Shown: piece after piece, positions 1 to 64,000 of the stretch
How positions within the stretch are numbered: the stretch's first letter is position 1
Layout of the letters: the number at the start of each line of letters is the position of its first letter
Assembly (NCBI GenBank): GCA_950295325.1
Contig: OX485805.1
Span: 10,976,501-11,040,500, forward strand
Length of the DNA stretch: 64,000 bases
Direction: 5' to 3'
DNA from: Polytrichum commune
Taxonomy: Eukaryota; Streptophyta; Polytrichopsida; Polytrichales; Polytrichaceae
The notes under the pieces: model-generated
The model's database searches: none
What the model was told of the DNA's origin: nothing
What the model saw: the letters and a program-made list of their open reading frames with translations, nothing else
Program-made: the position numbers and the translations under genes

Positions 1-379
1 TGACATGTAGTTGGATACATAAAAAACTCGTGCCAAAAAACAAGCTCCCTAATTTAAAACCTCGGTACACCACCATCATACGATCTTGACAATCGACTTG
101 CATCACCAAAAGAATTATGCAATTCTACCATCATGGTAGATTTATGGATTTAGTATGCATGAATATTTTCTAGTGGCACATGTCAGTTGCCCATGACACG
201 CATGCTTGTAGTGGTATCATGGCACACACACACACTCATGTTTAGCCTAAGTGGAAGTGATTTCTAGCATTATTTTGAGAATATCTCTTTATTCATAGTA
301 GGCCCAGAAGAACTTAAGGTCCGTAGATGGGCCTTAATCAAATAATAAACTTAATCAAACACTTGGAGTTTTAGTGGTA

Positions 380-477
380 TTTGGTTAGGTGTGCATCTAA
401 GAATAAACACCAAAAAGCTTTGTGTTTAAAAGAGATTGGAGTACGTGCTCAAGATACATTGACCATCATAGGCTTAG

Positions 478-553
<76 letters not shown>

Positions 554-650
554 GGGGGGGGGGGGTAATACAACCAATTAATGAGCATAAGACTCTTTGC
601 TTGATAGTGAATATGCAATGAACCTCTACTCAAGCACGTTAAATTGTTCA
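380..650 (+). repeat. Dispersed repeat family R1, copy 1
   Basis: The copy has the family hallmarks: 'acaccaaaa', a run like 'aaagagattg', 'gagcataagactctttgc', then 'gatagtgaat'. It is interrupted by a TC/TA/G microsatellite at 481-565. The family's 3' part ('agatattcatatgagctccaaaaat', then 'gatttgctaatcatc') reappears at 1017-1135, so this copy may be split by about 370 bp. Similar copies lie at 2400-2605, 2610-2870 and 27105-27385. The element class is not known. Confidence 0.55.
481..565. repeat. Compound microsatellite (TC)n-(TA)n-G run
   Basis: About 24 TC dinucleotides are followed by about 11 TA dinucleotides and then a run of G. It sits inside R1 copy 1. Short frames that cross it encode only SLSLSL or YIYIYI and are not genes. 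Confidence 0.95.
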
Positions 651-2139
651 CGATCACCAATTTTTCACCTCAACTTACCACACGAATAAGCAATCATACA
701 ATGATGTAAAGGCTCACCTTCCAACCTAGAGACAAAACAAAACATGTGTATTCTCATTTTCCCCAAGCCCTATCTAGACATAGTATCAAGATATACTTTT
801 AGAAATCTTGAGTCTTACTAAATGTAGGTTGAAGTCTCCTTATCTATACCCATAGATCATTCCACTATGTGATCATTTTTCTCCTCCATGAATAATAATC
901 CTCCAATTTCTCATCCACCGACTTCTCTTCATTCATGCTCCTTAGTCTTGGACATTCGTCCTTGCAATTTTTCATCATCCTTAACATTCCATTTCTCAAT
1001 TAATCCATTACATCATAAGATATTCATATGAGCTCCAAAAATCACAAGGCAAATGGCTACATGCGTGATTTGGATTTGCTAATCATCTTGCACAAGTTGC
1101 TTGTTTTATATTGTACGAGAAGCGGGCATAAAGAGAAAGCATGTGGATAACAAACATTGACCTCATTGTAGTTGGTCAATGTATTGACACATTGCATGTG
1201 TGCATTGATAAGTTGAAGGAGTAGATAGAAGGGATGTTAATTGTACCTTCAACGTTCTCTCTTATCTATTTAAAGTTCCCACAATCTCATGCCATGTTTA
1301 CACTAGTGACTAATGACCACAACCACTAATTAAAATCTCTCGGTGACTCATACAGGTGTGGCAATCCCACTTCATTCTACACAAGGTCACCAGAAACTTA
1401 TGGATGGGTATGTATGAAAATGGACGAGAAAGTGACATGGAGTCCTTCATGTTCAAAACGAATAATGCTTGATGGTCTTTTGGTGTTTGCAACAAGAGCA
1501 CCTAAATAGGTTGTCTCAACAAAAAATAAGGTGACCATGTCATATGGGAAAAAAAAAACATTTTTAACACATCATATCATAGAAACATATAATCATATAA
1601 AATGTATTTTAGCACATCTATATTTTAAATGTTTTTTATTCTTCATCTTTCATTAAAAATAACACTATATGTCCATATCTAAGTCCGCTTTACACAATGT
1701 CATGTCACCAAGACTATTCAAGAAGTGAATATGTGGATTTCTCTTGGTCATGGTCTTTGGACCACTCACCATGACCGTGAGAAATCCTAAATCACTATCT
1801 TCTCACAACCCCCATCATGTGTGTAAAACAACCCTCATATTCAACATGAGCAAAGACAATTCCTAACATTCTTTTGAAAAATTTCCTCAACATCAATGTT
1901 AGACCCACATAGAAACTTAGTGTAACTTCTTAAGGTCATGTGACGATTTCACACAAAGATATTCTTCAAGTTGCTTCAATGACATCGTTTGGCTCTTTGA
2001 ATACACGTCATTTTTGCGGGGTCCACGGTCCACCAATCAAAGTGGAAGAAACGGATAGGAAGGGTGTCGTTGTAGCTTCAAAGCATCCCACCCCACACGA
2101 GGGGTACTACACAAAGCCCCACGAAAAGGGGGTCACACG

Positions 2140-2190
2140 AAGACCATATCCTCCTCCTCCTCCAACAACAACAACAACAACAACTCTTCT
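2140..2190. repeat. (CCT)n-(AAC)n trinucleotide repeats
   Basis: Adjacent short CCT and AAC/ACA trinucleotide runs. No coding context was found. Confidence 0.8.
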
Positions 2191-2399
2191 TCATCTTGTC
2201 TCAAAGGACACGGGCGGCCCCCCTCCCTAATCATTTGTCGCCAACGAGCGCTTGGGATACTTTACACGATGGCCTTCCTCAAAACCCCAAAAAACCAAGA
2301 TCAAAGCTCGGTCAATAAAAATTCCTTATATAGCGTGAGATGCTCCTCCTTTTAGTAGCACAAGAGAACATGAACGGGACTAAATCGTTTGCTCGTCTT

Positions 2400-2870
2400 A
2401 AATGAACACCTATAATTGAGTGATGTGTGGATCCAAAGAACATACACCAAAATGATACTTGTTGCAAAGAGATTGAACTACTGCGTGTGAACTATGTGTG
2501 CATTACTCTAAGTTTAATAGTCAACATAATCAAGGGGGGGGGGGGAGGCTATGTGATTGTTAAATAAGAAAGAGAGATGTCACTTTGATCATGAATAAGA
2601 TATTCATACGAGCTTGAAAACTTGTGTGGATCTAGATATACACCAGAAAGACACGTGTTACAAAGATATTGAACTATGTGTGTACTATTCTAAGCTTAAT
2701 AGTCTACACAATATGGAAGGGGGAGGGGGGATTGTTAAACAAGAGAAGAAACCTCACTTTGATTGTGAATAAGATATCCATACCAAAGATGGCTATGTGC
2801 ACAAAGTGGACTTGCTAATCATCGTGCACTAATTATGTGTTCCGTATCCTACAAGAAGTGGGTGGAGAGC
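2400..2870 (+). repeat. Dispersed repeat family R1, copies 2 and 3 in tandem
   Basis: Two copies follow each other (about 2400-2605 and 2610-2870). Each has 'acaccaaaatga/acaccagaaaga', 'aaagagattgaacta', 'taagcttaatagtc', a poly-G run, 'cactttgat', and 'aataagatattcatac'. The second continues into 'ttgctaatcatcgtgcac' and 'cctacaagaagtgggt', matching the 3' part seen at 1017-1135 and 27290-27385. Confidence 0.55.
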
Positions 2871-5731
2871 TCAAAGTGGACCCACTTAAAGACCCACTTA
2901 GCTTACATTCAATTGTCACTTTTCAAAACAACCCTCATCACCATGGTCCCAATCGACCGAAGCTTGCAACAATGGGCAACAGCCTCACGATTGAGTTTCA
3001 AACTTATCACGAGTGCGGGATGATGATAGGGTTGCCCATGGCCCCACCAAGTGCCAACTCAAACTCCATTCAATCATGCCCCGCTTGGTTGGCCATAATA
3101 ACCACAAAATAACTCATCGGGGACTCCATGGTTTGCAAAGGGGGCAAGGGCTAGGACTAGATGTCTTCCTTTTGCCACCCCCCTCCCTCCCCCACAATCT
3201 TACCAAGGTGCACGAGGTCTAGTAAAAACATGGCCTCATAGGTTTGGAGCGAGGGATTTCTCGTATATGAGCGTATCTCTCATTTATTCAACTTGAATCT
3301 TTGAAATAGTATGCATCAAGTAGATTACTTTATTTAGTGGATTTTGAAATTGGAATTAGTTCTAAAGACCTTGAATTAGTGTACTTGAAGTCATTTGAGA
3401 TGAACAAGCAACAAATCTATAGGGGTCAAGTTTTTACGTTGAGTAAATGAGAGGTACACTTGTATACGAGGATTTCTCCCTCCATAGGTTTGGGAGACAA
3501 CATATTGTCACGTACAAGCGTGTCTCTTAGACCAAATACACCCTAACTCCATATGTCAATCTCCATAATGCCAGTCCTTCTTTAATATCTCGAAACCCTA
3601 GGGAATGGGTATTCTTAGTTCAAATCTCACTCCATACTGTCACATTTTCTTCCTTTATATCTTGGGTTTTGACATTAATGCAAACCACCAAAGAAGTCAA
3701 GCCACACTCTTGCATTATGCCATGTGTCATTGTTGGAACCCCGTGAAATCTACCATAACGGGGGATCCACACCCATCTTCCAAAACCACCACCATATTTA
3801 CAATCCTAGAAGTTCGAGAAGCCTTCCTCTCTCCTCTCTTTTGCCTCTCTTCCTCTCACAAAGAAGTTGTGAATGCTTGAAGAATCGCTACCCGAAATGC
3901 TTCCAACCTCCATTTTTTAAGTACACAATCCAACATCATGTGCTTCAATGAGGTGTTAGGGTTTACCACCACAACTCAATTGTTGTAAATTTCTTATGTC
4001 TCCAACAACTTTTTAAAAATTAAAATTAATTTTTTTTTCTATTCCCCAACACACCACTTACATGTTGTTGTTCAATTAAAAAAATACAAGCGGAGGGTTT
4101 AAGATTTAGTGGATTGCAAGATTCCCTAAGCAAGCTTCATGCGCTTGCCAAAGAGGTAAACACTTTTTCATGTTGATGAAGAGCCACTTTGAAGTGATTG
4201 TCCAAGTTGATTGAGAAAGTTTGTGGTAGGGCGCAATTGTCAAAGAAAAACCTCCATTCCTCTCAATTGATTCAAGTTAATTTCCAAAGCACCAATTGAC
4301 CTTGGAATCCTTGTCGTCACGACCTTCAGTTTGTGTTAAAGAAGTTTTGAAAGTCTCAAAGAGCAACTTGGGAAGCAAAACAACGCCACTTCTTCATGCA
4401 ACTTGGAGTTGCTTTGCTCTCCCAACTGAGCTTCAAAGGAGCCCAAATCATCCTAGAGGTAAGTAGCTTTGCCCTGCTAGTCTCAAGAGGCAAGCATGAA
4501 TTCCAACCATAAACATGTCTAAGGGTGTTGTGGCAAAGGTTAAGGGTTTGACGCATCATTTGAATACCACCGGATTAATGATGAAAGGACGGATGCAACA
4601 CTAAAAATGGGCACAAAGTTGGCGTCAATTCTTGTTGCATTTGTCAATCTTCATTCTTCATGCCTCGTTCCTTGAGCTTGCTTGCAAAATTCGTCAAAGG
4701 TGGAGAATCAATCAAAGGTGCCATTGGATAGCAAGAAGAAAGTGGCAACTGACTGCAACACACCAAAACCCAAACACCCATTCCTCAAGAAATTTGCAAT
4801 ACTTTTTACATGCATCCCTCAATTCAAAGATGGCCAAAGGAGGAGAGGTCTTGGTCACGGGCAACACTTTGTGTTATTCCATAATGTCACATTATACACT
4901 ACTTCTCGTATATCACACATCCATGTTATCGCTACAAAACTTTGTAAAATCATGTGCACGTTGGTTGCAATACGTGCGATATTATGGAGTTTAGAGTGTA
5001 CAATAATGAGAATTTCCCAAACCATATATTATTCAATAAAATTTTGTTCAAATATGTTAGGATACAATTATCCCCGACAATTGATGTTTCATAAATTGAA
5101 GGCTTGTTTCTTTTTTTCCATCCAATACCAAATGGCCACGAAACACTATTCATCCCAAAAATTATTCATTGAAAATACTATTCATAGCAACACTAACATT
5201 GAAAACACCAACACCATACACAATATTCTTATTAATCATACCGACACTATTCACTATTCATATCAGCGTCACTTTCTTCCTATTTTTTAAGTTTCTTCCC
5301 ACGAAGGTAAGATAATGAAAGCCCATGTCAAATGCTAAATATAAAATGGAACCACAACCATGCCCTTGAATAATGTTATGGAAACATACACATCACTCTT
5401 TATTTCAAACTATGTGAGCACTTTTTAAATAGTCGAAGAATATTCCACATATTCCTCTAGAATGGTCGGTGATTTACCCAAAGTGTTGAATTTTCAACCG
5501 GTTATTTCTCAACCACGGCCGGTTCATTGTGTCAAATAACTAGTGGTTGATTCTCCCCATTCATCGCGTCAAGATATCAACTTGGCTGGTACTCTTGAGC
5601 AAATGACGATTACGAAGGGCAACCACCAAACACATTTCTATGCACAAATATACCCGAACGGTGTTTGTGAATGTTGCAAAATAAAATATGGAAAATAAAC
5701 ACAAAAATATGGGAATGCACGAGATGACCCT

Positions 5732-5830
5732 AAACTACCGGGTGATAGTGGAGAGGTACCCATTTATGAATGAAGTGGTTGGCGGTTCGATTCCTGCTGT
5801 GAAATTTTCTCTCTACTTGAGGGAAAAATA
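5732..5830 (+). repeat. Possible tRNA-derived SINE scrap (A-box and B-box-like motifs)
   Basis: An exact B-box-type motif GGTTCGATTCC lies at about 5783. An A-box-like TGATAGTGG lies about 45 bp upstream. No cloverleaf can be folded, so this is not a tRNA gene. A tRNA-related SINE relic is possible but unproven. Confidence 0.25.
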
Positions 5831-5841
5831 AAACTTGCTAA

Positions 5842-6146
5842 GGGCGTCCCCAGCAACCTCGCCATGGGGCATGCCAACGCCAAAAATGGGGCATCCCGGG
5901 TTCTTAGGTGGCGGTACCGGCATAAATTGAGCCCCACCAATGTCCGGTCCGGCATAATTTAGAACCGGCCCGGGTATAGTAAAGGCCTTCCAACGCCATA
6001 AATGGTTCATATGGCGACCCTCCTCCGGCCCGCCAAGAGATTACTTTAATATCAGATACTCCGATATCCTACTTTATCCCATGTCAGATAATAGGTGTCG
6101 TTGTCTTATTGATTGCTTCCTAATTATACCGGGGGTATGCCTAGGC
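5842..6146. mobile_element. Left part of a MITE split by MULE-1 (PIF/Harbinger-like)
   Basis: This part starts with GGGCGTCCCCAG directly after TAA. The right part ends with the inverted counterpart CTGGGCATGCCC directly before TAA at 18516-18518. The TIRs match at 10 of 12 positions and both flanks carry TAA, which fits the TAA/TTA duplication of PIF/Harbinger-type MITEs. Without MULE-1 the element would be about 430 bp. It carries no coding sequence. The class assignment is inferred from the ends only. Confidence 0.45.
6136..6146 (+). repeat. MULE-1 target site duplication, left copy
   Basis: The 11-mer TATGCCTAGGC abuts the left TIR. An identical copy in the same orientation abuts the right TIR at 18383-18393. 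MULE duplications are usually 8-11 bp. The site contains the 8-bp palindrome GCCTAGGC. Confidence 0.92.
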
Positions 6147-6211
6147 CGGACGTTAAACTACCCCCTACGAACTTCTAGGGGGTAGTGTCAGTGAAAACTT
6201 CACCTGCCCGC
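6147..6211 (+). repeat. MULE-1 left terminal inverted repeat with internal hairpin
   Basis: It matches the reverse complement of 18318-18382 at roughly three quarters of positions. Shared blocks include GACGTTAAAC, CCCCCTACGAA, TAGGGGG, GTCAG and CCTGCCCG. Positions 6158-6185 form a perfect 10-bp stem (CTACCCCCTA) with an 8-nt loop. Confidence 0.88.
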
Positions 6212-7039
6212 CCGACGAGGTGACCGGTCGAACCGGTCACCAATGGATAGATTCGTGGATGGTCGGGTAGCGCCGCGACGGTGATGATAGGGACGAGGGT
6301 TTGCGTCACGGACGCGTCCTTTGTGGAGTCCGCGTCCGGCAAGGGTTGCGTCCTTCGAGGCTAGGGTCCCGTCCTTCGAGGATAGGTGAATAGACAGGGT
6401 GTCCTTCATATTGGTTTAGGGTTTGGGGCTCCAACTCTTTCTGAAGTGTGTGCTTGTTTTGATGTGCAATGATTTGAGAGTGACTGACGTTGGATTGTTG
6501 AGAGATTAGATGTTTTTCCAGTGATTATTGCTGTCTAGGGTTGAGGATAGTAGTGATTGAGTGAAGATCTTTAGGGTAGGACAAAGTCATGAAGGTTTTA
6601 GGGTGTATGATTGTGTTAGGTGTGAAGATTTTGCAAGCAATGATTGCAGATTTGATCCTGAAGGTGGTGGGCGTCATTGAGTTCGCAAAGTGTCTATTCA
6701 CTGTGACCCTGGGTTCGAGTGGCTGAGTGTGTCTCTTCACGCCGTATTCGGGTTTGAGTGGCTTTAGGGTGTCTTTTCACGACGTAGGGTTTGAATGGCG
6801 ATCTGTTCATCATTGTCTTACTGGTGATGTGTAGTTGGGTTTAGGAAAGGGTTGAATCCTGGAGGTTTTAGGGAGGCCGCTAGCTGTTTGAGCATTTTGG
6901 TGTTTGAGGCGGTTTGTGTGCACACATTTCGGAGGTTTGTAATGCACAGATTTCCTGAGGTTTTCTCCCTTGGGATCTACCTGCTCTAGATTAGTGGAGT
7001 TGATTATGGGGATTCGGGATCTTCCGCTCTAGATTAGTG

Positions 7040-7300
7040 GAGTTTCTTCAGGGAATTCGGGAGATTCGGGGGCAGGGCGCAGGGGATTCTTCAAGTTCGA
7101 AGGCAGAAGGAAGGCTTAGTTGGAAGGGCGAAGTTTGGAGGTTGAAGGCGCGGCGAAGGCGAAGTTTGGAGTTTAGGGTCGCGGCCGAAGGCGCAGCGAG
7201 AGGCGAAAGGTCGGTTTGGAGGTTGGAGGCGCGGCGGGCGGTAAAGGAAGGCGCCGCGATCGTGAAGCAGGTGCGATTGTGGAGGATTAGGAGCGATCAG
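7040..7300. repeat. Degenerate G/A-rich tandem repeat
   Basis: Imperfect repeats of GAAGGCGAAGTTTGGAG and GGCGCGGCG units. An open frame spans it on + but encodes only Arg/Gly/Glu-rich low-complexity sequence and is not called as a gene. Confidence 0.6.
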
Positions 7301-7429
7301 GTTTAGCAAAGGTATAACCCATCCATCAACAACCTCTCTTAGCTCTTTGCTTTTCTCTTTTCTCTTGGGTAGCTTCTCTCATTGCAAGCACTCTAGGTCT
7401 CAACTCCGCATTTTCGGAACTCAGTGTTT

Positions 7430-7600
7430 TGTGTGGGCGTGGGAAATTTCAATTTTCGGTGTTTTGAGTCGCAGGGGAAATTTTCGATTTTGGGTGTTTT
7501 GGGTAGCAGGGGGAATTTCTTGATTTTGGGTGTTTTGAGTAGCCAGGGGAATATCTGAGATTCGGTGTTTTGAGTAGCCGTCGGCATTCGTAGACCAGAA
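7430..7600. repeat. About 32-bp tandem repeat next to the captured exon
   Basis: Four to five imperfect copies carry 'gggtgttttg(a/g)gtagc(c/a)gggg(g)aa'. They lie directly beside the captured amine-oxidase fragment, on its downstream side. Confidence 0.65.
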
Positions 7601-7624
7601 TTGTGTGTGCTTCCGAGTTTAGGG

Positions 7625-7790
7625 TAATTAAACATCTGAAACCCCCTGTCCAGCAATAATGCTTCGTATGAATGCGTCTGGACTCTTCCTCCCACTCCAT
7701 CTGTCTCTTCGAGGAGTAAGAGGGGAATTTTAAGGTCGCACATTGCCTTGCAGATGCTAACCCTGCTAAGCCTGCTCCAATGATCAGCAT
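7625..7790 (-). pseudogene. Captured fragment of a flavin amine oxidase/desaturase-like gene
   Basis: On - the sequence encodes an FAD-binding Rossmann start (LIIGAGLAGLASARQ) followed, after a 1-nt frame change near 7740, by LKIPLLLLEETDGVGGRV and LLLDRGFQMF. Plant NAD(P)-binding amine oxidase/phytoene-desaturase-like proteins begin in this way (GxGxxG, then an LLLEAxDGVGGR motif, then LDRGFQ). Only about 55 codons remain, out of a family of several hundred residues, and they are frameshifted. It lies antisense to the MULE-1 protease gene. This is best read as a host exon captured by the transposon, as in Pack-MULEs. The parental gene is not in the window. Confidence 0.75.
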
Positions 7791-8170
7791 AGGTATTCTG
7801 ACTCTCTCACGGCTTCTGTTCTTAGGGTTCTTGGTATCAGCAGTGCAGTCACTAAATCCTCTACTTCTCTTCTTTCATGTGCATTCCCTCAATTTCAGAG
7901 TTAATTTCAGAGTTAATTTCAGAGTTAGTTAATAACCCACAGCTAATGACTCCTTCATTTGCAGCACTACTGTGTACCATTTTCTTTAGGGCCATGGACC
8001 AGAGTGCAAGGTTTAGGTCTTGACTCGAATGACTCACTGACTGACTCCTAATTGGTGTGATTTGGCCTACAATTTAATCTGATATCCCTTTTCCCTCCAC
8101 TGACTTCGGAATGTGGGCACGATGATGCATGCACCCTCACTCTGGCTATACTCCAATTATCACCATAGGT

Positions 8171-11100
8171 ATGGAGACCTCTGGAGTGAAGAAGCAGGTG
8201 CCCTGGACAACCGCAAAGTTGGTTCCAGAGGCCCTGAAGCACCGCTTGCACGTCGTTGAAGACCCAGCCTTGATTTCTCTCCTGGGACGGAAGAAATTTG
8301 TTGACATGGTGGTGTTCGGCGCCGTTGGTTGGCAACCGGGGGTAAGACATTTCATTTCCTGCATTTTTTAGGTACAGGCTGATTCTCTGTTGTCTACTGT
8401 CTTCAATCTAATTAGTTTAGGTGTATGTTTTTGTTGCTCATACCTATTGCTTCATTTTATTTGGTGTGAATTTGAATTCTGCCCCTGCCTCAACCACTGA
8501 TGACTTCTGTTCACAGTGTTTCGAGGCGTGAGCTGTGTCATTTAGTAATTCAACAAAACATTGAACAATACACATTTGTGTGGCTCGCAGTTGTTTGGTG
8601 GACAACGTTTGTACATGAGCACTATGACATACAATCGAAAGCCCTGTGCAGCTCTGTTTCTGGAATCTGAGTACGAAGCTTTGATCCTTGAGGCTTATTC
8701 CGATTCTAGAGTCACTACAGAGAGGTTGAAGAATGGTAGGTATCCTTTTTCCTGTACTTTTTGCAAGGAACTACATAAGGATAAAAACATGACCTCTTAC
8801 CATAGGATGTTTAACCTATGTAAGGTGTACAAAGAACCTGCTGCATTGAAGATGTACCCTACGTGGGAGAAGAGTGATCACGGCGAACTTAACAGGATTG
8901 CAAGGAAGTACGGTAAAGTTTGGGCGTGTACTACGATTTCTAAGCCGTCTGCCAACCCGAAACGTGACTTCGACGATGTCGCTCACCTATCCACTTCGAA
9001 GCGACGCAAATTTGCCGCCATTGCTGCCCCCACAGCACGACAAGAGGTTCCGTGCAAGGTATCACGGTCTACAGTGAGTCAAGGGGACTCGGTTGTCGAA
9101 ATCCTGGATAGTCCCGAGGGCGATGGTTCCCATGACAGCGACGCCACAATGGACGATGCAGATGAAGGACACTCTCAAGGTCATTCATCGAAGAATGACA
9201 GCGAGTGCGACACACTGCCTGCCGCAACCCAACCTTCGCATGAGATTAGTGAACCTGAGGACAGTCGTGACTTCCGCATTGTTAGCCACAGGCCACCAGA
9301 TGACTCTCTGACCCGGAAGGAAGTTGAAGAACGTGCGTGGGCTCGAGCGAAGCTGAAATTCCCTAAAGAAATCTTCAAGTGCATCCCTCCTCCGCCTACA
9401 CCCGTGGAGGTCAGTGGACTGTACATCCTTATCACCGAGGTTGACATCGACTGGATGCCCAAAGACCTCCTCAATGACCCTCAGGGTTGCATGGAGTTTC
9501 TTCATAAGATGGTGGAGGAGGGCACCCTTGGAGTGAAGCTTGGGAGCGCATTTGGGCATTGGTATCTGTACGGCAATTCGGTGAGTGTGTAAATCTACTT
9601 CAGGGCACATCCTTCAGACTGTTTCAGTTGTCATTCAATAATTGTGACGTCCTTCATTAGGTTTAGATGTCATTCAATGCATGTGACGTTTATTCAGTTT
9701 AAATTACAGCATGTGTAATTCATAAACCCTGTGTGCTTCAGATGTAATACACTGAATGACATGTTTTATTTCTTTTGCTTCAGAATACTCGCAAACCAGA
9801 TGAGCACATTGCGCTTCTCCAGAAAATCAAATCGCAAATATCTTGTTTCAATAGCAATTCCGACGTGCAAAGGTACGAAGAACTCATGCGCCTTAAGGAG
9901 TACCTCTTTTACTTGATGCGCATCCGGGTGTATGAGTCAAATCTGGCTGCTGCACATGGAAACATTGCCGAGTTGCGCTCAAATTACGTCAAGGGTAAGC
10001 TCGAGGAGTATGACAACGTAGAAAAAAGCCGCGTCGAGCAGGAGAAGTGGGGGTGGTCTCCTATTTACCGTATTCTCAAGGAATGGCCCCTGCCTGGTAT
10101 CCCTTCCTCTCCTTGGGCACACTCGCACGAGGAGTGGGTAGAAATAGAGAAAACGTTGTTAGAAACTGTCAGCACCCAGCCTCTATCCCTTGAGCTAGAG
10201 TGTCCCCATATAGTGCGAGCTTTTTTGGTGCTCTTCAGAACAGTACATGGTCACAAATGCCCTCTTTCTCATCCAGATACAGGTCTTACTTTGCAGCGCA
10301 TCCTAGACTTTGCAGTGGATAGGGAGAAGTCTGTTGCATTGACTAATGTAGTCCATAATTTAGAGCTATCAGGTTGGGCTACATTTCCAGTCATTAATTC
10401 AGTAGTTGATAGCTACAGCAATCTGCATTCGGACACAGTTGCATTGCTAGGTTACGACCCGGATAAACAGGTTGCAGTTGTGGAAAAAATCAGGTCCTTT
10501 GTTGGAAGAGTAGCACACAGGGCCATCTCTGACATGGTGAGGATGCAGCGATCTGCTGAACTGCAAGATATGTGGTTTTCGGACGATGTCTCAGAGCAGC
10601 GAAGGACGAAGTGCAACGAGGTATGACACTGACCGTCTTATATTGTAAGTTGAAAAAGATTATTATATTCTGGTTTGTTTATGACAAGTTGCTCTATGTC
10701 CTTCAAACTGCAGGTTTTGTCATCGGCAATGGTCGTTCGCGAGGATGCGGACATTGGGTCACTTGTAATTGGCGATGTTCACAATAAGAGTAGGTGCGTG
10801 CAGCTCCGGGTTCTTGATGCCATTGAACAACTGAAATCATTGCGGAGGTTACAGCTGAGTTTGTTATATAGTGGGTTAGGTCTGGAGGATCCCACGGACG
10901 ACATTGCAGAAGATGTCGCGCTCGTTCGTACTTTGGTGGGTGAGTTCACTACACCTGTCCAAGCCCAGGAAGTGCAGTTACCAGGGGGGTTCGTCGCAGA
11001 AGTACAAGATGCATTGCGAACCGAAGGGACTGACTGTTTGGAGAGGCCTGATAATACTGCCCCGCAAGAACTGGGCGAATCGGAGAAGGAAACACATGAT

Positions 11101-12635
11101 ACGCCAGTCAAAACAATGTCATCCCCGCGGCCTCTCTCCCCCGATGCATTTCTGTGTACGATGCACTCTCAATCTCCGTGTACACCGACTGACCTGAAGA
11201 GGGGATCAACAAAAGGACCTTGGTTTCACAGGTCACCCGCTCTGATCACGACAACCGACACTGTGGGGGTTTCAGTCACACGAAAGTTGGATTTACCTCA
11301 ACCACCCACTGATGTTGGCGCCAATTCTATCTCTTCAACTCACAGGGCAGTGTCAAAGGACGCCAGTTGTGTTTCGGAGGTCCTCGAACAGCGTGCCAAG
11401 AGCAAGGTGTCTTCGACACCCGTGGACTTAGATCAAGACGATGTCATATCCCAGACAACGCTCAAGTCTGATGGAAGGTAAGAACGACGTTGAATTACAT
11501 TCAAATTATTGGTTTATGTTATTTATATGGAGTTATCATAATGTCATACAGTTAATAGTTGTACTTCAAACGTCTAGTGTACTACACCTGATTCGCGTAG
11601 TACATCTGTTTGATGTAATACAACTGATCGCTGTACTTGTGTGTTATACAGGTTGGAAGAGCTAGTGAACACGATTGTGGCTAATGCAGGTGGGGCAGCA
11701 AATCCTTTGTTTGAGTTCACATTTAAGGGTGATTTCCTAACATTAGACTGGAAGTACGACATAGAACCGCTAACTTTTAGGTATGGTCAGTTGTCCAACC
11801 ACATGATGGAGTGGGTTCGGACATGGTTGAATCCTACACTAGAAGACGTAAAGTGTCATGTCTGTAGCCCTTACCTCATACCTATCCTAACTGGGTTTCT
11901 TCGATTACACCCGAGTGAAAATGTTCAAGTGTTTATAGATTTCCTTCATGATAAGTATCTAACTTTGCCCCAGTTGGACATAACTACTCTACTAGTGCCC
12001 TTCACTTGCGGAAAACACTGGTCCTTGTACGTTCTAGGGGATCAAGGGTTTTGGCACTTCGATTCCTTGAAAGAATGTGGGCTACATTCTGGTTCAACCA
12101 ATCGCACGCGTTTAGCAAAGATGTGGGCAGCGCGGAGTGGCTACCAAGAACAATCGGTCATGTGGCGAAATGCTCAATCACCGAATGTTTGGATTCAACC
12201 GCCCGTGCCACAACAAAATTCTGGTTGGGTATGTGGCTTTTATGTTCTGAAGAACATAATGGAGTACACTCAGGCCTTGAGAACTAAACCCCATACCCTG
12301 CGCGAGGTCAGTTGCGACACCGCGCATCGAAAAACCCCGTCCAAATACCAAGTAATGCAGGTATCATAGAATTTTATTGGTTCCTAACATGCTTATGTCC
12401 CACAGCTGACTTGTACAGAGTGTAATTCAATGTGCAGGGCTGTGTGTTTGATTATAAGAGGGTGGATGCGATCAAACAACGTCAGTACGTATGTGAGGCA
12501 TTGTTCGAAGTCCTCACAACTGGGAAGCATAAGGGATCAGAGTGGACAGTCAAAGTGATCAATAAGAAGGAAACACCACAAAGAAAATACACAAGAAAAC
12601 GATCTCGTGCAGTCAGAAGACATAGGCACAGATGA
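8171..12635 (+). CDS. ULP1-like (C48) cysteine protease of MULE-1, six exons
   Basis: Exons: 8171-8341, 8591-9580, 9784-10620, 10714-11477, 11652-12360, 12438-12635. All junctions are GT-AG and phase-compatible, giving about 1222 residues with no stop. The C-terminal part is a ULP1/SENP-type SUMO protease domain. The catalytic His is at about 1043 (GKHWSLY), Asp at about 1058 (WHFDSL), oxyanion Gln at about 1108 (VPQQN) and Cys at about 1115 (GWVCGFYVL); the spacing is normal for the family. Exon 2 has a CxxC...H...C cluster (FSCTFCKELHKDKNM, then YHRMFNLC) that could bind zinc, and an acidic stretch starting SVVEILDSPEGD that resembles a SUMO-interacting motif. The middle is rich in Ser/Thr/Pro and probably disordered. 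Its likely role is cleavage of SUMO or a SUMO-like protein during transposition; the real substrate is unknown. ATG 8171 was chosen because it follows an AG and opens the first phase-compatible exon; an in-frame upstream start at 8129 is possible. Confidence 0.85.
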
Positions 12636-12839
12636 CGCTGGCGTTTTTGGGTAGGTGTGTTGTAGTATTATGTAATTATACATGGCATACTACCCATTGT
12701 ACATTAGGCTTTAGGATATATGACTACAGTCGAATGACTGCTGACTTGTACTCATCTACTTAATACAAAGCAGATTTCATTTTTGAATCTGATATGACAC
12801 ACCATTCAGTTGTTGTCCTAATATTGATGAGCTAACGCT

Positions 12840-13140
12840 CCTACAATTGTTGTCCTTACTTCAGTCATGTTAGTACTTACGTTGTATTTCACTTAGTACT
12901 TAAGTCAGTAATTCAGTCCTACACTAGTCAGGTCAGTACTTAGGTTGTATTTCAGTTAGTACTTAAGTCAGCAATTCAGTCCTACACTAGTCAGGTCAGT
13001 ACTTAGGTTGTAATTAACTGATACTTAAGTCAGTAATTTAGTCATACACAAGTCAGGTCAATACTTAGTATGGAATTCACCCAGTACTTCAGTCATACTT
13101 AAGTCAGTACTTCAGTCATACGTAAGTCATATAGCAGGTT
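12840..13140. repeat. About 65-bp tandem repeats in the MULE-1 spacer
   Basis: At least four imperfect copies of 'cagtacttaggttgtatttc', then 'agttagtacttaagtcag', then 'taattcagtcctacactag'. One or two further copies lie at 13470-13595. The repeats are built from shorter units around 'agtactt' and 'aagtcag'. Confidence 0.8.
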
Positions 13141-13469
13141 CATTGAAACTTGAATATTTTCAACTTCTCGTGATTGCTTAGCTAGTCTGTTATGGGATGC
13201 AGAGAGGGACGAAGAGGCAAACGTAAACATTCATGATGCAGACCTCATGTCAAGAAAGATTCGGTATTCTTATCCAATGCTGTGGCATTCCAAACAGTCA
13301 CGTCATGAAATTTTGACAAGAAATATTGTTCCTTCTCTATGTAGAGACTGGCTGGTGAAGATGATATTGTTTGATGTAACTTTTATCGGTCATATTGGGA
13401 CGACCTAGGTAATGCTTTCTGTAATGGCCTTCAACTCGGCAATGTAACCCTGCATGAAATCATTTGTGA

Positions 13470-13595
13470 GTAATTCAATAAGTACGTTAGTTAGTAATTT
13501 AGTCATACACAAGTCAGGTCAGTACTTATTTAGTAATTCACTGAGTACTTCAGTCATACTTAAGTCAGTACTTCAGTCATACACAAGTCAGGCAG
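13470..13595. repeat. Outlying copies of the MULE-1 spacer repeat
   Basis: Same unit as 12840-13140 ('tagtcatacacaagtcaggt', 'cagtacttcagtcatac'), separated from the main block by about 330 bp of unrelated sequence. Confidence 0.75.
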
Positions 13596-14005
13596 TGTAT
13601 CTGTGAAGACGTGTGTGACAATCAAATCCTCATTGAGACTGTGTCATTTGAGTCAATCAATCGTTTATTAAAGGTTGAGTCATGCAGACAGTCATTGGTG
13701 CTTCAGACAGTCTTCACCCTGTCATTCAATCATTTAGTACTGGATTTCTATAAACTAGAGTTGAATGTTGGTCTACAATGATTGTCGCGTAGTTGCCATT
13801 ACCCTGTGGGACAGACCGTGCCACTTACAGTACCCGAGAGAAGTTCCACTGGACGTTTTGTGGTCTATGAAACCTGCATGAGCTAAAGACCTGACTCGCA
13901 CAACAAGTAAAAGGGGGAGGTAAGAAGGTGGCATGTTTTATTTATTTTGAAGAACTTGAACGTAAAATAGGATATAAATGTACTGCATGTACTACATGTG
14001 GTTTT

Positions 14006-17000
14006 TTACGGTTGTGATGATTTTTTCCTGGATGATAGGTTTTCCAGGAAGCTCCGATGGCGCTTAAGGGAGTTATCACCGTCGCGCGCTGGGAAGGAAG
14101 AAGGGCTGGCTCTTGGGGGCAACGTTGCGTGACCACGAGCAATGAGCTCAGTTTGCTTACCATGGATGTGCTTCAAGTCCGCAAGCAAATATCCTTGAAG
14201 AATGGGGTATGTATCTGCATTCTTTGTCAAGGCAGTGTATAGGGTAGTGACTGTTGTCCGAGACACAGTTTGGGAGTTTCCCTGGTCAGATCCTGAGCAG
14301 TCTATAGGATTGGACACATTGGCATGTGAAATCTGCGAGCTCCCATCGAAGGGGTCCTCAGAGCCACCAACATTACCATCGAGATGGCCACCTATGGTTT
14401 CAGCCTCTAGATCCACGCATTGATTGTTGTCAGTGTCCTTCAAAATGTTTGAATTCGCCTGAGACTGTCCTTCATCAGGCAGGGTGTGGTGAATCTTCGA
14501 ATAACACAGCGACATTGGAGTGTTGCGATCAACTCCGTGCCTTGTACCAGCTTCTCTCACGATGACACCATCCATTATGTCCGGGTGGAGCATCTTGAAT
14601 ACTTTGACAGTGTGCTTGCATATCATGCCCTCCTGCGCGACGGGACAGTCACACTGCGCCCACTCGGAGTCCGGCGAATAGATTTTCCAGGTTTTTGGGC
14701 TGTTGTTCACTGACTTAACGTATGCTATGTTTTCGGCCATGGAGATGAAGACATGTGTGTCCGGTATTGCCGATGCGCGTATGATCGCAGAGCACACCAG
14801 ACCCTCGTGATGTTTGTTTCTGACAAACCCAAAAGCCTTGCACTGTACTCCATACCAGTAATGTGTAATTACGTCTCCCGTGAGATGAAAAATGAGCCAA
14901 TCCATGCGTCTTCCAACAAAACGTTCCTTGCTGGAAGACAATATGCTCTTCAAGAGCGAATGGTAGGACTCAATGGCGGAATTGGTATTTTGGCCTGCAT
15001 GAGGTATCCTCCTTGCCCCCTTACACCACATCGCTACTTTTGGTCTCCATTCCTTGTCAATGTACCTCATGAATGCAGTTGATCGGGGTCTTGTGTTACA
15101 AATCCTGTCGAGGTTTTTCAGAGCCCAGTCAATGGGATCGTCGTCAACAACACACCCTTTGCCATACATAATATCACCAAGCATCTGAAGTACTTCGGTA
15201 CGCTCCCCCACAGTGGAAATTTTCTTGACAGCATTTTCTACCCAGGCCTTCCGAACGTGCCACAGGCACAGAAAGATCTTGGCAGCAGGCCAAACAATCC
15301 TGCATATGGAAGTTAAGGTCAGTATGATTTATATTTAACTATATCCCAAATATCAAAATGAAGGACACGATGGTTAGGGTAGTTATACCTCAATACATTG
15401 AGTTCTGCTTGGGCGTTGTCAACTATGATTGATGAAGGAGACCAATTTGGGTTATGTGTGGATACTCTGTTGTGAAGGGCTTGAAGGACAGGTGTGAGGT
15501 CCTGCTCACGACTTCGTGATATGGCGAAGAAAGCCACAGGTATGCCATTCCTCCAGTCGTCAAAAACCATAACCGTGTATAGAGGATACTAAGACAACCA
15601 AGTGAAGGGCATCGTCAATTCAATATGGAGAGTAGTGGATGGTAAAAGGACTTGCTTATATAGTGAAGGGACTTATTAGATATTCATACAACAGTGAAGC
15701 ACAGCCATAGACCTTCATAGTAAGCGAAGGACATTATTAGATATTCATAAAACAGTGAGTTACATTCATAGACCTATACACAACGTGAATGACACCCCTA
15801 GAACATCTAGACATCTATATATTGAATGACGTTCTATATGATGAAGGACATGCATAAAATCGACCTATGAAGAGGAGGTTAATGTCAAACCCGTGTTTGG
15901 GTGGTCCCAAATGTGGCGTCAATGGAGAGTGCGCTGTTGTGACCAAATTTGTCCATCATTTCCAGCTGCCATTCAGTTTGAATGCCAATTGTAAAGGGTG
16001 CGTCATTCTGAGTAGAAGAATTCAAATCCATGAGTGAGTGTTCCTGATAGTAGAAGACACTGTCAGGATTTTCCAGCGACCACATACGTACGCTGATAGG
16101 ATCAGACGGGTGCTTCATCCATAGCTCTTCCGCACGCTTGCGACAAATATTCCTAACATCAGTTGGCAAAAGGAATGTATCACGAGTAACAGGGCCATTA
16201 GCCAAAGCCAATTCTCTAACCTCCTTCGTGTGCTGTTGCATAATTTGTGCAGGAGATAGCCCAAGAGCGTGCATTTTGGTTATTTTGTATTTCATGTCTT
16301 CAGAAATACCAGCACCCAACGCGTACTGGAATCCAGTTACCATTGATCCATGGCAATGTTCACCGCGGGCATTGAAGTGCATGGTGTTCTCGTAAACCAA
16401 TATGCACAACTCCGGATCAAGATACGATTGTTTGGCCACAAAAGAACGCAAACAACCTCTCTTTATGGAAAAACCACTGACAGTCCGTCCCACGCGCTTT
16501 ACCTTTGCAGCAGTTGACCTGGTTACAGGGAACGCATCATACTCAGGTACGACTTTCTTCCCTTTCTTTTTTGGCGCTTCATTATTTTTCACCCTTTTCT
16601 GCTGGGTGGATTTAAGCAGTGCTTGCATGTCCACTGGGACAACTTCAGACTTGTCCTCTGGTCCGAAATGGCATCGATATCTGCCTTCCACAGAAGCCCA
16701 GAATGAAATAAGGTCGACATATATGCATTCATGATGAAGGACATAGTTCAGAGATTGAAGGACATTCATCAGATATTGAAGGACATATTTCAGAGATTGA
16801 AGGACACTGAACAAAGATTAAAGATTAATGTCAACTACTAGGATGATGAGATTGATTGTAGACAAAGCATAGTTGCAGATAAATCAGATATGGTGGACGA
16901 GGAATAAATAGAACCTTATTACAATCGCGGGACTGTGCGCCCGGGGTGATCTCAGTGAGTTTGGTAAGTTTCGCCTAATGACATCATGGTTGAATTTGCA

Positions 17001-17180
17001 TGGGTAGAGTGGGTGGTGTTCCTCGCTTGAGATGAAATCCCCCAATCTATCCCATGGAATCAGTGCCATTCTCGAAGGTTTATGCCTACCCTTTCCGTGG
17101 GTGACATGATCTGTCCAAAGTAAGTCCTCCATTCTAAAATCACCAGGAGGAGGACTTTGAATTGTCTCTCGCAAAGTCAT
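14006..17180 (-). CDS. MULE-1 transposase (DDE with SWIM zinc finger), four exons
   Basis: Exons on -: 17180-16915, 16680-15891, 15588-15389, 15299-14006, all phase-compatible with GT-AG borders, giving about 849 residues. Domains in order are an N-terminal segment with RMALIPWDRLGDFI and YPCKF, then the MULE catalytic core. Asp 343 lies in SIDATFG, followed across a junction by YPLYTVMVFDDW. Asp 409 lies in IIVDNAQAELN, then CLWHVRKAW (the conserved CxxH of MULEs), then Glu 529 in NSAIESYHSLLK. A SWIM finger follows near 630-645 (CDCPVAQEGMICKH), then a Ser-rich tail. All catalytic residues are present. An in-frame ATG at 17288 would add 31 codons but is cut off by TAG at 17195-17193. Either translation starts at 17180, or a longer original N-terminus was lost through a CAG-to-TAG change. 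The enzyme should bind the TIRs and cut and join DNA in the nucleus. Confidence 0.87.
15600..15880. repeat. 'gaaggacat' repeats in a transposase intron
   Basis: Imperfect copies of 'agtgaaggacattattagat' and 'attcataaaacagtgag' fill the intron between exons 2 and 3. Related 'agattgaaggacattcatc' copies fill the first intron at 16730-16825. Both introns seem to have grown from the same short motif. Confidence 0.65.
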
Positions 17181-17309
17181 AAGGATATCAACCTACTGTG
17201 CTCGAAATGCTGATGGATCAGTATGCTCCAAGGACCCTTGTGGTAAAGATAATCCTCCAACCACATCAGGTTGTGATGTTGAACCCATGGGGACCCTAAA
17301 CTATAAGCT

Positions 17310-17770
17310 CTATATACCCTAAGACAGCAGATTTGTTGAAGTTACCTGACTCTGAAACAACAAACTTGTTGAAGTTATTTGACCCTGAAACAACAGACTT
17401 GTTGATATTCTGTGACTCTGAAACAACAGACTTGTGAATCAGCAGACTTATTGATATTCTGTGACTCTGAAACAACAAACACGTGAATCTGTAGGATTGT
17501 GGAATCAATGTCACTCTGAAACAACAGGCATGTGAACCAGCATACTCTTGGAATCAGTGTGACTCTGAAAGAGCAGACTTGTGCATCACACTACTTGGTT
17601 AAATTCTATGACTTTGAAAGAGCAGACTTGTGAATCAGCATACTTGGTGAAATTCTGTGACTTTGAAACAGCAGACTTGTGAATCAGCATACTTGGTGAA
17701 ATTATGTGACTTTGAAAGAGCAGACTTGTGAATCAGCATACTTGTGGAATCAGTGAGTTCCTAAAACAAC
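17310..17770. repeat. About 45-bp tandem repeats upstream of the transposase gene
   Basis: Eight to ten imperfect copies of 'gtgactctgaaacaacagac' followed by 'ttgtgaatcagcatacttgg'. They lie on the 5' side of the transposase gene, where its promoter should be, so they could act as regulatory or transposase-binding repeats; that is inference. Confidence 0.8.
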
Positions 17771-18317
17771 AGCCTTGTGGAAGTTGTGATCAGCTATGTC
17801 TATTGTGTATGGTGTGCGGATAAGATCATGTTTCAACATTCAATGCCATGTCCTTTGGTTGAGAAGAGTATGTGCATGAAGCCTACACTATTGGTCTCTA
17901 AACCCTAAACCCTATACCTCCATGAACTCAAAATGAGCAGACTTGTCGAAGTTGTGGTAAACCCTACCCATCTATGTGCATTGTGCATGGTGCTTTCATA
18001 AGATCATGTTGCAACATTGAATGAGATGTCATTCTGTTGACAAGGGTGTGGATCAACCCTACACAAACACAGCTGGCATCCTCCAAAAAGTAGCCGGCAG
18101 TCGACGGCCGGAACCCTAAAATTTTAGATCTCAGATCCGCATTTCCCGGAATGACGTGGACGCGGACGTGAAGGACATGGCCGTGAAGGACCACGTTGGT
18201 TGTGGTTAGGAGCCGGGTGTATGGTGAAGGGGGGCGTCGTACGTCATCCGGTGGATGAATGTCGGACGGAACAGTAACGACAGATTCTGTCGACGCTGAC
18301 AGCGCTGCCGGCAGCCC
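17771..18317. other. MULE-1 right subterminal region
   Basis: Two diverged copies of a segment ('tcagctatgtctattgtgta' at about 17790 and 'ccatctatgtgcattgtgca' at about 17970) each continue into 'agatcatgttgcaacattgaatg'. A telo-box-like AAACCCTAAACCCTA lies at about 17898. The rest is GC-rich. The open frame on - here crosses into the TIR and is not a gene. Confidence 0.55.
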
Positions 18318-18382
18318 GGGCAGGGCATCTTTTTGCTGACGCTGCCCCCTACAATTTCGTAGGGGGGTGTTTAACGTCTCCC
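18318..18382 (-). repeat. MULE-1 right terminal inverted repeat with internal hairpin
   Basis: Reverse complement of the left TIR with about 14 differences. It keeps an internal inverted repeat: arms CCCCCTAC and GTAGGGGG with a 6-nt loop. Confidence 0.88.
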
Positions 18383-18393
18383 TATGCCTAGGC
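18383..18393 (+). repeat. MULE-1 target site duplication, right copy
   Basis: TATGCCTAGGC, identical to 6136-6146 and in the same orientation. Confidence 0.92.
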
Positions 18394-18515
18394 TTTGGTG
18401 GGCTCTGACTCAAGATGAGCTGCCCCGCCCAAGATGGAGGGCTCCCCAAACACCCTAAACACCATATAATACATTATTTTTGGCGGGTTGCTTACTATCT
18501 CTCCTGGGCATGCCC
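18394..18515. mobile_element. Right part of the MITE split by MULE-1
   Basis: Ends CTGGGCATGCCC followed by TAA; see the left part at 5842-6146. Confidence 0.45.
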
Positions 18516-18820
18516 TAAGTAGGTAGGAAGCCAAGAGCCCACCCACTGCAAGGTAGGCAGTAAACCCCACCTTGCACTAACTTAAAGAGGATTCTTGAGC
18601 ATGGTAGGGCCAACATGCTCAAATTCACGTCGGATTGCCCGACGTTGGTTTATTTTTTATGGGAATGCATGTAAGGTAGGCTTTCGAATTTACATTAGAT
18701 CAATGCACAAACGGAAGAAAAGGTTTAATGTAGATTTTTAAAGTTCAGGAAGCCAAATTGAAATTTATGGGACTAAAAGTAGTTGCACATGAAGATAGTT
18801 GGTGACAAAAAAAATGACTA

Positions 18821-19191
18821 CACTAACTATGATATCTAGTGTCACCAAATCTAATTGTATTGCTCAATGTTAATGGTAAACCGCGGTGTAGTGTCACCAA
18901 CACTGAATGTTAACCCAATGTTATTTGTCATTCCTTGTAAAAAAATTAGGGGATTATAGATTTATAGGGTTGCAATTAGTGTTACTTGCCAGGTGTTTTT
19001 TCATCAAACTTCTATCATCCATGACAATATTTCATCACAAGTTGCTGACAAGCGAGTGTAGGGTTTTGGCCAATGGATGAACTCATCTATCATCCATGAC
19101 ATTATTTGTTCACTTATTCATGAGAAGTATCATCCAAACAATTATCATAGTGATATAAAATACCATATGACACTAAATATCATATTTAGTG
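18821..19191. mobile_element. TA-flanked MITE (family M2), copy 1
   Basis: This 371-bp non-coding element starts with CACTAACTATGATATCTAGTG and ends with the inverted form, flanked on each side by TA. The TIRs are themselves near-palindromes (ACACTAAATAT around a central base). The inside matches copy 2 at 36452-36805 in reverse orientation, including 'atcatccatgacaatatttc', 'gttttggccaatggatga' and 'gtagtgtcaccaacactgaa'. The TA duplication suggests mobilisation by a Tc1/mariner-type transposase; which one is not known. Confidence 0.75.
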
Positions 19192-19193
19192 TA

Positions 19194-22100
19194 ATTTTCA
19201 TAGTAATGCAATGTAGTGGCCTATGTGAGATGAAGGCTGATGTGGACTTGGTGGATCCAACTGGAAGAAAGACTTGAGATTATATAGTTCTATACTTAGG
19301 AACAAATAATGGAGTGTTTGAGGGGACACTCTGATACAAAATTGTGTTTCATAATCGACTACATTATAAAAGCAATATTGACATGATTTGTTTTGTCTAG
19401 GGATAGTCAACCATCAACCAGTTGCAATGCATGCAAGTCTATGATTTGAGGTGCAATAAGCAACAATGGTTGTATGTCGGGTGAGAACTTAAGGGGTACG
19501 GTCATGTTACTTAATTAGAAGCTTATATATGAGTGGCATATGGCAAAGGCCTGTAGTTAAGAATGGAGATCCCAAACACAAGTGTTACAATGTGAACTAA
19601 GTATGTAAAGTAGTTAGTGTGTAATGATCATTCTAGGATCAATTGTCAACACAATTGGAGGGGCCTTTGGCACCACATAATTAAAATAGAACATTCATTT
19701 TGACCTTTGATAACTTTGCATCTCAACTATGATTTTAAAACTTGGATTGATAGTATGTTTGATATGCAATCACTAATTGGGAAGATAATTCCTAATCCTA
19801 TCCAAATGACAAAATTGCATGTGGAGGTGGAATTGCCCACAATAGGACCACGTACCTTGCTTGCTTGAAATATCTATACATAAGGTGGATGTTCCTAAAC
19901 GGACAAGGACCATACAGGGTTCTAAACTCTAAGTACAAAACTGGATCTATAATGTACATGCCCGGGGAAGAACATTTGAGGAATCCACGAGTCACACTGC
20001 AAGCTCAACTTTCATGCTATTTGCTAAACATTAACTATGGCATGTGTTCAAGAGCCTAGTAAATTACACATTATATCGGGGCAATACCCGTTGAACTAGA
20101 TCATAAGGTGGGCCTAGGCCTGAATTGGTTTGGTTTCCTAACACCTACCGGGAGGTTAATCCTAAAACCATGTCCCTTATAAGTTGCTCACTTGTTCATC
20201 CCAACTTAAGTTCACTAGATTAATTAAGGCTCCTTAACCCAAATTCGAGGCTACTTTATTTCAAAATAACAATCATAGATTTTCACAATAATAGTCAACA
20301 TTTGCACCTTCACCTTCGTCCTCCCCTTGGTAGGTGTTATGAACATTCACCAAACTTAAATGAACGTTGTTGATGGTTTCTTAAATTACCCACCACTTTG
20401 ATCTTTAAAATACACTTGTATGTTGATGAAAAAAAATCCAATTGAAAGAAACATGAAAGTCTTAAAATGCTAAATTTCAAAAATCTTTTGTGAATCAAAT
20501 TGTGGATATTCACAAGGGGTTCTCATAAACTTCCTTCAATGGGCTTCTTCTAAACATGCATATTTTGGACTCGCATCTACACCTCAAGGTTGGGAACGAT
20601 TCAAGGCCACTTTTTGTCACCCTAAGCATGCACCGTGCCTTACAACACCCCAATCACGAAACTATCATGTTAACTCATGTGCCCCACCGTACTCAAATTT
20701 ACACCTCTAGAATAAAAAGGGTTTGATTCGAAGAATCGAAGTCCTTGGTCGACGATTACGCTTTTGGGTGGAATCCTAGTAGTAGCATGGCCGCTTTTGA
20801 TCTTGCCTTGGTAATTGCCCCGAAGTTGTGGTCAGGCTATGTGCATGTGAATCGAAGGACAACTTGGATGCTAAAAAGGTCAAAATCTACATGGCAAATA
20901 ACATTACATATGCCGCGTAGTATTCGAGTATGCAACCCTCGCCTCACCTTGCCTAGCGGTCTACTAGAATTTCGGGAATGACGATACATTTAGGGGGCAC
21001 TTTACACTAGAGCTAGAGGGCCCGTGACTATTGAAATATAAAACCTCTCATTTGATGGAAACGTAACAATACTAAGCACTATATGATGGTTTCTTTCCAA
21101 AGAAAGAAAGAGGTTGCGATTAGGAAATTTTGATATTTTATAGTTGTTTGTCGAAGAGTTCACATTATACAACATTGGAATCGAAGGAAAATTATGCTCA
21201 TGTGATACATGGTCCCACGACATGTAGCCAAGGAGTTGTGTAATGTTATGAAATAGAGAGAGTTGAGACACGTGTTGGACTTGTGTAAAGATGGGTGCAT
21301 GGTATCAACAACCAACGTCAACAATTGTACCAAAGGAATTGCAATAAAAGTTAAATGTTGATTTTATGTGAGTATCTCAAGGTGAGAGAATCTTGAATAC
21401 CCAAGTTATTATTTCGGTTAATACCATATTGAGCCATATTGATACGAGGGTGAATTTACCTTGGTTTGATGGGTTTTTGTGTGGTACATAGATTCGAATG
21501 GTATTGAAACAAAATTCCTTCAAATACATATACCCTAATGATATAAAAAAACTAAAAAAAATGAATTCCTCATTATACATACCCGAATGAAAACATAAGG
21601 AGATGATACCCATCCGTTATTGGTTGAGATTGTCCTACTTCTCTTCACACTGGAGCTCGAGGGCCTAAGGGACGAAAAGGAGGCTTGAATTGATGAAACC
21701 TACAGGGAGTCCTATATAGCATGCTATGGATGATATTTCATGGTCCATCTCTTAGATGCACACCTAATCATTTAGTGCTCAAATAGGTATAGGTATCTGG
21801 ATTATTACTATATACATTGAATTTAGGCATGTCTACCTTGAGGTAGATGGGTTACATGATTTCATTTTTCAAATAGCCCATTTCATGAGATATGAAACAA
21901 ACGCTTAGAGGGCGCTTTGTTTTCATCTTTACAAGGGTTGGAATGTAATTTCTAATCGGGATTGAAGGAGTCTCATCCAATGAAGGAACACCACACGGCA
22001 CAATATGAAGAGGAAACAATTATTTATTGTTGGAATAAAAAACCCTCCATGGTATTCAACAAATTCAAATCGAGGCCATAGCCACTTTCCTCATGATGTT

Positions 22101-23418
22101 AGAGCTTACATGACTATCTTATTCATCATCAGAGCGAAAGGTTCTCATGCTCATCAAATGGTCATATAACCACCCCCCACCTCGCCACACTTATGTTGAT
22201 TGTTGAACCCATAATGGTTACCATGTTTTTGAGCACGCAATCCAATCTCTTTTAAACACATGTCTTCTTGGTATCCGTTCTCAAAGCCACACTAAACCAT
22301 ATCTTACTCAAATATAGATGTCCGATCAAGATAAGTAACCGAATTAGGCACGCCTACCTTGGTGGAAATTGGCCCTAGATTCATCATTGGGAGGAGTTTC
22401 TTGTCACTTTGTGGCTTCTTGGTGGTTTTTTGGGACAGCAATTTGGAGAGAATATCCTTGCTTGGCCAACTTCCAAAGTGCAAACCAACTACACGCATTG
22501 ACCCGTACGAGTACCACTTTGACTCTTCTTCTTCTTCTTCTTCAGGTGGTCTCTCATCACAAGGAAGAAAAGGAAAGGAAGGAAGGAAGGAAGTCGGTCT
22601 CATCAGGACAGTGCAAGCTTGCCCAACTCATTGCAATGAGAAGTTCATGGAGTTGACCCGAAGAAACGTTACGAGGCATTTGATTTCTCATGCTTTGATT
22701 GATTGATTGGGTGGCTATGGATGTGTGACAATGTCTGGGGAGATTCCTGGACATAATCGGTCGAGATCCTAGTGTTTCCAAGTCCAACAGGTTACATGTT
22801 GACATCATTTGAGTTTTCTTTATTGACGTGAGGCATGTTCTCTACATTATTCTAAAATTACGGGTAACTTTCCTGACGTCTTGAGCTTCTTCAATCAGGT
22901 AGTTGTTTCGCAAACTCAACCGGTTCATCTGGAGCTTGCGATCGGTTCTCCCCCGTTTGTGGATCTGTGGAACGAATTTCAAATTACCATGTAGGTTGTT
23001 GGGTGGTTGGTTTCCCTGCTACCTAACCGCATCACCCAAACGGAATGGGTAAGTTCTGGAGTAATGCTAAGTTTGGAATGTTGCTGTTTTTTTTTAACCT
23101 CCACGACTCAGCATGCAGCTCCGGACAAGCACTTTGTACTGTAGTTGTCGCAAAGGGGTGTCCGTTCATTCGACTTTCAAGCACGCTGACTCATCAGCAG
23201 CCTCTTAATTAGCTGTGAAGCAGGCCTTTGTTGCTGTGAAGGTTCCAAATGTTGCCATCTGAAGTTTAAAACAATTTTTGGAGTTAAGAGTACCTTTTAC
23301 CCTTCAAGTTGCCGTGGACGTAGGTATAAGTAAGAAATGCTAACAAAGTTAGTAATGACTGAGGTCGGGTCTGGAACTTACAACTTTGAGATTCAGGTTG
23401 TAATGTAACTTACGTAGG
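19194..23418. other. Intergenic region, no gene supported
   Basis: No domain-bearing frame was found. It contains a partial R1-like segment at about 19555-19690 ('ggcaaaggcctgtagttaag', 'acacaagtgttacaatg', 'caacacaattggaggggcct') and a TTC microsatellite at about 22530. Open frames around 22300-22700 exist on both strands across that microsatellite and look incidental. Confidence 0.5.
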
Positions 23419-23420
23419 TA
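23419..23420. repeat. TA target dinucleotide, left of Tc1 element
   Basis: TA directly abuts the left TIR (TA|CAGTTACG); TA also follows the right TIR at 25007-25008. Confidence 0.8.
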
Positions 23421-23464
23421 CAGTTACGAACAAAATTGAGTATGTTGTACACAAACTCAACTTC
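23421..23464 (+). repeat. Tc1 left terminal inverted repeat
   Basis: It pairs with 24963-25006. Shared blocks include ACGAACAA, TGAGTAT and ACTCA.CTTC. Confidence 0.88.
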
Positions 23465-23763
23465 GGTTCTCATGTCAACTGATTCGAATCAGAAAGCAAA
23501 GTGATGAAGTGATCAAAGCAAGAGTCCAAGTTATCAATTGCATAAATGTGAAACCAAAAAGTGAAAAGGGTTTAGGGTTTTAAAACTAGGCAATGTTGAA
23601 GTGGTTAGGGTTACAATACTTGTTTTTTGTTTGCCGCCACTCTTCCAACATCGACACCTCTGTGTGCATTGCGTAGTTGAGAATGTCGTGAGATTTCTTG
23701 TGCATTGTGTAGCCTTGGTTCCATAGTACATGAGGTGCAATTTGTAGAATCGTTTGTAGCCGT

Positions 23764-24808
23764 ATGCCTCCGTTGTCTCGATAACGGAAGCATCAAGCTT
23801 TGGTGCAACTTAGAAGCGGTGTTTCTACTCGCAAAGTTGCCGCTTTAGTGGGTATGAGCCAATCTTTGTAACGAATCTGAGGAAGGATGTAGGGGGGCGA
23901 AATTGAGAGACAAAGAGGAGGGCGTCTAAAACTTCTTACAGACCGAGAGAAGAAGCATTGCGTCACTCCTTTTACTGAAGGTTGACTTGGAAATGCTTCT
24001 ACGACAGCAAAACTACTTCGATATGAAACATGTAAATTGGTGTCTGACATCAATGTGGACGTGCATTTGAGAGAGATTGGATTGGGTGCACTAGTGCAAC
24101 AAAGGAAGCCATTTCTAAGTCGTAAACATGTTCTTGCACGCTTGAGGTTTGCTCAAAGGTATGAGAATTGGACCATTGATGATTGGAAACTTATGATTTT
24201 TAGTGACGAGACAAAGATAAATAAGTTTAACTCAGATGGTAAGTAATAGCGTTGGATTGGAGATGAAGATTGCGTTGGACCTTAACATGTCCATCATACC
24301 GTGAAGCATGATGGTGGGTCGGTGATGATTTGGGGATGCATGACGGATTTTAGGCCGGGAGCATGGCAGAATTGAAGGTAGGACGGATAGGAATTTGTAC
24401 AAATTTATTTTAGAAAATTTCTTATGGTCCACTATACATAATTATAATTTGGATCTAAGTAGGTTGGTCTTTCAATATGATAATGATCCCAAGTACACGA
24501 GCAAGATTGTGTAAGAATGGTTGGCATCACAACCATTTTAACTCCTTCAATGGCATGTACAACCTCCGGATTTGAATCCTATTGAACACTTATGGGCACT
24601 TCTCAAATGGCGTTTGAATGAATTTACGACACCTCCAAGAGGTATCCAAGATTTGTGGGAGCGTGTGTGCTCAATGTATCCCAACATTAGTGAACAAGAT
24701 TGTATGGCGCTTTATGAGAGCATGCCACGAAAAATTAACGTTGTGTTGAAGAGTAGGGATTACTGGACCAATTACTCTAAAATTTGTAAGCAACTTGAAC
24801 AAAACTGA
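23764..24808 (+). pseudogene. Tc1-family transposase pseudogene
   Basis: The frame begins at ATG 23764 and runs about 348 codons, the normal Tc1 length, but it carries several stops (for example TAA at 23782, TAATAG after 24240, TAA in the last third) and a one-base frame change near 24350-24366. Recognisable parts are an N-terminal helix-turn-helix (STRKVAALVGMSQS), a GGRLK segment equivalent to the GRPR hook, and the catalytic core. The first Asp is in LMIFSDETKINKF, then KHDGGSVMIWGCM, the second Asp in LVFQYDNDPKYTSK, and the Glu in PPDLNPIEHLW. There are 34 residues between the second Asp and the Glu, giving the DD34E signature. No functional protein can be made. Confidence 0.9.
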
Positions 24809-24962
24809 GTATTTGTATATAATTTCTCTTTTGGCTTTGCAACATACTTTCTTACTATCAATATAATGTGAAAATTTGCATACATGTGCACGAGTTTGTG
24901 CTGTATCATATCCAATTTTCAAATATGAAAAAGAGCCTATGAATTGTTCATGGTTGTCTGTT

Positions 24963-25006
24963 GAAGATGAGTATGTTCAAAAAATACTCAGTATTGTTCG
25001 TCAGTG
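24963..25006 (-). repeat. Tc1 right terminal inverted repeat
   Basis: Inverted copy of 23421-23464, ending TCAGTG and followed by TA. Confidence 0.88.
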
Positions 25007-25008
25007 TA

Positions 25009-25982
25009 ACGTATTGGGGTTATTAGCTGGCCCAGTCAAGGTGTAAGTTATAAGTACAATTGTGAGAAAGGGCCTGTCTGATTTGGTGCGCTGATAACAT
25101 GTATAGCATTTACACATGTCGATCATGCAATAAATCTACATTTTTCCGTTGTTTGATGTGATCCATAGTCGCATGACAATCGTCTGCCAGTGGCTTTTGA
25201 GCTACCTGGCAACAACAATGAGAGTGACAACATGACAGCATTGTAGAAGAAATGTCACACTGCCCAAAGACAAATTATTTGGATTACCTGCATATTTCAG
25301 TGAATCTGTGGGGGTGTTATTTGGTTCATTTTTCCATGGTCTCCAACTTCTACTAATTAGAGTTACACAGCAAAACTTTGTGTTTCATTTGCAAATCTAC
25401 AATGAAGTATCAGTCAAAATCGAACTGAAAATTGGATCTCCCATGGTTTAGTTATAGTTATTGGAAGTGCATATTTGTTGATTCCTTGACTGAATACATA
25501 TCATGCCCTCTTAATTGTGTTCACTATTGAATGAGTAAAATTTGAAGACGCAGTCCAATCTCTTTCAAAAATATATCTTTATGGTGTTTGTTCTTTGATT
25601 CTTACCTAACTGTTCACCAATCAACTATAGGGGTCCAATTAAGAAAAGCAGCCCAACTAATACCCATATACCTTATTTTGTGGCACCACACAAGATTTCA
25701 GTATGCATCATTTTGTCACTGCATTTTCACACAAGTGCTGTGTTCCAGGCTCAAATTTCTTGATTTGTTGTATTTTGCCAAACCATTTCCATTTCCTAAT
25801 CGGAATTGTAGATTGACTAGCACTCCACCACATAGATTCATAACCTAAACCAGTACATCACACACACCACACATACATGATCTCCCGTTCATAAAAATAG
25901 ACATGAATATGTGAGGATATGCATCACTAGAAAATGCATTCAACTTTAAAATACTCTATCCAGTGGTAGTATAAGAACTTCC
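25009..25982. other. 3' flank of the tRNase Z gene
   Basis: This stretch lies between the Tc1 right end and the stop codon of the tRNase Z gene, which reads on -. No gene or repeat was recognised. The tRNase Z 3' UTR should lie at its right end; a polyadenylation site cannot be assigned. Confidence 0.5.
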
Positions 25983-28900
25983 CTACCACCGGATGTGGTG
26001 AGAAGGAGCTTCCAAATTGGTATCTGAAATATCAGAGTCTGAGTCCGAGGTAGCAAATCTAATGTGTTGGGAGGACTTAGGCTCTGAAAGAATAGGTTCA
26101 CTTAAAATGGGTCTGGAAGAATTAGTCTTGATTGACTCTGTAGACTCAAATGTTGTTCTAAAACCTTTCATCTTTTTTATCCCAGATTTTAAAATGTGAC
26201 TAGGCCTAGCAATGGCCTCTTCTACGCTACCCTGGTTATTACTATTAGGTTTGGTTATTACAGTCGTTGTAATACATGCAATTCCTGAATCTTCGTTACT
26301 GGACGGAATTGATATCTGGGTTTCGAGCCTTTCCAAGTGGGAGAAAACAAGAGCCAGCAGTGGCAATGTTTGGCCCAGTTTTTCTAACTCAGAGCTACGT
26401 ACCACCATGCCATCAAAAGCTAAGCATACATTCTTGTGTCTGGCTGCATTCAGAGTCACAACCTGTCAAACACATAGAAACAGCACATTTTCATCAGTAA
26501 CAGTGTTACTGAGCATCAGAACATGAGTAAATAACATGCTGTTGATAATCCTACTCTATGTCTGGTACTTTTGACAAACAATTGAAAACATTTAAACCAC
26601 TTGTAAGGGTGTTGAAAAAGAGGAACTAAACAATGCCTCTCCAAGTTATTGAACTATCGTTTAAAAAACAATTCACTCCCCCTGTGAATTCCCCATAAAT
26701 TTTTTCTTATAATCAAGATGTTTGTCTGACGATATTGTCTGCTTACGAAATGAGATGCCTGACAATCAACACCCTTTAAGTCTCCATAAGCCATCCCTCA
26801 GACTTTGCACATGAGCAGGGACTAAAAGAAATGGATCCAGCATCAGTAATTAATTACTGCCCAGAAGGTCATATTCATGTAATGTAGCATGATGGGTGTC
26901 ACAACTCAGGTCAGAAGATCATGGCAATCACTGGCAAAGAAGATCATGGACACTCTTGGTGGCAGCGACTCTACTAATAAGTAGACAGTTCTCTAAGAGG
27001 TGTGACTTGGTCACTGAAAAACTCCTAAGGTAGACAACCCTAATTCGGTTACTTGTCTCAGTCGGACACCTAGATTCGAGTGGTATGTGGTCAAATGTGG
27101 CTCCAAGAATGGGTACGAAACAGACATGTGTTTAAAGAGATTGGACTACATGCTCAGAATATGATAACCTTTCTAGACACAATAGTCAACATAATTGGAG
27201 GGACCTATATGACCATCTAACGAGCACAAGAATCTTCACTTTGATAGTGAATAAGATATTCATATGAACTCCAAAAATTATGAGGAAAGTGGCTACGGCC
27301 TTGATTTGAATTTGCTAATCATCTCTTACTAATCGCGTGTTTCATATCCTAGGAGAAGTGGGCAAGTCAGAAAGAGTAACCATTTATTACCCATCTACTG
27401 TACCCTTTATTTACAGAACTCAGCAAGCTTCCCATTATCACCTGTCAAATCTCACAAGTAACACCAAGACGATAAGTAACCCCATAACAACATGATTTGA
27501 ACATGTTTGAAGAGGCAAAAAACCTCACCTGAGGATACCGCTGACTGAAGTGTGTGAGGACGACATACTGAGCGGCCATACGAAGGCCCACATGAAGTGC
27601 CTCTGGAACGGTGCTGTGGCGCTTCCGTATTGCATGGTCTGCCAGATTGTCCTCAAAAGTCGCCTCATGAATTAGGAGCGTGCAACCCACCCCGGCTTGT
27701 ATTAACCTGTGACATGGCCTTGTGTCTCCCGAGTACACGATACTCCAACCTCTCTGAGAACGTACTATCAATCCATATGATTCATGGCAGTGGTCCACAA
27801 CAACACTTCTCAGGTTCCCAAGTTCTAAGCGCTGAAGCATTTTGTGGAGATTGCCTCTCGAAGGGCCTACTTTCGCCTCAAGATGACCAATGTTGCCTCC
27901 AGAGAGACTGTCACAAAGAACAAAATGGAAGTTTGGGAAAGGGTAACCCCTGGCTGTCCACACATCCACCATCTGCAATTACAACATGGAGTCAATATCA
28001 TGCTTTTTATGTAGGACACAAAGTACTGGACAGTGGCATGCCTCTATGAAGATTTGAGTAGGAAGTGATGTCTGCCAGAGCAACTTCATGAACAGATAGA
28101 GTTATCCTTTAACTCAATGGGATTTTTATCGGGAGTTAATCCCCTTCGATTTTTCAATGGTTGTTTTGCATACAATATCAGTCTCTTTCTACTTGTGGTG
28201 CATGCTCATAGGTAGTGTTTAAATATGAATGAAGAGCAACTCATTTCGGTTCATTGAGAGCCAAACTCATTCTAGCACCCAAATTGTGTTTGACTCTCAA
28301 TGAACCGATCTAATATGTTTTTTGTTCAAACCTTCACACTACCTCCAAGCATATGCCGCAACCTTACTGAACATGGAAGGTGTTGAACGCAAATCAACGA
28401 ACTCCTGACCAAAAGTCATGTAGTGTTTGAGGATAACTCTAATATTTCAGAATGTATGGAACAGCTTCCTGAAGATGACTTGAATTTGGACTGAGCACCC
28501 AGGCATTACCTCGTGTATCCATTTCTTCACAGTTGATGGCCCAATGACTGTCAGCACAGGTGCTCCAACCGGCTGTGCATGAATAAGAGACATAATTCCT
28601 AGCACATGATCTGCATGTTTGTGGGATAACCACACACACTCTAATGACTTCAACACTTCATGAGCTCCAGTTTCACCATATTTGCGTACCATCTGCCCAA
28701 GGCACCCTTCCCCTGCGTCTAGCAACATATAATGTTTGCCACCTGTTTGTAATAGTATGCCACTGCTGCCTCTGAATTTGCTGGGCTCTGCTGAACCTGT
28801 TCCTAGAAACACTAACTCAAACTCTGATCCTCCATTACCATGCAAAGTCCTCGAGTCCTCCACAGGAAATGTCAAGGGTTCTTGAGTTACACATGCATCA

Positions 28901-31900
28901 TAACCTTTTGAAATTGTAGTGCACGATGTAACTACCTTTCGCTGCTTCTTTAGCCTTTCTTTCAAGGTGGCGGCGGCCACCTGATTGGAGGTAAAAGAGG
29001 GCTTGGATATTGATGATGGTGGTAACCCGGACTGTTGTATTCCCTCTCCAAAGGCGGCTGCCTGCAGTTGCGGCTTGCTTTGAAGGAGCTCTTTCTGTAT
29101 TTTGAATGTGTCAACGACCTTTGAACATTCTGAATGATCAACTGACATATGGACCCCAGTAAGGCCCTTCTCGAACACTATCCGTGAGAGCAGAGAGACC
29201 TCCAATTCTTTGGCCTGTGTATTATTGACCAATTCAGTGGCAGTAACAGTACTTTGAGGAACTACATCAAATGGGAGGGGGAACATTGTCTTGTTGATTG
29301 TGTTAAGCTTTGCGATGGTCTCCAAAGACGAGCAAAACCCAAACTCACTTTTACTTGTCTGAACCACGATTTGAGGAGGTCCTTCCACCTTTTGTTCTGG
29401 ACCTCCTGCATGACTCTTAGAAGTTTTTGGAAGAGAATAAGGGGATAAGTGAATGACAGCAGCAACTGAATGTTGACCACCACCATTATTACTAGCTTGA
29501 CAAACTTGAGAAGTATCTTTATTTCCTGTACGCCATGAAGCAGCCCCTTGCGCATGACCTTGTACACACCTTAATATTGGATGTGCCCAAAGGCTTTCAA
29601 GTTGTGCTGGGCTACTGCAGTCCACCAAGATAATACCTGTTCCTAGCTTTTTCAAGAAGCAAACAAAGCCCAAGACAGTGGAACTGCGAGAATCATCAGT
29701 CATCTTCTGCTGCTGGTTCTGTACCAAAGGATCAGAAACGTGTTCAAGAGTTCCACACGGATTCCTAATGTATACAGGATTTGCATCGTCTGGGCTATCT
29801 GGCAGGTCATTTCTCGTGGCATTGTCAATCAACCACTCATAAGAGCCTTGCAGGTCTGAAGAGATTTCACCAGAAAGGGGACGCTTGCCAGGTATATCTA
29901 CACTTGACGTCAACCTTTCTCCTTGACTACATGTATCTTGGCTGGCTACTTTATCATGATGTTCAGTGTTCCTTGTTGTAGTTGTTGTGGTTGTTGTGGT
30001 TGGTACCTCCAGTACTTCAGCAGAAGAACGTGGATTTCGGACTGCTAGAGTATGCGCAGGTTGGAATGTATCTACTTGACTTGTACTGCCGCAGGCTTTT
30101 CTGAGGTGTGACAGAGCCACATTCTTTCGATCTTTTGGCCGGTTGTTGCTACTTGCAAAAATGATGTCTAGGTCAGAGAACAGAGGTACGTTTTTACTTG
30201 AAACATTCTTGCGTCTCCTCTTCCTGCGCTTTTTCTCAAGTCCATTGATTCCCTGTTTGCAGTTACGTGTGCCTTCACTATCGCTTCTGCCACTTGAAGA
30301 CATGGCATGGTCTTCTTCTTCCCCGGAACTGTCAGGTTGCCGACACATTGAATCATCATCACTTGAAGAAATGACATTGTTATGTGACACTGGACCTGAG
30401 TCAGAGGAATCTGAGTCAGAGCTGCTACTGCTCTTGGTGCTATGGAATTGGCTTGGTAAAGGATCCTCCTTGGCAATGGCTATGGAGTCGTACCGACACC
30501 AAGGGCAACCCAGGTGACAATCCCCTGTGACAATTGGGACAACTGCAATGTGTTCATCCTCAAAGACAGGAACCTTGCCACTGGTTCCACATTCATTCAT
30601 AATAACCTGCAAGGTCACCAGAACTCTACTCAAAAATCCTCCGTAGTGAATCACCTCATCAGCAGTGACACGATGTATCTCAGTATTAGGTTATCCAATT
30701 CTTGATTTCAAAATCTACAGAGGCAAAGAAATAGAACCTTTGGATGGCGCCACCTGAATATATGGCGAAACGAGTGACCTAACTTGGCCATGCCTTGAGG
30801 TCCAACCATCTGCACTTGTCCATGCCCATCTTGTGCCAATCTGAGAAACAAACCTCCAAGGCCTCCCTGCCACAGCATAGCCCACCTAAGTTACTCACAC
30901 AATAGCTCAAATTCACACTCCTTATAGTCAGCAAGCAATGAGTCCATATGTGTCAAATGCACTCCCAAGTTAGTACGAGTGACATTCAACTGTCTAATGC
31001 TATACTCAGCCTCGGCCAACACAATAGTAGAAAGCTGAAGAGCTTCTGTGCAACATTACATATCGAAAGCCACCAAAAACCATATGATCCGTAACTTTAT
31101 TGGTAGCAGAATAGGTACCTAAGTACAGCCGAACAGTATATTATCTATAAATCGGTTGGCTCTACATCCAATTTGTTCTTTCAGATTATGTCTGATGCTA
31201 GTGATTGCATTCAGGTTAGGCACCGATTGATGCTAACGAACTACTTAGTGAACAGAGCACCAGAACACTATGTCACCTAAAATTTGGTTAGGAGATTATC
31301 TCTGAAGCTAGCACTGCCATCAGCTTAGGCAACGATTGATGCTACCGGTACTACGGTAGCACTCAGTGAACAATTTGAATATTATCAGAAAAACTCAAAT
31401 TTCACTGTGCTCTTAGTCAGCAAGAAATGAGTCCATGTATGTCAAAATGGACTCCCAACTTATTAGGCGTAAAATTACACTGTCTGATGCTGTACTCAGC
31501 CTTGGCCAACGCAATCGCAAAAAGCTTAAGAGCTTCTTAGAAACATTGCTTATCTAAAGCCACCAAGTACTTATACTATCTAAAACTGTACTTAGCCTCC
31601 ATTGCATATCAAAAACCACCGAAAATACGTTCCAACGGCTTTAGTGGTAGCATAGTACCTCATGGCAGCGGAACACTTTGTCACCTAGAATTTGGTTACC
31701 TATCTACATCCACTCTATTCTTTCATATTATATCTGATGGTAGCAACTGCAATCAGCTTAGGCAACAACTGATGCAGCCGAGAACTACTTAGTAAAGAAT
31801 CTGAATCTTGTCATCGAAAGCCACCAAAAACCTGATGTTCCATAGCTTTAATAGTACCAGAACAGGTACCTCATACCATGGTAAAAATATGGCATCTATA

Positions 31901-32685
31901 CTTAATTCGGTCAACTATCTACATCAACTCTGTTCTTTCAGATTATGTCTGATGCTAGCGATTGCAATCAGCTTAGGTTACGATTGATGCTACCGAACTA
32001 CTTGGTGAACAATTTGAACCTTTTCAGAAAATCTAGGAGTTCACACTCTCCTTGTAGACAGCAAGTCATGAGTCCATGTATATCAAATGCACTCCCAACT
32101 TAGTAGGAACATAATTACACTGTCCAATCCTGTACTCAGCCTCGGCCAATGCAGGTGCAGAAAGCTTCCGAACATTGTATATCTAAAGCCACCGAAAACT
32201 ATCTGCTCAATAACTTCATTGGTAGTAGAAGCTGTACCTCAGAGGAGCAAAACACTATGTCATCTAAAATCTGGTCACCTATACATCCACTCTGTTCTTT
32301 CGGATTCTGTCTGATGTTAGCGATTGCAATCAGCTTAGGCAACAATTAATGAATGATTTTAATCTTTTCAGAGGAAATGAGAGTCGGATTACTCGGTGTC
32401 TCCATGACATGATGTGCACAGGTCCAGGCCAGGGCCAAGGAAATTAGGTACAAATTGGAAGGTGGAGATTCTTACAGCAGATTGAGGCAGTAAGGATGTG
32501 AGCATAACACAAGAAAGACGAGCCGAGGGACGAAGCTTATGTTCCAGCGCCAGGCGGGCGAACCCTTCCGGAACATTGACGAGGTATTGTGCAGCTCCTT
32601 TGGGAGCTGACAATATCAATGCGGGACCGATTCCATCCGCTGCTGCGTGAAGCACTCGAACTTCATAGCTCAACCCCGTATTCAT
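25983..32685 (-). CDS. Long-form tRNase Z (tRNA 3' processing endonuclease), five exons
   Basis: Exons on -: 32685-32476, 30866-30738, 30606-28510, 27972-27529, 26462-25983; GT-AG borders, all phase 0, about 1119 residues. Residues 1-120 match the degenerate N-terminal metallo-beta-lactamase half (VRVLHAAADGIGP, VNVPEGFARLALEHKLR, GGLGGLFLRLAQDGHGQVQM). A long Ser/Asp/Lys-rich linker follows. The catalytic half has FLGTGSAEPSKFRGSSG, LLDAGEGCLGQ, SHKHADH (His 775, His 777, Asp 779, His 780), DHCHESYG (His 873), YSGDTRPC (Asp 895), HEATFED, KRHSTVPEA (His 931) and LTHFSQRY (His 953), so the zinc site is complete. It cuts the 3' trailer from precursor tRNAs so that CCA can be added; plants use it in nucleus and organelles. 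Met at 32685 is the first in frame after an upstream stop; no clear transit peptide is visible. Arabidopsis long forms are roughly 900 residues, so this one is enlarged, mostly in the linker and in an acidic C-terminal tail (SDSDSDISD). It looks intact. Confidence 0.93.
27105..27385 (+). repeat. Dispersed repeat family R1, copy in tRNase Z intron 4
   Basis: It contains 'aaagagattggactacatgc', 'aatagtcaacataattggag', 'gaatcttcactttgatagtg', 'aataagatattcatatgaac' and 'cctaggagaagtgggcaag'. It is one of the most complete copies and lies antisense within the last intron of the tRNase Z gene. Confidence 0.65.
28090..28450. repeat. Foldback repeat F1 in tRNase Z intron 3
   Basis: A 20-bp inverted repeat (28247-28266 against 28288-28307, one mismatch) has a 21-nt loop. 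The surrounding about 350 bp match 36990-37390 ('cctttaactgatgatcaatg' and 'actacctccaagca' blocks), so this is a dispersed element. The intron runs 28509-27973 and the repeat fills most of it. The outer ends are not sharply defined. Confidence 0.6.
30870..32475. repeat. Degenerate repeats filling tRNase Z intron 1
   Basis: The 1.6-kb intron consists of four to five diverged copies of a segment with 'attatgtctgatgctagcga', 'ttgcaatcagcttaggcaac', 'gattgatgctaccgaactac', 'ttagtgaac' and 'gcaagcaatgagtccatat'. Copies begin near 30900, 31390, 31800 and 32040, with partial units between. Confidence 0.7.
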
Positions 32686-35600
32686 GATGGCAATGTCGAG
32701 GAATTTCGCCTTCACAACGACATATCAGCTGCCGCGTTCTTCATCGACTCAAAATTGAACCTCTCGCAATAAAATTCACTATTCCAAGCTCTTGAGCTTC
32801 GCACACATATAACACTTCAATCTTCTTCATTGAGGACATATTTTTTTCGTAGTCCATGCATCCATGCAAAATCATTGGAACAAGGTAATGTTTTGCATCA
32901 TACGCGAATTGCATCCTCTCGGATGAATTTCCGAACCTTGCGAAATGCAAAACAGGGGCATCAATCAAGTTAGGGTTAGGGTTTAAGGCTTCGTGGTTAT
33001 TTTGATGGATTTCTTTGGGAACGGTATGGGATCCATGATGGGAACCTTCTGTTGCTTTTCATCAGAAAATAAAAGTAAACCCAATATTAAAGTCTCTAGA
33101 GGTCCAAAAGTTGATAGGTGTCCCAAGATGTGGGCTTTAGAAATGGGAACACTAGAAATGAAGAGAAAAACAATCTCCAATTCGATGTTGTTCGGTTGCA
33201 CGTAGTAAGCAGATTTTGAGAAATGAAAGGCAGTTGTCACTTTTTTGGTCACCAATGGTAGTCACCACAACACTTAACTTATAGAGTGCCCACACTAAGA
33301 CTAGTGACTATCCCACAACAACAAGAGAGTTTCCATTTTGATAAGAGTTTATGTCTTGTTTGCAGTGAAATGAATGGACAAAACTACAATACTCTACATC
33401 AAGTGAGGTTACTATGAGTAGGACAAAAAGTCCTTATTGATAGCAGTGTATTTGAAAAAGAGATGAAATTTCCCTATCAAGAGGGACACCTCATGCTACC
33501 AAGGAGCAGCAGCTGACCCTAGTGTTAATATGACATTAGATGCTTGAGAAATGGAAGGCAGGTTGTATGCACACCATAATAATGGAAATAACCTCTTGCA
33601 AGAGGACTTCTCCTTGGCACTACTACGTAAGTAGTGCAATCACAAGTTTTGCACATAAGGATATGTGATTGAGGAATGCTTTACTTTTGTCATGACGTGG
33701 TTCTGTCGTTCTCTTCTTTCCTCTTTTGCTAAATCTTTTTGACAGTCGATATTGCAATGCGGTGTGACACCACAATTTTGTGTTGAGGAGTTCGTATGTA
33801 TACAACCCATCTCTTGATATTGTGTGTGTAACTCCACTCATCCGATTTTCTAAGGTTATGGGTGCCACACTCACAGGAAATGGGCAAGAGATCATGACTG
33901 ATCCGAATTTTTGAAACGAGACATTCACTCATCACGATGCAAGTGCTATAGTGATGTATATTACAAATCATGCTCAGTTTACAAAGTTGTAATTAATAGC
34001 AAATGATGAACCTGGGTCCTAACTCCACACTGTACATGAAACACTCTACAGATGGACTACCTGTTGTTCAGGTTCCCGGATTATGGTGAAGCTCTTGAAG
34101 AACCTTGAAGATGTTGGGAGGAGATCAAAAGTATTAGCTGCTGATGCTTGTAATTTGGAAAAAGCAAACCTTCGATGGCGATGATAAAATATGTATAAGT
34201 TCGTGTTGAGGAACGAACCCTAAACCTAAAACTCCGTCAAACGCTTGTTAGTCTGTGTCGTTGTGGAGCTTGGGACATTCTCCAAGGTAAAGTGCAAGAC
34301 ACTGCCCTTGAAGCATCTCAATGCTGGTCAGCCCTGAACCTGTGCAAAGTTAACTTCTCATAAGCCATGCTTATGGTTTGCTAAGACTCATGTGTCAGGG
34401 ATCCCCATGTGTACATCGGAGGTTGCCGAATGATGGTGAAGCTCTTGACGATCACTCGAAGATGTTGCTGCAGGGGGAGGGAGATGATGACAGCTGCTGA
34501 TGATGATGCATGTTCAATTCGAGAAGCAAATCTTCGATGGCGATGATGAAATATGTATAAGTTCCTGATGAGAAATTAGCCACTTAGTCAAACACTTCTG
34601 ATCTAATTTGTGTCGATGTGAAGCTTGAGATGCAGAGGCTTGACATGCCGGGGACAATATTGTCCAACGTTGCCCTTGCCATGTCCAGCCATGAAAGTCG
34701 AGGAATCTGTACAAAATGTCCGTAAAGATCATAATCCATGCTTATAATTTGCTATCTATGTAACCCTCGTGTCAGAGATCTCCTCCTGTGTAATGTGAGT
34801 TTGAAGCTTGCAGGAACGAACATCAAAGAAATTGAGCATCATTTGGACTCGTAACATGTTGAATTTGACAAATTGCCCTCGCAATGTGTGCACCATTATC
34901 ATTTCAGACGACCTACCGACCGAAGCCAACGAGGACACAAACATGACAAATTGAAGTGTCGATTGGACAGTCGAGTTGATGATATGCGTCCTGCATTCAC
35001 CTCGTGAACCTCTTCCTGATCCCGTGAAAATATTGGCTCTAATTCACGGTATCTTGGAGAATCTTTTTCTAAGAGCGGAGCTGGTAGGGGTGAGACGCAT
35101 GTTGAGGTCACCACTAAATTCTCTTTCTCTTTCCAAATCCGGTCACACTTCTCAGCTGCAGTAGCGTACATTTTGACGGTGTCATCCCACACTCTTTCAC
35201 ATTCGTCTTCCATGTTAAAAAGCCTTCGACAACAAACAATAAATTTCACCCGTCGGCACGCAATCGATCGATCGATCGCCGAGCAAATCACACCCACTTA
35301 AGTAATTCTCTTTTCTCAACCTTTTTGCTTCCGACTCTGCTGCAGGATTCTTAGCACCTGATTTCGACGTTCACAACCATTTAAACCTTCAAATTGCTAC
35401 TAACAGACACGACCTCAAAACATCCTCAAACGCTCTTCAAGCTTCTCAAGGAAACTATGTAACAAGGGACCCGATCTAAGTACACATGGTCGACAAACTA
35501 CATCAGCTGAGCCGAAAATAAAATTAGATCCTTCGAGACTACACAAGTCACGCATTTATAAGCCTATCTTCAACATTTTGAAGCTTTTTTTCGTTCTTCT

Positions 35601-36451
35601 TTCTTGTACCGACTGCCGACGCGGTCACTCGTAGGCTGTTGCGAAGTACGTGCACCTCGATTCTCGATGTCACCGACACAGATCGGTTGGTCGGCAGCTG
35701 AGAATTGGTCAATACTCCAAATTTGGATTCAAGAATTTGCATGAAAGCCAACATCGACAGAAGTTTCCGTCGAACTGAGGACCACTTCACACACAAGGCT
35801 GAAGGCCCATGGCCATGGCATTGTAAGAGCTCTCATTGGTTAAAAGGCGGAGACCGTCCAAGTTCACTTCACACACACTAGGAGGTGAAGGCCTAAAGGC
35901 CCAAAGAAAAGTTCGTGGATGGAAAGTCTACATGGAGTCCTACATGGCAGGTTGTGGATAAGGGTGCATAGTCTACTGGAATTTGTGGTAGGTCCACCTC
36001 CAAGAGGTGGGCCTAACGCAATTTCCAGGAGACCATGACTTTTTTTAATATTCTTCCCAGCAAGTTAGATTGCAGGGCAAATTCTAGAACAGATTCCAAG
36101 ACAGACAAACACCACCAAGTAATTCTCTTAAATTGATAGAGTTTGAGACATCTTATATTAAACCAAATCCTCCCTTCTTTTTCCGCCAACAAAAGATGCA
36201 ATGGTCCCGCAACATGGTCCATTCTCACTTCACACTATGCTTGAGGGCCCGTGACTACATAAAACAACTTTCCCAACACCCATGGTACGGCCTTTGGATG
36301 AGAGTCAAGGGTCCTCACCGTTACAAGGTCACGGCTCTTGGCTCATGTGTGAAGTGACCCTAAGTTAGCTCTTCGGTAGAAGAGTGACTACAAATAAGCT
36401 TGGCCCTCTTCGGATCAATTTAGTTCATCAGACAACTAATGTGGGTGACTA
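32686..36451. other. Intergenic region upstream of tRNase Z
   Basis: The first few hundred bases should contain the tRNase Z promoter and 5' UTR; a 75-codon frame on - ending at 32741 could be an upstream ORF, which is unproven. A frame of about 105 codons on - (35213-34899, starting MEDECERVWDDTVKMYA) looks protein-like but has no recognised domain. The rest holds the tandem duplication at 34050-34780 and nothing else recognisable. Confidence 0.45.
34050..34780. repeat. Direct duplication of about 370 bp
   Basis: 'gtgaagctcttga', 'tcgatggcgatgat' followed by 'aaatatgtataagttc', and 'catgcttat(g/a)(g/a)tttgct' each occur twice, about 350-370 bp apart (34088/34437, 34174/34530, 34364/34737). 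The two copies have diverged. Confidence 0.7.
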
Positions 36452-36805
36452 CACTAAATATGATATTTAGTGTCATATGGTAACTTTCCGGATGACACTT
36501 CTTATGAATAAGTGAACAAATATTGTCATGGATGATGGATGAGTCCATCTATTGGCCAAAACCCTACCTTCTCCTGTCAACAACTTGTGATGAAATATTG
36601 TCATGGTTGATTGAAATTTGGATGAAAATTTACTTGCTACTAAATGACAGTAATTGCAACACTAGTAATCTATAATCATCCAAAAAAATTACAAGGAATG
36701 ACAAATAATGTGGAGTTAACATTTAGTGTTGGTGACACTACCACAGTTTACGATTAGTATTGGCAAGACAATTAGAATTGGTGACACTAAATATCATATT
36801 TAGTG
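36452..36805. mobile_element. TA-flanked MITE (family M2), copy 2
   Basis: 354 bp with clean inverted ends CACTAAATATGATATTTAGTG, flanked by TA. The body matches copy 1 (18821-19191) in opposite orientation. Confidence 0.78.
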
Positions 36806-36989
36806 TACTTATTTGACTTGTGCAAGTCTTGTGAAAATCTGTTCAGAAAAGAGAGCACTCTTAAAAATTCGATGTATCCCCGGATCACTGTAGGTAGAGA
36901 TTGCCTAGTTTGCAAGTTACTCGCAGTGCTTCAAGCACAACTGAATGAAGAAAAGCATCTGGTGCTTGGACGTAGTCAATGTAGCTCTG

Positions 36990-37390
36990 CAACAAAGTTC
37001 TGTCCTTTAACTGATGATCAATGGGATTTTTTGTCAGGAGTTGGTTGCCTACAATTCTCCATTGGTTGTTTGGCATACCCAATCAATGATATATGTTCAC
37101 TTATGGTGCTTGTAGGGAGGTTCTCTTTGAATTAAATGAAGAGCAACCTATTTCATTTCATTCAGGGTCAAACTCACTTTAGCAACTCTTGGCATGCCAA
37201 AATGAGTTCCACCCTCGATGAACCAACGATGCAGAATGTTCCTTGTTCGAACCTCCCACACTACCTCCAAGCAGTCACCACAAACTTACCAAACATGGAA
37301 GGTATTGTAAGCCAAACAAGCACCTCCCGACCAAAAGCCATGTTAAGTTCGAGGACAACACTATAATAACCTTCGAAATAACAATTCAAA
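36990..37390. repeat. Foldback repeat F1, second copy
   Basis: Homologous to 28090-28450 but with a more diverged central hairpin. No coding capacity. Confidence 0.6.
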
Positions 37391-37399
37391 TACTTGCAT

Positions 37400-38110
37400 C
37401 CTCTCTGAGGCAAAGAGGATGTTTGATTCCAGACAACAAAAGAGAGTCAACGCTAATGTGTAGAGTGGAAGGTGAGTTTGATCCCTCACATTATGAAGGT
37501 GAATTTGGACATGTATCCAGAAGGGAAAAGTATGACTTATCAATTTCTTCTTGCAAGTATTGTCCACTTTTGATTGCTGTTGAGCATGAAGTGCTCCTCT
37601 AGCCAATAAAACAAAAGGCAAGGCAATCAAGTGTAAGTTTGCTGTCACAGCACCTAATACCTCTAACATATAACAGATTCTGCTGAACACTCCAACGCCC
37701 AGCTTATGGAGCTCAATAAGGCAGTCAATCCACTCGTTGAGCTAAAAAACTTGGATTGAAACACTGCTGTAATTCTCTATATCATAAGGGATGTGATCCC
37801 TGTGCTCTACACCCTTGAATTAGAGGTCGAAACCTTCACATCTTTAGTGACTTGGCCCATAGCTTGTAATACATGTGGTACGCCTTCCCATACCAGTTTA
37901 ACTAAACCCCCTGCAGCTACGCCCGCACCAAAAACAGCTGAAAGATTGGGCTTCGAGTCCACCTGCCATCAATATAGATGTCACAAGCATAAGCCACTTC
38001 AGAATTGTTATGAAGAAACCCCTAGGAGGTTGCCATTTCATTTCATCCTTGACAACTGTTTACAAGCAAGCAGGATGTAGCTCAACTTATGCAGATATTA
38101 CTGGGGATTT
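37400..38110. other. Intergenic or intronic sequence, nothing recognised
   Basis: If the exon at 39750-39454 belongs to a longer gene, its later exons could lie here on -, but none can be supported from the sequence. Confidence 0.35.
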
Positions 38111-38114
38111 ACCT

Positions 38115-39430
38115 CACTGTATCTCTTCACCAATTCGCAACCCCAAGAGCATTTCTATTGAATAGATAACCCAAGCTGAGGTTGCTACCAATTCAGGGTA
38201 GCTTAAACCCCGGGCCTTAACCCAGACCCCATAAAAAGAGGTTGAGCCACCTACGGCCAGAATAAGCTTAGTACTTGGATGAGTGACCTCCCTAGCATTT
38301 GATTTCCGGTGCACCCTACAACCTATGGTCCTCCCAATCATAGTAGGGGTATACGGGTGAACTGGATAATTCCAAACCACCCATGTGAGAGAACCTAAGG
38401 GCTTACTCTTCTAGGAGAAGACCCGTTTCAAGGTGGAAGGAGGCAGTAATCTTCAACGGCCCTCTATTCTCATGATGCCTGTTTCAGGATGACATACAGA
38501 CTTACACCAACTCGAAGATGAAGCAACACCATAATTCACACCAGTAGCAACATCAGAGTCATCTCTTCCTCTTTTTATGCTACCAATTCCACCATGAAGT
38601 CCACAACCGCGGGAGAGATTTCCAGAGCTAAGTTGGGAGAGAGCACCCCTAAACTGGTGATAATGAGATCATGTGGGCACCTACTTTGTTAATATGCACC
38701 TTTAGTATTCACCTTTAAATCGGCGATATGAGTTCAGAGGTGTCTGTAATGGGAACTTGTGGTCATGCTCTAAGGTTGCTACCATTTTCACCATGGAGTC
38801 CACACCAGCTGGAGAGGGTTTCAGAGCTCGGGGAGACCTCTACATAATTATGCGACCACACAATCTCTAACCACATGTTTGAGAGCCTCTCATGAAACAA
38901 TTCAAGAACTAAAACCAAGTTCGCAACCCTAAGCGTATCCCTATGGAACAAATCACCGAACTAAGGTTGCTACCATTTTCATTTTCATTTTCACCATGGA
39001 GTCCACACCAGCTGGAGAAGGTTCAGAGCTCAGGGTGCACCTCTCCATAATTATGCAACCACAATCTCTCACCGCATGTTTGAAGCCTCTCATAAAACAA
39101 TTCAAGAACTAAAATCAAGTAAGAAACAAATTGCTCGCACTAGAACCTTGGCCTCAATTTGGGAGACCCAGTAATCACTTTAATCATCACAGTAACGTTA
39201 AAAAGTGTGCATCTCTTCACCAGTTCGCAACCCTAAGCGCATTCCTATGGAACAGGCCACCGAACTAAGGTTGCTACCAATTTTCATTTTTATCACGGAG
39301 TGCAAACCAGCTGGAGAGAATTCCAGAGCTCAGGGTGGACCTCTCTATAATTATGCGACCACAATCTTTCACCGCATGTTTGAGATCCTCACGTGGAACA
39401 ATTCAAGAGCTAAAATGAAGTAAGAAACAG
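38115..39430. repeat. Tandem repeats of about 160-200 bp downstream of the 39750 exon
   Basis: Four to five imperfect copies carry 'ttcgcaaccctaagcg', 'aaggttgctacca', 'catggagtccacaccagctgg', 'agagctc', 'ataattatgcgaccac' and 'caattcaagaactaaaa'. They probably lie in the first intron of the gene starting at 39750. Confidence 0.75.
38268..38316 (+). pseudogene. 5S rRNA-like fragment
   Basis: TTAGTACTTGGATGAGTGACCTCC followed by CGGTGCACCC closely matches the 3' half of plant 5S rRNA (box C region and 3' end). The 5' half, including box A, is not recognisable upstream. It could be a truncated 5S pseudogene or part of a 5S-derived SINE or Cassandra-type element. Confidence 0.5.
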
Positions 39431-39453
39431 GTTGGCGGAACTAGTAGTAGTAC

Positions 39454-39750
39454 CTTGGCCTCAATCTGGGAGAGACGCTGGTTGAAAGACTCCACGTTGG
39501 ACTTCACCAGCTTGTCCATCATCATCACCTTCTGCGTCGGGTAGCTCTCGAACGAGAACGCGAGCGCCTTCTGCAAGTCCTCTATCACTCTCTGCGAGGC
39601 GGCCCTCTCGTCCATCCCCTTGGCGGTGTAATGAGCTATGAGCACCGCTGGTGCTTTCAGCTTCTTCTGCTGCTGCGCCGCCCCTGCGGGGTTGAAAGGA
39701 GGCGGCATTCGCACCCCCGAGCTGCTCATGCTACTGGACTGGTCCGCCAT
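39454..39750 (-). CDS. Probable first exon of an unrecognised host gene
   Basis: The exon begins at ATG 39750 and ends at a GT donor after residue 99 (QRLSQIEAK|gtac), phase 0. It encodes a Ser/Pro-rich start (MADQSSSMSSSG) and then an amphipathic helical region (RAASQRVIEDLQKALAFSF, later KLVKSNVESFNQRLSQIEAK) that looks able to form a coiled coil. GC content and third-position bias rise clearly over the flanks, which supports real coding. I do not recognise the family and cannot find the next exons, because the sequence downstream is a tandem repeat consistent with an intron. Confidence 0.6.
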
Positions 39751-39754
39751 CGCT

Positions 39755-41900
39755 GAATGTAAGCTCGCGGGGAGCTCGATTGAGTGCAAGCTCGCTGGCT
39801 ATGGCGATGGACTCTAGAGAATGCTGCGACCAAAGCTTCGGAGCCACATCTAACCCTAACAAGTGGTGAGCTTCACAAGGTAGGTTAATGTCGAATGAAC
39901 ATGCAAATTTAGTATCAAATATGGACAAGTAGTTGTGGGCTTTACATTGTACATGGCAAGGTTTGTAGTTAAGAATGGACACCAACAAGCCACATGTTGC
40001 GATGGGATTGGACTTTATGCTTGAAATATGTATTTAGTTTTTGAGCTGGATTGTTATTATGATTGAAAGGGTTTATATGATCACTTCAAAGAGAAATAAA
40101 ATCTCCACTTTGCCATTATTGAATGCAAGCTTGCGGGAAGCTTGATTGAAATGGCCTCTAGAGAATGTTGCGACCAACACTTCGGAGCCACATCCAACCC
40201 TACCAAGTAAGCTACACAAGGTAGGTTAATATTGAACGAACATTTTAATTTAGTATCAAATATGGACAAGTATGTAGCTTATCCTATGTGGCCAGATAAG
40301 GTATTGTGGGCTTTACATTGTACATGACAAGGTTTGTAGTTAAGAATGGACACCAACAAGCCATGTTACGATGAGATTGGATTCTATGCTTGAATTATAT
40401 AGTTAGTTTATGGGTTGGATTGTTATAATGATTGACATGGTTTATATGATCAACTTCAAAGGGAAATAGAATCTCCACTTTGCCATTGCCAAATGTAAGC
40501 TTGCGGGAAGCTTGATTGAAATCAAGTTGTTGGCTATGCAATGGCCTCTAGAGAATGTTGCGACCAACACTTCAAAGCCACATCCAACCCTAACAAGTAA
40601 GCTACACAAGATAGGTTAATAATTCAACAAACATATAAATTTAGTATCAAATATGGACAAGTATGTAGCTTATCCTATGTGACCGGATAAGGTGTGGTGG
40701 GCTTTATGCAGTACATGGCAAAGCTTGTAGTTAAGAAAGGACACCAACAAGCCACATGTTACAATCGAGATTGGCCTATTTGCTTGAAACATATAACTTT
40801 TAGCTTTTAGGTGAAATCGTAATATGATTGGGAGGGCCTATATCGTCACTTAAAGGGAAAGAGAATCTCCACTTTGCCATTGTGGAAAGTAAGCTTGCAG
40901 GAGGTTTGATTGAATTTAAGTTTGTTGGCTATGGTGATGGCCTCTACAGAATATTGTGACCAAAACATTGAGGGTCAAAGGCATATCCAACCCCTAACAA
41001 GGGATGCAGATAAGTAAATATTGAATGAACTTATAGTACAAATTTAGTATCAAATATGCATATATTTGATAAAGCACAAGTGTGTGGCTTATCCTATGTG
41101 GACAAATAAAGGTATGTGGGCCTTATGTGGTCAGTCTTCTTAATTGGACACCAACATTCATGTGGTATATGGCAAGGTTTGTAGTCAATAAGAATAGACA
41201 CCAAAAAGATACGTGTTACGACGAGATTAGACTATGTGTTTGAGATATATTGATCATTCATGGTTCAATTATTTACATGATTGAGAGGTCTATATTATCA
41301 CTTAAAGATAAATAGGAATCTTCACTTTGCCATCATTGAATGTAAGCTCACAAGAAACTTGGTTGTTGTTGTTGTTGTTGGGAAACAGGGATGGCCTCTA
41401 GAGAATGTTGGAACCAAAGCTTTGGAGCCCCATCCAACCTTCACAAAGGGTCACAGAATAGGTTAACATTGAATGAACATACAAATTTATCAAATATGGA
41501 CAAGTTACTTATCATGTGTGACCAAATAAGGTGTGTGGCTTTATCTAATCACTCTTCTTAATTGGACACCTATGCTTGACTGATATATTGTATGGCTTCT
41601 AGTTAAGAAAGCACACCAAAAATATATGTGTTACAACGTAAATTCATTAATCATTCCAAGTTCAATTGTTAATATAACATGATTGGGAGGGCCTATATGA
41701 TCACTCAAAGAGATGAAAATGCTTCATAGTTTCCATTGTTAAATGCAAGATTGTAGGAAGCTCGATTAAATGCAAACCCGTTGGCTATGGCAATGGCCTC
41801 CACAAAATGTTGCGACCAAAGCTTCGGAAACGCATTCAATCTTAACAAGGACACAAAATAGGTTTATATAGAATGAATGTACAAATTTATCTATATGGAC
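39755..41900. repeat. Tandem array of about 370-440-bp units upstream of the 39750 exon
   Basis: Six diverging units start near 39755, 40118, 40487, 40884, 41330 and 41735. Each has 'gcaagcttgcgggaagcttg', 'ggcctctagagaatgttgcg', 'gagccacatccaaccctaac', 'agtatcaaatatggacaag', 'ggtttgtagttaagaatgga' and 'atctccactttgccatt'. The unit's second half resembles the dispersed R1 family ('acgtgttacgacgagattag', 'gaatcttcactttgcc'). The unit nearest the gene overlaps its 5' UTR/promoter. Confidence 0.82.
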
Positions 41901-42281
41901 AAGGTGCAATATTAGTTTGGTTTAATACTGAGCATGCATTAATTTATGTATTGTTTCTAAAATAGTAATTTGGATGTTCATATTAAATTCTAGCTTCTTT
42001 TGTATGTTTATTAGTTGCAATTGGAAAAATCTTCTACTTCTATTAGAATGAGTTTTTTTGTAGTCAAGAAGAAGTTGGATTAATAGCCCAGGAAAGATCT
42101 TTTGGTTTCTTTGAGGCAAATGGTGGGTATTTTGTAGATTTGGTGGGAAAGAAAGGTTGTTGTGGTTGTAGAAAACTCTCTTAGTGTCCTACCTTTGTAA
42201 GGAAAAGGTTTTAGTGTCATTGGTATTTTTCCTTGATCCCAAATTGTCTTCAATTCTATTTTGACCCTTATGCAATGGGGA
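41901..42281. other. AT-rich spacer, nothing recognised
   Basis: No gene, no repeat beyond short AT runs. Confidence 0.4.
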
Positions 42282-42350
42282 GTGCTATCTTGTGAGCGGT
42301 GAGCAGTGAGCAGTGAGCGATGAGCGGTAATTTGTGAGCGGTGAAGAAAG
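42282..42350 (+). repeat. TIR-like heptamer repeat, probable end of an older element (Element C)
   Basis: GTGCTATCTTGTGAGCGGT followed by GAGCAGT, GAGCAGT, GAGCGAT, GAGCGGT heptamers matches the left TIR of Element A (GCTATTCTATGAGCAGT and onward) in the same orientation. A shorter scrap of the same kind is at 42452-42478. Confidence 0.6.
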
Positions 42351-42451
42351 CAAAATATTTGGTGATAAGACTACTAATATTCTATAACCGTGGCCTAAAG
42401 AATATAATTTTAGGGTTCATTAGTAAGAAGATTGGGGAGGACAAACAACAT

Positions 42452-42478
42452 GAATGCTAGATTGTGAGCAGTGAGCAA
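42452..42478 (+). repeat. Short TIR-like scrap
   Basis: AATGCTAGATTGTGAGCAGT plus GAGCAACG; same orientation and same family as the Element A TIR. Confidence 0.45.
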
Positions 42479-42842
42479 CGAAAAAAACCAATATGTACAC
42501 AACTATGGGCATATATCTATATCTATCTATTTATATATATATATACAAATTTTGATAAAGTTGAAGTGAGTGATGCTCATGATATTGATGATTATTAACA
42601 TTCATAATATGAACACATTAAACAATGAACAAAACATGTTGCAAATGATATTCAATTTTGTAATAGTTCACTTATACAAGACAAATATAGAGAGTGCAAA
42701 AAGATGGAGTTGGACACAAAACATGTGTAAGTTTTTCAAGGTATATCATATGTAAATGTATATTAAAGAATTGATACCAATATTGAATCTGGCAGTTGAA
42801 CATGTGCTAACAAAGAACTAACCATCACTATAACTTGAAGTG

Positions 42843-42987
42843 ATGAATGTTGATCATGATTCGGCATCTAAATCTATGAAATCCAAAACCCGATGATCGT
42901 AACATCTAGCTTTGCTATGGGTAGAAGAAGGGGAAGATTGAGCAGCAAGAATGTAAGTCATGGTCTCGGCATAGATAAGGAGGCTTC
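42843..42987 (-). pseudogene. Last exon of an older ParB-like gene copy (Element C), 3' part
   Basis: On - the sequence reads SLLIYAETMTYILAAQSS ... LDFIDLDAES followed by a stop at 42845-42843. This matches the last exon of the Element A gene (GLPVYAEAMALAYAHGSS ... LRYFDLEAVSS). It is cut at 42988-42997 by Element A's target duplication and continues on the other side at 53644. Confidence 0.65.
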
Positions 42988-42997
42988 GTGGAGGTGA
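42988..42997 (+). repeat. Element A target site duplication, left copy
   Basis: GTGGAGGTGA, identical to 53644-53653 in the same orientation; 10 bp, within the MULE range. Confidence 0.8.
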
Positions 42998-43054
42998 GAG
43001 GAATGCTATTCTATGAGCAGTGAGCAGTGAGCGTTGAGCGGTGAGCGATAACTT
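42998..43054 (+). repeat. Element A left terminal inverted repeat
   Basis: Starts GAGGAATGCTATTCT, then heptamers GAGCAGT, GAGCAGT, GAGCGTT, GAGCGGT, GAGCGAT, then AACTT. Reverse complement of 53588-53643 with few differences and one short indel. Confidence 0.82.
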
Positions 43055-46000
43055 CTACAGTTTTTAGATATTTTTTATTGAAAATAAAGCCCTATAATCA
43101 AGAATAGAGCAAGAATTTGAAAACTTTTGAGCTCTATGACCGCGGTTTTCACTGAAAACTTGAAAGTTGTAGAACACAATTTTTATTAAAGGGGCCTATA
43201 TCCGTGACAATTCCTGGGAGCTCAAGATACTTTGTATGATCAAGAAAGTCGCCATTACTTCAATCACTGCTACATAGAGAGCTCGACACTGCTTCTAAAT
43301 CAAAGTAGCGTAGAACTCGAGGGTTAACATGATTCTTAGGAGTGAAGAAGGATGTCAAATTCCCAGAGCTACCATGGGCATACGCCAAGGCCATGGCTTC
43401 AGCATATACAGGTAAGCCACGAGGACTTGGGGGCGGTGACGGAAAGTACCAAGTTGAAGGTGGAGTTCGTAGCGGTCTCCTTGGATTTGTCAAACTACCA
43501 TGTTCAGAGCAAGATTTAGAGATGGACAAATGATGGATTACAATTAAGAGATAAATAGAAAACAATGTCAACCAACAAAGGCGTGGACTTATTCACATAT
43601 ATCGTGCAAAGGGGCATCTGGAATGGACTCGTCATCATCAATCAGGTCGCCCGGAGTAGAGAAAGTCGAAGCATTTGGAGGTGGAACTTCTCCTCCACAA
43701 TTCGAACAAAAGAATCATTCACAAGAAGTTGCTGAGAAGTATATGCGTTTGACAATGCAACAACCTTCATCTTCATGGGATGACGCTTAGGGGGAGACAA
43801 GAACGTGATGGCCGTACTGGACTCCGGGACATCAACTTTCTGGCGCTTCGTAATTGGCTCTGCTGGAAGTACTAAAGGACTCAGAGGTGATGCAGGAAGT
43901 CTAGATGCACTTGATGCAGAGAAGAGAGGCGGCGCCACAACCGGGGAAGTTGCCCTCTGAACCTGATAAGAAACGGGAGCCTTCTTCTGCCTCAGTTGCC
44001 TCTTGGATTTTGAGGCCGGCCGTTGACTGGCAAGCACCTCAAGCGGAGTGTCGACGGTATCCGAGGGAGTCCCAGTTCGAAGGGAAGGTGGTTGGATAGA
44101 GTCCTGAAGAGCGATGTCAAACGAAGGGGCCTTTGAAGCTGGGCAATCAAGATACCAACCACATCGCTCCCAGTGCACAGAATCCCATGATTTCATGATC
44201 CCCTCAGTGAGCATGAAATCCTCACTATCTATCTCCAAGAAATTAACAAAGAAGGGAGGGGATCTAGAGATAGCCTTGGAGGGGAAGAGGACATATTTGA
44301 AGTACCGGTACAGGACACGGTGTAATGCTGGCTTGAACAAGTACTGCTTGTCGATAGTGTTGTTCTTGTTCACTCCTTTCTCCACTGCGAATTCGCGGAA
44401 GAATGCCGTGTCCCGTAATGAAATGCGAATTTGCTCAATATAATCAAATATGGTGGGAATTGGATCCCGGCCATCAGGTTGGTAGTTGATGGTGGCCTTT
44501 TGATCACGCAAGACACCATCGAGAAGTTTTTGTGCTTCCACTGCCAACTGCATAGCAAGACAGAGGAGTTATGAACACAGAAGACAAAAAATTTGCAATG
44601 GACTAGCAATAAAGATGAAAGTTCAACATCAATTTTTGAGAACTCAATAAAGAGGGCAGGTGGAGAATCACATATTTGAGCCCACTATGTTGCCTTATTC
44701 AACCAAGTGTAAAAGGCGTCATCGTTGAAACCTTGCTTGGGGAATTTCAGTTGTACCCGAAGGCTTGTAGGCTGATTCCAGTGTTCAAGCCAAAGTACCT
44801 TCATGGAAGGATCCATGGCAGACACAGCCAACATCCACAACTTCTCTAACTTCATCTCAACACCGTCATCACGACACTCATAATGAGTCTTTACTTCGGC
44901 AAGAAAAGCATGAGTGTTCTGAGGATCAGCAATTGGTAAGATCTTCTTCAACTCACTTTTGAAATGCACTTTGGCACGTGTAACCACCTTGCCAACGATG
45001 TCATCAACGCGTTGAGATGTCCAGTCCTCAGGGTTTGGATATCGATCATAAAATTTTCACTCTGCAGATGCTGCAACCACTCCAATTTCTTGCTGACACA
45101 TTTGAAAAGCAAGGAATAAGGATATTAGTAATGCGTGTAACATATAAATATGGAGGAAGAGAAAAGTGGGAATGAAACCATAGGAAGACTATCAAAATAA
45201 TTGAACTTGGTAGAGTATGGAGGTGAGCGATGCAGTTGTAAGGGTGAACCAAGTCTTGGTTTTAGGATTATTTTGTTTTGTCTCCGCAGCTCGAACTTCA
45301 TCTTGAGACACCAAGGACTTGAAGAACTCCACTGGTTGTTTGGCAAGACTCTGAGTGCGGTAGAGCCGATGCACAAGGTTTGCAACCACATGTGAATTTT
45401 CATTTCTCCTGGGTGGCAGAAAATCAAGATGGAATTAGAGATGAGGTACCATGAAAAAAACGAGATGAAATCAAGAGAGCCTGTGATTGCAATGAGAACA
45501 TACCAGTTGACCTCGTGTAAGGCAGTGAGCATGGATATAACATCCTCATTCACAACGAGAATAATACTCTCGACCGTATAATGCCAAGAAATGTCATCCA
45601 GGTGGTCATTGTTGATAATTGGCATCCAAGCTTGGATGCGGTGGTTGCCATCCCAAACATGGAACATCTTCCCACAAAAGACTTGGAGAACTGGATCGGC
45701 GGCTAGCATGGCCTCAAATTCGTTGTTCACTGTCATCCAATGTTGACTCCAAGTGGAAATGATCTCTTCGAAAACGTCTGAAGTTTTGCCTTCATTGTCC
45801 TCCAGGGCAACATAAAAAACACCATTACCTTCCATGTAATCGTTCTTTTGGAAATGCGAAGCCAACTTCCGGACATCATTCTTAAGGAAGGGATGGACCA
45901 CGGGAAGACAAACCATTCAACAAAGAGGAATGAAGATTTTGGACTTGTTCCTCGGTTGAAATCTAAGTCCCTCAATCCTGGATTTGGTGCTGGGAATCTC

Positions 46001-46774
46001 ATTAGAGACCATGGTATGGAGCTTCGAGCGAGCATCTCTTGGATTGTCTGAAAATGAAGGCAAATTCAGCAGATATTGCATGAGATATTGCATGAGAATT
46101 CTGCCTCAAGATAATCGTTCAATAAATCATTTACTGATTGATTACAATGTGACATGTATATCAGCAGTTAAGAAAGCAATACGTGAGCCAAAAACGTGAG
46201 TGAATGTTCATTTTGAAAATCCCACTAATGAGTTAATAGCAAACTGCAAAATGAACAGAGGACATCCAGGTTTGGACTGGTGACCGACGCAGAACATACC
46301 GGCAGGCTCACCCGAAGAAGCTGAGGAAGCGCACAATGCCATATTAGTCACTGGAAGTCATAATAGAATTGTGTGCAAACAAAATTAACTCGATTTCTAA
46401 AATATCAGAAGAAGAGAGGCATTTGATTACATGGTGAATGACCCCTAATAATTTGCGCACCTCATAATCGACAAGGTTCATTCACGAAATTGGAATGCAA
46501 CACCAAACCACATGAAATTGGAATGAATAAATAAACCCCAAATCTGAAAGCAATGTGGAATGCACCTTCCCCACCATCTCCTAGACTCATAATACTCGCT
46601 TCAACTGAAACACATTCAACACAATGCCACCTTCAACTCATGTGAGAAGAATGTAAACATTTATTAAGAAATTGGCTGACCTGTTTCTCGAGAATTTCAA
46701 GAATACGGTCTCGCATGATAGCTGAGAGCAACCCACAGCCCTAAGCCCACAACCCTCAACCCTCAACCCTCAGC

Positions 46775-49680
46775 ACCTGAAAGCTACAAGCAACTTGAGA
46801 GCAACAACCGAGCAACCTGAGAGAAACAAGAGAGCAACCTGAGCAACCTTAGAGCAACTTGAGCAACCTGAGAGCAATCCAATGGAAATTCCACCTTTTA
46901 GCACTAAGCAACCTGAGAGCACCTTAAGAGCGACCTGAGAGCACATTAAGAGAAATCTAAGCAACCTGAGAGCACAATAAGAGCGACCTGAGAGCACCTT
47001 ACGAGAAATCTAAGCAACCTGAGAGCACATTAAGAGAAATCTAAGCAACCTTAAAGCACATTAAGAGCGACCTGAGAGCACATTAAGAGAAATCTAAGCA
47101 ACCTGAGAGCACATTAAGAGCGACCTGAGAGCACATTAAGAGAAATCCAAGCAACCTCAGAGCACATCAAGAGAAATCTAAGCAACCTCATAGCACATTA
47201 AGAGATACCTGAGAGCACCTTAAGAGCCACCTGGGAGCAACCAGGATCCCTTAGGGTCCAGCCAATAGCCCCTAGCCGGCACCGGCGGGGTGCCTCAGGC
47301 ACCCTATGAAAATTCCAATTTTTAAATCTAAGCAACCTGAGAGCACCTTAACAGCCACCTGGGAGCAACCAGGATCCCTCAGGGTCCAGCCAATAGCCCC
47401 TAGCCGGCACCGGCGGGGTGCCTCAGGCACCCAATGAAAATTCCAACTTTTAAATCTAAGCAACCTGAGAGCACCTTAAGAGCCACCTGGGAGCAACCAT
47501 GATCCCTCAGGGTCCAGCCAATAGCCCCTAGCCGGCACCGGCGGGGTGCCTCATGCACCCAATGAAAATTCCAACTTTTAAATCTAAGCAACCTGAGAGC
47601 ACCTTAAGAGAAATCTAAGCAACCAGAGAGCACCTTAAGAGCCACATGGGAGCAACCAGAGAGCACCTTAAGAGCCACATGGGAGCAACCAAGATCCCTC
47701 AGGGTCCAGCCAAGAGCCCCTAGCCGGCACCGGCGGGGTGCCTCAGGCACCCAATGAAAATTCCAACTTTTAAATCTAAGAAACCTGAGATGTCGCAACC
47801 CTTGCTAGCCCCCCTTGACAATCTTGCCAATTTTCAATTCTCTCCACCAAGAGTTGGGGCCAAGTAGACATTTTCCCTTAGCTACTGGGCCTAGAACCCC
47901 CCAGCAGCTTCAGACCATCATAACTTCCTTGTGTAATGTCTGATCATAACAACTAACCACTTCATCTTCATCTCCGCTTCACGTAGATGCCGATGGACTG
48001 CTCACTTGCCCCATTCAAGCAAGTGATGAGGAAGTTATGCCTGTTTGAAACTTGGCAGTGCCACCTGGGAGCAGCCAAGAGCCCCTAGCCGGCACCGGCG
48101 GGGTGCCTCAGGCACCCAATGAAAATTCCAACTTTTAAATCTAAGCAACCTAAGATGTCGCAACCCTTGCTAGCCCCCCTTGACAATCTTGCCAATTTTC
48201 AATTCTCTCCACCAAGAGTTGGGGCCAAGTAGACATTTTCCCTTAGCTACTGGGCCTAGAACCCCCCAGCAGCTTCAGACCATCATAACTTCCTTGTGTA
48301 ATGTCTGATCATAACAACTAACCACTTCATCTTCATCTCCGCTTCACGTAGATGCCGATGGACTGCTCACTTGCCCCATTCAAGCAAGTGATGAGGAAGT
48401 TATGCCTGTTTGAAACTTGGCAGTGCCACCTGGGAGCAGCCAAGAGCCCCTAGCCGGCACCGGCGGGGTGCCTCAGGCACCCAATGAAAATTCCAACTTT
48501 TAAATCTAAGCAACCTAAGATGTCGCAACCCTTGCTAGCCCCCCTTGACAATCTTGCCAATTTTCAATTCTCTCCACCAAGAGTTGGGGCCAAGTAGACA
48601 TTTTCCCTTAGCTACTGGGCCTAGAACCCCCCAGCAGCTTCAGACCATCATAACTTCCTTGTATGATGTCTGATCATAACAAACAACCACTTCATCTTCA
48701 TCTACGCTTCACGTAGATGCCGATGGACTGCTCACTTGCCCCATTCAGGCAAGTAATGAGGAAGTTGTGCCTGTTTGAAACTTGGCAGTGCCACGTGGGA
48801 GCAGCCAAGAGCCCCTAGCCGGCACCGGCGGGGTGCCTCAGGCACCCTATGAAAATTCCAACTTTTAAATCTAAGCAACCTGAGAGCACCTTAACAGCCA
48901 CCTGGGAGCAACCAGGATCCCTCAGGGTCCAGCCAAGAGACCCTAGCCGGCACCGGCGGGGTGCCTCAGGCACCCAATGAAAATTCCAACTTTTAAATCT
49001 AAGCAACCTGAGAGCACCTTAAGAGCCACTTGGGAGCAACCGGGATCCCTCAGGGTCCAGCCCAGAGCCCCTAGCCGGCACCGGCGGGGTGCCTCAGGCA
49101 CCCAATGAAAATTCCAACTTTTAAATCTAAGCAACCTGAGAGCACCTTAAGAGAAATCTAAGCAACTTGAGAGCACATTAAGAGCGACTTGGGAGCACCT
49201 TAAGAGAAATCTAAGCAACCTGAGAGCACATTAAGAGCGACTTGGGAGCACCTTAAGAGAAATCTAAGCAACCTGAGAGCACATTAAGAGCGACCTGGGA
49301 GCACCTTAAGAGAAATCTAAGCCACCTGAGAGCACCTTAAGAGCCACGTGGGAGCAACCAAGATCCCTCAGGGTCCAGCCCAGAGCCCCTAGCCGGCACC
49401 GGCGGGGTGCCTCAGGCACCCAATGAAAATTCCAACTTTTAAATCTAAGCGACCTGAGAGCACATGAAGAGCGACCTGATAGCACATTAAGAGAAATCTA
49501 AGCAACATGAGAGCACCTTAAGAGCGACCTGATAGCACATCAAGAGAAATCTAAGCAACATAAGAGCACCTTAAGAGCGACCTGGGAGCACCTTAAGAGA
49601 GATCTAAGCAACCTGAGAGCACAATAAGAGCGACATGGGAGCACATTAAGAGCGACCCAGAAGCAATCTGATTGCAACCC
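46775..49680. repeat. Minisatellite of Element A (128-bp unit, 32-bp subunits)
   Basis: The array lies in the first intron of the ParB-like gene. The short subunit 'aatctaagcaacctgagagc' plus 'acattaagag' (about 32 bp) dominates both edges. The long unit of 128 bp adds 'caggatccctcagggtccag', 'cccctagccggcaccggcgg' and 'ggtgcctcaggcacccaatg'. Within each long unit GGCACC, GGTGCC and GGCACC alternate, so two overlapping hairpins can form. Copies are nearly identical, indicating recent homogenisation. Confidence 0.93.
47791..48885. repeat. 365-bp higher-order repeat, three copies
   Basis: Starts at 47791, 48156 and 48521, exactly 365 bp apart. Each contains 'tgtcgcaacccttgctagcc', 'agttggggccaagtagacat', 'ctactgggcctagaa' and 'cacttgccccattca'. 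The first two copies are almost identical; the third has several substitutions. Nested in the 128-bp array. Confidence 0.93.
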
Positions 49681-49947
49681 ATAGGCACAAGCACAAGTTT
49701 TCTGAAGGCTAGAAGCATGAAGAAACCTGCAAAATTTTATTAGGGTTTCAGGATTCAAGGCTCACCTGCGATGTCGCCCTCGAGGTTGCACACCTCCGTC
49801 GACGACGACTCTCCAAGCTGTCTCGATGTACTACCTCTTTGATTGCCCGCTGTGACCTCCTTGGTGTCCATGGCTGTCGGCGCAGGATTCATCTGCCACA
49901 GCTTGCGCACCCTCTCAAAAGCTTGGAAATGTTAAGGGTGCTGCTAG

Positions 49948-52935
49948 ATATGTTCTAGGGTTACCGCTTGCCTAACCCTCTCACTAGCACCTGCCCGCCC
50001 TACTATCGATGGCCACGCATGGACCCGAACTATCACGTCCAATATCTCTAACGATTTTGGTCTCACTTTTCGAACCTCTTCTTGTTTAGGTCATTTACGG
50101 TGCGATAATGTTGACTGTGAGTTCCTTACTCGAGTACACCGCACCACACCTATTAATGAAACGGAGTGGGAGGGCAACTCATCTTTGCCCTTTGAGTGTG
50201 GTACCGTGCCTCCCAAGGATTCAACCATCGTTTGTTCCATTTGTAAGGTTTCGCCGAATTGTGTTGCCTTGTGTCCGGCTAGGATTTATTATGTAGTTGG
50301 ATCAGAATCTATGACTCGGGTTTGTATTCACTTCGGAATCCATGCCCATCCGGTCAAAACTGGTGATTATCGCGACTCCATTGAGCATACTACCAACTTC
50401 CTGAGTGAACAAATTCAAAGCACTCCTACAGCTACCAACTCCGCTTTAGTTTTGGAAGCTAGCAAAGACTTAGTTGGAGACATGCTCCTAGCGCCTGAGG
50501 GTTCACAACCAAAATTCCTCTCTGTAGATGACCTCCTGCCTTTGTTTGATCGTTGTAAGCACCTTACTTCGCCTAGCATCCGTAATATTGTATCGGGTTT
50601 CAAATACATCCGTAGATTTGGGGTTATGGATAGCATCACCAAACTTCGTGGGTTAAGCAACTGGCCTTATGTCCAGGAGAACAAGTTTCCAGGCCAAGGA
50701 GCGGAAACTGACAAGGTCTTTGTGTTCCAAATGTCTGAGGTAGGACCGGGTAGTGGAGTCGACCTCGTGAAACGGATGCAAGCCGGTGGAGACCTCGAAA
50801 ACGCCTGGCTCATGTTTGACCATGTTAAGCGTGTGCAAAGTTGGACTACAATGACGTGCCATGTTTATGATGCCACATTTTGTTGAGTAATGACCATTGC
50901 CGTCTGCGACATGCAGTCCGAGGATACCGCTGCTCAAATTGTGGTTTGGAAAAACCTCAACGTTGTTATGGCTCGCCACAACGTTTTTCAACCAAACTTC
51001 AAAGGATTTATGGCAGATAGTGCTCAAGCCAATTGGAATGCTATCCGTATTGTCTACGGAAACGGAGATGCATCTGTGCCCATGGAAAACAAGGAGAGAA
51101 CGTGCCTCTTTCACTGGACTCAGTCCCTCGAGAAGCACACAAAGGCCTACATTAGACTCGACCTTCAAGATCAGCACCGATTGCATTGCAAGAAATACAA
51201 GAACGCCAAGACCATTTCTGAAGCTGAAATGTGCTACCTTGCCATTCGCGCGTGGTGGCTTTCGTCTGGTGCCGCATCTGAGGATGCCATATCCCGACTC
51301 GACCTCTGGCTTGCTTTTTGGCATTTCCGCTACCGCCAATGGGGTGGCTTCATGCAATTGGTAAGTTCTTCGCTCATTGAACGTCTACCCATCCATTGAT
51401 AAAGCAATCATCAATCGTCTCCTACATGTTTCCTAATCGATTCTTTCTAAACTCCTTCTCCATAGGACTTGAACGAAGTTGAGTTGGTTGAAATGCCTTC
51501 CTGCAATTTGGCCGAGACCGTGCACAATAAGTGGCTCCAACAATCCGGCCACCGTGGTAAGGATCCATACGTTGCAACAGTTGATGACTACGTGCGCGCA
51601 TTTATGCAATGTGTCTCGTACTACCAGTACTTAAAAGGAGATTGTGTTGGTACTGGCCCGTCCAAGGAAGAGTTGAAGTTACGTGCTGCACAACGTTCTT
51701 CGGAGATTACCGGCAACACCAAGTCCCTTCACGAAGCAATGACTAGAATGCCCGGAGCACAAGAATTTTGCATCCGCACGCCACACTTAGAAGGTGAAGA
51801 AGTCTTCCTATCATTGAAATGGAAGGCTGACCTTCCTCCAGGTTCGGAACTTGACTCTCACCGACCTGACAAGATCTCCATCTCTCGTCCCCGAGTGCAA
51901 ACGCGGTCTTCCATCAAAAACTCTCAAACGGCCTCACCAACCGCTGATTCAGAATCTCCTGAAACGTTTGCAACTCCAATTGCGCCGCAGCAATCGAACG
52001 GCAAGACTCGAGTAAGTGATGTCACCCCACTTGCTCCTTTGCAGCATGTTACAGCAGTTCAAGAATCAGCTTGTGACGAAAGTAAGTGGCACATCGCACG
52101 TCTTCCTAAGACGTCTGCAAAGGCTTGCTTTACTATACAAGCGATGACAAAGAATAAGTGTGTGGCCCGTATTGTTCAAGACGGGAAGAGTACCGCTGCG
52201 CCAACGTACACCGGGATGATGACCAATTACCAAAAGAATAAGCAAGAACTCTTGCAATTCTTCTTTTGTAACGATGATATTGAAAGGTGTGTTAAAGGAA
52301 CTCGCAGGAAGTGGGTTATATCAAGGCCTGAAGTCCCTGAGACTTGGCTTGTCAAGATGGGGACAAACCTTACCCGCAAGGAGATCCTCCAATTGGAGAC
52401 TGCTGGATTTCGCCTTCCTCAACGACAAGAAATCTCTCCAAGACGATTGTTTCAAGACAACCTCTCCCACGTGGACTTGACTTCGTATGTTACTCCGGCA
52501 TCTCCGGATGAGTTCCCCAAGCGCAGGTCCGGGAAGAATATCCGTTGCATGAGTAAGGCCCCTTCCACACGTCACGCCAACAACTGCGCCTCTGCTTTCA
52601 CGTTAAAAGTTTGCATTCGCAACATTAGCATGGTGCTTGCCCCAGCTCTTGGCTGTATTGTTACCTTGGATTCTGGTTCTCCTCCCAATATCCACCAGTA
52701 CCACTTGACTATTTCTCAGCTTCTGGCGTGCACTTGTCACAATTTCAAGGAAATGGCAACCAAGGCACTTGGAAAGCGCGGTCAGTGGGCCAATTGTAAG
52801 CACCTATACTTTGTATTTACGATAATTTATGGACTTGATCCTGATTCTGATACTTTTATTCATGCTGTTAGTTTTAGCTTTAATGAGGTCAAGCAAATCC
52901 TTCAGAGTGGATTGTTGACCCAGACAACCTCTTAG
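49948..52935 (+). pseudogene. Element A transposase (MULE-like DDE with SWIM finger), one nonsense codon
   Basis: Two exons, 49948-51360 and 51467-52935, joined GT-AG in phase 0. The N-terminal part has cysteine pairs of zinc-finger type (SSCLGHLRCDNVDCEFLTR, later CSICKVSPNC). The core has the first Asp in CHVYDATFC (codon 50869), the second in GFMADSAQANWNAI (51016), CLFHWTQSLEKH (the CxxH of MULEs) and Glu in NLAETVHNKW (51514). A C-terminal SWIM finger follows (CTCHNF ... WANCKHL, about 52730-52804). A single TGA at 50884-50886 lies right after the first catalytic Asp, probably a CGA-to-TGA change. No ATG opens the frame, and the copy at 63425 has a longer N-terminus, so the start is truncated or on a missing exon. 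Otherwise it is remarkably intact. Confidence 0.83.
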
Positions 52936-53587
52936 GCTTTGGATGAAGTACTCTTGTAATTTCATTTCAATCACATCAATGAAATTGAGGTAGTGAGACG
53001 GAAAGGGCCACTACCAAGTGCAGTATTTTTATACCGTCACTCTTTAAAGGCGCTACAGTATTGAATTTGAATGGTTTAGTTTAATACTCATCAATTACTG
53101 TTTCCTTCATTATACAAAATCTTGTATAGAGATGTTGAGTTCATTGTCTTCTCAGAGAAACGTATGTATGCAGCCTCTGTTTTAATCATGAACTAGTGAT
53201 TTTAAAAGGGCCACTTCGAGGTATTTGATGTATCAACGTTTTTGTTGACCTCGAAGCTTCATTTAATTTTCTTTCTGATAGTCTAGAAACCTTAGGTGTC
53301 TGATATCTCCACTTTTCTTGAATTCATCTTCAATCTCATGGATCTCAAAATATGCCAATGTAATTTAATTTTGCTGCATAGAAATACTCCACAATGTTTG
53401 TCAATATTGATTTCGACTCCCTAAACCCTAAAAACATCCCAAAAACAACTTTGCAACGATCACTGTGGAGGAATTTTCCACGGGCATAGGTCCCAAAATT
53501 TACTATAATTGGAAATATATTTGCAAAACAATGATTTTTTTAATATACCCTGCACATTAAACTATTATTTTAACTAAAAAAAGAAAA
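52936..53587. other. 3' flank of the Element A transposase
   Basis: AT-rich sequence between the stop codon and the right TIR. No gene was recognised; the transposase 3' UTR should lie at its left end. Confidence 0.5.
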
Positions 53588-53643
53588 ACTTATCGCTCAC
53601 TGCTCACCGCTTACTGCTCATTGCTCGCAAAATAGCGTCGCTT
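53588..53643 (-). repeat. Element A right terminal inverted repeat
   Basis: Reverse complement reads AAGCGACGCTATTTTGCGAG with further heptamers GAGCAGT, AAGCGGT, GAGCAGT, GAGCGAT and then AAGTT, matching the left TIR. Confidence 0.82.
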
Positions 53644-53653
53644 GTGGAGGTGA
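53644..53653 (+). repeat. Element A target site duplication, right copy
   Basis: GTGGAGGTGA, same as 42988-42997. Confidence 0.8.
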
Positions 53654-53705
53654 TGGACTTGTTACAAATCTTGGATCTTCAAAAAAGGGTTGCCAACGTA
53701 GGCAA
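53644..53705 (-). pseudogene. Older ParB-like gene copy (Element C), other side of the insertion
   Basis: On - the sequence reads RWQPFFEDPRFVTSPSPP and runs into the duplicated target. Continued across Element A it gives the RSLLIYAET part at 42987-42843, in the register of the Element A last exon (FPSPPPSPRGLPVYAEA). Sequence further right (to about 54060, for example NFEDSDDSSIVNRKGIYLFC on -) may be another piece of the same or a different gene. Confidence 0.55.
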
Positions 53706-56590
53706 CATTGTGCTATCACATTACTAGCACATGACAACATAGATGTGTTAATAAATATTGATGTATCCATAATAGTCCAAAAAAATACATATATAATATA
53801 ATTCAAGTAAAAATTATGCAATCAACCATATGAAGCTTTCGAATCAGATAAACAAACAAAACTTACTCACAAAATAGATAGATGCCCTTGCGATTAACAA
53901 TTGAAGAATCATCCGAGTCTTCAAAATTGGTATCTTTGCCAATAGGTAAAGGAGATTATATAATCAAAGGCTTCAAGATGGAATCAGAAACATCTTTATC
54001 ACCTTCCAATGCCAAGAGGTGATGCTTCAAAGCGCGGCAAGCATGTATGGAGGGTCCTATCAAGAGATAATAAACAAATATAAAAAGAACAATCAATAAG
54101 AGCATGTTAATTTATAAATAATTATGCAATTCCAATTCAGAATGTAGAGTTTTACTCTTAAAACAATACAAATACCATCCACATTCATACCTATAGGCCT
54201 TGTCCCAATCTATGCATATTTTAGGAATGAACATGAAATTCCCCGATTAAACATCATTGAAACTATCAAAAAGTGTTGGTAGCTTGGCCAAAGCTTTGGC
54301 ATGCAATAACACACACTTAAAATATTTATGAAAATTTTAAAACCAAATTAAAATAAATTAAAATAAAATATGAGTATTAAACATCAAATATATACAATAC
54401 AAATATCAAATATACATGTAAACAACCCGCCTCATGATTTGAAATCCCGTGTTGCTTATAAAAAATCTTGTTTTTCATAATGTCATCATTCAATTTGAGC
54501 AATTTGAAAAATGTCGTTTTTCAACAAGTGGTCCTCCAAGATTCAATATGATCAACAAAAGTGGCAAAGGTTGCATTGCATCAGGGGCGATCTTGATAAT
54601 AATGTTTAATTCAAAAATTATGGATTCATAAAGAATAAGAGCTTCTTTAGAAAATTGTTAAAAAATAAAACACCTAAAAACAAAAATATTAAAAATATAT
54701 AATATAGAAACAATTTTAAATTTTTTTTAATCAAAAACAAGATTGGACGAGATATTCATACATGATTCCAAAATGTTGCTTTGTGTAACCACATATCAAA
54801 AGGCTTATCAAAAATAGATTTTTTTAGAAATTTCATAAAATATGAAATGCAAAAGTTGAAATCGACAGCTCCAAACATTTGATCTTTTGTGCGGTATCTA
54901 CTTTCAATATAACAAGATATTGAAGTTTTTTCTTGATTTATTTAAAGCTCATTATAACACAAATCATAATGCCGTTTGCTTTAAGCCAAGAAACCATGAC
55001 TCAAACTAGGATCTGCAATGGGTAAATGTTTTGCAAGAGTATAATATAATTCGACACATTTAGCGTCCATTGTTACATTCATAAATTCTATAATCCCTTT
55101 AGAGGACCTCTTATGCTCTAAATTTTTTCTTGGCCAAATTTCATGCATCAGCAATATTACATATTTTTTAAATATTGGTTGAATATAAAAATATGATACA
55201 AAATAAGGAGATCACGAAAAAACCGAAGATTTTTATGAAAATTATATTATATAAATAATTCAATAAGATATCTCGTGTAAACGTATACCAAGTTACAATT
55301 GTAATGGTCAGATATCAATAGATTTTGTAGTTTTGATAAAAAAATTTCTAATGAATTACACACGATACAATTGATAAATATATAAACTTTCAACATGACT
55401 GAAACAACAAATATAAATTAAATTAAATTAAAAATTAAAAATTAAAAATTAAAAAACTAATCATAAAAAACCTTACATGTTCATGCATTGCCTTGACTAA
55501 TACATAAATATTGGGAGATGGATTCAACAAAATAAAATTATTGAAATGTGTCAATTTGCTTCTTCATAATGAACCTTACCAATAACAAATCTCCACGCTT
55601 GTAAATGATCATTTTTATTCTAAATTTAAAATATTTTGCCTATAAATTTATTGAGAATATTCTTTTCTTTTAAATACTTATATTTAGTGTATACTTTACA
55701 AATCTATCAATTCTGAAGTCACATCCTTAATTCCATATAATTGTTCACCACGGAAATATAAAATACGACACTTTCAACTCTATAATCATGAAAAATAATT
55801 CTTCAAACTTAAAAACATATGACATCAAAGTTGTTCGAACCAAATGCAATGAGAGCAAACGACATACAAGAATGAACAATCTCAACTTGGAAGGAAGTTG
55901 AAATTGCAGATTTTCAATTATTGAATGGAATCAAAAGAATGATCATTCAAGAATTGCTATCTCACACGATAAAGAATTGCTATAGCGTTTAATTCACATA
56001 AATCATTATATAGCTTGCTACCAGAAGCCAAATATTTTTAGATATTATTAGTTTTCATTTACAACAAAAATATCATAACTTATCAAATATAAACCTGTTC
56101 ATCTAATTTTTTCAACACACAAATTCAACAACTTTTCAATAATAAAAATTCAACTTAAATAAAAAAATATTTTATGAACAAGAGGTAGAACTAAGTAAAT
56201 TCAATATGATCTTATTTTTTTCATATTTTTTTAATAAAAATCTCTAATTTTTATGAACCTTCAAAATTGCCTAATGGATATAAGTTATCTAAAAAATAAA
56301 TTCTAAAATGTACGAATGATGTACATTAGACTACAAATCCATAATTCCACAAAAACAATTGATTTTAGGAAATTTACAAAAATTAAATTTGAAGTCTAAA
56401 ATCTTATATTAAATTATATGCCTTGATGTAATCTAAATGTACATACTTATTTTTTAACACCATCTAAATAAGTTTTGTAATTTTCAAAATTCATCTCCAA
56501 AAATCTAAATCTATCAATTTTGGATTTAAAAAAAAACTAAATCACACCCCTACACACACATAATATGAAGTTCAAGCATTTTGGGTTTTC
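53706..56590. other. Very AT-rich region without genes
   Basis: The sequence is strongly AT-rich, unlike the flanking transposons. No credible coding frame, TIR or tandem array was found apart from short A/T runs such as 'aaattaaaaattaaaaatt' near 55425. Confidence 0.55.
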
Positions 56591-57980
56591 TAGGATATTG
56601 GCGGTGCCGCCAATATCCTCAAACTATTAATAAAGATTAAAGTTGGTGTTTCGCTATGCTATCAAATTCTTCTTTATTTTAATATTTGATTCTCACGAGG
56701 GTATTGGCGGTACCACCAATATCCTCAAATAAAATTGCATATGCCTATATAGAATACATATTACAATCACATATTTTTTTATATGATTTATAGCTACATA
56801 TGTTTTAATAAAATATAAAAAATCCATACATAGAATAATATAAATGTTTACATCATACTTTGTTATGTCCGAACTTCCGAAAACCAACAACACATACTTA
56901 TCTCACCACCGTCTCTCTTATGTTTGTTACTCCTCTTAAGGTTCAACAAACGAAAAAAATCCAAACTTAGGATTTTCTACTTTTTATATTTAATTTTTAA
57001 CAAATAAATCTTATAAGATGAAGAACTACATTTGAATGACGACATTATTTGAATGGCGGATATTTGTACCAAAGGTATTGGCGATGCCGCCAATAACTCT
57101 GACCTTATTAAATGTATTGTCAGTCTCATGACCGGGGGTATTCGCGGCACCGCCAATACCCCAGACGCTAGCATATGTATTTCAAGTATTAAATCCATGG
57201 AATTTTGGTAGTGCCGCCAATATACATGACGCTCTCATATGTATTCAAGTTTCATACCCGGATGATATTGGCGATGCAACCACTATCCTTTGGGCTCTTC
57301 TACATATTTCCGTTTTTATATTGGATAGTATTGGCAGTGCCGCCAATATTTTTTTTGCTCTCATACGTATTTTCATTTTCATATCCTAGGGTAATAAATG
57401 ATCCCGCCAATGCCCCTTAGGCTTTCATACGTATTTTGTATTTCGTACCCGAATGGTATTAGTAGTGCCGATTATACCCTTCAGGCTCTCACACACATTT
57501 TGAGTTTTGTACATGGGTGGTATTGGCGGTGTTGCCAATAGTTTTGTCAGTCTTTTACTTATTTTTCGGTGCTTATAGCAGCCCACCTACAAACGACTAT
57601 AAACCTTAAACAAATAAATATAAATACGAAAATAAAAATTTAAGATATATATGTTTGTAAATGCAAGTAAAATAAAGAGACTGATGTTTCGGTCTGCACA
57701 AACCTAGGTTCGAATCCGGTTGGTTGCATTGATTTGTGCTATTTCATAATGAGCTAGTGATTAGACAATAAATAAAGTATAACAAATATATAGAAGGTTT
57801 TCCTATGCACATGTGCGTAGATATTTTTGAATTACATTTTAGTAGAATTATCCATTTTGAACCAACCAAATTGTTTGCTCACCCATCCGGCTAATTTTTG
57901 TTATTATAAAAAAATTTCCATTTCGTATTCCAAGGGTATTGGTATTGCCACCAATATCCTTTGCGCTCTCTGAATGATTT
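56590..57980. repeat. Palindromic repeats (ATTGGCGG..CCGCCAAT) in AT-rich DNA
   Basis: About eleven copies of a GC-rich palindrome lie near 56597, 56700, 57067, 57137, 57210, 57265, 57330, 57395, 57455, 57520 and 57940. The first has perfect 12-bp arms (GGATATTGGCGG and its complement) around TG. Between 57040 and 57560 they recur about every 65 bp with linker 'gctctcatatgtattt'. Some arms show changes on one side only. Confidence 0.85.
57690..57735 (+). other. Isolated tRNA B-box-like motif
   Basis: CCTAGGTTCGAATCCGG contains a perfect T-arm loop motif. There is no A-box or acceptor pairing within tRNA distance, so this is not a tRNA gene. It could be a tRNA 3' relic. Confidence 0.3.
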
Positions 57981-58984
57981 GCTATTTTCTATGAGTTGTT
58001 TAAAATATAAGAATTATAAGATCAGTACTTATCCAATAGATTTCATCTTCGGCTTCATCTTTTTTGTTTTTGTGCATGGAGGTTTTTTTTTATCTTCTTC
58101 AGTTTTTTCTTCAATTTTAATTTGATCTGTAATATTGTTGGATAGATCTCCATCAAGTTTATTTCTTACCTCCACATTTTTTTCTCCAAATCATTCAAAC
58201 TTATACTATTTTGTGTTTCTGCTAAGTCGTCTATATATTTATGCACTACAATGTGGGAGTTTTTTCTTATATTGCTCATTTGTTCTCGAACTTTCTTTGT
58301 TGTAAAATACAATCATTTTTGTATTTTCATTATTACGCTAAATTATGACTACTCTCATAATAATATGTCTCTTGAATTTATATAATAAAATCTAAGCATT
58401 ATACAACTCATTCTCTATAATACTCACATGAAATTTGATGTATACTCTTGCACATATGTATTGAATATTATCAACGTGTAGTACTATTATATTGATTATA
58501 ATACTTATTTCAAAATATTTTGATAGCGTACATTTTTTTGTTATTTTCATGATGTATGACCAAAAGCTAGTTACAAGCAATAACTTAATTCTTAAATTCC
58601 AAAATGACAAGAAAACTTATAGTATTAAACTGGGTAGAATTAGAGTAAGGATTAGGGTTCGCGAATTTCCTCCACTTTTTTTTAGGAAATTATTATAGTC
58701 ATTTTTCATTTATTTTCACGCGGAGACCCTCTTATTGCTTTCTATTTCATGATTTGAAAGTAATTATCTTAATAGTTGTTGGATATTTGGGTTGCAATAT
58801 ATGATTTTTCTCATATAGGGCTTGTTACTTAAGGCCCCAAACTGCCAATACAAATAATATCTCATTCACATATAACAATGTTTTTTTGTCTCTCTGTAAT
58901 GAATGACATTGTGAGCAAATATAATCGGCATGGAAATTATTTAGGTTGGAAGATGGAGAAGATGAAATGCATAAACCATACCTT
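57981..58984. other. AT-rich spacer left of Element B
   Basis: No gene or clear TIR was recognised. The left end of Element B should lie here or further left, but no GAGCRGT heptamer end is visible. Confidence 0.4.
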
Positions 58985-61900
58985 GTAAAGGAATTTAACG
59001 AAGACATCCGCGGTTAGGTTGTACCAAGTAGGGCGACTCTCATTTGTCTTATCGCAGGTTTTGTAATCAGTTGGAGAGATGAGATCCTTGAATGTCGACA
59101 ACTCCAACCACCCAAACGTACGAATTCAAAGGAACTTGGCATGAATATTTGTCTTCACGTAATCATGTTTGGTTGACCTGAGAAAACATATGTGAGGAAC
59201 AACCAATGAAAAGAATGGAGGAATTCAAAAAACAAATGGAGTATGCTTGCCAATTAATGTCGCTCATTGCGTTGAAGAAAACACCGGTGCATCCACTGGG
59301 GTCGACCACAATACAATCCACCGAAATATGTGAACTCTTCTCATCGGCGTGATTATTATTGATGTGCCTCTACCATGTTGTGAGTCGATGATTTTCTTCC
59401 CACAAAGATGTGGAAGATCTGGGTTATCATTAAGCTTGACATCGAACTTTGCATTGGCCTCTTGCCAGAGAGGGCTCCACGAAGCCATAATCGCAGGGGA
59501 AACCGGTAGGTCCACGGGAACGTCGTTGAAAGCGGAAACGTACATTACCCGATCTCCTTCTCGGTATCTCATTTCAAATTCACATTCCAAACGCTGCACC
59601 TCTACCCCACTAATTGGACGGACAAGAGGGAGGCCTCGCAAGCGGCATAAGGGAATGGAGAAGCGGGACTTACTGGTGGGCTTAATCCGAAGGCGTTGAA
59701 TAACACCATTAGAGTCCTCATTTTGTGATTTGCGAAACTCAAGCTCACACACAACTGGATCCGTGTCGGCAACTGCGAGGACGGTATCTTGGCCAATTGC
59801 AACAACCTTAAAAAAACACAAACAAGATAAACATGTTTAGAACGGAAGAACTCAACACCCTGAACACATGTGGAAATATGGAATGTGTAATTATCAAAAT
59901 CACCTCTCCCTGCATTGGGCCTTGCGAATTCGCACTCTCAACCTGGGCGGCTTCAATTTCGACTTGGGGGCAGCAAGAACAACGTCCTCTCCAGATTGTT
60001 GTTGCACGTGCGCAACCTGAAAGGATTCAAAATCCTAAGAACATGAAAGCATAATAAAACGTTCCAATGAATAATCAAATAAGAACGCATACATGTTACC
60101 AATATCTTTGTAACTATTAACAAACAACTCAAAATTTAGGTTGAACTCAAAGTAATGTAATTATCAAATAGGAATCAAACGAGAACCAACCACATTCAAA
60201 GCCGCCATCATGATGAGATACAAGGTGTCAAACAGGTCTTCGCGAGTGTACATACAAGAAACATCTGAAAAGAAAGCAAGGCTGAGCCAAAGTCATGTAG
60301 ACATTTCAAAATTCCAAAAACAAAACCCTCGGCCAAGAGGAGGCCTCGGATCCGAGGCCTTCTCCCCTACCTCTCACATATTCACCTAAAGAAAGCATAC
60401 CAAGGCCGAGAGCAAAGTCAAGTAGACATTTCATATAGATTTACAAAGCAAAAACCTTCTCCAAAACGATGCCTCGGATCCGAGGCCTCCTCCCCTAACT
60501 CATATTCATTTAACAAAGCATACCAAGGCCGAGAGCAAAGTCAAACACACATTACACTTAGATTTACAAAGCAAAAATCTTCTCGACAAGGAGGCCTCGG
60601 ATCCGAGGCCTCCTTCCCTACCTCTCACATATTCACCTATACAAAGCATACCAAGGCCGAGAGCAAAGTCAAGTAGACATTTCATGTACATTTACAAAGC
60701 AAAAACCCTCTCCAAAAGGAGGCCTCGGATCCGAGGCCTCCTTCCCTACCTCTCACATAGTCACCTACACAAAGCATACCATGGCCGAGAACAAAGTCAA
60801 GCACACATTACACATACATTTACAAAGCAAAAACCCTCTCGACAAGGAGGCCTCGGATCCGAGGCCTCCTCCCTTACCTCTCACATATTCACCTATACAA
60901 AGCATACCAAGGCCGAGAGCAAAGTCAAGTAGACATTTCATGTAAATTTACAAAGCAAAAATCTTCTCCAAAATGAGGCCTCGGATCCGAGGCCTCCTCC
61001 CCTACCTCTCACATATTCACCTACACAGAGCATACCAAGGCCGAGAGCAAAGTCAAACACACATTACACTTAGATTTACAAAGCAAAAACCCTCTCCAAA
61101 ATGAGGCCTCGGATCCGAAGCCTCCTCCCCTACCTCTCACATATTCACCTACACAAAGCACACCAAGGCCGAGAGCAAAGTCAAGTAGACATTTTATGTA
61201 GATTTACAAACCAAAAACCCTCTCCAAAAGGAGGCCTCGGATCCCAGGCCTCCTCCCCTACCTCTCACATATTCACCTACACAACGCATACCCTGGCCGA
61301 GAGCCAACTTATGTACACATTACACTTAGATTTATAAACTAAAAACCCTCTCCACAAGGAGGCCTCGGATCTGAGGCCTGCTCCCCTACCTCTCACATAT
61401 TCACCTATACAAAGCATACAAAGGCCGAGAGCAAAGTCAAGTAGACATTTCATGTAGATTTACAAAGCAAAAACCTTCTCCAAAATGAGGCCTCGGATCT
61501 GAAGCCTCCTCCCCTACCACACACATATTCACCTACACAAAGTATATCCAGGCCGAGAGCCAACTCATGTCCACTTTACACTTAGATTTACAAACCAGAA
61601 ACCCTCTCCAAAAGGAGGCCTCGGATCCGAGGCCTCCTCCTCAACCTCTTACATATTCACCTACACAAAGCATACCAAGGCCGAGAGCAAAGTCAAGCAC
61701 ACATTTTATGTAGATTTACAAACCAAAAACCCTCTCCATAAGGAGGCCTCGGATCCGAGGCCTCCTTCCCCAACCTCACATTATGCACACTTCTCAACCA
61801 ACATAGTATGGCGGAGAGTTCAGAAACCTTACCAAAACTTGGAGGAAGCCATCCCCTAATGCGCCACTATCTTCCGAGGTCCCGTCCTTTGTCGGCGTTA

Positions 61901-62891
61901 TTGAAGTGCTCCTCGAGTCACCTAGGTTTATCTGCGCATTTCCTCTCCCACGGCCACGCCCTCGCCTTGATGTTTGTTGTGTGCCGCCCGCCTTGTTTTG
62001 CATGAATCTTTAAGCAGGGGTGACAATATCCACATGTAGGGTTTGGCGCTCCGGGCCTCCTCCTTCAGCTCTCTCGCGGCCTCCCAACAAATTTGAATTT
62101 AGATCTTCCGCTGACGATGTCTTCTTGGACGCCTTCATTTTTGCTCTTCTTTGAATCGTTGGCTGTCCTGACAGCGGTACTCCCTTCGTTCCTAGCTCTT
62201 CTAACGCCTTCTCATTTTGTTGTGCTACCTCCACATTGTCTTCTTCTTTGTAGCTATTTCCACTCTCTCTACTCCCCCCATCCTCCTATATTTAAGAGAT
62301 AATAATGTTTGTAACAATGATGACAAACCATAATATTTAAGAGATAGTTGTTTCACAATTGAATTTGTTCTACCATTTTAATTATGTGCTCAGACAACTG
62401 AATATATGGAGAACCCGAAGAATACGTACAACACTTGTAGAGTTCGTCTCTTCGCGTGAGTCCTCTTGGATGCTGTCACTTCCCAACTCCTCCACTTGTG
62501 CCATTGTATGTGCTTTACTTCCGTCTGCCTCTTCTATAATCGGTGATAAAAGAAAAGGCCGAATCTCACAGTCTAACCTCCACGAAGGTCTCCGCAGGTA
62601 CTTAATGCTTTGGCTCAAATCCTTGGGCGTCCCACGGCCCTCGATTGGCGCCTTCCTTGACTGTGTCTTTTGTGTCCTCATTGTCTTCCTCTTCTTATCA
62701 GTGTAATGTGTAGACGATCGCTTCTTCTTCTTCCTCTTTGATGGTTCCGCTGTCGGAGGTTGTGAATTGCCTATTTCCTTCATGTGTCCAGGCTCCAGCA
62801 ATTCAGACCAAATCGCTCTATTTCCTTTCCACAACCTCACCACATCAAACTCACACATTGGAAAGAGAGTGAGCACTCGCATTATTCTCAA
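58985..62891 (-). pseudogene. ParB-like gene of Element B, broken paralog of the 43260-49892 gene
   Basis: Likely exons on -: 62891 to about 62432 (ATG; WKGNRAIWSELLEPGHMKE, Lys-rich KRKKKKRSS), about 62234-61835 (Arg/Gly-rich SRRGRGRGRGN; TAA at about 62012-62010), about 60270-60190 (SCMYTREDLFDTLYLIMMAA), about 60008-59902 (KSKLKPPRLRVRIRKAQ), about 59811-59265, and about 59178-58985. The exon at 59811 aligns with the Element A gene: RFSIPLCRLRGLPLVRP against KIFIPLC*MVCLPVVHP, and LPHLCGKKIIDSQH against LQVFCGKMFHVWDGNH. The DGNHR motif is degraded to DSQH and a frameshift follows; the frame resumes as HISVDCIVVDPSGCTGVFF. A stop also interrupts the last exon (HAKFL*IRTFGWLEL). It has extra basic N-terminal exons that the Element A copy lacks. 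Function unknown. Confidence 0.65.
60330..61785. repeat. Minisatellite of Element B (about 128-bp unit with a 24-bp palindrome)
   Basis: Twelve copies, each with a palindrome of arm GGAGGCCTCGGA and its complement, then 'cctacctctcacatattcac', 'acaaagcataccaaggccga', 'gagcaaagtcaagtagacat' and 'agatttacaaagcaaaaacc'. Palindrome centres lie near 60349, 60477, 60602, 60730, 60858, 60985, 61112, 61241, 61369, 61497, 61624 and 61753. The array lies in an intron of the Element B ParB-like gene. Confidence 0.94.
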
Positions 62892-63132
62892 TATATAATG
62901 GCAAGAGCTCCCGATGGGAGGTGTGCTTCACTGTATGACATCCGTCTTTGTAAGGAGGGGTATCTTTTTTTAAGGTGTATGACAGTTTTGTCTCCATCCT
63001 TATAATCCTGCCGTCAATCAAAAGACTGTGGAATTCCGTATGTGTTTATAACTTCATCGTCATCACCATTCTCCTTCTCTATGCACCTTTGCATCTTTGT
63101 TCCTTAACATTTGCGTTCCTCCCGTCTCTAAG

Positions 63133-64000
63133 ATGGCCGAACTTCATTCCCATGGCATCGGGGTCCTTATTCTATTCCCCATTGATGCAAATGGTATTGT
63201 TGTTGTCTCAGGCTTTCATCTTAGCATTAGGTTCTCGTTGAAAGCTAGTACAATCTGGGTAGAACGTGAGATCTTCCATCCTGATACTGGATTGCTCGTT
63301 CAAACTTTGGATGAGACCTCCAAGCTAATGGAGTGTAGGAAATGGAAATGGAAATGACAATGGAAATGTTGTGTAGGAGCTTTGCGCAGGAAAGTATAGG
63401 GTTTATGGCCTTTCAAATTCTCAGATGGGAGTGTCAACAGAAATCCTTACTCCTCTTCGATCGTCCACTTCTACCTTAAGCACCCCGCCGGTAATAAGAG
63501 TCAAGACGGAGCCTGGTGTAGACAACGTTATAGACTTGTCTGATTCTTCAAATGAAGATGTACCAGTGCAGAAGGTTGATGTTCATGATTCCACTCCTTT
63601 GTTTCACTTTGCTTCCTATGTAACCCCTTCTCCTTCTCGCTCTGTGCCTTTAATTCCTTTGGTACCATCTACATCCAAACCTCTTCAAACTATTGTTCAA
63701 TGTCTTCGTCGTCTTGGTTCTATACCTGGTAGTAAGAACGTCCTCAAGAAAATAGATTACGATAAACTCAAAATCCAAGAGATTAATCACCTTCCCCCTC
63801 GTTTCGATGGTACCCAGTTATTTGTCCTCCCTGCAGCAGAAGTCTCATCATCTCAAACCAGGGCCAAGTCGTTGGACGGCATGGACAAGCGATATGATGG
63901 CCATGTTTGGACGAAGACTCAAACCACCAACATTACAAACGAGGACATCGAATTGTACATCTGAGGACGGTCTCAAGCACCTCCAGCTCTAGCTTGTTTT
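63133..64000 (+). pseudogene. N-terminal part of the Element B transposase (runs to window edge)
   Basis: A first exon probably starts at ATG 63133 (MAELHSHGIGVLILFPIDANG...) and a second at about 63425 after AG (MGVSTEILTPLRSS). The second has IRVKTEPGVDNVIDLSDSSNED, which contains a consensus sumoylation site (VKTE) and a SUMO-interacting motif (VIDLSDS). Near its end YDGHVWTKTQTTNITNED aligns with IDGHAWTRTITSNISNDFG at the start of the Element A transposase. A stop at 63962 and a frame change directly after this point show the copy is broken. The catalytic region lies beyond the window. Confidence 0.65.

What the first reader, a model, noticed from the sequence alone, without database searches (positions are those of the whole stretch)
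42998..64000. A recurring head-to-head gene pair: SWIM/DDE transposase plus ParB-like gene
Seen: at 43-53.6 kb and again at 59-64 kb, a MULE-like transposase on + starts next to a multi-exon gene on -. The two - genes are homologous exon by exon, and the two + genes align over DGHAWTRT/DGHVWTKT. Known: autonomous MULEs often carry a second gene (mudrB, ULP-type), but I know of none with a ParB-fold-like partner. Inference: this is a transposon family with its own conserved accessory gene, possibly undescribed.
Basis: partly seen in the sequence, partly recalled or inferred. Interest (0 to 1): 0.9.

Follow-up and report, generated by a model that had tools for sequence, protein, structure and literature searches.

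The report
Moss transposon with ParB-methyltransferase partner gene
A jumping-gene family in what appears to be a moss genome carries, back to back with its own jumping enzyme, a second gene built like a phage protein (a ParB-type fold joined to a DNA-methyltransferase-like part), a combination already described in some algal transposons.

Summary
Window 42998-53643 is a complete, internally deleted Mutator-type (MULE) transposon with matching ends and an exact 10-bp target duplication. It sits inside an older, decayed relative; a third relative starts near 59 kb. All three carry the minus gene; the first and third have it head to head with a transposase gene. In the host genome (407.8 Mb, probably a moss), 18 of 23 exact left ends have the ParB exon and 18 of 23 the methyltransferase exon inside, antisense; 22 of 23 have at least one. 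Of 15 end-to-end spans, 8 hold all three parts, always in the same orientation. The partner gene is more than ParB-like: in a sibling copy it splices into an open frame of 973 residues with an N-terminal ParB/sulfiredoxin fold (AlphaFold2; best PDB folds ParB/Srx) and a C-terminal N4/N6 DNA-methyltransferase-like domain, most of which the window copy lost in a 1.15-kb deletion. Catalytic motif IV is not DPPY-type in any of 22 covered rows (EYPDG or DYPDG in 18). ParB-methyltransferase accessory genes are in print for algal transposons of other superfamilies, so this is a new variant of a known kind: MULE superfamily, apparently land-plant host, altered active site.

The parts
42998..53643 (.). 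Element 1: complete MULE-type transposon, 10,646 bp, internally deleted
   Evidence: Inverted arms 43005-43070/53571-53636, 66 nt, 80%; termini GAGGAATGCTATT / (rc) AAGCGACGCTATT like those of siblings E5 and E6; aligned to E5 in four pieces at 95, 92, 87 (276 bp of spacer) and 97%
42988..42997 (+). Left target-site duplication GTGGAGGTGA
   Evidence: Sequence; E5 and E6 likewise have exact 10-bp duplications
53644..53653 (+). Right target-site duplication GTGGAGGTGA
   Evidence: Sequence
45503..46048 (-). Element 1 accessory gene, N exon: ParB/Srx-like domain with DGNHR motif (one in-frame stop in this copy)
   Evidence: 93 relatives; AF2 of relative P0080 pLDDT 85.3; ParB/Noc/Srx best PDB folds
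45207..45407 (-). Element 1 accessory gene, B exon
   Evidence: tblastn of the exon to E5 92.5%, E6 91.0%
44688..45092 (-). Element 1 accessory gene, C exon (one in-frame stop)
   Evidence: E5 96.3%, E6 93.3%
43688..44547 (-). Element 1 accessory gene, D exon, cut at the deletion junction 43687/43688
   Evidence: the junction lacks 1,154 bp of E5 (its 1777-2930): the end of D, exons E and F, and the first part of G (exon places)
46700..49700 (+). Repeat-rich spacer between the two genes (GCCGGCACCGGCGGGGTGCC and GAGAGCACCTTAAGAG-type units)
   Evidence: Sequence; E5 and E6 spacers also hold tandem repeats, and a 117-bp unit of E5 shares the core GCCGGCACCGGCGGGGT
50006..51361 (+). Element 1 transposase exon 1, N-terminal part deleted at 50006/50007; stop at 50884-50886
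51466..52932 (+). Element 1 transposase exon 2: NLAETVHN (putative E of the DDE triad) and C-terminal SWIM-type CxCx19CxH; stop codon 52933-52935
   Evidence: intron GT 51362 - AG 51465
42277..42331 (+). Left terminus of the older element 2 (GGGGAGTGCTATCTTGTGAGC...)
   Evidence: 4 mismatches to the family terminus; 55-bp match to the E5 terminus, 87%, E 2e-13
53866..55924 (-). Older element 2 accessory gene, decayed: N 55924-55793 and 55658-55539, C 55106-54759, D 54333-54115, G 54057-53866
   Evidence: C E 6e-5, D E 5e-9, G E 7e-5; N pieces E 0.02 with the element 1 exon, down to 1.6e-5 with a relative
58982..59701 (-). Element 3 accessory gene, N exon 59701-59250 (two frames) and possible B exon 59092-58982 (weak, E 0.03)
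63133..64000 (+). Element 3 transposase, N-terminal part; continues to 65573 in L067; residues about 265-666 of relative P0029 missing at 63943/63945
   Evidence: P0029 75% identity over 191 aa

Best explanation
This is a two-gene Mutator-type (MULE / IS256-clade) DNA transposon family of a bryophyte, most likely a moss. The plus gene is the transposase (possible WRKY/GCM-like N-terminal domain, DDE core, C-terminal SWIM-type zinc finger). The divergent minus gene encodes one protein with an N-terminal ParB/sulfiredoxin-fold domain and a C-terminal N4/N6 DNA-methyltransferase-like domain. SHOWN here by computation: element borders, 10-bp target duplications, gene pairing in a fixed divergent orientation, predicted ParB fold, weak methyltransferase profile match, dN/dS below 1 for both genes among copies. 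INFERRED: the accessory protein binds the element's own DNA through the ParB domain (possibly as a nucleotide-dependent clamp) and acts on it with the SAM-binding domain, marking or shielding element DNA so that it escapes host silencing or is recognised for transposition. Because motif IV is (E/D)YPDG-type in place of (D/N/S)PP(Y/F/W), ordinary base-amino methylation may be lost; it may bind SAM and work as a pseudo-enzyme or with altered chemistry. Elements 1 and 3 and the older element of the window are damaged copies.
Against: No function was measured. Pfam, NCBIfam and PHROG matches are below curated cut-offs, weak or absent. Motif IV is not of the known kind in 22 of 22 rows that cover it. 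Five of 23 left ends lack a listed ParB exon, and 4 of 15 spans a listed methyltransferase exon (the lists are truncated, so absence there is weak). Transposase-ParB pairs from the lists alone are few: 13 within 20 kb, of which 8 have the divergent geometry. The compound span holds misoriented hits. At dS 0.02-0.1 the ParB exon's median dN/dS is 0.51, so many copies drift. No copy read here has both genes intact: E5 has a stop at transposase residue 198, E6 has stops in the accessory gene.
Confidence: 0.62

Rival explanations
1. The accessory protein is a structural partner of transposition (as mudrB may be for MuDR): it helps the transposase pair or insert ends, and the methyltransferase-like domain is only a DNA- or SAM-binding scaffold with no role in silencing.
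For: Motif IV is non-canonical in 22 of 22 covered rows while the SAM-side motif DLTAGTG/DLTASTG is kept in 15 of 23; divergent pairing inside the ends; mudrB precedent (PMC6446971, passages).
Against: mudrB has no such domains (recalled); ParB-methyltransferase fusions in phages are discussed as possible anti-defence (PMC12704722, passages).
Confidence: 0.3
2. The accessory gene makes a working amino-methyltransferase with a divergent active site (EYPDG), depositing N4-methylcytosine or N6-methyladenine on element DNA.
For: The motif is conserved: 16 EYPDG, 2 DYPDG, 4 other in 22 covered rows; exon E has no stop in 129 of 150 listed copies by my count of the listing; the algal protein is predicted to make 4mC or 6mA (PMC12477816, passages).
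Against: 0 of 30 aligned rows hold a canonical [DNS]PP[YFW].
Confidence: 0.2
3. The minus gene is an ordinary host family that was captured or hit by chance.
For: Many copies in the genome, 175 ParB-exon sites among the listed hits, most not paired with a listed transposase (lists truncated).
Against: Fixed orientation relative to the left ends in 18 of 18 cases within 12 kb, and no misoriented hit in 14 of 15 spans.
Confidence: 0.03
4. The element belongs to another superfamily (Lanisha/CMCT or hAT) and not to MULE.
Confidence: 0.07

Closest known systems
Sola1-1_Ec32 of the brown alga Ectocarpus and the green and red algal transposons cited with it (PMC12477816, passages; its reference 51 is not held; its reference 50 was not looked up)
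   Same: Opposite-strand accessory gene for one protein with a ParB-like domain and an N4/N6 DNA-methyltransferase domain (1104 aa there, at least 973 aa here); large element
   Different: There Sola1; here a MULE-type transposase with 10-bp duplications, in a probable moss, with altered motif IV (motif IV of the algal protein was not seen)
MuDR and other MULEs with extra ORFs (PMC6446971, passages)
   Same: 8-11 bp duplications, terminal inverted repeats, DDE transposase often with SWIM, sometimes a second ORF
   Different: Its Table 1, as shown in the passages, lists other motifs and ORFs (PMD, FAR1, OTU, SET, MutB and so on) but no ParB or methyltransferase; the words moss, bryophyte and Physcomitrella do not occur in its text
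Phage/bacterial ParB-CTPase fold fused to N6_N4 methyltransferase (PMC12704722, passages)
   Same: Same two-domain combination
   Different: Prokaryotic; those fusions are found with Pfam models, here the match stays below cut-off
DndB, ParB-like repressor of phosphorothioation genes (PMC12704722, passages)
   Same: PF14072 is among the weak matches of the ParB exons (3 of 47 members, best E 0.0059)
   Different: Bacterial, no transposon partner known to me
Lanisha, proposed cut-and-paste superfamily (PMC12730594, passages)
   Same: DNA transposon reported by workers on the moss Ceratodon (host recalled)
   Different: EnSpm-like; placed in a group with mostly 2-5 bp duplications and a CCHH motif
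VANDAL elements with the anti-silencing protein VANC (recalled, not looked up)
   Same: MULE with an accessory gene acting on its own epigenetic state
   Different: Unrelated protein

Membership tests
MULE / Mutator superfamily | 8-11 bp target-site duplication | tested here: met
   Exact 10 bp in 3 of 3 elements with both ends in hand
MULE / Mutator superfamily | Terminal inverted repeats | tested here: met
   66 nt, 80%; same kind of termini in E5 and E6
MULE / Mutator superfamily | RNase H-like DDE core of the Mutator/IS256 type | tested here: met
MULE / Mutator superfamily | C-x2-H between second D and E; SWIM CxCxnCxH | tested here: met
   CxxH[WS] in 66 of 75 relatives; NLAE[TS] in 2 of 75, most relatives ending before exon 2; SWIM pattern in P0001, the only relative over 900 aa, and by eye in window exon 2 and L001
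MULE / Mutator superfamily | Match to a Pfam MULE/Mutator transposase model | tested here: not met
   0 families for the transposase pieces up to E 5 and for P0001, P0002, P0047, P0072 up to E 10. Not a defining trait for divergent members; therefore called MULE-type on borders and fold
ParB/sulfiredoxin fold | Fold | tested here: met
ParB/sulfiredoxin fold | G-x-H-R nucleotide-binding motif | tested here: met
   DGNHR in 72 of 93 relatives; its role in nucleotide binding here was not tested
N4/N6 DNA methyltransferase (PF01555) | Profile match | tested here: inconclusive
   E 0.0055, 17.1 bits against cut-off 26.7; 12 of 30 aligned sequences; PHROG methyltransferases E 0.03 and 0.09
N4/N6 DNA methyltransferase (PF01555) | Motif IV [DNS]PP[YFW] | tested here: not met
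   0 of 22 covered rows; the place of motif IV is inferred from position
N4/N6 DNA methyltransferase (PF01555) | SAM motif I (FxGxG type) | tested here: inconclusive
   DLTAGTG 9 and DLTASTG 6 of 23 covered rows, the rest single variants: glycine-rich, first F replaced
Transposon ParB-methyltransferase accessory genes (algal) | Two domains in one opposite-strand gene inside a DNA transposon | tested here: met
Transposon ParB-methyltransferase accessory genes (algal) | Common descent with the algal proteins | not testable with these tools
   The algal sequences were not at hand
Lanisha / CMCT | 2-5 bp duplication, CA..TG ends | tested here: not met
   10 bp, GAG..CTC ends in E5 and E6

The most novel reading that the evidence does not exclude
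A land-plant transposon family has turned a phage-type ParB-methyltransferase into a self-addressing SAM-binding factor with a new active-site motif ((E/D)YPDG) that controls the element's own DNA state, a chemistry or pseudo-enzyme role not described for this enzyme class as far as I know.
Probability: 0.3. Interest if true: 0.82.

Novelty: new variant of a known kind. Interest (0 to 1): 0.64.

Why it matters
Transposons that carry their own DNA-modifying or DNA-marking proteins show directly how mobile elements negotiate with host silencing. A many-copy family in a haploid-dominant plant group (mosses, some of them easily transformed) would make that testable by knock-out and long-read methylation calls. 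It also links a phage-type domain combination to a Mutator-type element and adds an unusual, conserved replacement of the methyltransferase catalytic motif.

Tried and rejected
Rejected: chance or host-gene reading of the minus gene; Lanisha. Led nowhere: viral-contig scans with A2, P0001 and A4 (no relative); genome contigs gave one locus, a plant-like contig (L001) inside a cyanobacterial MAG, and another contig of that MAG, L002, carries a ParB-exon relative. PDB sequence searches found no relevant match. No terminal repeat was found for element 3. A 215-aa transposase query of the genome did not complete, so transposase counts rest on the 69 scored of 2820 candidates. None of the listings of the paper searches showed such a gene in a moss; only the listed top rows were seen, so this is no proof that none is in print.
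Full report
WHAT IS IN THE WINDOW. The window lies at G000:C3:10976501-11040500 of a 407.8-Mb assembly whose seven largest contigs hold 99.6% of the bases. A moss is likely: the one named relative of the ParB exon is a Ceratodon purpureus protein, M758_UG129100, 52% identical.

Element 1 spans 42998-53643. Its ends are inverted (66 nt, 80%) and it is flanked by an exact 10-bp direct repeat, GTGGAGGTGA. The minus gene (46048-43645) and the plus gene (49948-52932) diverge from a repeat-rich spacer. Element 1 appears to sit inside an older element: a diverged left terminus at 42277 (4 mismatches; 55 bp at 87% to E5, E 2e-13) and, right of element 1, a decayed minus gene with N, C, D and G pieces in order at 55924-53866. 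A third element has its minus gene at 59701-58982 (N exon; the B exon is weak, E 0.03) and its plus gene from 63133 to 65573, past the window end. That plus gene lacks about 400 residues of its core.

SIBLINGS SHOW THE FULL GENES. Two further copies were read whole: E5 (L063+L064, 14,280 bp) and E6 (L065+L066, 16,359 bp). Both have the same kind of termini, exact 10-bp duplications (TAGGTATTTC, CAGTGTTTGC) and both genes, divergent. Aligned to E5, element 1 is 92-97% identical outside the spacer but lacks 1,154 bp of the minus gene and about 2.2 kb with the end of the spacer and the transposase N-terminus. In E5 the minus gene's seven recognised exons (N, B, C, D, E, F, G) splice at GT-AG sites into one open frame of 974 codons, 973 residues and a stop; further 5' exons are likely but were not defined. 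E6 has stops in that gene but a transposase frame open for 1287 codons from the start of the homology; E5's transposase has a stop at residue 198.

GENOME-WIDE PAIRING. Exact left ends: 23, with 0 in the reversed-pattern control; exact right ends: 17, control 0. Lists used: 69 transposase hits (of 2820 candidates), 175 ParB-exon sites merged from 150 listed rows and 150, 150 methyltransferase-exon sites (of 1059 candidates). They are the best-scoring parts only, so absences count little. Within 12 kb of the 23 left ends: ParB exon 18, methyltransferase exon 18, at least one 22, all antisense; the 23rd end has a transposase only; transposase within 30 kb, same strand, 11 of 23. 15 of 23 face a right end within 60 kb. 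8 of the 15 contain all three in 13.8-16.5 kb; one more is a 35.7-kb compound span that also holds one ParB and one methyltransferase hit in the wrong orientation; 3 have ParB alone, 1 ParB plus methyltransferase (58.6 kb), 1 methyltransferase plus transposase (24.0 kb), 1 transposase alone. Independently of the ends, transposase-methyltransferase pairs within 25 kb: 24, of which 20 are divergent with the methyltransferase upstream, 2 opposite downstream and 2 same-strand; 1.27 expected. Against the reading: transposase-ParB pairs within 20 kb number only 13 from the 69 x 175 lists (1.18 expected): 8 divergent upstream, 2 opposite downstream, 3 same-strand; the last five may be neighbouring elements, which was not checked.

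SELECTION. Among fetched exons, median dN/dS at dS 0.1-0.3 is 0.317 for the ParB exon (77 pairs) and 0.202 for transposase exon 1 (120 pairs). 256 of 496 and 246 of 435 possible pairs were usable, the rest dropped as saturated or short. 15 of 32 ParB and 19 of 30 transposase loci lack in-frame stops in the aligned part; copies with stops were kept in the pairs, stop codons skipped; the 32 include E5 and E6, whose ParB exons are also among the other 30. Closer pairs (dS 0.02-0.1) drift more: 0.513 and 0.278.

COMPARISON. [quoted passage not shown] The kind is therefore known. What I did not see in the listings of my searches is the same gene in a MULE or in a land plant. PMC6446971 (passages, Table 1 as shown) lists other extra ORFs for MULEs. 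PMC12704722 (passages) reports PF01555 fusions to the ParB fold as frequent in phages.

MECHANISM. The arrangement argues that the protein works on or for the element: it is kept at a similar place and orientation, under constraint, over subfamilies whose methyltransferase exon is as little as 42% identical to that of E5. I hold most likely that the ParB part addresses element DNA and the SAM-binding part marks or shields it; the non-canonical motif IV makes a pseudo-enzyme or altered chemistry a serious option. I put the identity (MULE-type element with ParB-methyltransferase-like partner) at about 0.92 and this function at about 0.4; the stated 0.62 is a compromise between the two.

Noticed in passing
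G000 contig C4 (59.1 Mb): 23 of the 69 best transposase hits lie on C4, 10.0 expected by length (binomial p 7e-5); ParB (22 of 175) and methyltransferase exons (22 of 150) are not enriched there. C4 may be a sex chromosome or otherwise repeat-rich; the named Ceratodon relative carries a UG-type locus tag, which I read as U chromosome.
   Followed up: partly
P0002 residues 1-300 and L063+L064 10544-11041: The transposase N-terminal domain occurs twice in tandem in this subfamily (about 46% identity between the copies).
   Followed up: no
L001 (4.1 kb) and L002: Contigs filed in a cyanobacterial MAG (AVDCRST_MAG81) carry this plant-type transposase with intron and a ParB exon: apparent plant contamination of the bin.
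   Followed up: partly
window 60269-61770: Tandem array of about 128-bp units around the palindrome AAGGAGGCCTCGGATCCGAGGCCTCCTT between the two genes of element 3; the spacers of E1, E5 and E6 hold other tandem repeats.
   Followed up: no
window 42449-42476: A further terminus-like stretch CATGAATGCTAGATTGTGAGCAGTGAGC (5 mismatches), perhaps a remnant of another family member.
   Followed up: no
window 56590-57960: Repeated GGTATTGGCGGTRCCRCCAATA-type palindromes in an AT-rich stretch.
   Followed up: no
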